Source: Methanolobus psychrotolerans (lineage in GTDB: Archaea; Halobacteriota; Methanosarcinia; Methanosarcinales; Methanosarcinaceae). From it: a stretch of 52,544 bases of DNA. The stretch is taken from the NCBI RefSeq assembly GCF_002243045.1, contig NZ_MBKP01000039.1, positions 1 through 52,544 of the forward strand, in the 5' to 3' direction. The position numbers and the translations under genes are program-made. Shown piece after piece: positions 1-52,544 of the stretch; the stretch's first letter is position 1, and each line of letters starts with the position of its first letter. The notes under the pieces were generated by a model. That model was not told where the DNA came from and ran no database searches. It saw only the letters and a program-made list of their open reading frames with translations.

Positions 1-687
1 GTCCTTATAGAGATATGTTCTTTCAGTGTTTGCCAGCTCTGTGTCACCCGACACAACTGCGGAATCTATCTCTTCCCCACCTTTGTTTAACTGCAGCCAT
101 ACTTTTTTACCTTCTACATCCACCTGCTGCACAACAAGTGACCAGCCGCCTGCAAGATCCCATGTTTCACCAGAGAGCATCTGCTTTTTACCATCATCAT
201 CTGTTTCCATTAGGATCTTTGCTATCTTATTCGGCTGGCAGCCGGCAGAGAGGGAAGAGGGATCTTCAGGCATTACCACGTGCTGTGCCCCAAAGAAACC
301 CGTCAGGTAGTATTTTTTGAGATCCACACCATCAACGATAAATGTACTTTCATCGTCTATGTCGCCGATCTTGGTCTTTTTCATCTGGGGCTTGCTAACG
401 TAATAGAGATCACCTTCAGCGATCTTGTCCCCAAGCTGCATGGTCGATGAAGCATTCACACTGTTGTGGAAATAGAGAACCTCACTGGAAAGACCGGGCT
501 TGATCTGATACCAGAATCCAGAGAATGTGTTAGCGTCTCAGTAGAAATCACCTGCGGGGGTGAAAGAGTCGGAGCTGTCATATACGGTACTTCTGATATT
601 GTAGGTTATATATGATGCACTTGCAGGCATCATGGTCAAAACCAAAATTACCACCCATATAGTGACTGTTTCTTTTACTAGATTCAT
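1..687 (-). pseudogene. S-layer protein, 5' part, interrupted by in-frame TGA
   Basis: Reading the minus strand from ATG at 687 gives a signal peptide (hydrophobic core after Lys5, ending PASA at residues 21-24), then a domain typical of the Methanosarcina-type S-layer family (DUF1608): a TFSGFWY motif followed by alternating beta-type sequence with VWLQL and GGWSLVVQQ. Codon 50 (540-538) is TGA. The same frame then stays open for 179 codons to base 1, so the gene continues beyond the window. The TGA sits between FY and DANTFSGFWY, where family members usually carry Trp, so TGG to TGA is the simplest explanation. A strong Shine-Dalgarno GGAGGT lies at 699-694. The protein would form the cell-surface lattice. 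It could be a dead paralogue, a sequencing error or a read-through codon; the sequence alone does not decide. No frameshift was seen elsewhere in the visible part. Confidence 0.8.
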
Positions 688-848
688 CTGAAGACCTCCT
701 TTGCAATAAAAACGTTGTATTTACCACCTGTTTATCCTTCTTGTTGTTCCGTCGTTTTTGAACACCTGCTAGTTCACTTCCATTTAACCAGCCAACATTG
801 ACGTACGTCACGGAAGAGGAAAGTGTTTATTGGGAACTGAATTGATAT

Positions 849-872
849 CGTTATATCCGCTCGAACATAACG
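849..872. promoter_or_regulatory. ModE-box-like operator, distal copy
   Basis: The sequence is CGTTATAT, eight bases, then ACATAACG. As I remember the E. coli modA operator, its half-sites and 8-base spacer are the same (CGTTATAT-N8-ACATAACG). It lies 137 bases centre to centre from the second dyad. Binding by a ModE-type regulator is inference; no modE gene is in this window. Confidence 0.6.
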
Positions 873-977
873 GATGTTCATCTGCATTCTGACATAAATA
901 GATTTCTATATGTTATTAACACAGAGTAAGAATAATAATATGTCATCCACTCATGTTTCTTATGAAATAGGATAAGC

Positions 978-985
978 TTTTATAC
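978..985 (+). promoter_or_regulatory. TATA box of the transporter operon
   Basis: TTTTATAC fits an archaeal TATA element. Transcription would be expected to start about 25 bases downstream, near 1005, which places the adjacent dyad (986-1009) between TATA box and start site, a normal position for a repressor site in archaea. Confidence 0.45.
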
Positions 986-1009
986 CATTATGTTTGTTTG
1001 GACATAACG
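986..1009. promoter_or_regulatory. ModE-box-like operator, proximal copy
   Basis: The sequence is CATTATGT, eight bases, then ACATAACG. It shares the right half-site and the 8-base spacer with the copy at 849-872. It directly follows the TATA box, so a bound regulator would be expected to block transcription initiation of the downstream operon. Confidence 0.6.
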
Positions 1010-1039
1010 CTAAAAAATAATAAGTAGATTGGTGTCGTT

Positions 1040-2122
1040 ATGAATAGAAAAGTAGGTACATTATTACTTATGTTCATGTTGCTTCTGGCTGTGACCGGAT
1101 GCGGATGTATGGAGCAGGCAGGAGAACAACAACCTGTACAGGATATGGGCACCGTGCAGATCAATGACATGTTAGGCAGAGAACTTACAGTTCCCGAAGA
1201 TATCAAATCCGCTGTAGCCACATCCCCGCCGTCCACTATCCTTGTGTATATGCTTGCGCCCGATAAACTTGCAGGGTGGAATTTTATCAATAGTTTCAAC
1301 CACAGTTTGATAGATGAAAAGTATCTCACACTTCCGGTTATAGGGGGCTGGTACGGGACACAGACTGGGAATTATGAAACCATAATCACCATGCATCCGG
1401 ACATAGTGATTGAAGGTTACACCACCGACGGTAAGATAGATGATGCGATACAGCGTCGTCAGGAGATGTTTGGCAGTATCCCTGTTGTTTCCATCGAGGA
1501 TTCTATTATATTCGTAGAAAAATCAGATCCCACAATTGAGTATGTAGGGAACCTGCTAGGAGTTGAAGAGCAGGCTGAAAAACTCATAGAGTTCAGGGCT
1601 TCAATCCTGGATGATATCAACAGCAAGGTGTCAGATATTCCTGAAGACGAAAGAGTGCGCGTATACTATGCAGAAGGCCCTAAAGGACTCATGACAGACC
1701 CCTCCGGTTCCCAGCACTCTCAGGTAATTGACATATGTGGAGGCATTAATGTCGCCGACTGTCCGCTTACTCCCGGAAACGGCATGACACCTGTATCCAT
1801 GGAACAGATAATAAGCTGGAAGCCGGAAGTGATTCTTGCTTCCAGCCCTCAGTTCTACTCAGCGGTATATTCTGATCCACTCTGGGCAAACCTGGATGCA
1901 GTTAAGAACAAACGTGTGTATCTTGCACCGCAGAACCCCTTCTGCTGGATAGACAGGCCACAGGGACCGCACCTTATAATAGGAACCGCCTGGACCGCAA
2001 AAATGCTGTATCCCGAACTCTTTGAAGATATGGATCTTGAACAGCTGACCCGTGAGTTCTACGTGGATTTCTTCCATTATGAACTCACGGATGATGAACT
2101 AAACTCGCTGTTAAATCCGTAA
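1040..2122 (+). CDS. ABC transporter solute-binding lipoprotein, BtuF/FecB family (possible molybdate/tungstate or metal-complex binder)
   Basis: This 360-residue protein has a lipoprotein signal ending in the lipobox VTGC (Cys21), so it should be anchored outside the membrane. The rest fits the Peripla_BP_2 (FecB/BtuF) fold: an N-terminal lobe starting near INDMLGRELTVP, a linking helix, and a C-terminal lobe (about 205-355) ending in GTAWTAKMLYP and a helix with EFYVDFFHY. It is the first gene of a five-gene operon with closely spaced or overlapping genes. It would deliver ligand to the permease at 4527 and ATPase at 5537. Family members carry siderophores, haem, cobalamin or, for Haemophilus MolA, molybdate and tungstate. 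The ModE-like boxes upstream and the molbindin remnant downstream favour an oxyanion or Mo/W complex here, but the ligand is inference. GGTG upstream of ATG at 1040 supports the start. Confidence 0.85.
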   Translation: MNRKVGTLLLMFMLLLAVTGCGCMEQAGEQQPVQDMGTVQINDMLGRELTVPEDIKSAVATSPPSTILVYMLAPDKLAGWNFINSFNHSLIDEKYLTLPVIGGWYGTQTGNYETIITMHPDIVIEGYTTDGKIDDAIQRRQEMFGSIPVVSIEDSIIFVEKSDPTIEYVGNLLGVEEQAEKLIEFRASILDDINSKVSDIPEDERVRVYYAEGPKGLMTDPSGSQHSQVIDICGGINVADCPLTPGNGMTPVSMEQIISWKPEVILASSPQFYSAVYSDPLWANLDAVKNKRVYLAPQNPFCWIDRPQGPHLIIGTAWTAKMLYPELFEDMDLEQLTREFYVDFFHYELTDDELNSLLNP

Positions 2123-2136
2123 ACAGAGGCGAAAAT

Positions 2137-2760
2137 ATGAAGGAAAATGGCAACTCTCCGGGTTTCCCGTATATTGCGGAGCATATCTTTGCTCCCATAT
2201 ACCCTATTATAGCGGCCCGTATAATCAAAGAGAGCGGAATTAAGGAAGGCATTTGCCTGGACCTGGGATGCGGTATAGCATCCCTGGGAATTGCTGTGGC
2301 AGAACTTAGCCCTATGCAGATATATGCTGTTGATATGTCACAGGAGATGTGCGAACTCTCAAAGGACAAAGCATACCGCCATGGTGTAACTGATCGAGTT
2401 ACACCTGTGCATGCTGACGTTCATGATCTCCCGTTCCCTGATGGATATGCAGATCTTGTTGTGAGCCGTGGATCGGTCTTTTTCTGGAAAGACCTTCCAA
2501 TCGCCTTTGTGGAAATCGCCCGTGTTCTTGCTCTTGGCGGACAGGCATGGATAGGCGGTGGTTTTGGTACGACGGAGCTGAAAGAACAGATAGCTGAAAA
2601 AATGACCGCTCTAGACCCGAATTGGTCCAATGATTCAAAAAAGCGCCTCAGCCCGGAGAACCTGAGAACCATACAGGAAGCCGGAAGGCAGACCGGACTT
2701 GCATGCCATACAGTGCATGATGGCTCTGGATTCTGGGTAGTGATAAGCAAGGGAGGCTGA
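2137..2760 (+). CDS. Class I SAM-dependent methyltransferase
   Basis: The 207-residue protein has a Rossmann-fold methyltransferase signature: motif I LDLGCGIASLG near residues 43-53, an acidic end of strand 2 (YAVDMSQEM), and the post-motif DLPFPDGYADLVVSRGSVFF typical of Methyltransf_11. It begins 14 bases after the solute-binding protein stop, with AGAGGCG as ribosome-binding site, and ends 3 bases before the radical SAM gene, so it belongs to the transport operon. The substrate is unknown. With a transporter and a radical SAM enzyme around it, it may modify a small metal-binding ligand or the imported complex, but nothing in the sequence proves this. There are no membrane segments or signal, so it is cytosolic. 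Confidence 0.85.
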   Translation: MKENGNSPGFPYIAEHIFAPIYPIIAARIIKESGIKEGICLDLGCGIASLGIAVAELSPMQIYAVDMSQEMCELSKDKAYRHGVTDRVTPVHADVHDLPFPDGYADLVVSRGSVFFWKDLPIAFVEIARVLALGGQAWIGGGFGTTELKEQIAEKMTALDPNWSNDSKKRLSPENLRTIQEAGRQTGLACHTVHDGSGFWVVISKGG

Positions 2761-2763
2761 AAA

Positions 2764-4524
2764 ATGCAATGCAGGATATGTGAGATAGGTTGTGACATAA
2801 ACGAACACAGCAGAGGAAGATGTGGTACCTACATGAGCGACGGGAACAGCATATTCCAGGATCCGAATATTGGATACATGGGTGCCTATCAGGTTTCGAT
2901 CGAAACCATACCCATGCTACATTTCTATCCGTCGGGAAAGTTCATGCAGGTCTTCAGCACCGGATGCAATTTTAATTGCTCAGGCTGCGTGGCAAGGCTC
3001 CTTGCCTCGAACCGGTCGCTTGGCTGGCCGACCTTAAGCCCTTTACAGGTAGTTGACAAAGCACTGCAGGAGGACTGCATTGGCGTTGTTTCGACACTCA
3101 ACGAACCTGCTGCCAACTACTATAATTTCAAGAAACTTGCAATACTTGCGAGAGAGCACGATCTGCTTGTTGGTTGCTCAACAAACTGCTATTTCACGGA
3201 AGATACACTGGAAGAGCTCGGAAACCTGCTGGATTTCGTGAACGTTGGAATCAAAGGATATTCTGACAACAACTACAGAACATGTGGCGTACATTCGTCA
3301 CAGCCTGTTTTCCGCAATGTGTCAAGACTTGTGGAAATGGGTGTGCATGTAGAAACATCCCTCATGTATTCCAGAGGGAACGAAGATGATCTGATGCAGG
3401 TTGCCAGAAAGCTCTCGGAGATCTCCCAGCAGATACCTGTACAGGTGATGAGGTTCATTCCCTTCGGGGACGCACCCATCAGCCTGGAGCCTTCTATAGG
3501 GGAAACCGAAAGGATATGCAAGTCCCTGCGCGAACACATGGACCATGTATACCTGTTCAATTCACCTGGTACTGATATGTTGCATACCTACTGCCTTCAT
3601 TGCGGTAACCTTCTTGCAGAGCGGGAATTCTACGGACCTATGGGGGCCAGGCTGCTGCATCCATGGACAGATCATAAATGCAGTTGTGGTTACATCGTTC
3701 CTGTTAAAGGTACTGCCTCGATTAAGTTTTTCAATGATGTAGGTTTCACGGGCGGCTACAGGATAAGCCGGGCTTTCAGCATGGTCCATGCCGTGCTCAC
3801 GTGTATGGGTATCCTTGATGACCAGAAACTGCTTGAGGTGTGGGGAGAGATGGTCAATGCCGAAACCCTCATGCAGGTACATCATATGATACAACAGCCT
3901 TCTTCTTATCTTGAGCTGGTCAGGCTCATCGCAGAGAAAGCAGGTACCGAGCAGGAAGGCGAGGAACTGGCTTCCTTTATCCGTGAACGCCTTGAACTGG
4001 TCAGTGCCGTTGCAAAGGAAAACACAGGCCATCCGGTGTATTACTGCATGGGCTCCCCACTTTTTGCCATGAACGCCGGAAGAGCTGAGAACAACCTCGT
4101 GACCTTTGCCGGAGGAATAAGCATCAACAAAGCCTTGCAGAAGGAAGGCAAACCCGGCTTGAATGTGGACCCCGATTTTATCAACAAGAACAACCCGAGA
4201 ACGATCTTCATTTCCGGATTCCTTTCACGTCCCCTCGATGAATTCTACGATCTGTGTAATCAATATGGTATAGTGGCGGATGCCGTGAAGCAGCATAGAG
4301 TCTATGAAATGCCCCCTTCATGGGATTTTGGTAGCCCGCGGTGGATACTGGGGCTTCTCTACATCGCCAGCAAGATGTACCCCGGAAAGCTGGGAATCGA
4401 TCTTAAAGATGAAGCAGATGAGTTCTACCGGCGCTTCTACGGCATCAGTTATGAAGATGCAAGGCCCAACAGGTCGTTCCATCGCCCCACATCAGGCAAG
4501 TGGCCTCTTCAAATGATGAGGTAA
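2764..4524 (+). CDS. Radical SAM protein with C-terminal solute-binding-protein-like lobe
   Basis: This 586-residue protein starts with a Cys-rich stretch (Cys3, 6, 10 and 20) like the N-terminus of AmmeMemoRadiSam/PflA-related enzymes. It then has the radical SAM motif CNFNCSGC (near residues 70-77) that binds the catalytic [4Fe-4S] cluster. A second Cys pair set (YCLHCG and KCSCG, near 277-305) resembles the zinc-ribbon or auxiliary site of that family. A helical region follows. The last part (about 420-575) aligns with the C-terminal lobe of the solute-binding protein encoded first in the operon: shared features are VYY, GGI, DAVK-x2-RVY, a WILGLLYIASKMYP-type helix and an EFYRRF-type end. 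There is no signal peptide, so this ligand-binding lobe lies in the cytosol. GGGAGG overlapping the previous stop is the ribosome-binding site. The reaction is unknown. Confidence 0.8.
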   Translation: MQCRICEIGCDINEHSRGRCGTYMSDGNSIFQDPNIGYMGAYQVSIETIPMLHFYPSGKFMQVFSTGCNFNCSGCVARLLASNRSLGWPTLSPLQVVDKALQEDCIGVVSTLNEPAANYYNFKKLAILAREHDLLVGCSTNCYFTEDTLEELGNLLDFVNVGIKGYSDNNYRTCGVHSSQPVFRNVSRLVEMGVHVETSLMYSRGNEDDLMQVARKLSEISQQIPVQVMRFIPFGDAPISLEPSIGETERICKSLREHMDHVYLFNSPGTDMLHTYCLHCGNLLAEREFYGPMGARLLHPWTDHKCSCGYIVPVKGTASIKFFNDVGFTGGYRISRAFSMVHAVLTCMGILDDQKLLEVWGEMVNAETLMQVHHMIQQPSSYLELVRLIAEKAGTEQEGEELASFIRERLELVSAVAKENTGHPVYYCMGSPLFAMNAGRAENNLVTFAGGISINKALQKEGKPGLNVDPDFINKNNPRTIFISGFLSRPLDEFYDLCNQYGIVADAVKQHRVYEMPPSWDFGSPRWILGLLYIASKMYPGKLGIDLKDEADEFYRRFYGISYEDARPNRSFHRPTSGKWPLQMMR

Positions 4525-4526
4525 TT

Positions 4527-5546
4527 ATGCCTGATCTCAAGCGATATGGCACGATTTGCATTTATCTGTTGCCTTTGGTGCTGCTCTTTAGTTCTCTTTT
4601 TGTGGGAAGATACCAGATATCATCATCCTTTATTATTGATGACATCGTAAGAACCGCATCATTCCTGCTTTTTGCCACCGATGCACCAATATCCACAGAG
4701 CATACAGTATTGTTCAGCATAAGGTTACCCCGCATACTGGCAGCTTTGATGGCAGGTTCCGCCCTTTCTATATCCGGAGCAGCATTTCAAGGCATATTCC
4801 GCAATCCTCTCGTGTCTCCCGATATACTGGGGGTTGGGGCAGGTGCCGGTTTTGGTGCGTGTATTGCAATACTGCTGTATGACAGCTATCTTGCGATACA
4901 GTTGTTATCTTTTATTTTCGGGCTTGTGGCAGTGTTTGCTGCAGTCATCATGGGTAAGGTTAGTAAAGGCACCGGAACACTTGTATTCGTTCTTGCCGGG
5001 ATAATAGTGGCTTCCATATTCAATGCTTTCATATCGCTTGTAAAATATGTGGCAGATCCTTACAATGACCTTCCAGCCATCGTATTCTGGTTCATGGGAA
5101 GTCTCTCCAGCATAAGATATAACGACCTTCACTGGGTCATACTACCAATGCTTGTCGGATCTTTGGTACTGCTCCTTCTTAGATGGCGTATCAATATCCT
5201 TTCATTAGGTGATGAAGAAGCCAGATCACTGGGGGTCAATGCTGGCAGAATGCGTCTGATAATTATCATATGTGCGACCCTTGTTACCTCTGCTGCAGTT
5301 AGTATCAGCGGAGTCATTGGTTGGGTCGGGCTGGTGGTTCCGCATATCTCGAGAATGATAGTGGGGCCTAATTACAATCGTCTGCTGCCAATGAGCATGG
5401 TAATAGGGGCATCATTCATGCTTCTGGTGGACAATCTGGCACGGACAGTCGCTGCAACGGAAATCCCACTCGGTATAATCACCTCACTGCTTGGTGCACC
5501 TCTATTCGCATATCTTCTGAAAAGGGGGCGTATGGGATGGATCTGA
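4527..5546 (+). CDS. ABC transporter permease, BtuC/FecCD family
   Basis: About 339 residues with nine to ten hydrophobic segments and the FecCD family signatures RLPRILAALMAGSALSISG and FRNPLVSPDILGVGAGAGFG near the N-terminus, and GVIGWVGLVVPHISR near residue 265, the region that contacts the ATPase. It forms the membrane channel of the importer. A GTG at 4500 is possible, but ATG at 4527 is preferred: it follows GAGGT at close spacing and starts two bases after the radical SAM stop. The last ten bases overlap the ATPase gene, indicating translational coupling. The family is the type II importer class that includes Haemophilus MolB. Confidence 0.9.
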   Translation: MPDLKRYGTICIYLLPLVLLFSSLFVGRYQISSSFIIDDIVRTASFLLFATDAPISTEHTVLFSIRLPRILAALMAGSALSISGAAFQGIFRNPLVSPDILGVGAGAGFGACIAILLYDSYLAIQLLSFIFGLVAVFAAVIMGKVSKGTGTLVFVLAGIIVASIFNAFISLVKYVADPYNDLPAIVFWFMGSLSSIRYNDLHWVILPMLVGSLVLLLLRWRINILSLGDEEARSLGVNAGRMRLIIIICATLVTSAAVSISGVIGWVGLVVPHISRMIVGPNYNRLLPMSMVIGASFMLLVDNLARTVAATEIPLGIITSLLGAPLFAYLLKRGRMGWI

Positions 5547-6325
5547 TACTGGAAGTTGATTCACTTGCATATTCATATGGTAACGGACCGGTCTTTGAAA
5601 ATGTTTCTTTCTCCATGGGAAATGGGGAGGTCATGTGCGTGCTGGGTCCTAATGGAGCCGGGAAATCCACACTGATCAAATGTATTGCAGGAATATTCAA
5701 ACCGGCTGCTGGATCAGTTCGTATAATGGGAGAAGATACAAGATACCTTGCTTCGGGAACCATAGCCAAAAAAGTAGGATATGTTCCACAGCAGAATGAG
5801 ACAGTGTTCCCTTTTAATGTACTGGACTTTGTGGTTATGGGTCGCACGCCTCATCTTTCCCTTTTTGCTTCACCTGGTGAAGAAGATATGAAAATTGCGC
5901 GGAGATCACTTGAAAAAGTAGGTGTTGAAGACCTTTCAGACAGGACGCTTAACAGTCTCAGTGGTGGTCAGCGTCAAATGGTTCTTATAGCCCGTGCACT
6001 TGCACAGGAGCCTGCGCTGCTTTTACTAGATGAACCAACCTCACATCTTGATTTTGGGAACCAGGTGTTGGTACTGGAAACCGTGCAGAAACTGGCAGCA
6101 TCCGGCATGTCAATCGTCATGAACACACATGCACCAGATCACGCTTTTCTTATTGGTACCAGTGCAGTCGCACTAACGGGGGGCAGGCTCATTGCTTCAG
6201 GTACGGTTACATCGGTTGTTAACAGCCAGATGATGTCATCTGTATATGGTGTAAATGTTGCTGTGAGGGACATAGCAGACATTGACAGAAAAGTGTGCTT
6301 TCCTTGTGGAAGTGGAAAAAATTAG
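5537..6325 (+). CDS. ABC transporter ATP-binding protein, FecE/BtuD family
   Basis: The 262-residue cytosolic ATPase has Walker A GPNGAGKST (about 37-45), a Q-loop in VGYVPQQNE, signature LSGGQRQM (about 140) and Walker B ALLLLDEP (about 160), followed by a switch His in MNTHAPD. It powers the permease encoded just upstream, whose 3' end it overlaps. The length is normal for the family. The operon ends here unless the molbindin remnant at 6459 was once its last gene. Confidence 0.92.
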   Translation: MDLILEVDSLAYSYGNGPVFENVSFSMGNGEVMCVLGPNGAGKSTLIKCIAGIFKPAAGSVRIMGEDTRYLASGTIAKKVGYVPQQNETVFPFNVLDFVVMGRTPHLSLFASPGEEDMKIARRSLEKVGVEDLSDRTLNSLSGGQRQMVLIARALAQEPALLLLDEPTSHLDFGNQVLVLETVQKLAASGMSIVMNTHAPDHAFLIGTSAVALTGGRLIASGTVTSVVNSQMMSSVYGVNVAVRDIADIDRKVCFPCGSGKN

Positions 6326-6458
6326 AGGAAAAATTATTATTTGTTGATTGTAAATTAAAAAAGGAATACTCGGAAAATATGTTACAACATCATTACTTAT
6401 AAGATATATAAATGAAGAAATTATCATAAATAATATTTAGCAAAAAGGAGAAGATAAA

Positions 6459-6624
6459 ATGAAAATCAGTGCAAGAAATACATTAAAGGGTAAAATCAAG
6501 AACATTACATCCGAAATGGTCAATACGGAAATCATAGTATAACTATCCGGAGGTACAGAAATCACTTCAATTATAACGAAGAATCCAGCAGAAAGCTTCC
6601 AATGTAATGATAGCTTTAGAATAA
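6459..6624 (+). pseudogene. Molbindin (Mop domain) gene remnant
   Basis: ATG at 6459, preceded by AAGGAGAAG, starts a frame reading MKISARNTLKGKIKNI, the typical start of a molbindin, a Mop/TOBE protein of about 68 residues that binds molybdate or tungstate. The frame meets TAA at 6540-6542 exactly where Glu is expected before LSGG. After the stop the same frame continues with LSGGTEITSIITKN, again molbindin-like. Then about 40 bases seem to be missing, and another frame from 6595 gives ASNVMIALE and a stop, the usual C-terminal strand. The gene is therefore broken twice: one nonsense codon and one internal deletion with frame change. Its position directly after the transporter operon supports a molybdenum/tungsten role for that operon. 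A short 27-residue product could still be made, but it would lack most of the fold. Confidence 0.75.
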
Positions 6625-6694
6625 AGAGAGCTTTTCAGCCCTCCGGTACTTTTCCATGCCACATTCATTATATTTTTAAAGTAATTCAGCCATA

Positions 6695-8314
6695 TCAATC
6701 CATAAGATCGATCTCAAATCCTACAACCGGTTGTCCAAGGCCAAAGTTGACAATCACCTGCGGGAACAGCTCGCCCATGACCCCTATCTTTTTACCATTT
6801 ACTATTATATCAGCCCTTCTGCCTTCCATAAAAGCAGGGTCATCGGATTCAGTCACTTCATATTCTACCATTCGTTCACGCATCAGGCCATCTACAAGTT
6901 CCCTTATTTCTGTGAAATTGGCCAGCGGGCTGATGGAGACTGCTGCAAGATGCAGACCGTTCTTATTATTGATGACAACATCACCAACATCGAATATGCG
7001 TTGTGGCAGTTCTCTGTGCTGGTTCATGGAGAGGATTTCCATGAGGTTTGGCAGTATGGTTGTCCGGACCATGGTCTGTTCTTCACTGATTGGATGCATG
7101 ACGTATGTTACATCATCTGTTTTTCCCCTGCACATCCATTCAAAGTGGACCCTGTCACTTGTAAGAGTAAATGGCATGACCTGTGAATAACCAAGACCTG
7201 TCATTATTTCTCTTATGTCGGAACTTATTTCGGAGATTCGGTGGGATTTGCCTACAGTGGCGTTCATAGGGAAAACAGCAGGTATTTTATCAAATCCATA
7301 TCCAACTGCAATATCCTCAATGATATCGGAATTGTCCAGAATATCGGCACGGTAGCGGGGAACCAATACTTCCATGTAGCCATCCTCAAGTTCCCTGGCA
7401 CCAAAACCCATCCTGTTAAGCTGCTTTATTATCTCAGTAACCGGAAGCTCCATACCTATGAGTTCATAGATCTCAGACCTGTTCAATACCTTTATTCTTG
7501 GGCTCAGGTCCAGCGGAATGGACTCTGTCCCGTCGGCATTTACAACCTTCACATACTCGATCTGGCCTCCACGCTCTGCAAGTGCAGTTGTAACTATGTT
7601 AAGTGCAATGTACACTTCGTTGCTTAAGCCGGTGACATCGACCAGAAGATCAGTAGTTTGCTCAGTGACCATTGTAAGTGTACCGTTAATGATTGGCGGG
7701 AACGAAAGAACATTGTCATTTGCATCAAGTATAAGGGGATATTTCTCAAAACCATCCAGTATTTGCGCAAAACGCACTCCTTTTGGATGCTTTTCAAGTA
7801 TTTCCCTCATTGTCATCGGTTCTGTAAAATCAAGGGGAACAAAACTGAAATCCGGATCTGCTGCAATGTAGCGGAAAGGAGCCTTGACCCTGGAAAGATC
7901 ATGGACACCTATGGACACTTTTTTACGGTCACGCCCAAGCGCCCAGTGAAGTGACTCCTGAAGATCCATGAGAGTCTTGATAGCATTTGATGTGAAAGAC
8001 ACATCACGAACAATAGCACAACCAAATATGGGACGGACAGAATCAATGTATTTGTCCTTTGATATTTCAACCGTGTAAGGTCTTACATCATATTCACAGA
8101 AACCTGTTTCAATATCCAGAAAACCACGCATTGCACGTGCTACGCCTTCTACACTGTAAAGGTCCGGACGGTCAGGGAAGAATTCGATATCTATGGATTC
8201 TTCTTCTATGCGCTCGATATCTGCGCCTATCATGGGAACGCGCTTAATAATAGTATCCTTGTCTGTTCCTGTTAATTTTTCAAGGTCATCATATGGTAAG
8301 GTTATAATCGGCAT
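6695..8314 (-). CDS. pheT: Phenylalanine--tRNA ligase beta subunit
   Basis: This 539-residue protein has the length of archaeal PheT, which lacks the bacterial N-terminal tRNA-binding and C-terminal anticodon domains. It starts [16 protein letters not shown] and has the conserved [14 protein letters not shown] motif near residues 45-58, the B3/B4 editing region (about 90-260), a B5 DNA-binding-like domain around [23 protein letters not shown], and the catalytic-like core to the end. It pairs with PheS (not in this window) to charge tRNA-Phe. GAGG lies ahead of the start on the minus strand. It is convergent with the molbindin remnant. Confidence 0.96.
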
Positions 8315-8430
8315 CGGGTTTTCCTCTTTCCTTCCCTTGTACTACTAGCTTTAATCTAGCAGAACATATCCAACTTTACATTTAATGTTTTTGTTTATAT
8401 TGAAGATTGCAAAGGTAACGATGCCGACGA

Positions 8431-8440
8431 TAAAAAAAAT
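8431..8440 (-). terminator. Oligo-T terminator after the UbiA-family gene
   Basis: On the minus strand the stop at 8444 is followed within a few bases by a run of eight T residues. This fits the intrinsic termination signal of archaeal RNA polymerase and separates this gene from pheT. Confidence 0.45.
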
Positions 8441-8443
8441 CCC

Positions 8444-9379
8444 TTAGGATATGATATATATCATGGAAAGAGATTTGCCCGCAAAGATCAGCAGTGACCA
8501 CATAATAGGTTCACATGCTGCAAAGACATATGAAGAATAGTTCTTCTTTGATTCTATCACTTTATTGATGTAACGGACAGCATAGTAGAATATAGGGATA
8601 ATAGCCAGAGTGAAGAATGGAAGGATATCCCGGATCACACACACAACTACAAAGATAATTGATATTAAATTTATCATTTTCAAAATAACCGGATATTTCT
8701 TTTCCCCAAACAGTGCAGGAATTGTCAATAGGCCTTCTGCACGGTCGCCTTCCACATCCCTTACATCAAAAAGTATCTGGATATTCATCATCCTTATGAA
8801 GATAAAAAGTGCAAGCATCAATGCGCCATAGGTAATTGGGAGTGAATAATAAACAAAGACAAAGAGTGCCATAAAAGACCAGACAATGGATACAAAAACG
8901 TTTTTGAATGCAGGTATCTTTTTTGTTAGTTTTTTGAAATGACTTCCATAAAGAAGACCGAGCACCAGAATACTAAGGCCAATCAGAAATGTAACAGTAT
9001 TTGCAAAGGTGAACAGCAATATCGATAGCATAACAGATGCAATAATTACGATATAGGTGCTCTTATGTTTGCATTGAAGATACCTGGCCCGGTTCTCATT
9101 TGTCAGTTCGTCTGAAGAAGCACCTTCTGAATAATCGTACAAATAGATGGCATAGAACAAAAGATAAGATGAAAAGAGAAGATCCCAGCTTACCGGAACC
9201 ATAAATATGCTGGCACATGCCATTATTACAGCTACAGAACCTGTTGCGAACAGATGACCACCAAAGATAAATTCTCTCCATATCATAGTCATAAACTTTA
9301 CAATATCATTCTTATTTCCAAACCAAGAACCAACTGCATGTACATTATTACACATGAAAATACATAGATTTGAACACAC
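8444..9379 (-). CDS. UbiA-family prenyltransferase (membrane)
   Basis: The protein has about eight to nine membrane segments and the second Asp-rich motif of UbiA enzymes, DVRDVEGDR, near residue 208. The first motif is unusual: YDYSEGASSDELTNENR instead of the NDxxD form. UbiA enzymes join an isoprenoid chain to an aromatic or glyceryl-phosphate acceptor in the membrane; the acceptor here cannot be told. The frame opens with GTG at 9379, but that start is doubtful; ATG at 9355 or 9292 (MTMIWREF) would also fit and the latter gives a more usual N-terminus. No Shine-Dalgarno site is clear for any of them. A TATA-like stretch lies near 9395-9405 on the minus strand. It may be a DGGGP-synthase relative or an uncharacterised methanogen branch. 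Confidence 0.75.
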   Translation of the reverse strand: MCSNLCIFMCNNVHAVGSWFGNKNDIVKFMTMIWREFIFGGHLFATGSVAVIMACASIFMVPVSWDLLFSSYLLFYAIYLYDYSEGASSDELTNENRARYLQCKHKSTYIVIIASVMLSILLFTFANTVTFLIGLSILVLGLLYGSHFKKLTKKIPAFKNVFVSIVWSFMALFVFVYYSLPITYGALMLALFIFIRMMNIQILFDVRDVEGDRAEGLLTIPALFGEKKYPVILKMINLISIIFVVVCVIRDILPFFTLAIIPIFYYAVRYINKVIESKKNYSSYVFAACEPIMWSLLIFAGKSLSMIYIIS

Positions 9380-9636
9380 ATGTTAAAATGATGACTATAT
9401 TTGTATTTTTTTGAGGTTTTTTATGCTCATTGTAGATATAACGTTGAACATACAAACTGTAACGCAATATCAAAGATGAAAGGCGCATGAAAGGGAGATC
9501 TATACTTAACCTTCAGCTAGAAATGCATCCGGACAATAACTTTAATAAGCATTCATAATTATAATATACTAATGATATATATCTGGATTTTTGATATTTC
9601 ATTATATATCATATTTATGCATCAAACGGTGAAACA

Positions 9637-11772
9637 ATGACTGATGCTCAATTTAATACTTCTGAAAATAAGAAATCCGAAAGTAGCAGTAAAAGAAATA
9701 ATCTCAAGGAAGTATCAGATAACGAACTGCCAGATGATGAAGACTTGTCTGGAAAAGGAAAAGGGGAAAAGGATGATGGTATGCAGGGTGATGAATTAAA
9801 TGATAGTGAAGCATCTGATGATGAAATTGTGAGTGTGGATATTCTAAAAGAAATATCAAAAATAAAGGAATCTGAAGAGAAATTCGAGAAAGAATTCGCA
9901 CACATCCTCGATAAAAATGAACTTGTTCCTGAGAAAGATGAATGGATACAAGATTCTGCAATTGAGGGTACAGAAGAAATAGGAATACTACTGCCAAGAT
10001 CGCCTAATTTCGGACATCGGAAAAATAAAATCCCTGAAGCTAAAAAAGATGATCTGTTGACTGTAGATAAAGATAATGCTCAAATTACTGAGCCTGTCAT
10101 AAAAGAAAAAGAGATTCCCCCTGCTATTGATGAAGAAAAACTTACTGTTAACAAAGAAGAAAGTGAAGAAGAACAGGATAACAAGGATGGGGACGAAAAG
10201 ATAGGTGTTATTGGAAAGATAAAACGGCTTTTCAGACAAACGGATATTGAAATTGAGCCTTATGACTCTGAAATACATGGACCTATTACAGAATTTAAGG
10301 GCATTGAAGGGTATCAGGAAGTTGAGCGTTATTGGGTAAATGAGCCATATGCTTTCATTGTAATATTGTACAATGAAGACAAAAATAAACATCTGTACAA
10401 TATAGTAGAACCGGAACTGACAGAATTTGAAAAGACCTTCCTTCTGGAAATAAAGGACAGGCTTCGAGATGTTATGCTTGTGGAGGAGATAGATGAAGAG
10501 AATGATGACAGAGAAGCAGTCCTTGAATCAAAGATCAGGTCGATTATTAAAGACTATACGATCGAGATAACACCTCCTATGCTTGAAAAGATCTCATATT
10601 ACATCAAAAGGGACTTTGTCAGATTCGGGAAAATAGATGCCCTGATGAAAGATGATTCCATAGAGGATGTATCCGGGAATGGTCACAATGTTCCAATTTT
10701 CCTGTATCACAGGGCACACCAGAACATCGCAACAAACGTTGTTTATGAAGAAGATGAGCTCAACTCTTTCATAATCCAGATGGCACAGAGAAGTGGAAAA
10801 CATATCTCTGTTGCAGAGCCAATGGTCGATGCAACCATGCCCGACGGTTCAAGGATACAGATGACGCTTGGTACCAGCGTAACCGCACACGGCAGTACAT
10901 TTACTATCCGTAAATTCAGTGATACACCTATCACACCAGTAGATCTTATCAAATGGGGAACCTTCTCATCCGAGTCAATGGCTTACCTGTGGTTATGCAT
11001 TGAAAACAATAAGAGCCTTATCTATGCAGGAGGTACTGCATCCGGGAAAACATCTTCTCTTAACGCTGTTTCACTGTTCATTCCTGAAAAAGCCAAGGTC
11101 ATTACCCTTGAAGATACAAGGGAACTCAAACTGCCTCATCCAAACTGGATCCCAAGTATTACAAGGGATTCGTTCACAGCAGATGAAAGAGGAGCTGTTG
11201 ACATGTATGACCTGCTGAAAGCTGCACTCAGGCAGAGACCCGAATTCCTGCTTGTGGGTGAAGTAAGAGGTAAGGAAGCACTGACCCTTTTCCAGGCAAT
11301 GTCCACCGGACACACAACATTCTCAACAATGCACGCTGACTCAGTGGCATCTGCAATTCACAGACTGGAAAACCCACCTATCAGTGTTCCGCGTACTATG
11401 ATACAGGCACTGGATATCATGAGTATACAGTCACAGACCTATACAAAAGGAAAACGTGTAAGAAGAAACATCAAACTGGTGGAAATAATCGACATTGATC
11501 CGAATACAAGGAACATCAGGACAAATGATATATTCGTATGGGATTCCGAATCCGATATGTTCATCCGCACAGGTGAATCAAAAGCTCTTTTCGATATAAA
11601 GATGAGACGTGGATGGGGACAGGGAAGAATTGATCAGGAATTATACTATCGCCAGAAAATCCTTGAATATATGGTGAACAACAATATCAATGATTTCCAG
11701 GAAATATCTGATATCATCAATGCTTACCAGTCAACACCGGAAAAGGTCCTTAGGAAATTGAAACTGGCGTAA
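9637..11772 (+). CDS. Type II/IV secretion or pilus assembly ATPase (GspE/TadA/ArlI-like)
   Basis: The 711-residue protein begins with about 190 very acidic, Lys/Glu-rich low-complexity residues, then the GspE N-terminal domain and the ATPase core. Walker A is GGTASGKTS (about 465-473), the Asp-box region is ITLEDTREL, the atypical Walker B is EFLLVGEVRGKEA (about 536-548), and the His box is FSTMHADS. It would drive assembly or secretion of type IV pilin-like or archaellin-like proteins at the cytosolic membrane face. The membrane platform gene follows 28 bases later. GGTGA precedes the ATG, and TATA-like stretches lie at 9574-9583 and 9601-9608. No pilin or archaellin genes are in the window, so pilus and secretion roles cannot be separated. 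Confidence 0.9.
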   Translation: MTDAQFNTSENKKSESSSKRNNLKEVSDNELPDDEDLSGKGKGEKDDGMQGDELNDSEASDDEIVSVDILKEISKIKESEEKFEKEFAHILDKNELVPEKDEWIQDSAIEGTEEIGILLPRSPNFGHRKNKIPEAKKDDLLTVDKDNAQITEPVIKEKEIPPAIDEEKLTVNKEESEEEQDNKDGDEKIGVIGKIKRLFRQTDIEIEPYDSEIHGPITEFKGIEGYQEVERYWVNEPYAFIVILYNEDKNKHLYNIVEPELTEFEKTFLLEIKDRLRDVMLVEEIDEENDDREAVLESKIRSIIKDYTIEITPPMLEKISYYIKRDFVRFGKIDALMKDDSIEDVSGNGHNVPIFLYHRAHQNIATNVVYEEDELNSFIIQMAQRSGKHISVAEPMVDATMPDGSRIQMTLGTSVTAHGSTFTIRKFSDTPITPVDLIKWGTFSSESMAYLWLCIENNKSLIYAGGTASGKTSSLNAVSLFIPEKAKVITLEDTRELKLPHPNWIPSITRDSFTADERGAVDMYDLLKAALRQRPEFLLVGEVRGKEALTLFQAMSTGHTTFSTMHADSVASAIHRLENPPISVPRTMIQALDIMSIQSQTYTKGKRVRRNIKLVEIIDIDPNTRNIRTNDIFVWDSESDMFIRTGESKALFDIKMRRGWGQGRIDQELYYRQKILEYMVNNNINDFQEISDIINAYQSTPEKVLRKLKLA

Positions 11773-11794
11773 ATACTGGCGTAAATACTGGCGT
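11763..11794 (+). repeat. 12-bp tandem repeat at the gspE/gspF junction
   Basis: The unit ACTGGCGTAAAT occurs twice in full and a third time in part (ACTGGCGT). The first unit carries the stop codon of the ATPase gene, and the last part lies just before the GTG start of the membrane platform gene. Copy number therefore sets the spacing between the two coding regions. Confidence 0.8.
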
Positions 11795-11800
11795 GATACT

Positions 11801-13984
11801 GTGACTGAGACCAAAGAAACTTCTGATGAACTGATCAAGACCGATCAGGCAGATACTATTTCAGATGAATCTCCATCCTTGCAGGAAAAAACAAATGAAG
11901 GTACTTCCAGAGATAGTAAAAAGAAATCTAGAAGAGCTAAAAAGAAGTTTGACACTAATAATTATACTAAAAAAGTATCGCTCTACTTCAATATCTTGAA
12001 AAAGATCCCGTATGTACTGGTAGGAGACAAGATAAAAGCCAGAAAAGAGAATTATGAGAACCTTCAGAAACAGCTGAATCAGGCACGCATACCCATCTCA
12101 CATGAGATGTACATTTCAAATGCCATATTTTATTCCATCGCTGCCGGAATAGTTGGTGCCATAATTGGTCTTTTCCTGACCTATACAACCATTGTACTGG
12201 TAGGGTTACCGGAGAAGATAACAAATATTACATTCAGTCCCCGTTTTGCAGTACTTCTTGAATTTAAGGAAATATTCCTGGCATTTTTTATAACTAGTGT
12301 TTTCATGATCGGAATGGGAGGGATTGTCTATGCTCTGTTCATGTTGTTCCCCGGTCTTCAGGCAAGTGAGAGAAAAGCAAAGATAGATATGCAGCTTCCT
12401 TATGCTGTTACTTTCATGTATGCACTGAGCAAGAGCGGGATGAACATCATCGATGTTTTCAGGGCTCTTGCAAATTCACATGATACATATGGTGAAGTCT
12501 CAAAGGAAGTAGATTCTATTGTAAGGGATATGGATTATTTCGGACATGACCTTCGAACAGCACTTTCCAATGCTTCTGAGATAACACCATCAGACAGATT
12601 CCAGGACCTCATATATAATCTTCTGACTGTTATCGACAGTGGAGGAAACATTCCAAATTATTTCCGTGACAAATCAGAACAGTACCTGGTAAGAGCTGAA
12701 GTTGATCAGAAAGGATTCCTTGAGACACTGGGACTGCTGGCCGAATCATATGTCACTGCTTTTGTGGCGGGTCCTCTGTTCATAATAATAATGGGTGTGA
12801 TGATGGCTGTCATGGGGTCCGGGACAACAACAATGGTTTACGCTATAATCTATGCAGTCCTTCCGGTAGGCTCACTGATGTTTGTAGTAATGATAAGTAT
12901 TATCACCCCTACAGAATTGGGAGAGCCTAAACTTCTTCCAACCAATCAGACACTTGATCACGGGATACCAGTAATCCCTAAAGATCTGGAGCAGAGATTT
13001 GACGAGAATGGCGAACTTGCAGATGAAACTGAAGAAAAGGTGCGTGAAAGAGGTTACTTTGAAGGATTCATCAAATCAAAGAAATCACTGGCTTTGCGGA
13101 ATATCGTGAAAAATCCACTTGCACCAATGTTCAAAAATCCCCTGACAACACTTGTACTAACAATACCAGTTGCATTACTTGTCACCTTGGTACCAATGTT
13201 AATGAATATCAACAGTCTTCGTAATCCTATGCTGCTAGTTGATTTCCTTGATGATAAATTGGTCTTTGCATTATTCATAATCATTGTACCGCTTTCAATA
13301 TTCCATGAAATAAAAGCCAGGAGAAAGAGGAAGCTTGAAAACAGTGTTCCTGATTTTCTCAAGAAGCTTGCCAGCACCAACGAAACTGGTATGACTCTCA
13401 GGGATTCCATCAGACTTATGGCAAAGTCAAATACTGACTCATTAAGCAGGGAGATCCGGAAAATATGGCACGACATCTTCTGGGGACTTGAAATAAATGA
13501 CGGTCTTATCCGATTTGCTAACCGCCTGCGAACGCAGGTTGTCACAAGATCCCTGTCACTTATAACAAAAGCAAACGAGTCCAGCGGAGATATTGGGGAA
13601 GTGCTTATGGTAGCCGCAAGAGATGCCGCTTCGGAGCAGGGAATGAAAAGAGAGCGTAACATGAGTATGATGATCTACATCGTTATCATTTACATATCAT
13701 TCCTGGTCTTTGTCGGTGTGATATATGTGATCTCCACTACCTTCCTGTCGGAAATGGCAGCAGCAGGAGAGCAGATGGCAGCATCCGGCTCACAGACCGG
13801 AGGATTCCTTGGAAGCTTTGACCTTGATGCCTATACACGCCTTTTCAAGCATGCATCCATAATACAGGGACTCAGCTCCGGACTCATGGCAGGTGCCATG
13901 GGAGAAGGCAGTGTAATGGCAGGACTTAAGCACTCCACAATTATGGTAGCCATAGGATATACGATTTTCACATTGTTTATCTGA
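11801..13984 (+). CDS. Type II secretion/pilus platform membrane protein (GspF/TadC/ArlJ-like)
   Basis: The 727-residue protein has a charged N-terminus (first about 60 residues), then two GspF (T2SSF) domains, each with a helical cytosolic part and membrane segments; hydrophobic stretches cluster near residues 105-190, 305-370, 455-515 and 620-727. Motifs such as LPYAVTFMYALSKSGM (domain 1) and VPDFLKKLASTNETGMTL (domain 2) match the archaeal ArlJ/TadC family. It would anchor the ATPase encoded just upstream in the cytoplasmic membrane. The start is GTG at 11801, with GTGAT partly matching the 16S rRNA 3' end; no ATG is better placed. Confidence 0.9.
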   Translation: MTETKETSDELIKTDQADTISDESPSLQEKTNEGTSRDSKKKSRRAKKKFDTNNYTKKVSLYFNILKKIPYVLVGDKIKARKENYENLQKQLNQARIPISHEMYISNAIFYSIAAGIVGAIIGLFLTYTTIVLVGLPEKITNITFSPRFAVLLEFKEIFLAFFITSVFMIGMGGIVYALFMLFPGLQASERKAKIDMQLPYAVTFMYALSKSGMNIIDVFRALANSHDTYGEVSKEVDSIVRDMDYFGHDLRTALSNASEITPSDRFQDLIYNLLTVIDSGGNIPNYFRDKSEQYLVRAEVDQKGFLETLGLLAESYVTAFVAGPLFIIIMGVMMAVMGSGTTTMVYAIIYAVLPVGSLMFVVMISIITPTELGEPKLLPTNQTLDHGIPVIPKDLEQRFDENGELADETEEKVRERGYFEGFIKSKKSLALRNIVKNPLAPMFKNPLTTLVLTIPVALLVTLVPMLMNINSLRNPMLLVDFLDDKLVFALFIIIVPLSIFHEIKARRKRKLENSVPDFLKKLASTNETGMTLRDSIRLMAKSNTDSLSREIRKIWHDIFWGLEINDGLIRFANRLRTQVVTRSLSLITKANESSGDIGEVLMVAARDAASEQGMKRERNMSMMIYIVIIYISFLVFVGVIYVISTTFLSEMAAAGEQMAASGSQTGGFLGSFDLDAYTRLFKHASIIQGLSSGLMAGAMGEGSVMAGLKHSTIMVAIGYTIFTLFI

Positions 13985-14044
13985 AACCTGTGGCAAATAC
14001 TTTTTTACAATCAACCGCTTTGATAGCAGTAGTGAAAACCAGGA

Positions 14045-14710
14045 ATGGATACGATGAAAACAGCCGGAATAGATGAAGCAGGAAAAGGACCGGTAATTGG
14101 ACCTATGTGCATCGGTGGCGTGCTGCTTGACGAGTCAAATATTAACGCTTTGAAGAACCTGGGCGTTGCAGATTCAAAAAAGATAAGCCCGAAAAAAAGA
14201 ACACAGCTTGCCAGCCAGATAGAAAAATACTCTGAGAAAGTTTTTGTCCTTGAAATATCAGCCAGGCAGATAGACGAGCTTCGAAAACTTATGAGCATGA
14301 ACGATATAATGGTCATGGCATTCTCGAAAGTCCTTGGACAGCTTAATCCTGAAAAAGCCTATGTGGATGCCGCCGATGTCAATGAGGAGAGATTTGGGGT
14401 AAGGCTTCTGGAAGAGTACAGGAAGAACTATCCGGAAAAATCCGATGAACTTACCATTATTTCAAAGCATCAGGCTGATGCCACTTATCCGGTTGTTTCT
14501 GCGGCATCGATTGTAGCCAAGGTACGCAGGGACTATCTGATAGAAGAACTCAAAAAGGATATTGGTATGGATTTTGGAAGCGGTTATCCTTCAGACCCGA
14601 AAACTAAACAGTTCCTTGCAGATTGGTTCAAAGAACACGGAGACCTCCCTGATATTGTAAGGCATTCCTGGAAAACTGCAGAGAATGTTATGAATGAAAA
14701 AAATGAGTAA
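14045..14710 (+). CDS. rnhB: Ribonuclease HII
   Basis: A 221-residue enzyme that cleaves RNA in RNA-DNA hybrids. The signature GIDEAGKGPVIGP carries the catalytic Asp10 and Glu11; further acidic residues are in AYVDAADVNEERFG (about 100-113), and the motif HQADATYPVVSAASIVAKV is typical of the family. ATG at 14054 would give the more usual MKTAGIDEAGKG start; AGGA at 14039-14042 is too close to the first ATG, so the second may be used. The gene is convergent with purQ. Confidence 0.96.
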   Translation: MDTMKTAGIDEAGKGPVIGPMCIGGVLLDESNINALKNLGVADSKKISPKKRTQLASQIEKYSEKVFVLEISARQIDELRKLMSMNDIMVMAFSKVLGQLNPEKAYVDAADVNEERFGVRLLEEYRKNYPEKSDELTIISKHQADATYPVVSAASIVAKVRRDYLIEELKKDIGMDFGSGYPSDPKTKQFLADWFKEHGDLPDIVRHSWKTAENVMNEKNE

Positions 14711-14752
14711 AAGGATATAAAACAAATAGTAGGAACAAAAAAGAATGATGGA

Positions 14753-15448
14753 TCAATGGTCGGAGATGAACTCCACCATTGATTCAAATATCCTTATCCC
14801 ATCCTTTGAGCCCAGGATTTCCTCGGATGCCCTTTCAGGATGTGGCATCATACCAAGTACATTCCTTTTTATACTTACGATACCTGCAATATTTTCCTGT
14901 GATCCGTTGGGGTTTGCCTCATCGGTTACCTTACCATTTTTGTCAACATACCTGAAGGCTACCTGATCGTTGTCTTCAAGTCCTGAAAGTGCGGATTCAT
15001 CCGCATAGAAATTTCCTTCCATATGGGCAATAGGAATACTGACAACTTCTCCTTTCCTGAACTTTGATGTGAATGGTGTGTCTGTGATCTCAACTCTCAG
15101 GAAGGCAGGCTCGCACCTGAACTTTGGATAATTGTTGGTTGTGAGTGCACCTTCAAGAAGTCCGGATTCTGTGAGGACCTGGAATCCATTGCAAATACCA
15201 ATGACAGGTTTACCAGCTTCAGCAAGCTCCTTTACAGAATTCATAATAGGAGTACGTGCGGCAATAGCGCCTGCCCTGAGATAATCACCGTATGAGAAGC
15301 CACCGGGAATGACTATCCCGTCAAAACGTTTCAGGTTTTCTTCCTTGTACCATACAAGTTCAGCGTCAACTCCGAGAACATCCTTCAGGACATGCAATAC
15401 GTCAAGATCACAATTGCTGCCACCAAACTGTACAATACCTATGCTCAT
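14753..15448 (-). CDS. purQ: Phosphoribosylformylglycinamidine synthase, glutaminase subunit
   Basis: A 231-residue class I glutamine amidotransferase. It has the nucleophile Cys in GICNGFQ (about residue 86), the oxyanion loop in GGFSYGDYLRAGAIAA, and the His/Glu pair in MMPHPERASE. It supplies ammonia for the fourth step of purine synthesis to PurL, with PurS. The ATG overlaps the purS stop codon by four bases, so translation is coupled. PurL is not in the window. Confidence 0.97.
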   Translation of the reverse strand: MSIGIVQFGGSNCDLDVLHVLKDVLGVDAELVWYKEENLKRFDGIVIPGGFSYGDYLRAGAIAARTPIMNSVKELAEAGKPVIGICNGFQVLTESGLLEGALTTNNYPKFRCEPAFLRVEITDTPFTSKFRKGEVVSIPIAHMEGNFYADESALSGLEDNDQVAFRYVDKNGKVTDEANPNGSQENIAGIVSIKRNVLGMMPHPERASEEILGSKDGIRIFESMVEFISDH

Positions 15449-15696
15449 TGAAATTCCCTCAGGGAGATAAAGTAATTATGGATTATTGGGTTAGCGATCA
15501 GTTTCTGGCACATTTCCTCTACATTTTCCCTTGCAGCGTGGATGTTCTCTGCCTGGAGATCGATAGTGTACTTTTTTGCAGTTTTTACATTCTCTGTCTC
15601 ATATCCCAGGTGTTCAAGTGCCCTTTTAATGGTTGTACCTTCCGGGTCAAGCATACCGCTTTTAAGTTCAATTGTTACATCTGCCTGATATTGCAT
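15445..15696 (-). CDS. purS: Phosphoribosylformylglycinamidine synthase subunit PurS
   Basis: An 83-residue small subunit that bridges PurQ and PurL in archaeal and Gram-positive FGAM synthase. It shows the family pattern LKSGMLDPEGTTIKRALEHLGY and a terminal INPIIHNY-like segment (NPIIHNYFI). GAGG within GATGAGGATT is the ribosome-binding site; it also covers the stop of a possible 37-residue upstream frame. It overlaps purQ by four bases. Confidence 0.95.
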   Translation of the reverse strand: MQYQADVTIELKSGMLDPEGTTIKRALEHLGYETENVKTAKKYTIDLQAENIHAARENVEEMCQKLIANPIIHNYFISLREFQ

Positions 15697-15705
15697 TTAG
15701 AATCC

Positions 15706-15819
15706 TCATCTCTCATTTGATAACATTACAACAGATAATAAAGCAATTAATAATACGCCTGCTATTATAATCTTTGCATTGCAGGCATTGCCTACCTCAG
15801 GAAAGTGACTTTTTTGCAT
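15706..15819 (-). CDS. Possible 37-residue single-span membrane peptide
   Basis: A short frame from ATG at 15819 to TGA at 15706 begins inside the last codons of the upstream phosphatidyltransferase gene and ends on the purS ribosome-binding site. The product has a short polar N-terminus (MQKSHFPEVGNACNAK) and one strongly hydrophobic helix of about 18 residues, then SNER. No Shine-Dalgarno site is evident, so expression would depend on coupling to the upstream gene. I do not recognise a family. The membrane-like pattern and exact fit between two genes favour it, but chance is possible. Confidence 0.3.
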   Translation of the reverse strand: MQKSHFPEVGNACNAKIIIAGVLLIALLSVVMLSNER

Positions 15820-16384
15820 GGAGTAGCCGCTGGATAATTGTTATGTGGGTGAGGATTACAATAATAAATACCGATTCTCCAAGATAACCGCTCAGTGAAC
15901 CCGCAACAAGTATCAGCATGCGTTCTGGCCTCTCAGCTATGCCTATATTCATGGACATAACACCTGCTGCCTCTGCCCTTGAACGTACATAGCTCACAAG
16001 ATATGACCCCATGATAGCAAAGACTACCCACAGCCACGTGGGAGTTGAAAAGACCGTGATCTGGACGATATTCCCTGCGATGAGCCCATACATAATACCT
16101 GCAAAGATAATGGAATCAGCATACCTGTCACATACAGAATCAAGCACTGCACCAAAAGCTGTCATGCGTCCTTTTGCCCTTGCAACAGCACCATCTATCA
16201 TGTCAAAGAATCCACTGAACAGTATAAGCATAGCACCGCCTCGGATATCCCCTGTTGAAAATACAAATGCTGCCCAGATACTTATGAACAAACCTATGAT
16301 GGTAAGTGAATTGGGAGATAATGGTATCCATTTTGCTGCCGGCAGGATTGACGCTCTGACAATATTCTTGAATTCGTTGAACAT
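15797..16384 (-). CDS. CDP-alcohol phosphatidyltransferase, archaetidylinositol phosphate synthase-like
   Basis: A 195-residue integral membrane enzyme with the CDP-alcohol phosphotransferase signature D-G-x2-A-R-x8-G-x3-D-x3-D, seen as DGAVARAKGRMTAFGAVLDS plus the final Asp (about residues 61-85), and about five to six hydrophobic segments. The family swaps CMP of a CDP-archaeol donor for a polar alcohol. In euryarchaea this length and the N-terminal form near LPAAKWIPLSPNSLTIIG fit archaetidylinositol-phosphate synthase, which uses inositol 3-phosphate; glycerol phosphate cannot be excluded. It heads a minus-strand run toward purS and purQ. Confidence 0.8.
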   Translation of the reverse strand: MFNEFKNIVRASILPAAKWIPLSPNSLTIIGLFISIWAAFVFSTGDIRGGAMLILFSGFFDMIDGAVARAKGRMTAFGAVLDSVCDRYADSIIFAGIMYGLIAGNIVQITVFSTPTWLWVVFAIMGSYLVSYVRSRAEAAGVMSMNIGIAERPERMLILVAGSLSGYLGESVFIIVILTHITIIQRLLHAKKSLS

Positions 16385-16510
16385 ATGACTTCTGTAAGCC
16401 TTTTGAAGGTCTTTCTATTTCAGGTATTGCATTCCTAAATTTAAAAATGGCAAATCGAAAAATTGAACCTCATTATTATAATGCTCATTAGACAGTCAAG
16501 TATAGATAAC

Positions 16511-16519
16511 CTTATATAT
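16511..16519 (+). promoter_or_regulatory. TATA-like element upstream of the hypothetical gene at 16643
   Basis: CTTATATAT fits an archaeal TATA box about 125 bases before the coding start. The leader between them is otherwise without recognisable features. Confidence 0.3.
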
Positions 16520-16642
16520 CACATTGAAGAAGCATCAATTGTAGAACAAACACAATGAATCGTACATTGATAGTACGACCTCATGATTTGCATGAAATAT
16601 CTGTGGATTTGGATTCTGCGAAAAGAAAACAGAGGCAATGAA

Positions 16643-17029
16643 ATGAAGACTGAACGCAAGATTCTGGTATGCGAGAACGGAAAGCTGGTACTTAAGAAAA
16701 TATCACTGGCATACAGGGGTTCTAATGGTGAGACTGCCTATCTGTTCGAGCCTGAAAACAAGGTTGAGCACGAAACAGAAAGCCTTTATAAACGTATTGA
16801 GAGTAACTTCTTGCTTATAGGTCTTCTAAAAAAAGTAGATATGTCAACACTTGGTGATGATGAAGCTGAAAACCTGTTGCTCAGGAAGCATGAAAAAGAA
16901 GAAAGGTTTCTCAGGGCTGGCAGAGCAAATGGTTACAACCTTGGTGTAGACATGAATCCGGAAGAGATACTGAGATTCTACATCTCCCTCACACCGCAAG
17001 AACGTGTTGCTCTGGAATGTAAACCCTGA
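16643..17029 (+). CDS. Conserved-looking protein of unknown function
   Basis: A 128-residue soluble protein that I do not recognise. The open frame extends to 16583, but ATG at 16643 follows AGAGGCAATGAA, a good ribosome-binding site, and starts the cleaner sequence MKTERKILVCENGKLVLKK. The protein is charged, with an N-terminal beta-like part up to about residue 45 and helical segments rich in Glu, Lys and Leu afterwards. There is no signal, membrane segment or metal-binding pattern. It stands alone between two minus-strand groups. Confidence 0.65.
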   Translation: MKTERKILVCENGKLVLKKISLAYRGSNGETAYLFEPENKVEHETESLYKRIESNFLLIGLLKKVDMSTLGDDEAENLLLRKHEKEERFLRAGRANGYNLGVDMNPEEILRFYISLTPQERVALECKP

Positions 17030-17036
17030 GCAAATT

Positions 17037-17060
17037 GTTTTCTTTTTCATTTCTGTTTTC
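17037..17060 (+). terminator. T-rich termination region
   Basis: Several runs of four to five T residues directly follow the stop at 17029, as expected for archaeal termination. Confidence 0.4.
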
Positions 17061-17187
17061 TATATATCGGCTAGACCATAAATGGAATTTTAAAGTGTCA
17101 TTTCTCTATAAGTGAAAGACTTACAATATAAGTATAATTTACTAGTTTCAGACTAACATTCACAAATAATTGTGCAACCCTTTTATT

Positions 17188-19761
17188 TCAATAAAAAATG
17201 TGATCTCCAGCATCCTTAAGTAGGCTGACAAACAACTCAAACTGTTTTTCCAGCTCTGGGATAATAGCGGCAATTTCATCCAGTTTGCCCCTCCCGCCTG
17301 CTTCCTCCATCCGGGCGGCAACACAGGACATGGCCATACAGCCAGTGGCTGCCAAAGTACCTTTGATCTTATGTGAATGAAAACTGGCATTGTATACTTC
17401 ACCCTTATCGATACTTTCCTTGAGTAGCCAGATCATTTTTGGTATCTCATTCAGAATAAGTGTGATCAATTCACGGGCTCGGTCCTCATCTCCCATTGTA
17501 CTTTTTAAAAGACTCTCTTTGTCAAGGACTAATGGTTCTGCAGTCTTTAGCATATCTTCCGCAGGTAAACTATCCTCTGTTTTCTCTTCTGGCTGCATTG
17601 CAAACCACCTAGCCAGCAATTTAGCCAGGGACTCAAATGAAACAGGTTTTGAAATGTAATCATCCATGCCAGCTTCTATAAAATATTCTCTATCACCTGC
17701 CATAACATGCGCTGTCATTGCGATTATCGGTATTGATCGATTGAGAACTGCAGAATCCGGGCTACGGATAAGCCTTGCAGCTTCCAGCCCGTCAATTCCG
17801 GGCATCTGCACATCCATAAGCACCATGTCATATGGATGGATTTCAAGGGCTTTTATTGCTTCTGTACCATTAGCTACAGTATCTACATGAAAACCCAGTT
17901 TCTTTAACATGCTCTGAGCCACCTTCTGGTTGATTATACTGTCCTCAGCCAACAGTATCTTTACATAATTGGTACTCACTCTATGAGTAGTATGTCTGGT
18001 AACAGAAGATTGTACATTCTGGCCCTGCCTGTTCATATCCAAACACGCTGATAACTTTTCAAATAGTTCTGACTGTTTCACAGGTCTGGTCAGATATGCT
18101 TCAAAATACCTTTTTTCAAATTGCCTGATGTTGGGCCACTGTTCCCCGGATGCCAGCATTATAAGGTTCGTGTCTTTAAGTCGTTCATCAGATTTGATAG
18201 TCTTTGCAAGGGTTCCGGCATCCATACCCGGCACCTGCATGTCCAGGATTGCCAGCTTAAATGGTTCATGGTCTTCATGTGCTTTGTAAAGAACTTCCAG
18301 TGCCGTGGGACCGTCCATAGCTTCCTTCGGTTTTGCACCCCATGAAGATAGTTGAGTTCTAAGCATCTCACGATTTGTGACATTACCATCCACCACGAGT
18401 ATACGTGCGCCTTGAATAGCAACGGACTGAAGTTTTGTAATCTCACTTTTTTGCTGCCTGGCAAAACTAATCGTGAACCAGAACTCTGAGCCTTTATCTT
18501 CCTCACTTTTCACACCGATTTTCCCGCCCATCAACTCCACAAGCTGTTTGGAGATAGCAAGGCCAAGTCCGGTGCCACCATATTGACGTGTTGTGGAACT
18601 ATCTATTTGATAAAACTTGTTGAAGAGATTGTCTATTTTGTCTTCTGGAATACCAACCCCGGTGTCCTGAACTGAAAAACGCAATAATGCTGTCGTGTCT
18701 GTCTCAGATTCCATTGTTACATGTACAACCACTTCACCATGATGTGTGAATTTAATGGCATTGCCAACCAAGTTGGTCAACACCTGCTGCAGACGTAAGG
18801 AATCACCTCTTATATCAGAAGGAACATCCGGTTGTGCTGCGCAGGTAAATTCCAGTCCTTTGTCATGGGCCCTCATGGATAGCATGATAGCAAAATTATC
18901 CAGCATATTGTGCAGATTAAAATCAAGCATCTTGATCTCTAGTTTACCTGCTTCCATCTTTGAAAAGTCCAGTATATCATTGATAATAGCAAGCAATATT
19001 TCTCCGCTTGCCAGTATCGTCTCTGCATAATACCGTTGCTCATCATTAAGTTCAGTGTCCTGGAGCAGACCGGCCATACCAATCACACCGTTCATAGGTG
19101 TGCGTATTTCATGAGACATATTGGCCAGGAACTCGCTCTTGATTTTGGTGGCTGCCTGAGCTTTTTCCTTTTCGATGATCAGGTTGTTTTCCAGTGTCTT
19201 GAGTTTGGTGATATCACTCATCACGACGCGGCAGACGAGCGCGCCGTCGGCTTCATGCGCAACTGTGGCCTCCAGTAACGCCCAGAACGTTGCCCCGTCA
19301 GGTTTTACCATCCTCAACTCGCACACCTGCGGTTCGCCGGTCTCAAAGAGCTGTTTACGGTGCACGTAGTAGATGTCCTGATCATTTTTGAAGATTAAAC
19401 GGGTAATTGGCTGCCTGATCAACGCACCCCGGGCCACGCCCAGCAGTGTGGCAGCGGTGATGTTTGCCTCCAGGATCATACTCTTTTCGCTGATGGTGCA
19501 ATAACCCACCGGCGCCAGATCATAGAGATCGAAATAGCGTGCCCGTGTAGTGTCAAGCTCCAGCTGCACCCGGCGCAGTTCCTCGTTCTGCATCTCCAGC
19601 TCGATTTGATGCACCCGAAGTTCGTGGAGCACCTGCCGGGTTTCTTCAGGCAACTGACCCTCTGGGTTTTCCGGCAACATGTCGGCTTTTTTCCGGGCGA
19701 TCTCTTCGGCCTGCCTGCGCAGTTCCGCTGAGTCTACGTGTTGGAGATTTTTGATATTCAT
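17188..19761 (-). CDS. Hybrid sensor histidine kinase (PAS-HisKA-HATPase-REC-REC-HPt)
   Basis: The 857-residue protein begins with an amphipathic stretch typical of bacterial kinases (residues 1-70), then a PAS domain (about 75-190), HisKA with phospho-acceptor His in [10 protein letters not shown] (about 218), HATPase with [15 protein letters not shown]1 (about 460-580), REC2 with acceptor Asp in VLMDVQMPGID (about 648), and HPt with His in SHKIKG (about 797). REC1 looks degenerate: the acidic pair reads VVDG and the conserved Lys is Arg in LTRPV. From the kinase core onward it aligns closely with the 2174-residue kinase at 43407. The first 190 codons are GC-rich and bacterial in style, the rest AT-rich. 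It begins 24 bases after the CheB-CheR gene stop, with GGGAAG as ribosome-binding site, and is the last gene of that operon. No membrane segments, so it is cytosolic. Confidence 0.92.
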   Translation of the reverse strand: MNIKNLQHVDSAELRRQAEEIARKKADMLPENPEGQLPEETRQVLHELRVHQIELEMQNEELRRVQLELDTTRARYFDLYDLAPVGYCTISEKSMILEANITAATLLGVARGALIRQPITRLIFKNDQDIYYVHRKQLFETGEPQVCELRMVKPDGATFWALLEATVAHEADGALVCRVVMSDITKLKTLENNLIIEKEKAQAATKIKSEFLANMSHEIRTPMNGVIGMAGLLQDTELNDEQRYYAETILASGEILLAIINDILDFSKMEAGKLEIKMLDFNLHNMLDNFAIMLSMRAHDKGLEFTCAAQPDVPSDIRGDSLRLQQVLTNLVGNAIKFTHHGEVVVHVTMESETDTTALLRFSVQDTGVGIPEDKIDNLFNKFYQIDSSTTRQYGGTGLGLAISKQLVELMGGKIGVKSEEDKGSEFWFTISFARQQKSEITKLQSVAIQGARILVVDGNVTNREMLRTQLSSWGAKPKEAMDGPTALEVLYKAHEDHEPFKLAILDMQVPGMDAGTLAKTIKSDERLKDTNLIMLASGEQWPNIRQFEKRYFEAYLTRPVKQSELFEKLSACLDMNRQGQNVQSSVTRHTTHRVSTNYVKILLAEDSIINQKVAQSMLKKLGFHVDTVANGTEAIKALEIHPYDMVLMDVQMPGIDGLEAARLIRSPDSAVLNRSIPIIAMTAHVMAGDREYFIEAGMDDYISKPVSFESLAKLLARWFAMQPEEKTEDSLPAEDMLKTAEPLVLDKESLLKSTMGDEDRARELITLILNEIPKMIWLLKESIDKGEVYNASFHSHKIKGTLAATGCMAMSCVAARMEEAGGRGKLDEIAAIIPELEKQFELFVSLLKDAGDHIFY

Positions 19762-19785
19762 TGTGCTTCCCTTATTTTCCGGCGG

Positions 19786-22700
19786 CTATTCTTTCTCCCC
19801 GGAATCATCCCAGGCTTGAAGTTTCTGATCTGTGATATCCATGGAGACACCAGTGATCCCTATGATGTTACTGGCGGTATCATACAATGGATCCACTGTA
19901 AGATTATAGAAATGTGGTTTACGGTTTATGCTAATATGGACTTTCTGCCGCGTTCCCTCCCCGCTTTCCATCACTTGCCGCTTGAGGGTTGTCAACCTGG
20001 CGGCGTCCTCTGCCAGCAGCAAGTCGGCATCCGTCTTGCCGATAACCGTCCTGACGGAAAACGCAGGATGAGGATTATTTATCCATGTGTAGCGCAATTC
20101 CTTATCCTGATTAAAGATCATGACAGGAGATGCCTTAAGTGCGACCCGCATACGCTCTCCGTTTAATCGTAGCTCCTCCTGCACCTCTTTTGCCTTGGTG
20201 ATGTCAATAAAAGTGATTACTGCGCCCTCAATCACGTTGTCCAGCGTTCGGTAGGGCTGGATGCGCATCGTGTACCACGTCCCCGACAGAGTCTGCACTT
20301 CCATCTCTTTAGGAATCAAGGTGTCCAGAACCGCCTGTGTGTCCGCCACCAAATTGCTGTAGCCAACAAGGTTGGAGACGACATGTCCCACGGGCCGCCC
20401 TACGTCACTCAGGATCAGGTTTATTATCCGGGTGACAGAGGGAGTGAAGCGCAGGATGCGCAGTCCTATGTCCACAAAAATAGTACCGATGCCGGTGCCT
20501 GCCAGCAGGTTGTTCATGTCATTGTTGGACTGCCCAAGATCGGCCACCTTGGTTTGCAGTTCGGTATTAACTGTGGACAGCTCCTCATTCACCGATTGCA
20601 ATTCCTCCTTGGAAGTTTCCAGTTCCTCGTTGGTGGATTGTAATTCTTCGTTGATCGACTGCATTTCCTCGTTAGAGGATTTGAGTTCTTCATTAGATGT
20701 CTCCAACTCCTCGTTGGTGGCATGGAGGTATTCATCCTTGTCCCGCAGTTCCTGCTGGAGCGCCACGATACGCGCATCGGCTAGAGTATCAAGGCTGTTC
20801 TCTTCTGCGATGGTATGCAATGCGGCTGCCATCTGTGTCTTTTCGAGTTCCGGGGACAGCGCTTCTTCCAGGATGACCAGATATAGGGCCGTCTCCGGCA
20901 TCCCGGCCGAACCTGCCAACACCGGCCGGACGGTAAGGTTAACAGTGATGGAATTACCACCGGTTTTGACACGCAGACCCGGGTATTGCACAATCTCCTT
21001 GCCCGCCGTGGCTTTGTGCAGGGCAACGGTCAGGTCACGCCGTAATCCTTCACGAGCCATCTTTAGGATGTTGTTGACACTGGCCTCGCCCGGAGCCGGT
21101 TCCAGGTACATGCCAGTGCGGCCATGGATATAGAGGATATCACCCTGACCGTTGACCAGCACAGAGGCCGGGGTGACATACTGCAAGAGCGCAGCTTCGG
21201 TCAACTCACGCAACAGTGGTTTGTTGGGGACAGCCTTCTTGCCGGCAGTCTGCATGACCGCCGCATCCGTCGTCGCAGGCAGCAGATAGTGAGCCGGAAT
21301 CACACGATGTGAGCTGTGAAAATCGTCTTTGCGCTGAAAAAGCTTAGATTTGCGGTTCAGCACGGAAAAAAGATCGCCAAAATCGCCCACGGACTCGGAA
21401 GTTCCCAGGAAGAGAAAACCACCTGAGTTAAGAGCATAGTGGAACAGAGGGATGAGCTTCTTCTGCAAGTCACCATTCATGTATATAAGGAGATTGCGAC
21501 AACTTATCAGGTCTAGTTTGGAGAAGGGCGGGTCTTTGATAACATTCTGCTCGGAAAAGACTAGCATGTCGCGAATGCTTTTGTGGATGCGGTAGGCACC
21601 ACCACCGGGCTCGGCCACAAAGAAGCGCGCCAGCCGTTCCGGTGATAGGTCGGTGGCGATGCTGGATGGATAAATGCCAGCACGGGCCGTGGCAATCGCC
21701 CGGCTGTCAATGTCGGTGGCAAATACTTGAACTTTGAAAATCTTTTTCAGAGTTTCCTGATGCTCATCGAGCATAATCGCAAGGGAATAGGCCTCTTCAC
21801 CTGTGGAACATCCCGACGACCAGACGCGAATCGTGCCCTCTGCGGGCTTGCCGGCAAAAAGTTTGGGAATGACCAGCTCCTCGAGGACCTTGAAGGCTTC
21901 AGGATCACGGAAAAAATTGGTCACGCCGATCAACATGTCGCCAAAGAGGGCTTCCACCTCTATGGGGGTCTGCTGGAAATACTTTAGGTATTCCTCCAGC
22001 GTATCGATCTGGTGAACAGCCATGCGCCTTTCAATGCGGCGTTGGATGGTGCTTGGCTTGTACTGGGAAAAGTCATGGCCAGTCTGAGCGCGCAGCAGGA
22101 TGAATATCTTCTTCAGTGCGTTCTCGATCCTGGGCACCGGGGCGGTGGCGGGTCGTGGGGGCTTGCCAAAAGCATGTGCCACATATGCGATGATCTGCGA
22201 AGGCATCTCGGCTGGCGGCAGCTCGTAGTCCACCATGCCAGTGGCGATGACGCTGCGCGGCATGCCGTCAAACTCGGCAGATTCGGGATTCTGGACCATG
22301 ACCATGCCCCCTTCACCCTTGATATCACGCACACCCAGGGTACCGTCACTGCCGGTGCCAGAAAGCACAACACAGATGGCACGCTCATGCTGATCATGGG
22401 CCAGGGAGCGGAAAAAGAAGTCAATTGTCATGCGCTTGCCATAAGAATCAGATGGTTCCAGCAGTTGGAGAGAACCGTTGAGAAATGCCATATCCCGATT
22501 TGGCGGGATGATGTAAGCGCAGTTCGGGCGCACCACCATGCCGTCTTCGACCTCGAATACCTGCATGCGGGTGTAGCGCCGGATCAGGCCAGTGAGAAGG
22601 CTTTTGTGGTCCGGGGCAAGGTGTTGCACCAGGACAAAGGCCATGTTCGGATCAGTATCTGTGGGCATACCGGAAAAGAAAGCCTCAAAAGCTGCGAGCC

Positions 22701-22863
22701 CTCCGGCTGAGGCGCCGATACCAACGATTGGAAAGCTGTCAGTGTCATTCTCAACTGTCTTTCGCACTTCAGCTTCTTTCCCCGAATCAACCTGTTTCTC
22801 GGCAGCTCCAGCATCGGACGTTCCTTTGATTACTTTCGTTATGTCCTTCTTTCTTTTAGTCAT
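19786..22863 (-). CDS. CheB-CheR-PAS fusion protein
   Basis: About 1025 residues. A CheB methylesterase domain comes first (GIGASAGG near 50, QHLAPDHKS, SGTGSDGTLG near 172), without a receiver domain. CheR methyltransferase follows (TNFFRDPEAF, WSSGCSTGEEAYSLA near 350, FATDIDSRAI, DLISCRNLLIYM). A long coiled coil of repeated TNEELETSNEEL-type units (about 690-770) leads to two PAS domains. Such fusions are common in bacteria and are thought to act in sensory pathways beside PAS kinases, here the genes on both sides. ATG at 22863 is chosen because GTGGAG precedes it; the frame extends to 22932 but would overlap the upstream gene. Most of the gene is about 60% GC, against roughly 35-40% in neighbouring genes, which suggests transfer from a bacterium. 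Confidence 0.92.
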   Translation of the reverse strand: MTKRKKDITKVIKGTSDAGAAEKQVDSGKEAEVRKTVENDTDSFPIVGIGASAGGLAAFEAFFSGMPTDTDPNMAFVLVQHLAPDHKSLLTGLIRRYTRMQVFEVEDGMVVRPNCAYIIPPNRDMAFLNGSLQLLEPSDSYGKRMTIDFFFRSLAHDQHERAICVVLSGTGSDGTLGVRDIKGEGGMVMVQNPESAEFDGMPRSVIATGMVDYELPPAEMPSQIIAYVAHAFGKPPRPATAPVPRIENALKKIFILLRAQTGHDFSQYKPSTIQRRIERRMAVHQIDTLEEYLKYFQQTPIEVEALFGDMLIGVTNFFRDPEAFKVLEELVIPKLFAGKPAEGTIRVWSSGCSTGEEAYSLAIMLDEHQETLKKIFKVQVFATDIDSRAIATARAGIYPSSIATDLSPERLARFFVAEPGGGAYRIHKSIRDMLVFSEQNVIKDPPFSKLDLISCRNLLIYMNGDLQKKLIPLFHYALNSGGFLFLGTSESVGDFGDLFSVLNRKSKLFQRKDDFHSSHRVIPAHYLLPATTDAAVMQTAGKKAVPNKPLLRELTEAALLQYVTPASVLVNGQGDILYIHGRTGMYLEPAPGEASVNNILKMAREGLRRDLTVALHKATAGKEIVQYPGLRVKTGGNSITVNLTVRPVLAGSAGMPETALYLVILEEALSPELEKTQMAAALHTIAEENSLDTLADARIVALQQELRDKDEYLHATNEELETSNEELKSSNEEMQSINEELQSTNEELETSKEELQSVNEELSTVNTELQTKVADLGQSNNDMNNLLAGTGIGTIFVDIGLRILRFTPSVTRIINLILSDVGRPVGHVVSNLVGYSNLVADTQAVLDTLIPKEMEVQTLSGTWYTMRIQPYRTLDNVIEGAVITFIDITKAKEVQEELRLNGERMRVALKASPVMIFNQDKELRYTWINNPHPAFSVRTVIGKTDADLLLAEDAARLTTLKRQVMESGEGTRQKVHISINRKPHFYNLTVDPLYDTASNIIGITGVSMDITDQKLQAWDDSGEKE

Positions 22864-22897
22864 ATGGTCTCCACTACTTAGCTGCCCGGCAACAATA

Positions 22898-24892
22898 TTA
22901 AACCAATTGCCATTTATTATCATGAACTTCACGATTTACTGGAATCAAAAATGAAAAGATACTACCATCTCTCTCTTTGCTTTCAACCCTGATCTCTCCA
23001 CCGTGCATCTCAACAAACTTTTTGACAATGGCAAGACCCGCTCCGATCCCTTCATATTTGCGATTGAGTTGTGAATGTAGTTGTTTAAATGGATGGAAGA
23101 GTTTATTCATATCATCATCCGAAATCCCTATCCCTGTATCTTTTACACTGACCTGGACAAAATCACCGCAACGCTGTGCTTTGATTGTCACATAACCTTT
23201 TTCATGTGTGAATTTGATGGCATTACTTGCAAGATGATAGAGGATCTGTTTGAATTTGATTTTATCGGCGTCTATTACCCCAAGCTGTGGCTCGACTTCG
23301 ATAAACAGATCAATGTTCTTCTTTCTTGCAAGAGAACATAGTACCGTTCTTATTTCGTCAACTGCATTCGAAACATAGAACAGTCTGTAGTCAAGTTCCA
23401 TATTTCCGGTTTCAATTGTTGATAGATCAATGAGATCATTAATGATTTTAAGTAGATGGTTGCCTCCCTTTAAAATGTAGTTTATATACTCTATTTGCGT
23501 TTCATTCAGGTTACCAAAGGAGTCATCAAGTAATATGTCTGAAAAACCTATAACAGCCGTCAAGGGAGTACGGAGTTCATGGCTTATGGTAGCCAGAAAC
23601 TCAGTTTTGACCTGGGTGGATGCCACAGCAACAAGTTTAGCATTTAGCAGTTCTTCTTCAGCAAGCTTCCGTTCTGTAATGTCCTGCAATGAACCGGTTA
23701 TTTTTACAACTTTACCAGCCTTTTCTTTCGGGTGGCCGATTGTACTAATCCATTTATGATTGCCTTTAGCTGAGATTACTTCCAGTTCCAGATCAAACGA
23801 TTCACCTTTTTCTACAGTATTCTGAATAGCTTTTTCCAGAAGTTCTTTTGAACCGGAAGGATAAAAGCTCAAAGCAAATTTAAGACTTACAGGTTCATTG
23901 TTATCGATTTCATATATCCTTGCAACTTCAGGTGTCCGGGTAATATAACCGGTTGCTACATCTAATTCCCAACCACCTATCTTAGCAATCCTGCCAACTT
24001 CATTCAGAAGAGAGTCCATTTCCCGCAGTTCACTTTTTGCACGGTTGCGTTCTGTAATGTCCTGAATCATTCCAATTACTATATTTTTTTCATTATAGTA
24101 TTCAGCAGTAGAGTGTATAAAGCGGACATTGCCATCATTAGGTCTTATTATCTTAAATTGAACATCATAGGTAGCATTTTTTTTCACGAGATCATTTATT
24201 GCTTCGTCCAGCATTCGGCGGTATTTTGGCATTGATATTTTTTGCATTTTTTCAATGGTAAATTCTTCGCTTTCGAGTCCATATATTTCCCTTGTTTTGT
24301 CTGAAGCAGACACTTTACCGGAGTTCAAGTCAAACTCCCAGCTCCCGACCGGTCCGATTTTTCCCGCATCAAAAAGCTGCAATTCTGTCCTTTGCAAATC
24401 CTCTTCTGCTAAATTCCATTCATTGATGTCATGAACTATGTAATAAAACAACGATTGAGATTTGAGTGCCATTGAACCACTGAAAACTTTGACATCACGT
24501 ATCTCACCATTTGCACGACGATGCTTGAACAAAAAGTAATTCCTTTTTTCTTCTGCAGCTCTTTGGTTCTCAGCTTTGATATCTTCATTTGACAAAGCGT
24601 TTATGTCATCTATTTTACGTGGAATATTCTCGCGCGTCCAGCCATAATACTTACGTGCTGCAAAATTTGCATCGATAATCTCGGAGTTTTCAGGATTTAC
24701 AAGAATGATAGCTTCCTTATTATCCTTAAAGAAGAATTTATACAGGCCTTCATTTCCCGCAAAGAAATCTTTTGTCCGGCTATACTCGATGGCATCTTCA
24801 GGATCATGATAAATATCTCTCAAATATCCTTCGTTTGCGAAGGAGGAACACATATCTTCATATTGATTACGGATATTATGTTGTTCTTCCAT
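22898..24892 (-). CDS. PAS-domain sensor histidine kinase
   Basis: About 664 residues: an N-terminal helical part, three PAS domains (about 55-170, 185-300, 305-415), HisKA with His in SHELRTPLTAVIGFSD (about 436), and HATPase with DTGIGIS and a G2-type box GIGAGLAIVKKF. No receiver or membrane segment is present, so it is a cytosolic kinase needing a separate partner. ATG at 24892 is preferred over the longer frame from 24937 because GGAG lies just upstream. It is the first gene of the three-gene minus-strand operon, and its codon and base use look native, unlike the CheB-CheR gene that follows 34 bases later. Confidence 0.92.
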   Translation of the reverse strand: MEEQHNIRNQYEDMCSSFANEGYLRDIYHDPEDAIEYSRTKDFFAGNEGLYKFFFKDNKEAIILVNPENSEIIDANFAARKYYGWTRENIPRKIDDINALSNEDIKAENQRAAEEKRNYFLFKHRRANGEIRDVKVFSGSMALKSQSLFYYIVHDINEWNLAEEDLQRTELQLFDAGKIGPVGSWEFDLNSGKVSASDKTREIYGLESEEFTIEKMQKISMPKYRRMLDEAINDLVKKNATYDVQFKIIRPNDGNVRFIHSTAEYYNEKNIVIGMIQDITERNRAKSELREMDSLLNEVGRIAKIGGWELDVATGYITRTPEVARIYEIDNNEPVSLKFALSFYPSGSKELLEKAIQNTVEKGESFDLELEVISAKGNHKWISTIGHPKEKAGKVVKITGSLQDITERKLAEEELLNAKLVAVASTQVKTEFLATISHELRTPLTAVIGFSDILLDDSFGNLNETQIEYINYILKGGNHLLKIINDLIDLSTIETGNMELDYRLFYVSNAVDEIRTVLCSLARKKNIDLFIEVEPQLGVIDADKIKFKQILYHLASNAIKFTHEKGYVTIKAQRCGDFVQVSVKDTGIGISDDDMNKLFHPFKQLHSQLNRKYEGIGAGLAIVKKFVEMHGGEIRVESKERDGSIFSFLIPVNREVHDNKWQLV

Positions 24893-25445
24893 CAAAATCT
24901 CCAGACCCAATTCTATACAAGCGCGCCAATAGTTCACAATGGCGCCTTTATGTTAAAATAAACATTTAAAAACACTACAGTACATTTGATGTAAAGTTAC
25001 GAATTTAAATGCATAGCTAAATATACTTCCCAATTCCCACTGTTTCTGTATATGCTATTATATGTATATATATCTGTTTGTTAATCATATTTATGTAACA
25101 TCTCCACTTTTATCGGATAGACGTAAACTAGAATTGTAAACAGATTCTTATTGTCAACAAATCCTTGTGATATCGGAAGTTTGACATTCATCACTTTTTT
25201 ATGAAAGGAATGTCCTCAGTTTCAACCAAAAAGTATCACATGTCATTTATTATGGATTGTGGAGTTGTCATAAGGCAATTCCTTTTTTGTTCTTGCCGGT
25301 ATTGATCTGCTGCCAGTGAACAATTGATGATGCAACCCTTTAAAAATTGTCAATTGAATATGCTTTTGAAACCCCTGATATACTCAAAGCCTTTATCACA
25401 ATAGAATGACCTTTTGAACTCAAAATACAATCACCAGCTGAAAAT
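24893..25445. other. AT-rich intergenic region
   Basis: This 553-base stretch lies between the divergent kinase operon and the asparagine-synthetase-like gene. I see no convincing gene or RNA. The 11-mer TGCAACCCTTT at 25331-25341 also occurs at 17173-17183, just beyond the other end of the kinase operon. Confidence 0.5.
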
Positions 25446-27644
25446 ATGTGCTCAATTACAGGATTCTTCAATAACGAAAACGCAATGGAACATACCTTAC
25501 ATGCCCTTGAAATAACAAAGAACAGAGGACTGGATGGTATAGGTATTTGCACTGCAGGCGAACTTTACATCGCACAAGACGTCAATTCCCTGGGGATTGA
25601 CCCTGATATCTCACAAAGGAATGTACTTGGACACCGGCTGCACTCTATGGTGAATTTCGTACTCCAGCCCATTGCACATAAAGGAAAGATAGTTGCAAAC
25701 TGCGAGATATACAACTGGAAGGAACTTGATGAAAAATACGGCGTGGAAGCACAGAACGATGCAGACCTGCTGATAAAGCTGATAGAGAAACATATCGAAA
25801 AGCAGATATTTGGAACAGGGAACAAAACAACGTCCCAAACAGAAATCATGCAGGTCATCGATGAAATACTACACGAAACAATTGGCGTCTATGCATTCGC
25901 ATACTGGCTGGATGACACTGTTTATATTGCAAGGGACATCGTAGGTCTCAAACCACTCTGGTATAGCCTCTCCGATGGCTTTGCCTTTGCCTCCGAGAAA
26001 AAAGCGCTGGCAAGAAACGGCTATGCAGAGATCAAAGAGCTCAACCCAAGGGAGATCCTCGTCTACAACATAAAAACCGGCAGCCTGGAGAAATACAACA
26101 GGGAATTCTTTTCCATAACACCCCTGCATGAAGGCAGCATCACAGAAATAGAAGAGCACATGAAAATACTATTGGAAAATGCTGTTTCCATACGCATGCC
26201 TGATGAGAAATTCGGTATTCTTTTTTCAGGTGGTCTGGACTCCACCATCATTGCATGCATGTGCAAGATGATGGGAAAAAAGCCGGGAATAGATTTTACC
26301 TGTTACACCGCAGGCCTCTGTGAAGTACAGCTTCCTCCTGACATTGAATACTCCCGGATGATGGCAGATGAGCTTGGACTTGACCTTGTGGTTAAAAGCA
26401 TTGGACTGGATGAAGTAGAGACGTATCTTAAGGACGTAGTTCCTCTTGTAGAAGATACCAATGTACCAAAGGTTGGAGTTGCACTGACCATGTATGCAGC
26501 ATGTGTAGCTGCAAGGGAGGAGGATGGCATCAGGGTAATGTTCTCAGGCTCAGGAGCCGATGAGATCTTCGCAGGCTATGACCGTCATAAGCGTTCCACC
26601 GACATAAGCAGGGATTGCTATGCCGATGTACTGAAGATATATGAGAAGAATACCTATCGTGACGATGTCGTTTCCATGAATAACAACATTGAGTTACGTG
26701 TGCCATATCTTGACAAAAGGTTTGTGGATTATTCTCTAAAGATACCACCGCAATACAAGATCAACGATGAGCAGAACAAACTCATTTTACGTCTGCTTGC
26801 CGATGAGCTTGGAATTCCTGCCCAGGTCAGCCAGCGCAAAAAACAGGCGGCTCAATATGGAAGCCGTTTTGACAAGGCTATCGGCAAACTTGCAAAGAAG
26901 GCAGGATGCAAGACAAAGACCGAATACCTGAAGCAGTTCTACGGTAAGCCAAACCTCAAGTTAGGCGTGCTTTTTAGCTCCGGCAAGGACAGTAATTATG
27001 CAATGCACATAATGCAGGAGCAGAATTATGCCATCGAGTGCCTTATAACCATCAAGAGCCAGAATCCCGACTCTTATATGTTCCACACCCCTAACATCGA
27101 CCTTGCACGCCTCCAGGCAGAAGCAATGGAACTGCCACTCATTGAAGAGCTCACAATAGGTGAGAAGGAAAAAGAACTGGATGATATGAAAAATGCTATT
27201 ATCCGCGCCAAAAACGAGTTCGGTATAGAAGGTGTTGTCACCGGTGCCCTGTATTCCAATTACCAGCGCGAGAGAATAGAAAAAGTATGCGATGAACTCG
27301 GGCTGAAGGTGTTCTCACCCCTGTGGCACATCGACCAGGAAAAAGAGATGCACCAACTTTTAGACATTGGGTTTGAGTTCATCTTCAGTAGCGTGGCTGC
27401 ATACGGCCTGAATAAAAGCTGGGTCGGACGAATTATCGGAGAAAAGGACATCGAGAAACTTGTCAAGCTCAATGAGAAGATCGGACTCAATGTGGCAGGA
27501 GAGGGCGGTGAGTTTGAGAGTTTTGTAACAGACGGACCAATGTACAGAAAAAAGATAGAGATCCGGGAAATGGAAGTTATTGAGCGTGACGAATACACGG
27601 CAAAGGTAGTTATTACTGATGCAGTACTTGTGGATAAAGAGTGA
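25446..27644 (+). CDS. Asparagine synthetase-like amidotransferase fused to diphthine-ammonia ligase (Dph6) domain
   Basis: The 732-residue protein starts MCSITGF, with Cys2 as the N-terminal nucleophile of class II glutamine amidotransferases (after Met removal). An asparagine-synthetase ATP-pyrophosphatase domain follows with PP-loop LFSGGLDSTI (about 258-267) and FSGSGADEIFAGYDRH. From about residue 500 a second ATP-binding domain starts with VLFSSGKDSNYAMH and contains GALYSNYQRERIE, SPLWHID and GEGGEFESFVTDGP, the signatures of Dph6/MJ0570 proteins that amidate diphthine on translation factor EF2. The fusion suggests that glutamine-derived ammonia could feed diphthamide formation, but the first half could also act alone as an asparagine synthetase. 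No strong Shine-Dalgarno site is seen; a leaderless or weak start is possible. Confidence 0.88.
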   Translation: MCSITGFFNNENAMEHTLHALEITKNRGLDGIGICTAGELYIAQDVNSLGIDPDISQRNVLGHRLHSMVNFVLQPIAHKGKIVANCEIYNWKELDEKYGVEAQNDADLLIKLIEKHIEKQIFGTGNKTTSQTEIMQVIDEILHETIGVYAFAYWLDDTVYIARDIVGLKPLWYSLSDGFAFASEKKALARNGYAEIKELNPREILVYNIKTGSLEKYNREFFSITPLHEGSITEIEEHMKILLENAVSIRMPDEKFGILFSGGLDSTIIACMCKMMGKKPGIDFTCYTAGLCEVQLPPDIEYSRMMADELGLDLVVKSIGLDEVETYLKDVVPLVEDTNVPKVGVALTMYAACVAAREEDGIRVMFSGSGADEIFAGYDRHKRSTDISRDCYADVLKIYEKNTYRDDVVSMNNNIELRVPYLDKRFVDYSLKIPPQYKINDEQNKLILRLLADELGIPAQVSQRKKQAAQYGSRFDKAIGKLAKKAGCKTKTEYLKQFYGKPNLKLGVLFSSGKDSNYAMHIMQEQNYAIECLITIKSQNPDSYMFHTPNIDLARLQAEAMELPLIEELTIGEKEKELDDMKNAIIRAKNEFGIEGVVTGALYSNYQRERIEKVCDELGLKVFSPLWHIDQEKEMHQLLDIGFEFIFSSVAAYGLNKSWVGRIIGEKDIEKLVKLNEKIGLNVAGEGGEFESFVTDGPMYRKKIEIREMEVIERDEYTAKVVITDAVLVDKE

Positions 27645-27673
27645 TGTGTTCTCACATCTCCCTGTTTACCCGC

Positions 27674-28774
27674 CTAGTCTTTGCCTCCAAGCACACTTTC
27701 AGCCAGCAGAACCGAAATATCCCTGATATTCATTTCCTCATCCTTTGACTTGCACGCACCTTCCATGTGATGCACGCAGAAAGGACAATACGAAGCCAGC
27801 ATCTCAGCCTTGTCCTTGTATCCTTTCACCGTTAACATGGCAATGTCATCCGCGATCTCCGGGAAATTGGGTTTAAGACCGGCAGGTCCTCCGCAACATA
27901 CCTGTTTGCCGTCAAAGAGCTCATTAATTCCTATACCCATGCTTTCAAGGATACTGCGTGGAACAGCCTTTGAATCTCTCACAGGACAGGCATCCCGGAC
28001 AGAAACTGTCATGTCGAGTTTCTTTGGTTTCAGCCTGCCATCATCGATCATATCCTTAAATACATTAAGGGATAGTTCAACTTCAAATCCAAGTTCACGG
28101 TAGAGTTTAGGATATTCCTTGCCAAGTACCATGTAACACCCGGGACATGAGGCTATTACCTTCTTCACTCCAAGGGATTCTATATAATCGACGAACTTCT
28201 TCGCGTGCTCTGCAAGCTGCTCAAGATGACCATTGTCAAGAAGGAAAAGCCCGCAGCATTTCTCTTCCTTGAGAATCATCGGTCTGATGCCTGCATGATT
28301 GAGCAGGCGGATGGTTGCCCTTGCAATATCCGGCTGACTGTATGCCACCCAGCAGCCTGCCATGTAAGCTATCTCTGAACTTTCGGCAATGTCAAGGTCA
28401 TCAGTAATCCAGTCAAACCTCTTTGATGGGTCTTTAGCACCCGGACTGTTGTGCTCAATGATGTTATTTGAGATAGCAGTGGTCTTTGCAGGCTCCCTGC
28501 CCTGCTGTGCCAGCAGTTCCCTCTCATACTGGATTATGTCAATGATGGGGATACTCACTGGACATACATCATCACAAGCACCACACCTTGTGGAAAGATA
28601 GATGTTGTCGTACTCATCCTTTGTGAGCTCCTCACCTGCAACTATCTTTGCAAGGGACTCGATCTTTCCCTGTGGAGTGAAACGGTTTCCATCCGTGACC
28701 ATATTCACCGGGCATACATCCCAGCATTTCTTACAATCTATACATGAATCTATCTCTTCCTGAAAACGATACAT
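27674..28774 (-). CDS. HdrD-like iron-sulfur protein with two CCG domains
   Basis: About 366 residues. The N-terminal ferredoxin part has CIDCKKCWDVCPV; the second motif reads STRCGACDDVCPV, where the first Cys of the usual CxxCxxCxxxCP is Ser. Two complete CCG domains follow (GCW...KCCG...SCPGC and DACP...VCCGG...YCPFC), the type that binds the special [4Fe-4S] clusters of heterodisulfide reductase. The protein resembles HdrD and related electron carriers, but whether it reduces CoM-S-S-CoB is unknown; no HdrE or flavoprotein gene is adjacent. ATG at 28774 has better spacing to GAGGTGAT than ATG at 28777. It follows the DUF523 gene, although a run of eight T residues (28797-28790) lies between them. 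Confidence 0.85.
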   Translation of the reverse strand: MYRFQEEIDSCIDCKKCWDVCPVNMVTDGNRFTPQGKIESLAKIVAGEELTKDEYDNIYLSTRCGACDDVCPVSIPIIDIIQYERELLAQQGREPAKTTAISNNIIEHNSPGAKDPSKRFDWITDDLDIAESSEIAYMAGCWVAYSQPDIARATIRLLNHAGIRPMILKEEKCCGLFLLDNGHLEQLAEHAKKFVDYIESLGVKKVIASCPGCYMVLGKEYPKLYRELGFEVELSLNVFKDMIDDGRLKPKKLDMTVSVRDACPVRDSKAVPRSILESMGIGINELFDGKQVCCGGPAGLKPNFPEIADDIAMLTVKGYKDKAEMLASYCPFCVHHMEGACKSKDEEMNIRDISVLLAESVLGGKD

Positions 28775-28789
28775 CATATCACCTCATAC

Positions 28790-28797
28790 AAAAAAAA
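28790..28797 (-). terminator. Possible oligo-T terminator between DUF523 and HdrD-like genes
   Basis: On the minus strand eight T residues lie a few bases after the stop at 28802 and before the ribosome-binding site of the next gene. It could reduce transcription into the HdrD-like gene. Confidence 0.3.
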
Positions 28798-28801
28798 CGG
28801 A

Positions 28802-29770
28802 TCATTTGTCCCAGTAGTCTTTTTCTCTGCTCTCATCAATCTGCCCCTTGATCTCTTCAGGATATGGATACAGGAATGTATCTTCATAAGCATCATTTCC
28901 AAAAGAGCGTGATGAGTACATCCTCAATAACTCAATAACAGCATCTTCACTGATCCAGTTATTCTTAAAACGTCCGAGCATGTCCTCAAATAAAGAGCTC
29001 TCAGCCGATGTGGTATCTTCAAGCATAGAGAACATATTCCTTGCAGTTTCAATTTTCAAAGCCAGTGATCCGGGCTTTCTCATTAGCTGCTTTAGCAGAG
29101 ACTCATATTCCCCAAACAGCAGACTGGTTTCTTTCCCCGAGCCCAACAATGCTGACATCTCTATCAGAAGGTCAGCATTATAGGTCATGAACAGAAAACG
29201 GTTATTTTTATGGAACTTAAGCAATGCATCAAGTGAATATTCTGTTTTCACCTGCCTGAAAGCCGCAAAAGTGTACAATTGGGTCAGAAAATGATGTCGT
29301 ATACGAATATTACGCAATCTTTCATTCTCTTCTATCGGATAACCGGAGTACCTGGCAATAACTTCTCTTGCAAACAGTCCTGCGTTTTTTTCAACTACCG
29401 GAGCCATATGTGCACCTGCGTAGACCTTGACATCATCAATCCCCATACTTGGAGAAAGGCCTTTGAATATGAAACCGTCTATATCTCCAAGCCCATCAAG
29501 GAAATTGTTCGTAAAGGTATTCATCTTCTCTGTAAAGTCTTCCCCTGTTTTTGGCTGAACAAGCCGATATTCGCCATCCTGCTTAATAATTCTCAAAGGG
29601 TCCCTGGGAATCCCAAGGCCAATCCCAACTTCCGGACATACTTTGATGAAATCAACAAAAGGCATTATATCATGCACTATTCTGGAAGGAATGACCTGAC
29701 CGTTATAGCGCACTTTATCGAACTCAAGACATCTGCTTACAAGAATGATTGGTTTTGGAAATTGTCTCAT
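28802..29770 (-). CDS. DUF523-DUF1722 protein
   Basis: A 322-residue cytosolic protein. DUF523 (about 1-150) shows VSRCLEFDKVRYNG and VCPEVGIGLGIPRDP; DUF1722 (about 180-300) is helical, with RHHFLTQLYTFAAFR-like sequence. DUF523 proteins such as TudS hold an iron-sulfur cluster with three Cys and desulfurate thiouracil. Here the third usual Cys, in the SPSCG motif, is Met (SPSMG), so the cluster may be absent or changed. It starts 30 bases after the peptidase gene stop, without a clear Shine-Dalgarno site, and 24 bases before the HdrD-like gene. Confidence 0.85.
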   Translation of the reverse strand: MRQFPKPIILVSRCLEFDKVRYNGQVIPSRIVHDIMPFVDFIKVCPEVGIGLGIPRDPLRIIKQDGEYRLVQPKTGEDFTEKMNTFTNNFLDGLGDIDGFIFKGLSPSMGIDDVKVYAGAHMAPVVEKNAGLFAREVIARYSGYPIEENERLRNIRIRHHFLTQLYTFAAFRQVKTEYSLDALLKFHKNNRFLFMTYNADLLIEMSALLGSGKETSLLFGEYESLLKQLMRKPGSLALKIETARNMFSMLEDTTSAESSLFEDMLGRFKNNWISEDAVIELLRMYSSRSFGNDAYEDTFLYPYPEEIKGQIDESREKDYWDK

Positions 29771-29800
29771 GGAATTAATGTTATACTTACTAGGTTATAA

Positions 29801-31285
29801 TTATGACTCCTTCTGCTTTCCGGCAAACGTACCCTTTTCATCTTTAAATGAAGCAAGCAAAGCAACCACAAGGTCCCATACCTTCCTGACCGATGGGATA
29901 TACAACTGTTCATCAGGAGAATGTGGATTCTTTATGGTGGGACCAAAGGATATCATATCCATTCCCTCATATTTCGAACCTATAACAGCGCATTCCAGAC
30001 CTGCATGTATAGCCTTGATCCTTGCATGTTCCCCAAACACAGAGAAATATACTTCCCTGCATCGCTGAAGAAGAGGCGAAGACATATCCGGTTGCCACGC
30101 CGGATAACCTGAACCATGTGAACAATTCGCACCATGATCTGCGGCAATCGAGGTAACTTTTCCTGTGAGCTCTGCAAGTCCCTGGTCAAAAGAACTGCGC
30201 TGGCTTGATACTACTAACAGCTCGCCATTCTCTATATTCACAATTGCCAGATTACTTGAGGTTTCTACAAAGCTTGGTATTGCCGGAGATATGGAAGCTA
30301 CCCCATGTGGCAATGACATAAGAAGACCTACGACCCGACGAGCAAAAGAAGTATCTATTGCCTTAATTCCAACATCTATACCGGATTCTTCAAGGGTTAT
30401 TGAAAGAGAAGGCTCAAGACCTGCATATTCAGACCTTAACTTGCTTTCAAACCCGGCAATCAAAGAGACGACATTCTCTTTCTGATCCGGAGAAAAAGCA
30501 ATGATTGCTTCCGCATGTCGTGGAATAGCATTATGTGCAGAGCCGCCTTTTATACCACGCAACATGAAGTCGTTTTCTTCCATAAGTGATTGCAAGACCT
30601 CTGCAAGCAGCTTGTTGGCATTTGCTCTCTTTTCATGAATATCAACACCGGAATGACCGCCTGAAAGACCACCCACTACCAATCTGAAAAATAATGTACC
30701 TTCAGGTACCGGTGAATATTCAAGTGGCATCCTGATAGTTGTGTTCGATCCTCCGGCACAGCCAACGGTAAAAACACCCTCTTCTTCCGAATCTACATTC
30801 AATAATATCTTCCCGGTGATGAAATCAGGCATAAGTGCATTAGCTCCGGTAAGTCCGGTTTCTTCATCCACGGTAAAAAGAAGTTCAAGTGCCGGGTGGC
30901 TCAGGCTACTATCTTCTGCAAGAGCCAGGGCAATGGCAAGTGCTATTCCGTTATCTGCGCCCAGAGTTGTTTCCTCTGCCCTTAGCCAGTCAGCTTCGAT
31001 AACAGGTATAATTGGATCTTTTGTAAAGTCATGAGTGCTTCCACAGGTTTTTTCACATACCATATCCATGTGTCCCTGGATCACTATTGTGGGCAGGTCC
31101 TCATATCCTTTTGAAGCAGGGACCCTAATGACTACATTATTGACACTATCGAACTTTACGCTAAAACATCGTGATAGTGCCCATTCCTTCAGCCATGTGG
31201 CTATTTTCTCTTCCTGACCGGATGGTCGGGGAATGCTGCTTATTTCCCTGAAAATGGTTATTATCTTCTCTGTGACTTCATCCAT
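29801..31285 (-). CDS. pepD: Aminoacyl-histidine dipeptidase (M20 family, PepD-like)
   Basis: A 494-residue cytosolic metallopeptidase. Metal and catalytic residues appear in QGHMDMVCEK (about 70-79), TTLGADNGIALAIALA (about 110-125), VDEETGLTGA (about 145-154) and NVDSEEEG (about 170). The insert GGLSGGHSGVDIHEKRANANK is the lid and dimer domain typical of PepD. The length is normal for the family (about 485-500). It hydrolyses dipeptides, often of the Xaa-His type. It is the first gene of the minus-strand run with the DUF523 and HdrD-like genes; the functional link is unclear. Confidence 0.93.
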   Translation of the reverse strand: MDEVTEKIITIFREISSIPRPSGQEEKIATWLKEWALSRCFSVKFDSVNNVVIRVPASKGYEDLPTIVIQGHMDMVCEKTCGSTHDFTKDPIIPVIEADWLRAEETTLGADNGIALAIALALAEDSSLSHPALELLFTVDEETGLTGANALMPDFITGKILLNVDSEEEGVFTVGCAGGSNTTIRMPLEYSPVPEGTLFFRLVVGGLSGGHSGVDIHEKRANANKLLAEVLQSLMEENDFMLRGIKGGSAHNAIPRHAEAIIAFSPDQKENVVSLIAGFESKLRSEYAGLEPSLSITLEESGIDVGIKAIDTSFARRVVGLLMSLPHGVASISPAIPSFVETSSNLAIVNIENGELLVVSSQRSSFDQGLAELTGKVTSIAADHGANCSHGSGYPAWQPDMSSPLLQRCREVYFSVFGEHARIKAIHAGLECAVIGSKYEGMDMISFGPTIKNPHSPDEQLYIPSVRKVWDLVVALLASFKDEKGTFAGKQKES

Positions 31286-31462
31286 GGATAAACCTTCATA
31301 GATTGAATATGCAAATCCTGAATATTATGTTCTAGATAATATTACGGTATAGTGCCTGTTCTGTATTGCCTGTTCTGTATTAATAATAGCATACAAAAGA
31401 GATAAGAATAATCTTGACATTTCTTTCTTGAAGGTAATGAAACAGGAAAACTGAGGGATCAT

Positions 31463-31993
31463 ATGGATATTTCCGGAATAATCAGCGTAATTATGGGGGA
31501 CATAGTGGAACAGGATGTTGACGCCATCGTAAATGCAGCAAACAACTCACTTCTTGGCGGTGGAGGTGTGGATGGAGCCATTCACTGCGCTGCGGGTCCA
31601 CAGCTTCTGGAAGAGTGTCGTGCTCTTGGAGGATGTCCTACCGGAGAAGCCAGGATTACAAAAGGATACATGCTGCCTGCAAAATGGGTGATACATACGG
31701 TAGGTCCTGTATGGAAAGGCGGACGTTTCCGGGAAGAACAACTTCTTACCGATGCATACAGGAATTCACTCACCCTGGCAGAAAAGTATGATGTCAAAAG
31801 CATTGCTTTTCCGGGAATCAGCATTGGAGCATACGGTTTCCCGGTAGAAATTGCATCCGGACTTGCTGTTGGCACAATACTTGAACATCTTAAAACAGGA
31901 AGCTCACTGAATGATGTCAGGCTTATATGTTTTAATGAAGCTTCCTATATTTTTTATTTAAATGCATTGGAACAGCAGGTTTCTCTTCTGTGA
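31463..31993 (+). CDS. Macro-domain protein (ADP-ribose binding, O-acetyl-ADP-ribose deacetylase-like)
   Basis: The 176 residues form a single macro domain: [20 protein letters not shown] near the N-terminus, [14 protein letters not shown] (phosphate loop), [21 protein letters not shown] and a later [11 protein letters not shown] loop. These match the MacroD/YmdB subfamily, which hydrolyses O-acetyl-ADP-ribose and removes mono-ADP-ribose from acidic residues. GAGGGATC is a good ribosome-binding site. It stands alone between a minus-strand group and a long intergenic region. Confidence 0.95.
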
Positions 31994-32413
31994 ATATCCC
32001 TGGTCCATTCAAGCAGGTAGCATCTATCATCATTATGACAATTAGCATATAATCGAGTGCAGATATATTTAAATACGATAAAACTTTAGGAGTTCTTAGC
32101 AAATTCAACTATACCTAGTAAAATTATGGATTAATATTATCCATATGGTAAGGTTGATCGGTGGTACAGCTGGTTGGTAGCAAGGTTGGTTGGTGGTGGT
32201 ACCATATTTGCCAAAAAACATACCCCTCAGGTCAGGATTCCCGGATTATCAAAAACGGAAAACGAAAGACACTCTTTCAAAAACGTATTTGGGAATCCTG
32301 CCTACAGGGAATGATCCTTTCTTTTTGTTCTTATTTTACAGATATGATAAGATATCATTTTCAATGAGCTTTGTTCATAAACCATTTATTCTGCAAGCCA
32401 AATATAGAGAACC
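31994..32413. other. Intergenic region with GGTTG-rich stretch and inverted repeat
   Basis: This 420-base region has no convincing gene. A 68-codon and a 75-codon overlapping frame (from 32161 and 32190) lack ribosome-binding sites and family resemblance. From about 32150 to 32210 GGTTG/GGTGG words recur. The 10-base arms CAGGATTCCC (32233-32242) and GGGAATCCTG (32291-32300) are perfect complements around a 48-base loop and could fold as an RNA hairpin. Confidence 0.45.
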
Positions 32414-33121
32414 ATGAGCCTGCTTATCGTAAAAAACATTCCGAGGGAAGGACCTGGGATACTTGAAGATATTCTTACAAAAAATTCCATTCCTCACGAA
32501 ATTATCGACCTTGATACCGGGGATAATTTACCTGATCCGCTTGGTTATTCTGCGATCATTGTTTTGGGCGGACCGGACAGTGCCAACGATACAACCGGGA
32601 AGATGATAACCGAACTTGCAATGGTAAGGCAGGCAATTGATGCAGGTATACCTTATCTGGGCATTTGCCTTGGCATGCAGGCACTGGTTAAAGCATGCGG
32701 TGGTTCTGTGTATGCAAATGACGTCAAAGAGATTGGCTTGAGGGGGGAGGATGGAAATTACTATTCAGTCGGCATTGAAACAGAATATGCAGATGACCCT
32801 CTGTTCAATGGTCTTGAAAGTCCTGTGAAAATATTCCATTTACATGGTGAAACGGTAAAGATAACTGAAGAAATGCAATTGATGGGCACTGGAAAGTATT
32901 GCAGGCATCAGATAATAAAGGTAGGGGAAAAAGCCTATGGGATCCAGGGGCATTTCGAACTGACACCGGAGATGTTTATGGTGTGGCTGGACAGCGACCC
33001 TGAACTAAAGGAAATGGACAGGGAAACACTAATGACTGATTTTGAATCACTTGCCAATGAATACAGCAGCAATGGTAAAATACTGTTTGGCAATTTCCTG
33101 AAAATAGCAGGAGTTATGTGA
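32414..33121 (+). CDS. Class I glutamine amidotransferase (GMP synthase glutaminase-like)
   Basis: A 235-residue stand-alone class I amidotransferase. It shows LGGPDSAND (oxyanion region), the nucleophile Cys in YLGICLGMQAL (about residue 84), and the His/Glu pair in GIQGHFELTPE (about 180-190). It resembles the glutaminase half of GMP synthase and related proteins that remove amide nitrogen from glutamine for a partner enzyme, but the C-terminus (EMFMVWLDSDPEL) is of the uncharacterised relatives. No synthetase partner is adjacent, so the acceptor is unknown. A typical cytosolic protein. Confidence 0.88.
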   Translation: MSLLIVKNIPREGPGILEDILTKNSIPHEIIDLDTGDNLPDPLGYSAIIVLGGPDSANDTTGKMITELAMVRQAIDAGIPYLGICLGMQALVKACGGSVYANDVKEIGLRGEDGNYYSVGIETEYADDPLFNGLESPVKIFHLHGETVKITEEMQLMGTGKYCRHQIIKVGEKAYGIQGHFELTPEMFMVWLDSDPELKEMDRETLMTDFESLANEYSSNGKILFGNFLKIAGVM

Positions 33122-33189
33122 ACTTACTTCTGGATCAAGTCCATGATATATTCAAAACTTTTTAGTATAAGTTAAGGAAATATCAATCC

Positions 33190-33723
33190 ATGAAGATCCC
33201 ACAATCGATAGATACGGAACGATTGATAATCAGAAGATATGTGGAGGATGATCTTGAGAGATTACACTTGTTCTTCAACAACGAGGAGATAACCAGTTCC
33301 ACAGATATGCCTGCTCACCAGAGCCTTGAAGAAACAGGGGCATTCCTGGATGTTCTTATACAATCGTACAGGACAGATGAACCACTCTTTGCGATGGCAA
33401 TATGCATGAAGGATAATGGAGAGGTCATTGGATCATGTGGTTTTGCTGCAATGGAGTTTTCTTCAGATACACAGATATATTATGCCCTTGAACCTGAATT
33501 CCGGGGGAAGGGATATGCCACGGAAGCTGTGGAAAAAATGCTTGAATACATGATACTGGTCCTTGACATTGAAAGGGTAGCTGTTTTTTGTTCACCTGAA
33601 AATATTGCCTCGGTGAATCTGGCAAAAAGGATAGGAATGATGTATCAGGGTACTATATGGAAAGATGAACGGAATACTGAATATTTCCTCATGACGCGTG
33701 AAAAATACCTTGGAGGAAACTAA
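33190..33723 (+). CDS. GNAT-family N-acetyltransferase (RimJ/RimL-like)
   Basis: A 177-residue acetyltransferase of the Acetyltransf_3 type. It begins with the usual TERLIIRRYVEDDLERL and contains the acetyl-CoA loop in EFRGKGYATEAVEKMLEY (about 100-117), followed by VFCSPENIASVNLAKRIGM. It would transfer acetyl from acetyl-CoA to an amine, such as a protein N-terminus or a small molecule; the substrate is unknown. A T-rich terminator follows the stop. Confidence 0.92.
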   Translation: MKIPQSIDTERLIIRRYVEDDLERLHLFFNNEEITSSTDMPAHQSLEETGAFLDVLIQSYRTDEPLFAMAICMKDNGEVIGSCGFAAMEFSSDTQIYYALEPEFRGKGYATEAVEKMLEYMILVLDIERVAVFCSPENIASVNLAKRIGMMYQGTIWKDERNTEYFLMTREKYLGGN

Positions 33724-33747
33724 AAACAAGTTCAATAAACAGGCATT

Positions 33748-33758
33748 TCATTTTTTTT
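33748..33758 (+). terminator. Oligo-T terminator after the acetyltransferase gene
   Basis: CATTTCA followed by a run of eight T residues lies about 25 bases after the stop at 33723, matching archaeal termination signals. Confidence 0.45.
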
Positions 33759-33867
33759 ACTGATTTCGTATTGATTTTCAATACTTTATTGTAAGATCTG
33801 CCTGATTAAAATAACAACATATAAATATATATTTGCACATACTGTTTTTAAACAGTTGCCGGGTACG

Positions 33868-35142
33868 ATGATGAGCAGAACTAAATATCTCCTGAATCCT
33901 TACAGAAGAATTACACTTTTATCCCTGATACTGACATTTATTCTCTTCTGTATCCCGCTCGCCTCAGCAGATTCTGTTGTCTGTATATCGCCGTCCGGTC
34001 AGGACATATATGCAAACCATGATTTTGATGTATTCATCAATATAGAACCAGAAACACCTATTGCAGGTGCACAACTGGACATTTCGTTTGATAACGACAT
34101 GATTACTGCAAATCGTGTGGATGACGGAGGATTCTTTAAGCAGGAAGGAATAATGTCGATCTTTATCGGAGGAACAATTGATAATCCGCACGGAAGGATC
34201 AATGGTCTGTTTGCAGTAACTTTGGGTAAAGCTGAAGTAAGCACGCCGGAAAACTTTGCACATGTCACTTTCACAGCCTCCAATAAAACAGGAAACTGTA
34301 TTATCAGTCTTTCCAATGTGATAATGAGTGATTCTGACGGAAAGGCAATTCCCGTAACTGTCAGCAATGCGCAGGTCAACATTATAGAAACATCTGCATC
34401 TTTGATCCAGGAAAGCATTGCCAGCTCAGGAGGAGGGAGTGGCGGTGGTGGTGGCGGCGATACCGGCGAGAATACCGAGAACATTGACTTTATGGAAGTA
34501 GAGAAGCTCTATGTAACCGGGGACTATGATGTTGTTTATCTATTTGATGAGAATACAAATCCTGTCAGGTCTATCAGTTACAGGTCACTGAAGAATGCCG
34601 GATTCATAACAAGTACCATCGAGGTACTTAAGGATGTGTCATCGACAGTTTCTGAAAAACCGGACGGGATAATTTACAGGAATATGAACATCTGGGTTGG
34701 AAAAGCAGGATATGCCACTGAAAATAACATTGAAGATACCAGGATTTCTTTTATCGTCCTTAAAAAATGGATGCAGTCCAATGATATTGGAACCGGCAAC
34801 ATACACATGAAAAGATATTCTGATGGAAAATGGGAGAAACTTGACACTGAAATGACAGGAGAAAATGAGGATTTTATACTCTATGAAGCAAAAACCCCTG
34901 GATTCTCGCCGTTTGCAATCACCGCAGATGTGCCATATGAAAATCCAATGGAGAAAGTTATTTCAAATAGTGATACTGACAACAAGGTATTATTACCGGA
35001 AGAAGAAAACAGTCTGGATACAAAAAGTCCTGCTTCTGTTGTGTCAGACACGAATTCCGCAAAACTGGCACAGAACAGCTTATTACTTTTTTGTCCTTCC
35101 ATATTCATCATTTTACTTTGCAGACGTTGCAGATTCATTTAG
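33868..35142 (+). CDS. Secreted cohesin-domain surface protein with PGF-pre-PGF domain
   Basis: About 424 residues. A signal peptide (hydrophobic LSLILTFILFCIPLASA) is followed by a cohesin-like domain (about 40-170: repeated beta strands, AGAQLDISFDNDMI, FAHVTFTASN), a Gly/Ser-rich linker near 190-205, and a second beta-rich domain (about 215-365) ending KTPGFSPFAI, the hallmark of the PGF-pre-PGF domain common in Methanosarcinales surface proteins. The C-terminus has a hydrophobic stretch followed by RRCRF, which could be a membrane anchor; no PGF sorting motif was seen before it. The frame opens with TTG at 33856, but ATG at 33868 is more likely. It is probably cell-surface; its dockerin partner, if any, is unknown. 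Confidence 0.82.
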   Translation: MMSRTKYLLNPYRRITLLSLILTFILFCIPLASADSVVCISPSGQDIYANHDFDVFINIEPETPIAGAQLDISFDNDMITANRVDDGGFFKQEGIMSIFIGGTIDNPHGRINGLFAVTLGKAEVSTPENFAHVTFTASNKTGNCIISLSNVIMSDSDGKAIPVTVSNAQVNIIETSASLIQESIASSGGGSGGGGGGDTGENTENIDFMEVEKLYVTGDYDVVYLFDENTNPVRSISYRSLKNAGFITSTIEVLKDVSSTVSEKPDGIIYRNMNIWVGKAGYATENNIEDTRISFIVLKKWMQSNDIGTGNIHMKRYSDGKWEKLDTEMTGENEDFILYEAKTPGFSPFAITADVPYENPMEKVISNSDTDNKVLLPEEENSLDTKSPASVVSDTNSAKLAQNSLLLFCPSIFIILLCRRCRFI

Positions 35143-35182
35143 AACTCTCAATGCAACCAACAATAAACCACAAGAAAATTTA

Positions 35183-35560
35183 TCAGACCTCTGAAGACGA
35201 CAGATATTTACCTATAACTTCCCTCAGTTTGTCTACATATACAGGTTTAAATAAGTATTCTGAAAAACCAGCCTTCAAGTAGAATTCCCTGTCGTTATTT
35301 CCCTTAATAGAAGCAGTAAATGCTATTACCGGTATGCTTGAAGTTGCATTGTTTTCTTTCAATGTCTTCAGTACCTCAAGCCCATCCATTCCTGGCATTT
35401 GTATATCCATAAATATAAGGTCAAAATGATACTTTTCTGTAGCTTCTAATGCAATTAAACCGTTTTTTGCGTGGAACGCCTTATGACCTTCAGATTCCAC
35501 TATGGACGTAATCAACACTGAAGTTAAAATGTCATCCTCAGCGATTAAAACACAACTCAT
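35183..35560 (-). CDS. Single-domain response regulator (CheY-like)
   Basis: The 125 residues form one REC domain: acidic pair in LIAEDD, phospho-acceptor Asp in LIFMDIQMPGMDG (about residue 53), Thr in AFTAS and Lys in YLFKPV. There is no output domain, so it acts by protein-protein contact. It begins six bases after the stop of the giant kinase at 35567 and uses GGAGTG at that gene's end as ribosome-binding site, so it is very likely the phosphate acceptor of that kinase, which lacks its own receiver. Confidence 0.95.
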   Translation of the reverse strand: MSCVLIAEDDILTSVLITSIVESEGHKAFHAKNGLIALEATEKYHFDLIFMDIQMPGMDGLEVLKTLKENNATSSIPVIAFTASIKGNNDREFYLKAGFSEYLFKPVYVDKLREVIGKYLSSSEV

Positions 35561-35566
35561 AGTTTT

Positions 35567-38500
35567 TCACTCCAGAGTATTTAGGGGTATATTAAATATA
35601 AAATTACTGCCATTTCCAACCTCACTCTCGACCCAAATATTGCCACCGTGCATTTCGACCAGTTTTTTGACCAGGGCCAAACCAAGTCCTGTGCCACCGT
35701 ACTTCCTGGAGATAGAACCATCTATCTGTACAAATGGTTCAAAGATCTTGTCTATTTTTTCGTGTTCTATACCGATTCCTGTATCATGTACAGAAAACTG
35801 GACAGTGCCATTGCTGCTTTTCGCTTCTATCGTTATCGAACCTTCATTATGTGTGAACTTGATGGCATTGTCCACAAGATTATACAGTATGTCCTTAAAC
35901 TTGTTCTCATCTGCAATAATATCTGTGAGATCATTATCGGTTTTTGTAATGATTTTAATGTCTTTCTTTAATGCCTTTGTTAAAAGGAGGCCACGGGTTT
36001 GAGATAATAGATCATCTATATTGACACGTTGCAACTGAAGAGGTTCCAGAAGTCCATATTCTGCATTGGTATAGTCCAGTATCCTGTTAACTATAGTCAG
36101 CAGGTCTTGTCCACTTTGGTGAATGTACCTGGCATATTCCTTATGTTTACTTTCATTATTTTCAATGTTTCCACTGAGCAGCAGGTCCGAAAAGCCAATT
36201 ACAGCAGTTAGCGGTGTTCTGAGTTCATGGGTGACATTCTTTAACAGTTCACTTTTCATGCGGTTTGACTCATCCGCAGCAGCCCTGGCATACAGAAGAG
36301 CTTCTTCTGCTTTAATTCTTGGAGTGATGTCTACCTGTGTCCCTATGAGACGATGTGACCGGCCTTTCTCGTCAATCTCTGTAGCCCTGCCTTTCATTGA
36401 AACCCAGATCCATTCACCAGATCTGTGTTTTATTCTTAGGTCTACATGCAGGGGTTCCAGCAAATTAATAGCCGTGTTCATCGTATTTGTAATGGTTTCT
36501 ACATCATCAGGGTGTATCAAACTCAGAAAAGTATACAGATCTTTTGCAAGCTCATCAGGTCCATACCCACTCATTGTATATATCTCGGAACTCATATAGG
36601 TTTCATAAGTATCCAGATCAAGATCCCAGAAACCAGTTGATGAAGCTTCCATTGCAAGTGACAGTCTCTCTTCACTTTCTTTGAGTGCTTTTTCAGCACT
36701 TTTTTGCTCGGATATGTCTATAACTACTGCAATGGCATATAGGATCGAACCATATTCATCTCTGATGACTTTAGAATAAACTTTTACCCAGACATTATGA
36801 CCGTTTTTATGAATATAACACTTTTCGAATTCAGCTGAATCGATCTCTCCTGCAGAGACTTGCATTATGTACTTTTCTTCCAGATGCAAATCATCAGGGT
36901 GCGTGATATCCCTGAAATTCATTGAAATTAATTCATCTGAAGAATAACCCACTATTTCACAGAAACGGCTATTCATCTTCAACAACCGACCATCAGGGGT
37001 GGCCTGAGCAACACCAACAGATGCCTGCTCAAAAACAGTCTTGAATAATTGTTCACTTGCGTGGAGTGCTTTTTCAGTATCCTTGAGAGAAGTTATATCT
37101 TCGTTGACCACAATGACACCCATCAGATCTCCATCATCATCCAGAACCGGAGCTGAGTAGTTTAGGATTATTCTCTTCTCGCCATCAAAAGCATCGATCT
37201 CAAGCATCTCTTGTTCAACCGTTATTCCTTCTCTTATGGTACGGGCCAGTGCCCATTCATCGGGCGCTAACTCTTCTCCTGAAGGAAGCCGTCGGGCTTT
37301 GAAGACCCTGTATTCTCCAATCCCCACGTGCGGCTCAGCACCCCATATACGGACCCCTTCGGGATTCCCGCTCTGTAACTTCCCGTCGCTGTCCACAAAC
37401 CATAATCCGATCGGCAGTATCTCAAATATCTTGCTAAGAAGTTTCTCACGCTTTTTTAGCTCTTCTTCAGCCAGTTTCTGATCAGTTACATCCCAGTTCG
37501 TTCCGATCATATGTAGCGGTTGACCGGATCCATCACGCTGGACGATAGCAAGAGCCCGGATGTTGCGGACAGTTCCGTTATTCCAGACCACCCGGAACTC
37601 GGTATCGAATTCCTTTTCTCCGCGCAGTGCCATCTGTGTTTCAGAATCACATCTCTCCACATCATCAGGATGCAGACCTGTCTTCCAGGCTTCATAGGCA
37701 CCATCAAACTGGTCCGGAGTTATTCCATAGAGGCGGAACATCTGCTCGTCCCATAAGAGTGTGTTATTTTCTATGTCGTAATCCCAAATACCCACACCTC
37801 CGGCACGCGTAGCCAGTATCAGACGGTCACTGGTTTCCTTCAGTGCCTCTTCTGCTTTTTTAGTGTCCGTAATGTCTCTGGTATTTGAAACCACACCCGC
37901 GATCTCACCGTCATTATCTATATATGGGGAATATGTAATATCGACAAAGCGTTTGCCCAATATAGGGTAATGTATCCACGCCTGGTAACTTACGATCTTA
38001 CCCTTCAGGCATCTGTCGAAATATTCCAGGACCTCATTCTCAAAAACTTCCTTCCCAAGATATTCTGCCACGGTAAGCCCGACAAGTTCTTCACGTCCCC
38101 TACCCGAGAACATTTCGTAGGCATTATTAACGGTAACATACCTGTAGTTCTTATCTACGAGAGAAATGCCGTCCTGGGTTGAAGAAACGATCTGTTCGTA
38201 TATTTTCATTTGCTCTTCGAACTGCTTGCGTTCCGAAATATCCCTGCACACGCAGAACACCAGTTTTTGTCCTGAACAGACTGCGCCGTTAGCACTGATC
38301 TCCATATAGATCTCACTGCCGTTCTTATGCCGATGCACCGTTTCGAATTGAAGACCATCGGCATCAATGCCCCGGATCATCTCCAGCAGCTCTTCCTGGG
38401 TCCATTGCTGATCCCAGTCCCATACATGCAGCTCAAGTGTCTCAGCCGGGGAATAACCGAGCATCTCGGCAAATTTCTGATTGGTTTCGAAGACCTTGCC

Positions 38501-41500
38501 GTGCTCATCGAGAACCACTATGCCGTCAGGCGACTGTTCGATGAGGATGCGGCGTCTTATCGCTTCCTCTTCCAGCTTCGCTTCCGCACGCTTTTGATCG
38601 GTTATATCCAATGCAACACTCAGCACAGCATCCTTTCCCTGCCAGTGTACACGCTTTGTGCTTACTTGCAATGGGAACTTTGTACCATCCTTCTTAATAT
38701 GCCATGCTTCAAAGGATGCACTGCCTTTGTCCATTATCTCCTGCATTCTTTCAGAGATCTTCTGAGCGGTCTGTGGATCATCTAACTGTTGCAGATTAAG
38801 TTGTGCAGCTTCATCCTGCGAGTATCCATGCAATTTGTATGTATTCGGATTTGAATACAAGATATTGCCTTCAAAATCATGAACGGTGATCGAAGCCGGA
38901 GAAGTTGTCATAAGGCTTGCCAGAACCTGCATCTTTTCGTCGGATTCCCTCTTTTCAGTGATATCCTGATGCGTTCCTATACACTTGATGGGAATGCCAT
39001 TCCTGTCCAGCATGAATCGTGATCGTGACTGCCATATGCGCTCCTTCCCGTCAGGAAGCACAACACGAAACTCTATAGGCCAGGCCCTGCGCAGCTCGAA
39101 CATTTTCTTTTTCTCTTCTTCTACAAAGCTGCGATCATCAGGGTGCACCAGGTCGCTCATGAGGCTATCTATGTTACCTGAGAAAGTCTCATCTGAAAGC
39201 CCGGCTAACTTCAAGAGGTTACTGGAGTATTCCAGCGAACCATTCTCAAGATCACAAACAAAGGAACTAATGTTTGCTATGGACTGGGCATCGCTCAGGA
39301 ATGACTCGCTCTCCCGGAGAGCTTCTTCGGCACGTTTGCGCTCGGTTATATCCAAAAGGATGCAATGTGTCTGCTCGAAGCTGCCATCGATCTTGTGACC
39401 GATCCGCCCCTCAAAACTGATGAGCCTTCTCTCGCCCGTCTTGTGAAGCATCTCAAATTCCGACTGAATTATTCCTTTCGCTTTAAAAACAGGAAAACGC
39501 TCACAGTACACTTCTACGAACTCCGGAGCAAGGAAATCACCAAACCATTTGCCAATGACCTCCTCACGTTTGTATCCCAGTGTCTCCAACCATGCTTCGT
39601 TCACCATCAAAAAGCGTCCTTCATCATCAAGAGACTGGTAACCCAGAGGAGCTTGTTCAAACAACTGGGCAAAGCGCTCTTCGCTTTGGCGCAAGGCTTT
39701 CTCGGCCTGCTTACGCTCAGAAATATCCCTGCACACGCAGAACACCAGTTTCTCACCGTTGCATATCGCCCCGTTAGTACTGATCTCAACATCAAGGAAA
39801 CTACCGTCCTTGCGTCGGTGGCGTGTTTCAAACCGGTCACCGGTTTCATTAACATCCCTTACCATCTCAAGCAGTTGCTCTCGTGTAAATTCAGTGTCCC
39901 AGCCCCATAAATACAACTGAGAGACCTCCTCCGGAGAATAACCAAGCATATCAGCAAATTGCTGGTTAGCCTCGTAAACCTTACCATTCTCATCAAGGAC
40001 AACAATACCATCACCGGACTGATCGATAAGAATACGACGCCTGATCACTTCGTTCTCTAACGCTTCTTCTGCCTTTTTACGCTCGGTAATGATCTCCGTG
40101 TAGACTACGATACCGCCTATTGAGCCATCTGCCTCGTACCAGGGACGGCATTCCCAGCGTGTCCAGTCCACTGAACCGTCTTCCCTCTCATAAGGATCTT
40201 CTTCTGAACTGGATACAATCCCCTGCAAAGCCTTTTGGTGAACATCTCTCCATTTTTGAGGCAGATCCGGAAATACATCATAATGGTGCTTTCCAATAAC
40301 ATCCTCTTCCTTTACCTTATACTCATCAAGATAACGCTGACTGACATAGATATACTTCAAGTCCCTGTCATGAACTGCGACGGCGCTTTGGGTGTGCCCA
40401 ATAATATAATGCATCAATTCATGAGAATGGCCAAGTTCATTTAGTGTCCTGGCAAGTTTGATGTTGCTATAGCTTAGCGTTGAGATCATATCAGTCAGCT
40501 TGGTGTAGAACGCCATTACTGTTTCCACTTTTGTCCTATCCAGGCGTGGTACTCTTTCAAGAGCTTCCAGATATTCATTTTCATCAAATCCATATTTATT
40601 TGCCTGCAATCTGAAAGTCTCGTATGGCAGTTCCTCATCATCGAAGAAGAACTGTCCAAAGAACAGGTTCCCCATATGTGAGTCACCCACCATAATGGGA
40701 GTTGAAATGTCCCACATATTATTCTTGCATCTGTAAAGCTTAAATGTGTCAGGAGACACACCTTTTGACAATTGTGTATCACTTTCAATACAATTAGCAC
40801 ATGTTTTTGGATTTACTCGATGAAACTTTGTGCATATATCCTGCCAGCTAGTAGCGACCAAAACCTTACCATGAAGATCAACAATAGCACCACCACCAAT
40901 TTGGGTCAATTGGAAAAAATCATCCATTAATGATTGTAGGGCTTCATGATCAATGATGTCTGCAAGTTCCAGAGTTCCGATATCGCCTTCCGGTTCCACA
41001 ATGGCACTTAACTTCCTTTTTACGTGGGCTTCACTCTTACGCAAGGCATCTTCCATTACCTTACGTTCGGTGATATCCAGGCAATGACCTATATAACCTA
41101 TGAACTGCCCTGTACTGTCGTAGCGGGGTGAACCATCATCAATTACCCATCTGTATTCACCATCATGCCTGCGCAGACGATACTCCATGGAGAATTTTTC
41201 GCGCCTGTCAAAGGCATCCGAATAGGTCTTCAGACAATTCTCCATATCATCCGGGTGAACATTGTCAAGCCACCCTTCACCCAGGTCCTGCTCAAGTGTA
41301 CGTCCGGTGAATTGCATCCAGGGCAAATTAAAGTAATTACAAAGCCCGTCTTTTCCGGAAGTCCAGATCAAAGCCTGACCGGTATTAGCAAGCGTCCGGT
41401 AATTTTGTTCACTCTCCCTGAATGCCTTCTCTGCAGCGATCTTGTGAAGAGCGAAACTCAGATCATCTGCAATTTCAACGAATAAGTCCTGTTCTTCCTT

Positions 41501-43132
41501 GTCATGGGCAAATTCGGAGGGGATCATGACAGCAAGTAAACCATATACCCTGTCACCAAACTGCAATCTATTGGCCATTCCAGACATTCCCGTATGCTCA
41601 CAGGATAAAGAACAATCAGCACAATTGGCATCCGGGTGATCGACAATTACAATATCGTTATGTTCAAGGGCCAGGGTCATGCAGAATGGCAAATTGCCAC
41701 TTTCCAATTGCTTTTTTATAGCCGCACAGCCGATCTCAACCCCCGAAACAGCCGTGGCCGTTACAGACCCATTCGTATCCAGGAGCACCATCCATGCATT
41801 GTAATAACCAAGCGTTCCGGTAAGGTTGGAGCAAGCCTGCTCTATAAGGCGATCGGGATCGTTCTCCCGCACAAGCAACTGATTTACGTTCCTGACAGCC
41901 AGAAGTACCTGTTTAAGGTGCTGTTCGCGTTCTTCAGCTTGCTTGCGCTCAGTGATGTCACGCAAGAAACAGAAAAGACCCTGACCTGCTTTTTCCGAGT
42001 ATGCTGTACTGACCTCTATAGTTAATATCCTGCCATCTTTTGTCTGGTGTTTTGTTTCGAAACGGTCAATTCCCCTCTCTTTCACCTTACAGATATGGGC
42101 AGCGGCCTGTTCCGGATCCTCGTTTACATCCAGATCGGAGATGCTCATCCCAAGCAGTTCCTCACGTGTGTAACCGGTGAGCCTGCAGTATGCATCGTTC
42201 ACTTCACAGATCCTACCTTCCATGTCCAGATGCCAGTAGCCGTCAATAGAGGTCTCGATGGTGGTTCTGTATAGTTCTTCACGTGCAATTATTGTGTATT
42301 CTGCTTCTTTAAAAGCGGTGATATCCACACCAAATATTGCAAGTTTTTCTGTTTTCCCTTCATGGTCAAAAACCGGGTAGATAGAATTGTGAATAATATG
42401 TCCGTTACGCTCATCTTCAAAATGAACAGGTTTGCCTTTTGCAACTACTTCATCGGCTTTTTGTCTTCGTCTTTTTGCCACATCTTCTGAAACAAAGTCG
42501 TAGATATTCTTTCCCCTAAGCATCCCAACAGAAGTTCCCATGCGCTGCGCAACGGTTTCGTTGGATGCGAGGACTTTCCCTGTGATATCAATAAGCAATA
42601 CGGACTCAGTGGAAGCGTTAAGGAGAGCATGAATATCCTTCTCACTATCTCCCAAGTCCATGAGTGACCTATTCATCTCTGTAATGTCTACTATTAATCC
42701 AATAAGGCCGGCGACTTTACCAGAATGATCAGTAAAAGCTATTTTATGAAAGACCACGTCCTTTTCCAAACCATCCGGCGACATTACCTTCCATTGGTAT
42801 ATCTGCTTGCCTTGTTGCTCGAACAGCTTCCGGTCCATATTCTCATATTTTTCTGCAAGTTCCCGCGGTCCCATGTCATAGACTGTCCTGCCTATGATCT
42901 CTTCTTTTGGCTTTCCGGTAAACTCTTCAAATGCCCTGTTACATCCAATGTACTTTCCGGAAATATCTTTATAGAATACAGGTTCAGGAATGGTTTCAAG
43001 TAATGCTTCCACAAAAACAGGATTATTGTTATTTTCACCATTCTTGCATACATGCTCTGTACGACCATCATTACCATGTGAAATTGATTGACGGTTTTTT
43101 CCGTATTCTTCCGAAGGAGCAATTTTTGTCAT
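35567..43132 (-). CDS. Giant sensor histidine kinase with 15 PAS, one GAF and one PocR domain
   Basis: A 2521-residue cytosolic kinase. By eye the order is: three PAS domains (about 35-390), a GAF domain with a CADCSLSC cluster (about 395-590), one PAS, a PocR-type sensory domain (about 715-890) with CANC near 777, eleven more PAS domains (about 900-2270), HisKA with His in THELRTPLTA (about 2303), and HATPase with [12 protein letters not shown] (about 2477). The PAS borders are marked by recurring DITERK-type ends. Two PAS units (about 1024-1137 and 1521-1634) are near copies. No membrane span or receiver is present; the small response regulator follows six bases downstream. PocR domains are believed to sense small organic molecules, and related methanogen kinases control methyl-substrate genes, but the ligand here is unknown. 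Confidence 0.93.
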   Translation of the reverse strand: MTKIAPSEEYGKNRQSISHGNDGRTEHVCKNGENNNNPVFVEALLETIPEPVFYKDISGKYIGCNRAFEEFTGKPKEEIIGRTVYDMGPRELAEKYENMDRKLFEQQGKQIYQWKVMSPDGLEKDVVFHKIAFTDHSGKVAGLIGLIVDITEMNRSLMDLGDSEKDIHALLNASTESVLLIDITGKVLASNETVAQRMGTSVGMLRGKNIYDFVSEDVAKRRRQKADEVVAKGKPVHFEDERNGHIIHNSIYPVFDHEGKTEKLAIFGVDITAFKEAEYTIIAREELYRTTIETSIDGYWHLDMEGRICEVNDAYCRLTGYTREELLGMSISDLDVNEDPEQAAAHICKVKERGIDRFETKHQTKDGRILTIEVSTAYSEKAGQGLFCFLRDITERKQAEEREQHLKQVLLAVRNVNQLLVRENDPDRLIEQACSNLTGTLGYYNAWMVLLDTNGSVTATAVSGVEIGCAAIKKQLESGNLPFCMTLALEHNDIVIVDHPDANCADCSLSCEHTGMSGMANRLQFGDRVYGLLAVMIPSEFAHDKEEQDLFVEIADDLSFALHKIAAEKAFRESEQNYRTLANTGQALIWTSGKDGLCNYFNLPWMQFTGRTLEQDLGEGWLDNVHPDDMENCLKTYSDAFDRREKFSMEYRLRRHDGEYRWVIDDGSPRYDSTGQFIGYIGHCLDITERKVMEDALRKSEAHVKRKLSAIVEPEGDIGTLELADIIDHEALQSLMDDFFQLTQIGGGAIVDLHGKVLVATSWQDICTKFHRVNPKTCANCIESDTQLSKGVSPDTFKLYRCKNNMWDISTPIMVGDSHMGNLFFGQFFFDDEELPYETFRLQANKYGFDENEYLEALERVPRLDRTKVETVMAFYTKLTDMISTLSYSNIKLARTLNELGHSHELMHYIIGHTQSAVAVHDRDLKYIYVSQRYLDEYKVKEEDVIGKHHYDVFPDLPQKWRDVHQKALQGIVSSSEEDPYEREDGSVDWTRWECRPWYEADGSIGGIVVYTEIITERKKAEEALENEVIRRRILIDQSGDGIVVLDENGKVYEANQQFADMLGYSPEEVSQLYLWGWDTEFTREQLLEMVRDVNETGDRFETRHRRKDGSFLDVEISTNGAICNGEKLVFCVCRDISERKQAEKALRQSEERFAQLFEQAPLGYQSLDDEGRFLMVNEAWLETLGYKREEVIGKWFGDFLAPEFVEVYCERFPVFKAKGIIQSEFEMLHKTGERRLISFEGRIGHKIDGSFEQTHCILLDITERKRAEEALRESESFLSDAQSIANISSFVCDLENGSLEYSSNLLKLAGLSDETFSGNIDSLMSDLVHPDDRSFVEEEKKKMFELRRAWPIEFRVVLPDGKERIWQSRSRFMLDRNGIPIKCIGTHQDITEKRESDEKMQVLASLMTTSPASITVHDFEGNILYSNPNTYKLHGYSQDEAAQLNLQQLDDPQTAQKISERMQEIMDKGSASFEAWHIKKDGTKFPLQVSTKRVHWQGKDAVLSVALDITDQKRAEAKLEEEAIRRRILIEQSPDGIVVLDEHGKVFETNQKFAEMLGYSPAETLELHVWDWDQQWTQEELLEMIRGIDADGLQFETVHRHKNGSEIYMEISANGAVCSGQKLVFCVCRDISERKQFEEQMKIYEQIVSSTQDGISLVDKNYRYVTVNNAYEMFSGRGREELVGLTVAEYLGKEVFENEVLEYFDRCLKGKIVSYQAWIHYPILGKRFVDITYSPYIDNDGEIAGVVSNTRDITDTKKAEEALKETSDRLILATRAGGVGIWDYDIENNTLLWDEQMFRLYGITPDQFDGAYEAWKTGLHPDDVERCDSETQMALRGEKEFDTEFRVVWNNGTVRNIRALAIVQRDGSGQPLHMIGTNWDVTDQKLAEEELKKREKLLSKIFEILPIGLWFVDSDGKLQSGNPEGVRIWGAEPHVGIGEYRVFKARRLPSGEELAPDEWALARTIREGITVEQEMLEIDAFDGEKRIILNYSAPVLDDDGDLMGVIVVNEDITSLKDTEKALHASEQLFKTVFEQASVGVAQATPDGRLLKMNSRFCEIVGYSSDELISMNFRDITHPDDLHLEEKYIMQVSAGEIDSAEFEKCYIHKNGHNVWVKVYSKVIRDEYGSILYAIAVVIDISEQKSAEKALKESEERLSLAMEASSTGFWDLDLDTYETYMSSEIYTMSGYGPDELAKDLYTFLSLIHPDDVETITNTMNTAINLLEPLHVDLRIKHRSGEWIWVSMKGRATEIDEKGRSHRLIGTQVDITPRIKAEEALLYARAAADESNRMKSELLKNVTHELRTPLTAVIGFSDLLLSGNIENNESKHKEYARYIHQSGQDLLTIVNRILDYTNAEYGLLEPLQLQRVNIDDLLSQTRGLLLTKALKKDIKIITKTDNDLTDIIADENKFKDILYNLVDNAIKFTHNEGSITIEAKSSNGTVQFSVHDTGIGIEHEKIDKIFEPFVQIDGSISRKYGGTGLGLALVKKLVEMHGGNIWVESEVGNGSNFIFNIPLNTLE
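38230..38570 (-). repeat. Duplicated PAS unit, copy B, in the giant kinase
   Basis: This segment encodes a PAS domain that closely matches the one at 39720-40060. Both share RRRILI, DGIVVLDE, NQxFAxMLGYSP and LVFCVCRDISERKQ, and the DNA string CCCTGCACACGCAGAACACC occurs in both. Recent internal duplication or gene conversion is likely. Confidence 0.8.
39720..40060 (-). repeat. Duplicated PAS unit, copy A, in the giant kinase
   Basis: The partner of the copy at 38230-38570, about 1.5 kb away in the same gene, in the same orientation and frame. Three other PAS domains lie between the copies, so this was either a multi-domain duplication followed by divergence or a transposed copy. Confidence 0.8.
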
Positions 43133-43406
43133 GATCCCTTATGTCTTATAAAGAGGATAATCAATCAAAAGGCAATTTGCAATGCTTGATATCTGGATTC
43201 CCGATGCAGCAAGATGCAAAGATAAAAATGTATGACACATACCTGATTGAAAAATCAGTGCATTCTACAAGTTCATACATTTGATCAGTGAATAACAGAT
43301 CAAACAACCCTTTTTGCTTTATACTTATAATCCCAAGATGTATTCTTATATAGATGTTCCGAATCGCTTATGAAGTTCGAGTATACAGTCCATTGCCTAT
43401 TTTCTA
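43133..43406. other. Intergenic region between the two giant kinases
   Basis: 274 AT-rich bases between the stop of the 2174-residue kinase and the start of the 2521-residue kinase, both on the minus strand. It should hold the promoter of the latter. I see no gene, and no dyad that I can defend. Confidence 0.4.
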
Positions 43407-46400
43407 TTACAGTTCTTTCAAATGAGATACTAACAATTCAAACTTGCTTTCCATTTCCATCATCAAAGCTGCAGCCTCGTTGATCTTGCCTGCCTTGGAG
43501 AGGCTTTCCATATCTGCAGCAGTTTTGCTAAGATCTTCAGCTCCTATGTTTCCAGATGAACCTTTTATCTTATGAGCATACTGATTGACCCCCTCCATTT
43601 CCCCAGTATCTATAGCCTTTTTTAATGCATCCAACTGCATTGGTGCATCTTTCAGGAAAATATCTATTAAGCGTCTGGCCAGGTCTATATCATCCATCAT
43701 TCTTTCCATGAATGACTTTTTATTGAATATCAGAGGATCTGTCGGGACCTCCATTTCTCCTGTAGTATTGTCTGCATGACTTTTTTCTTGAATAGTGTGT
43801 GGCCATTTATTCATTAGATCAATAAGTGACTGCATTGAAACCGGTTTTGGGATATAATCATTCATACCGGCTTCAAGGCAACGTTCTTTGTCACCTGTCA
43901 TGGCATGTGCGGTCATTGCTATGACAGGAATATCATGATCATGTACCGCAGACAGAGGATCTCTTATGTGCCGGGTAGCTTCCAGTCCGTCCATCCCGGG
44001 CATCTGTACATCCATAAACACCAGGTCGTATGAATTATTTTCAAGAGCCTTTATTGCTTCTTCACCGTTACTTGCAATATCTGCACTAAAACCCAGTTTT
44101 TGCAGCATGCTCTGGGCCACGTTCTGGTTTACGATGTTATCCTCAACCAGCAAGATCCTCAGATCGCTGCTGGAAATTTCATGCGTATAACGGTCTTTTA
44201 GATGAGAATGTGACTTTGGTACTTTTTTGTCCATGCTAAGTATATTGCACAGAGTGTTGTACAGCTCAGATGCTCTGACCGGCTTGCTAAGATAAGCTTT
44301 GAAGTTTGTTCTATCCTGCAATTGGGAGCCGGGATGGTGTCCCAGAGAACTTAGCATTATCAGGGAACTGTTCTTGAGCTTTGGATCAGACCCAATGACA
44401 CGGGCAAGGGAGTCACCATCCATTCCCGGCATCTGCATATCTAACAGCGCTGCCTGGAAAGGTTCACCTGCATCATATGCCCTGTTGAGAGCCTGAAGAG
44501 CCATTGGACCGTCCTCGGCCATTTCTGCTTTTATCTTCCACGAAGAGAGTTGTTTGGCAAGTATCTCGCGATTGGTGGCATTATCGTCCACCACAAGCAC
44601 ATGTGAACCCTCGATCACAGAAGACAGTTTCTCCTTGCATAGACCTTCTGCCTCTGATCCATTGGCAAAGCTGAGAGTGAACCAGAACTCTGAACCTTTG
44701 CCTTCATTGCTCTGAACACCGATCTCACCCCCCATCATTTCCACAAGTTGCTTGGAAATTGCAAGACCAAGTCCTGTACCACCATACTGGCGTGTTGTAG
44801 AAGCATCTACCTGGCTGAACTTATTAAAAAGAATATCTTTTTTGTTATCTGGTATGCCAATACCGGTGTCTTTGACTGAAAAGCGCAATGTGGCGGTAGA
44901 GTCTGTTTCAGATCCAAGGGTCACACGTACCACTACCTCGCCTTGCTCTGTGAACTTGATCGCGTTGTTGACCAGATTTATCATTACCTGCTTTAAACGG
45001 CCAGGATCTCCCCGGATACATGGAGGTACGTTCGGTTCTGCGGCACATATGAATTCCAGACCCTTATCATGAGCCTTTACCGATAGCATGTCAGCCATAT
45101 CCTCAAGTAGTTCGTGCAGATCGAAGTCCAGCTCTTCAAGCTCTAACTTACCGGCCTCTATCTTGGAGAAGTCCAGTATATCATTGATAAGTCCAAGCAA
45201 TGTCTCCCCGCTGTTCTGTACCGTATCTGCGTAATGCCTTTGCTCTTCATTTAGCTCAGTATCCAGAAGCAGCCCGGTCATGCCAATAATACCGTTCATT
45301 GGTGTGCGTATCTCATGGGACATGTTGGCGAGGAACTCGGATTTTGCCATGTTTGCAGCTTCTGCCTGTAATTTTGCATTTCTCAGGGAAGTCACATCAA
45401 TTCCGTATTCCACAACACCTTTTATGTTCCCAAGCTTGTCCTTAATAGGAGATATCGACAACTGAAGTGCCTTCCCGGTTTTGATCTCGCGTATGTCCTC
45501 AGGAGTTGTTTCATCGAAAACTTGTTTTCCTGTCGATATGACTTCCTGAACTTTACACCAGGGGCATGGAGATGATCTTTGCATATACGTTTCGTAGCAT
45601 TTTGTACCGATAATATCACTGGCAGAATCATATTTTGTCAGTTTCAACCTGAAATCAGCATTGTTGAGAGTAATAATATTGTATTCAGTATCAACTACAT
45701 TAAGAGTTCCCGGAAGAATGTCAATTATTGATTGCAGTTGTGCCCTGCTGTTTTCCAGATCATTGTAATTCTTACTGTTTTTCAGAGCTATGGCAGCGTA
45801 TTCACCAAATGTTTGCGCAAGTCTGGCATCATTTTCGTCAAAGTCTCCATCTTTATGGGAAAAACCCATAATTCCTTCGGTTTTGCCATCTACATTCAAG
45901 GGGGAAAACAGGACATTGGGTAAGACCATATGCCCTTCTGGCATATATTCCAGCCATTTGCTCTTCATGAAATCATTATCATACACTACCTGCCCTGTGG
46001 CGTATGCTTCAGCACGCAGTCCTCTTAAAGGCATTGGCAGATCCGGGTTCACAGAACATGGCATACCCCCATCTTCCAAAAACAGTAATTCATTCTCTTC
46101 CCCTGATTTTGACAAAAGTGCCACATATCCGGCCTTTGCCCCTATAACCCGTGCACAAGCATCGAATATGCGCCTTCCAGCGTCTTCAAAATTATTGCTT
46201 TCAAGGATGGCATGAGTTGCATTGAGAAGTTCTTCAATTTCAGTTTCTTTTTGGAGAGAATTATTTAGTGACTGCTTCAGATCTAACTCTGCCTGTTTGC
46301 TTTGCGTTACATCCGTATGGGAACCCGCCATTCTGTAAGGAATACCATTTTCGTCCACAAGAGATGAACCTCTTGCCAGTATCCATATATATTCCCCATT

Positions 46401-49400
46401 TTTGTGTCTGAAGCGGAATTCAATGTGATACTCAGAGATATTTCCTTGCAGATAATTTTGCATATAGTCCATCACTCTGACTCTGTCATCAGGATGGATA
46501 TGTTCCTTAAATGTAGAGAAATCATTGGGGAGCTCGGAATCCTCATAACCTATCATCTCTTTCCACCTGGGAGACAGGTATAAACTGTCATCACGCAGGT
46601 CCCAGTCCCATATGCCATCCCGGGAACCATTTACAGCCAGAATAAATTGTTCATGGCTTTTTTCAAGCTCATCTGCGTATGTCTGCAATTTTTTCTCTGA
46701 AAGTTTACGTTCTGTGACATCTATATGAGAAATAACAACTTTGCGTGGAAAAGAATCAGTACTTTCAAAAGGCCGGACCTTACCTATGAACCACCTTTCT
46801 TTTTCCGGGGAATGACATGGGTATTCAAGTTTAAAAAAATCAATTTTTCCCGACATTACATCTTCAATACCTTTGGCGAATTTCAATCCCAGGTCTGAAT
46901 CTTTACCATCTGAACTTTTTGCTATTTCAATATAATTTGATCCTTCACTTACTTTGCCAATATCTGCAGAATTAGCAATAGCAAAATCCATCCATGACTT
47001 GTTTGTTTTTATGATATTGCCGGTTTCATCCAGTACACAAATATTCGCATCTAAAGAATCAAGGGTGGATTGGTTAAGGGAATTTAGATCTTTAATTGTT
47101 TGTTCTGCATACCAGTTATCTGTAATATCACGGCCTACACCCACCAATCCGAGAATATCTCCTGCAGAGTTGAATAAAGGTGCTTTAAGCGTGTCAAGTA
47201 AAACTTTTTTGCCGTTTGGATAACCTACCCATTCTTCGTTGTGTCTGGCTTTACCTTCTTGCACCATAGTTGCGTCATTCATTCTGAAGAAATCAGCAAG
47301 CTCCTTATTGAATAGGTCGTAATCTGTATGACCGATGATCCTTTCTCTATCCCTGCCTACAAAAGTCAAGAATTCAGGATTGCATCCCAGATATACTCCC
47401 TGAAGGTCTTTGAAGAATATCATATCAGGTATTGAATCAAGAAGGCTTTTTAATAGAGACTTTTCCTTTTCAAGTATCTCTTCTGCCTTTTTGCGGTCGG
47501 TAATGTCTCTAACAACAGCAATAACCTTGTATTCACCAAAAGAAGCCATCTTGCATTCAAAATGCCCCATTTCATTTTTAACAGGCATTTGATATTCTAT
47601 TGTTTCTGTTAACTGTTCTTTTATAACTTTATCAATGCCTATTTTAAGTTCAGTAGCCAGTTTTTTTGGTAGAACTTCAAATATGTTTTTGTTTAAAAAC
47701 ATCTCTTTAGGCATAGCCAGTTTTTCATCATCCGCTGATTTATAATCAACAAATACACCATCAATATCTAGAACAAATACCAAATCCGGAATAGCTGCGA
47801 TCAAGGATTTATTGTACAAATTACTATTTGACAAAGCCTCATCGGCCTTCTTACGCTCTGTGATATCTCTTATTGCTGCTACACGAACCTGACGATCAGC
47901 ACGTGTGAGATCATATGCTTCAATTTCAAGGGGCACTAATGATCCGTCTTTTCTTACTCCACGAATTTCATAGGGTTTTGCAGTATTTTTAGCCATCTGC
48001 TGCCTGACAATATCAAGATCATCAGGATAAATGAGCATTGGTAATATATTCTTGCCTAATAGTTCATCGCGTGTATATCCCATTATGCGGGTCAGTGCCT
48101 CATTGACCTCAACGACTACACCATTTTCATGAATAATTATGCCTTCAAATGTTACATCTGAGAGCAAGCGATATTTTTCTTCACTCCGGGCCAACTCATC
48201 TTCCATTAGCTTGCGGTCAGTAATATCTCTGGCTATTCCTTCCAGGGCTATTAAATTTCCATTTTCATCATAAATGAAGACATTCTTTTGCTCTGACCAG
48301 ATAATTTCCCCATCCTTTCTTATCCAGCGGAGCGTAGCAGTAGTCCTGTCTGGATCGCCTTTTGACATACTTTCCAGCAGTTGACGATCATCAGGATGCA
48401 CAAGCTTAAAACCAAGATCAGGGTCTTCATAATGCTCTTGTGGGGAATACCCTGTGATCTTTGTGGCAGCAGGACTAACGTAAGTGAATCCTCTCTTAGG
48501 CGCAAATTCATAGCGATATATCAGGTCATTGGCATTTTCAGCCAATCTCCTGAAACGTTCCTCGCTCTCACTGAGTTTCCTTTCTGCATTCTTACGTTCA
48601 GTGATGTCCTGGAACACAGTAGCAAAGATATCCGTGTCTACACGATATGCACTTATGTTGTAGTATCGCTGCAATGGTTCAGAGAAATCTTCAAAATTAA
48701 CAGGGATACCAGTACTTACGACTTTACCATATTTTTCAATAAAAGACGTTCTTTCAATACCCGGAAGAACTTCAGTTGCACGTTTTCCCAGAACATCGTC
48801 AACTTTCAATCCTGTATGCTTCTCAAATGTTTCATTTGCCTCAAGGAACACATAGTCAACCGGATTGCCTTGTTCATCACGGATCATCTTATGGATAGCC
48901 ACACCACTAATAGAATGTTCAAAGAGGCCACGGAATTTTTCTTCACTCTCCCGCAACGCCCCCTCTGCGCCTATATGTCTTATAATATTCCATACAGAAT
49001 CCATGAGCAAAGTAAGCTGAAGTGTATCGTTCTCATTGTAAGCTGAATCTTTGTTGGCAACCCCGACCACAGCGACTATCCGGTCATTTCTGAAAATTGG
49101 TACTGTCATGAATCTATGGAGCTTAACATGACCCTCAGGATAACCTTTTTTCAGTATATTCGGGGCATTGAAATCGTTTACTATTACTGTCTTACGTTGT
49201 CTGACCGCTTCCCCCCATATGCCTGTGTTGTCCAGATCATAAGTTGTCTGGGGTTTGGTAATTTCACATTCCTTCATTACATCTTTAGACCACGTGTTAA
49301 GAGTGAACTTCTTTTTTGTTTCACTGTAGTAATATATATAACCAAATTTGCTTTCAGTGAGCTTAATGGCTTCATTGAGTGCAAAATCAAGAAACTCCTG

Positions 49401-49931
49401 GATAGAATCGTGTCTGGACTGCAGGATATCTACAAGGCTCCGTAATCTGGCCTCTCTAAGAAGTAGCTCATTTTCAACTCTTTTTTGCTCAGTGATATCG
49501 GAAATCACGCCTATGATACCTTCCACGTTGCCATTTGTACCTGTTATGGTTGCTTTGTCAAAGATGACATCTCTGATATCGCCATCTTTGGTCTTAACTT
49601 GCCCTTCATACCGTTGTTTACCATGTTTTTGATAGAGCTCTTTGTCCTTCTCTGAATACTTGTCGGCTATTTCCTCTGGTCCTATTTCATACACAGTCTT
49701 ACTGATAATCTCTCCACGGGTCAGTCCGATAAGTTTCTCAAAGGCCTTATTGCAGTCAGTATACTTCCCTTGTGAATCTTTATAAAATACAGGTTCTGGT
49801 ATGGTTTCCAGAAGAGTTCTCAGAAAATTGGCCTGCCATTTTGACAGATAATTAATGTCAGATATCCAAGCGTTTTCTTCGTCTGTTTCTGAGGATAAAA
49901 ATGATTTATGACCAGAAGACATTTTTTTCAT
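43407..49931 (-). CDS. Giant hybrid sensor histidine kinase (9 PAS, 2 GAF, HisKA, HATPase, 2 REC, HPt)
   Basis: A 2174-residue cytosolic protein. The order by eye is PAS, GAF (about 160-325), seven PAS, GAF (about 1255-1410), and a PAS with a Cys cluster ([12 protein letters not shown]). The kinase core follows with His in [10 protein letters not shown] (about 1539), HATPase with [15 protein letters not shown]1 with Asp in [11 protein letters not shown] (about 1832), REC2 with Asp in [12 protein letters not shown] (about 1974), and HPt with His in [12 protein letters not shown] (about 2119). Both receivers keep their acidic pair and Lys, so a full phosphorelay within one chain is possible. 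The first PAS ([14 protein letters not shown]) is nearly the same as that of the 2521-residue kinase, and the C-terminal half matches the 857-residue kinase at 17188. AAGGA lies before the start; ATG at 49922 is an alternative. No DNA-binding output is present. Confidence 0.94.
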
Positions 49932-50334
49932 CTACTTTGTTCCTTAACTATTTTCCGAGTATTTTAATAAATGTACATCACAATAACAGTTCAACCTTCC
50001 TATCTACTAATATTTGTATACATATATAATTTATCAGTGGGTACTTAGTTCAAAAGTTACCATATTACTTTTGATAGTTTTACAAATGAAAGAAATTATA
50101 AATTACAACCATTCAGTGATTTTTTGCGTTCATCCTATCAATTATATGCTGCTTTATTTTCAGAGTATACAGCATGAAGCGCATTACTTTTAGTCACATG
50201 GTTTAAGGAGTTACAATTATCACTATTTACTTTATAATAAACCTTATATATAATATGCGGACTTATATTACTGTACTGAATAATTTGATGTGTGACAATT
50301 AGTCACAGTTCATGCAATAAGAGGTGTGTTGTAT
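49932..50334. promoter_or_regulatory. Divergent intergenic region with TATA box for the sensor at 50335
   Basis: 403 AT-rich bases between two divergent sensory genes. On the plus strand CCTTATATATAATAT (about 50242-50256) is a good TATA element, which would put the transcription start near 50275-50280. A dyad follows at 50291-50307, and GAGGTG (50321-50326) is the ribosome-binding site. No gene was seen. Confidence 0.5.
50291..50307. promoter_or_regulatory. Short dyad TGTGAC-N5-GTCACA
   Basis: Perfect 6-base arms around AATTA lie in the leader just after the expected transcription start of the sensor gene. A further half-site, AGTCACA, occurs upstream near 50189-50196. It could bind a dimeric regulator; none is named here. 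Confidence 0.35.
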
Positions 50335-52544
50335 ATGTTTGGTAATAAAGATAAGCTCCAAGAAGAGATAGTTAACATTAAAAAGACATTGTCTGATAAA
50401 GAATCGAAGTTACAGTTCCTTGTATCTAATCTGCCTGGATTTATTTACAGGTGCAAGTATGATAAAGACCGGACAATGATCGATATAACCCCAAAGGTCA
50501 ATTCATCATGTGGTTATCCTGCCTCAGACTTCATTAATAATTCTGTCCGGTCTTATGGAAGCATCATTCATCAGGATGATGCCGATGCTGTTGACAGGAA
50601 GATCAGTGAGGCAATAAATGCCGGCAGATCATGGGATATCGAATATCGTATGATCCATAAGGATGGCAGCATCCGCTGGATGCACGAAGATGGCCAGGCG
50701 ATAGCGGATAAAGACGGAACCATACAGCATCTTGACGGTTTTGTCCTTGACATCACCGAAAACAAGAACGAGGAGCTTGTCAACGGAATACTGACACTTG
50801 TAGATGCAGCGATAGAGGGAAAACTTGACACGCGTGCCCAGATCGAAGCCTATGATGGTAACGACAGGAAAGCCATGGAAAGTATCAACCAGCTTCTTGA
50901 TGCAGTAATAGGTCCATTGAACGTTTCCGCAGAGTACATAGACAGGATCTCCAAAGGAGACATCCCTGCAAAGATCACAGATGAATATAAAGGCGACTTC
51001 AACGAGATAAAGAATAACCTGAATCAGTGTATCGATTCTCTCAATAAGCTAATGGAAGAAACAAATGTTCTAGTTGATGCAGCAATTGAAGGTAGACTTA
51101 CCACAAGGGGCAACGTAGGGAACTTTAATGGGGAATATGCAGAACTTATTTCAAGTGTCAATCAGGTAATTGATGCTTTAGTGGGTCACATTGACCAGAT
51201 ACCAACCCCATTTATGATAATAGATACGGATTTTAACATATCTTATATGAATAAGACAGGTGCAGTTGTTATTGGTCAGGAACCAGAACAATTGATCGGC
51301 GAGAAATGCTATAACCATTTCAAGACGTCTGACTGTCGTACAGAGAACTGTGCTTGTGCAAGAGCGATCAAAACCGGACAGAATGTATCCAGTGAAACAG
51401 ATGCTCATCCGGGTGGAAAGGACCTATTCATTGATTATGAAGGTGTTCCGGTTAAAGACAGGAATGGGAAGATCATCGGTGCACTTGAGATCGTGATGGA
51501 CAAAACAGAAGTAAAGCAGGCAATTGATGACGCATGCACAAAGGCAGATTATCTTGAAAAAATACCGACACCAGTAATGATTGTTGACAGGGATTTCAAT
51601 GTTCAGTTCATGAACATGGCGGGAGCTTCTGCTGTTAACAGCACACCTGAAAAATGCATGGGTCAGAAATGTTTCAACCTTTTCAATACGGGTCATTGTA
51701 ACACGGCTGACTGCCAGGTGGCAAAAGCTATGCAGACAGACTCTGTGTGTACAAGTGACACGATCGCAAAATTACCTTCCGGTGAGCTGCCAATCAGATA
51801 TTCCGGAGCACCTCTGAAAAATAAGAAGGGAGAGATTGTAGGAGGACTCGAATATGTCCTTGATATAAGCAAAGAGATGGAGATCACAGATGGTGTCCGT
51901 GAACTTGCAGAAGCTGCGATTGCAGGTAAATTGGATGAGCGTGCTGATCTTAGCAGGTTTGAAGGTAATTACAGGAATATAATTGAAGGTGTTAATCACA
52001 CACTTGACGCTGTCATAGGACCACTCAACGTTGCGGCAGAGTATGTTGACAGGATAGCAAAGGGAGAGATACCAGAAAAGATCACCGATAACTACAACGG
52101 TGACTTCAATGAGATCAAGAACAATCTCAACCAGTGTATCGATGCAATTAATGAACTTGTGGCTGATGCGAACATGCTGTCAAAGGCAGCTGTCCAGGGT
52201 AAACTTGACACACGTGCAGATGCCTCTAAACACTATGGCGATTACAGGGCAGTTGTCCAGGGAGTCAATGATACACTTGACGCTGTAATAGGTCCACTTA
52301 ACGTTGCAGCAGAGTATGTTGACAGGATAGCAAAGGGAGAGATCCCGGATAAGATCACTGATGAATACAACGGTGACTTCAATGAGATCAAGAACAACCT
52401 GAACCAGTGTATCGATGCAATAAATGCACTTGTTTCTGATGCCAACATGCTGTCCAAAGCTGCGGTCAAGGGTAAACTCGATACTCGTGCCGATGCCTCT
52501 AAACACTTCGGTGATTACAAGGTTATCGTTGAAGGAGTCAATGA
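50335..52544 (+). CDS. PAS/HAMP-repeat sensor protein (methyl-accepting-protein-like), 3' end outside window
   Basis: ATG at 50335, eight bases after GAGGTG, opens a frame of 736 codons that is still open at the window end. It encodes a short coiled coil, a PAS domain (about 25-145), HAMP-like units, two further PAS domains each with a Cys cluster (CYNHFKTSDCRTENC and CFNLFNTGHCNTADC), and then repeated HAMP-like units of 91 residues (IGPLNVAAEYVDRIAKGEIP, ITDEYNGDFNEIKNNLNQC). There is no membrane segment in the visible part, so it appears cytosolic. Methanosarcinales have such poly-HAMP proteins ending in either a chemoreceptor signalling domain or a kinase; the end is not visible here. It is divergent from the 2174-residue kinase. 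Confidence 0.88.
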   Translation, partial: MFGNKDKLQEEIVNIKKTLSDKESKLQFLVSNLPGFIYRCKYDKDRTMIDITPKVNSSCGYPASDFINNSVRSYGSIIHQDDADAVDRKISEAINAGRSWDIEYRMIHKDGSIRWMHEDGQAIADKDGTIQHLDGFVLDITENKNEELVNGILTLVDAAIEGKLDTRAQIEAYDGNDRKAMESINQLLDAVIGPLNVSAEYIDRISKGDIPAKITDEYKGDFNEIKNNLNQCIDSLNKLMEETNVLVDAAIEGRLTTRGNVGNFNGEYAELISSVNQVIDALVGHIDQIPTPFMIIDTDFNISYMNKTGAVVIGQEPEQLIGEKCYNHFKTSDCRTENCACARAIKTGQNVSSETDAHPGGKDLFIDYEGVPVKDRNGKIIGALEIVMDKTEVKQAIDDACTKADYLEKIPTPVMIVDRDFNVQFMNMAGASAVNSTPEKCMGQKCFNLFNTGHCNTADCQVAKAMQTDSVCTSDTIAKLPSGELPIRYSGAPLKNKKGEIVGGLEYVLDISKEMEITDGVRELAEAAIAGKLDERADLSRFEGNYRNIIEGVNHTLDAVIGPLNVAAEYVDRIAKGEIPEKITDNYNGDFNEIKNNLNQCIDAINELVADANMLSKAAVQGKLDTRADASKHYGDYRAVVQGVNDTLDAVIGPLNVAAEYVDRIAKGEIPDKITDEYNGDFNEIKNNLNQCIDAINALVSDANMLSKAAVKGKLDTRADASKHFGDYKVIVEGVN
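52021..52544 (+). repeat. 273-bp in-frame tandem repeats coding HAMP-like units
   Basis: Matching words recur 273 bases apart, for example CCACTCAACGTTGCGGCAGA at 52021 against the near copy at 52294, and AACATGCTGTC at 52171 against 52444. A more diverged earlier copy starts near 50914. The period equals 91 codons, and the array continues beyond the window. Confidence 0.8.

Follow-up and report, generated by a model that had tools for sequence, protein, structure and literature searches.

A solute-binding lobe on a cytosolic radical SAM enzyme: a methanogen cassette whose gene company points to molybdenum or tungsten

The binding lobes of class III solute-binding proteins (SBPs) are known from the cell surface. 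What, then, is one of them doing in the cytosol, at the end of a radical SAM enzyme? The question is raised by the window, i.e., the whole stretch of 52,544 nucleotides from Methanolobus psychrotolerans analyzed here, in which a tight, co-directional cassette of five genes (positions 1040-6325, + strand; Table 1) encodes an SBP lipoprotein, a methyltransferase, the radical SAM enzyme, a FecCD permease, and an ATPase. The cassette is conserved in nine close relatives, and the fusion of half an SBP to radical SAM chemistry is conserved across several methanogen families; no description of a radical SAM/Peripla_BP_2 fusion was found in the open-access literature. The answer preferred here, to which we give an even chance, is that the enzyme processes in the cytosol an imported molybdenum or tungsten (Mo/W) species or chelate, the five genes forming an uptake-and-processing cassette. 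If this is true, the cassette would reveal a step, so far undescribed, that links the uptake of the metal to the Mo/W enzymes on which methanogenesis and nitrogen fixation depend.

Table 1. Coordinates of the cassette genes and of parts of the enzyme in the window, and of the divergent fusion genes at other loci
Feature	Position	Strand	Evidence
Class III (FecB/BtuF-type) solute-binding lipoprotein, 360 aa	1040..2122	+	Pfam Peripla_BP_2 86.5 bits; PDB matches
Class I SAM-dependent methyltransferase, 207 aa	2137..2760	+	Pfam Methyltransf_11 74.8 bits
Radical SAM enzyme fused to solute-binding-protein lobe, 586 aa	2764..4524	+	ORF, Pfam, BLASTP, profile-profile, AF2, structural alignment
AmmeMemoRadiSam-like radical SAM part, enzyme residues 1-316	2764..3711	+	TIGR04337 81 bits; invariant Cys; PFL-activase Z 18.2
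CX3CX2C radical SAM cluster motif (C68, C72, C75)	2965..2988	+	Invariant in 38/38 homologues
Helical segment in place of SBP N-lobe beta-sheet, enzyme residues 333-393	3760..3942	+	AF2 secondary structure
Backbone helix + C-terminal lobe of class III SBP, enzyme residues 396-569	3949..4470	+	Pfam, hhalign, VIA-align Z 17.8-20.4
FecCD-type importer permease	4527..5546	+	Pfam FecCD 298 bits
ABC importer ATPase	5537..6325	+	Pfam ABC_tran 119 bits
Divergent-clade fusions	L070:9415-11142, L072:762-2555, L073:7600-9348, L074:8096-9856, L076:7255-9018, L082:7342-9105, L083:7502-9325

The ORF caller starts the permease at a GTG (4500), overlapping the enzyme gene; the alternative ATG at 4527, 2 nt past the enzyme stop, is the likelier start. 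No Rfam match to an RNA regulator was obtained in the window and eight related loci, and a scan for promoters and terminators, whose model is bacterial and unsuited to an archaeon, returned promoter-like sites at background level.

Is the end of the enzyme really a solute-binding lobe? The earlier note on this DNA had claimed a resemblance to the operon lipoprotein, and all of the comparisons agree with it. Pfam places Peripla_BP_2 at enzyme residues 379-518 (30.6 bits, cut-off 27.5), BLASTP aligns residues 386-569 with residues 166-355 of the lipoprotein encoded two genes upstream (E 4e-7), and the two family profiles match with a probability of 98.9% and an E of 1.2e-17 (hhalign). The motifs singled out by that note do occur in the same order in enzyme and SBP, respectively: VYY (425-427 and 208-210), GGI (450-452 and 234-236), PxxIxxS (478-484 and 262-268), DAVKxxRVY (506-514 and 286-294), the ILG...YP helix, and EFYxxF (553-558 and 339-344).

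The structure prediction and superposition that the note had proposed lead to the same conclusion. The AlphaFold2 (AF2) model of the enzyme, whose input alignment comprised 38 family members, has a mean pLDDT of 89.8 and a pTM of 0.89; going by the high pTM, the model is confident about how the two domains are placed relative to each other. Its residues 335-569 match a series of class III SBPs, i.e., 4hn9 (Z 20.4 over 219 residues, rmsd 2.4), CeuE (Z 18.9), YiuA (Z 18.5), 4pag (Z 17.9), and MolA (Z 17.8), and the heme SBPs IsdE and RhuT and the B12 SBP BtuF are structural neighbors as well. In the model, both the backbone helix (396-419) and the C-lobe are complete. The two lobes with a cleft between them that make up an SBP are not found: only one lobe is present, as the note had supposed, because the preceding residues 333-393 are all helical, with zero beta-sheet. 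Since the structural alignment begins at about residue 335, some of these modeled helices may be a remnant of the other lobe. The note's claim of a cytosolic location also stands, as the protein begins with MQCRICEIGCDIN, a Cys cluster, and has no hydrophobic leader, export signal, or lipobox. The enzyme thus shares with the class III SBPs the fold of the backbone helix and C-lobe, but differs from them in its single lobe, its fusion to an enzyme, its want of an export signal, and its invariant polar residues.

As for the N-terminal half, it belongs to the radical SAM superfamily (PF04055 at residues 64-215, 53.1 bits, cut-off 29.5). All 38 homologues share cysteines 3, 6, 10, 20, 68, 72, 75, 277, 280, 306, and 308; because the whole set is invariant, the sequences suggest one or two further metal sites in addition to the radical SAM cluster. 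Homology to AmrS extends over residues 1-298 and includes the N-terminal Cys cluster, the CX3CX2C motif, and a CxxC near residue 277. However, AmrS ends at ~340 aa without a lobe, and the operon partners of the enzyme are an importer and a methyltransferase. The corresponding model, TIGR04337 (AmmeMemoRadiSam), matches residues 1-294 with 81.1 bits, well under its cut-off of 220, and none of the five cassette proteins carries an AMMECR1 or MEMO annotation in Pfam or NCBIfam. The same genome encodes a separate AmrS, 28% identical to the enzyme. In structural alignments, the closest fold to the radical SAM part is PFL activase (residues 33-264, Z 18.2); NifB matches residues 45-330 (Z 16.3), although the NifB model of NCBIfam does not match the enzyme.

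Where did the lobe come from? The earlier note took it for a duplicate of the lobe of the operon SBP, a reading that is not supported. When 103 lobes (42 enzyme tails and 61 SBP lobes) are placed in one tree, the 42 tails form one clade with support 100, outside all of the SBP lobes, and the operon SBPs (n = 26) form a clade of their own; a joint clade of enzyme tails and operon SBPs is not rejected (AU p 0.33). Moreover, the profile of the enzyme tails gives higher scores to other SBPs (84 and 90 bits at loci L061 and L062, and 63 bits for one on a Rhizobium plasmid) than to the operon's own (45 bits). Neither the tree nor the profile scores support a copy. The Rhizobium gene belongs to an SBP-FecCD-ATPase operon (L119:6545-10125, NZ_CP072166.1) whose last gene encodes a ModA-like SBP_bac_11 protein; its FecB-type SBP, nearer to the enzyme lobe than is the SBP of the window, provides a ligand lead for this SBP group.

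The binding-site residues tell a related story. The invariant charged residues of the SBP (E212, H226, D305, and R306) are M429, E442, F522, and G523 at the equivalent positions of the enzyme, whose own invariant polar residues are R440, E442, N455, K463, D521, and R526. The scaffold is common to both, and both putative sites are strongly constrained; because the invariant sets differ, the chemistry of the two sites is predicted to differ. The note's further idea, that the enzyme recognizes the ligand brought in by the transporter and then modifies or opens it, is a possibility. Could the lobe, then, be no binding site for cargo at all? It might be a sensor, dimerization, or docking module, with the radical SAM part activating a protein, in the manner of PFL activase, or maturing a metalloenzyme and the cargo of the importer left untouched. 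The PFL-activase fold, the homology to AmrS, the SBP's charged residues not being kept, and the copies of the enzyme beside nitrogenase genes that lack an intact methyltransferase (see below) would all suit such a role; the conserved polar set of the lobe, however, is what is expected of a binding site, and the SBP class comes and goes with the enzyme. On balance we regard this role as improbable.

Another question concerns what the importer carries. The solved structures nearest to the operon SBP are 4pag, 4ovk, and MolA (HI1472); the homology to MolA spans the full length of the protein (profile E 2e-41, residues 37-343), with 4pag nearer still. ModABC importers, by family, take up the free oxyanion. 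The known Mol and Mod systems, importers of oxyanions, are not known to involve a radical SAM enzyme or a methyltransferase.

Heme and B12 are also carried by FecBCD-type importers, and this offers another logic: the importer would deliver a tetrapyrrole or corrinoid, whose ring the enzyme would open or modify without oxygen. A precedent exists in ChuW/HutW, the radical SAM enzymes through which heme is used anaerobically (PMC10035031). Their systems likewise pair a FecBCD-type importer with a cytosolic radical SAM enzyme acting on its cargo; IsdE, RhuT, and BtuF being neighbors of the lobe would fit too. These enzymes, however, belong to another radical SAM family and have no SBP lobe, and no HutW/ChuW-type family appears among the NCBIfam matches of the enzyme at E values up to 1. 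The operon SBP falls far under the cut-offs of the BtuF, IsdE, and F420-0 models; with the permease and ATPase also under the curated cut-offs, an importer for heme, B12, or F420-0 was rejected as a candidate. Finally, no heme-related gene was seen in the cassettes, and the gene company speaks of Mo/W rather than tetrapyrroles, so that this explanation appears very unlikely.

How firmly are the enzyme and the importer tied to each other? When 393 genomes of the phylum were searched for lobe-bearing relatives, tail matches were found in 52 genomes of 17 genera, a few of them weak ones that are fragments or plain SBPs. The SBP class, defined by at least 369 bits to the operon SBP profile (the next matches score 237 or less), is encoded by 43 of the 49 genomes that have the enzyme and by none of the 25 that do not (Fisher p 2e-14, with related genomes counted as independent). 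The association holds without exception within four genera (7/7 with the enzyme versus 0/17 without it, 2/2 versus 0/3, 9/9 versus 0/1, and 4/4 versus 0/1). Operon linkage accounts for part of this co-occurrence, although in four genomes (G247, G281, G349, and G414) the SBP is encoded elsewhere than the enzyme. Given the 43/49 and 0/25 counts, the enzyme and the importer probably share a pathway, in agreement with the functional tie drawn in the earlier note.

At the level of single loci, the most constant neighbor of the enzyme is the methyltransferase, which lies within 3 kb at 36 of the 41 main-clade loci; at 32 loci the two genes are co-directional and no more than 60 bp apart. The SBP is found within 3 kb at 26/41, the permease and the ATPase at 24/41 each. 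As the transporter is locally absent at ~40% of the loci, the importer and the enzyme need not share an operon.

That the methyltransferase is a more constant partner than the transporter lends some weight to the main rival of the Mo/W reading. Might the methyltransferase and the enzyme make a metallophore, the lobe holding the nascent chelator, while the importer recovers the metal-loaded form? Further methyltransferases and DUF364, a family for which siderophore or pterin synthesis has been suggested (PMC2954201), lie near several loci. Nevertheless, the cassette includes no exporter and no enzyme that would build the scaffold, such as an NRPS or a ligase, and at one locus (L064) ModABC takes the place of FecBCD. 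This biosynthetic route we therefore consider unlikely, if still the strongest of the rivals.

Some variants of the cassette deserve mention. In G281, a tail-less relative of the enzyme (L123:2282-3286, 334 aa; 37% to one family member and 30% to AmrS) is accompanied by a methyltransferase, an ATPase, and a protein of 774 aa in which two operon-type SBPs stand in tandem. This arrangement is possibly an ancestral or a reduced form, and its similarity to the cassette implies that the lobe is dispensable in some versions. The WDFGSPRW motif that marks the main clade is missing from a second, more divergent clade of fusions (~34% identity; Table 1). At L070 a divergent fusion stands tail-to-tail with a main-clade copy, and at L083 genes for nitrogenase assembly and an AnfO-like gene are ~5 kb away from one. 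The fusion gene of G088 (L087:7332-9071) is interrupted by an in-frame TAA near codon 354, in the stretch that connects the radical SAM part to the lobe, reflecting either an assembly error or a real split. In the plasmid collection, AmrS and SBP matches occur separately, but the complete fusion is in none of the records.

Which cargo, then, does the gene company suggest? It points to molybdenum or tungsten, a context that the earlier note did not anticipate, and MolA being one of the nearest solved relatives of the SBP points the same way. At L064, modA, modB, modC, the methyltransferase, and the enzyme follow each other on one strand, with ModABC standing in for the FecBCD importer directly upstream of the methyltransferase-enzyme pair; modA and modB score above their curated cut-offs (TIGR01256, 156 bits versus 62.5; TIGR02141, 232 bits versus 182.6). 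Other enzyme genes have ModA (L081) or ModB/ModC (L072) nearby, Mod-like genes lie near the tail-less relative of L123, and at L065 the neighbors include genes for formylmethanofuran dehydrogenase subunits. In three related genomes (G348, G367, and G409), an SBP paralogue lies 0.7-0.9 kb upstream of fmdEFACDB, co-oriented with it and, in two of the three, 67-68% identical to the SBP of the window; the fmdE family is named for the Mo-formylmethanofuran dehydrogenase. These three SBPs may go back to one inherited event. As a control, loci around other FecB-type SBPs were considered: Mo-linked genes occur at 0/12 of these versus 11/41 enzyme loci, a modest contrast.

A further lead comes from the second copies of the enzyme. 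The four sampled genomes with AnfG/VnfG, and no others, have such a copy, which in every case is oriented divergently to nifH of an alternative nitrogenase, 0.89-0.94 kb away. These copies keep their clusters and are under purifying selection (dN/dS 0.13-0.23), and their methyltransferase is lost or a fragment; all four may stem from one inherited event. One of the four genomes, which we take to be Methanosarcina acetivorans C2A, appears to have two enzyme copies, one of them beside the alternative nitrogenases; a second, broken AnfO-like gene (L055:8015-8625) is adjacent to this nitrogenase-side copy. In titles and abstracts of the open-access literature on the M. acetivorans vnf/anf locus, no mention of the enzyme gene was found. 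Together with the radical SAM fold, the adjacency to nitrogenase genes recalls NifB and the assembly of the nitrogenase cofactor, although the enzyme is without a NifB-model match and its occurrence does not track the Mo-nitrogenase. Less probably, the enzyme and the methyltransferase might build or mature an unrecognized Mo/W-bearing small molecule or organometallic cofactor of methanogens, with the lobe presenting the metal to the radical SAM site, as a NifB-like maturase outside nitrogenase; we hold such a role to be improbable. The Mo-nitrogenase was also rejected as the driver of the distribution: almost every member of the genus of the window has nifD, with the enzyme or without it.

DUF364 was considered as an obligate partner as well. 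It lies within ~7 kb of the enzyme in 8 of 49 genomes and shows no genome-level correlation with it, so that this candidate was set aside. Its presence nearby nonetheless fits the Mo/W reading, as genes of this family are described in the context of transporters for iron, tungstate, vanadium, and molybdate (PMC2954201).

How could the cassette work, if the Mo/W reading is right? From the gene company, a role in the supply of Mo/W, possibly also of vanadium, is inferred. The importer would take up the Mo/W species, as oxyanion or chelate. In the cytosol, the half-SBP lobe would pack on the radical SAM domain, which would stand for the missing N-lobe; it is from this architecture that the lobe may be expected to hold a ligand against the radical SAM domain, be it the metal-bearing species (oxyanion or chelate) or the organic ligand of that species. 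A 5'-deoxyadenosyl radical would then modify whatever the lobe holds, and the methyltransferase would act just before or after, in the same short pathway. Several observations count against the Mo/W reading: the lobe is without the invariant charged residues of the SBP, the FecB relatives near the SBP include the siderophore binders YiuA and CeuE, the importer is missing from a good part of the loci, a tail-less relative exists, and neither Mo-nitrogenase nor DUF364 tracks the enzyme.

Other genes around these cassettes and in the window invite attention in their own right. Two tandem paralogous SBPs, ~75% and ~60% to that of the window, precede the methyltransferase at L090:4502-6800 and L091:10973-13266, and this arrangement recurs in several species of the genus. 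In related archaea, two Peripla_BP_2-type units are joined in a single chain of 666-761 aa (L094:6281-8536, L096:7150-9435, and L062:248-2248). Finally, the minus strand of the window encodes two giant sensor histidine kinases, one of 2521 aa with many PAS domains and a PocR sensory domain (35567-43132) and the other of 2174 aa with many PAS domains and GAF, receiver, and Hpt domains (43407-49931).
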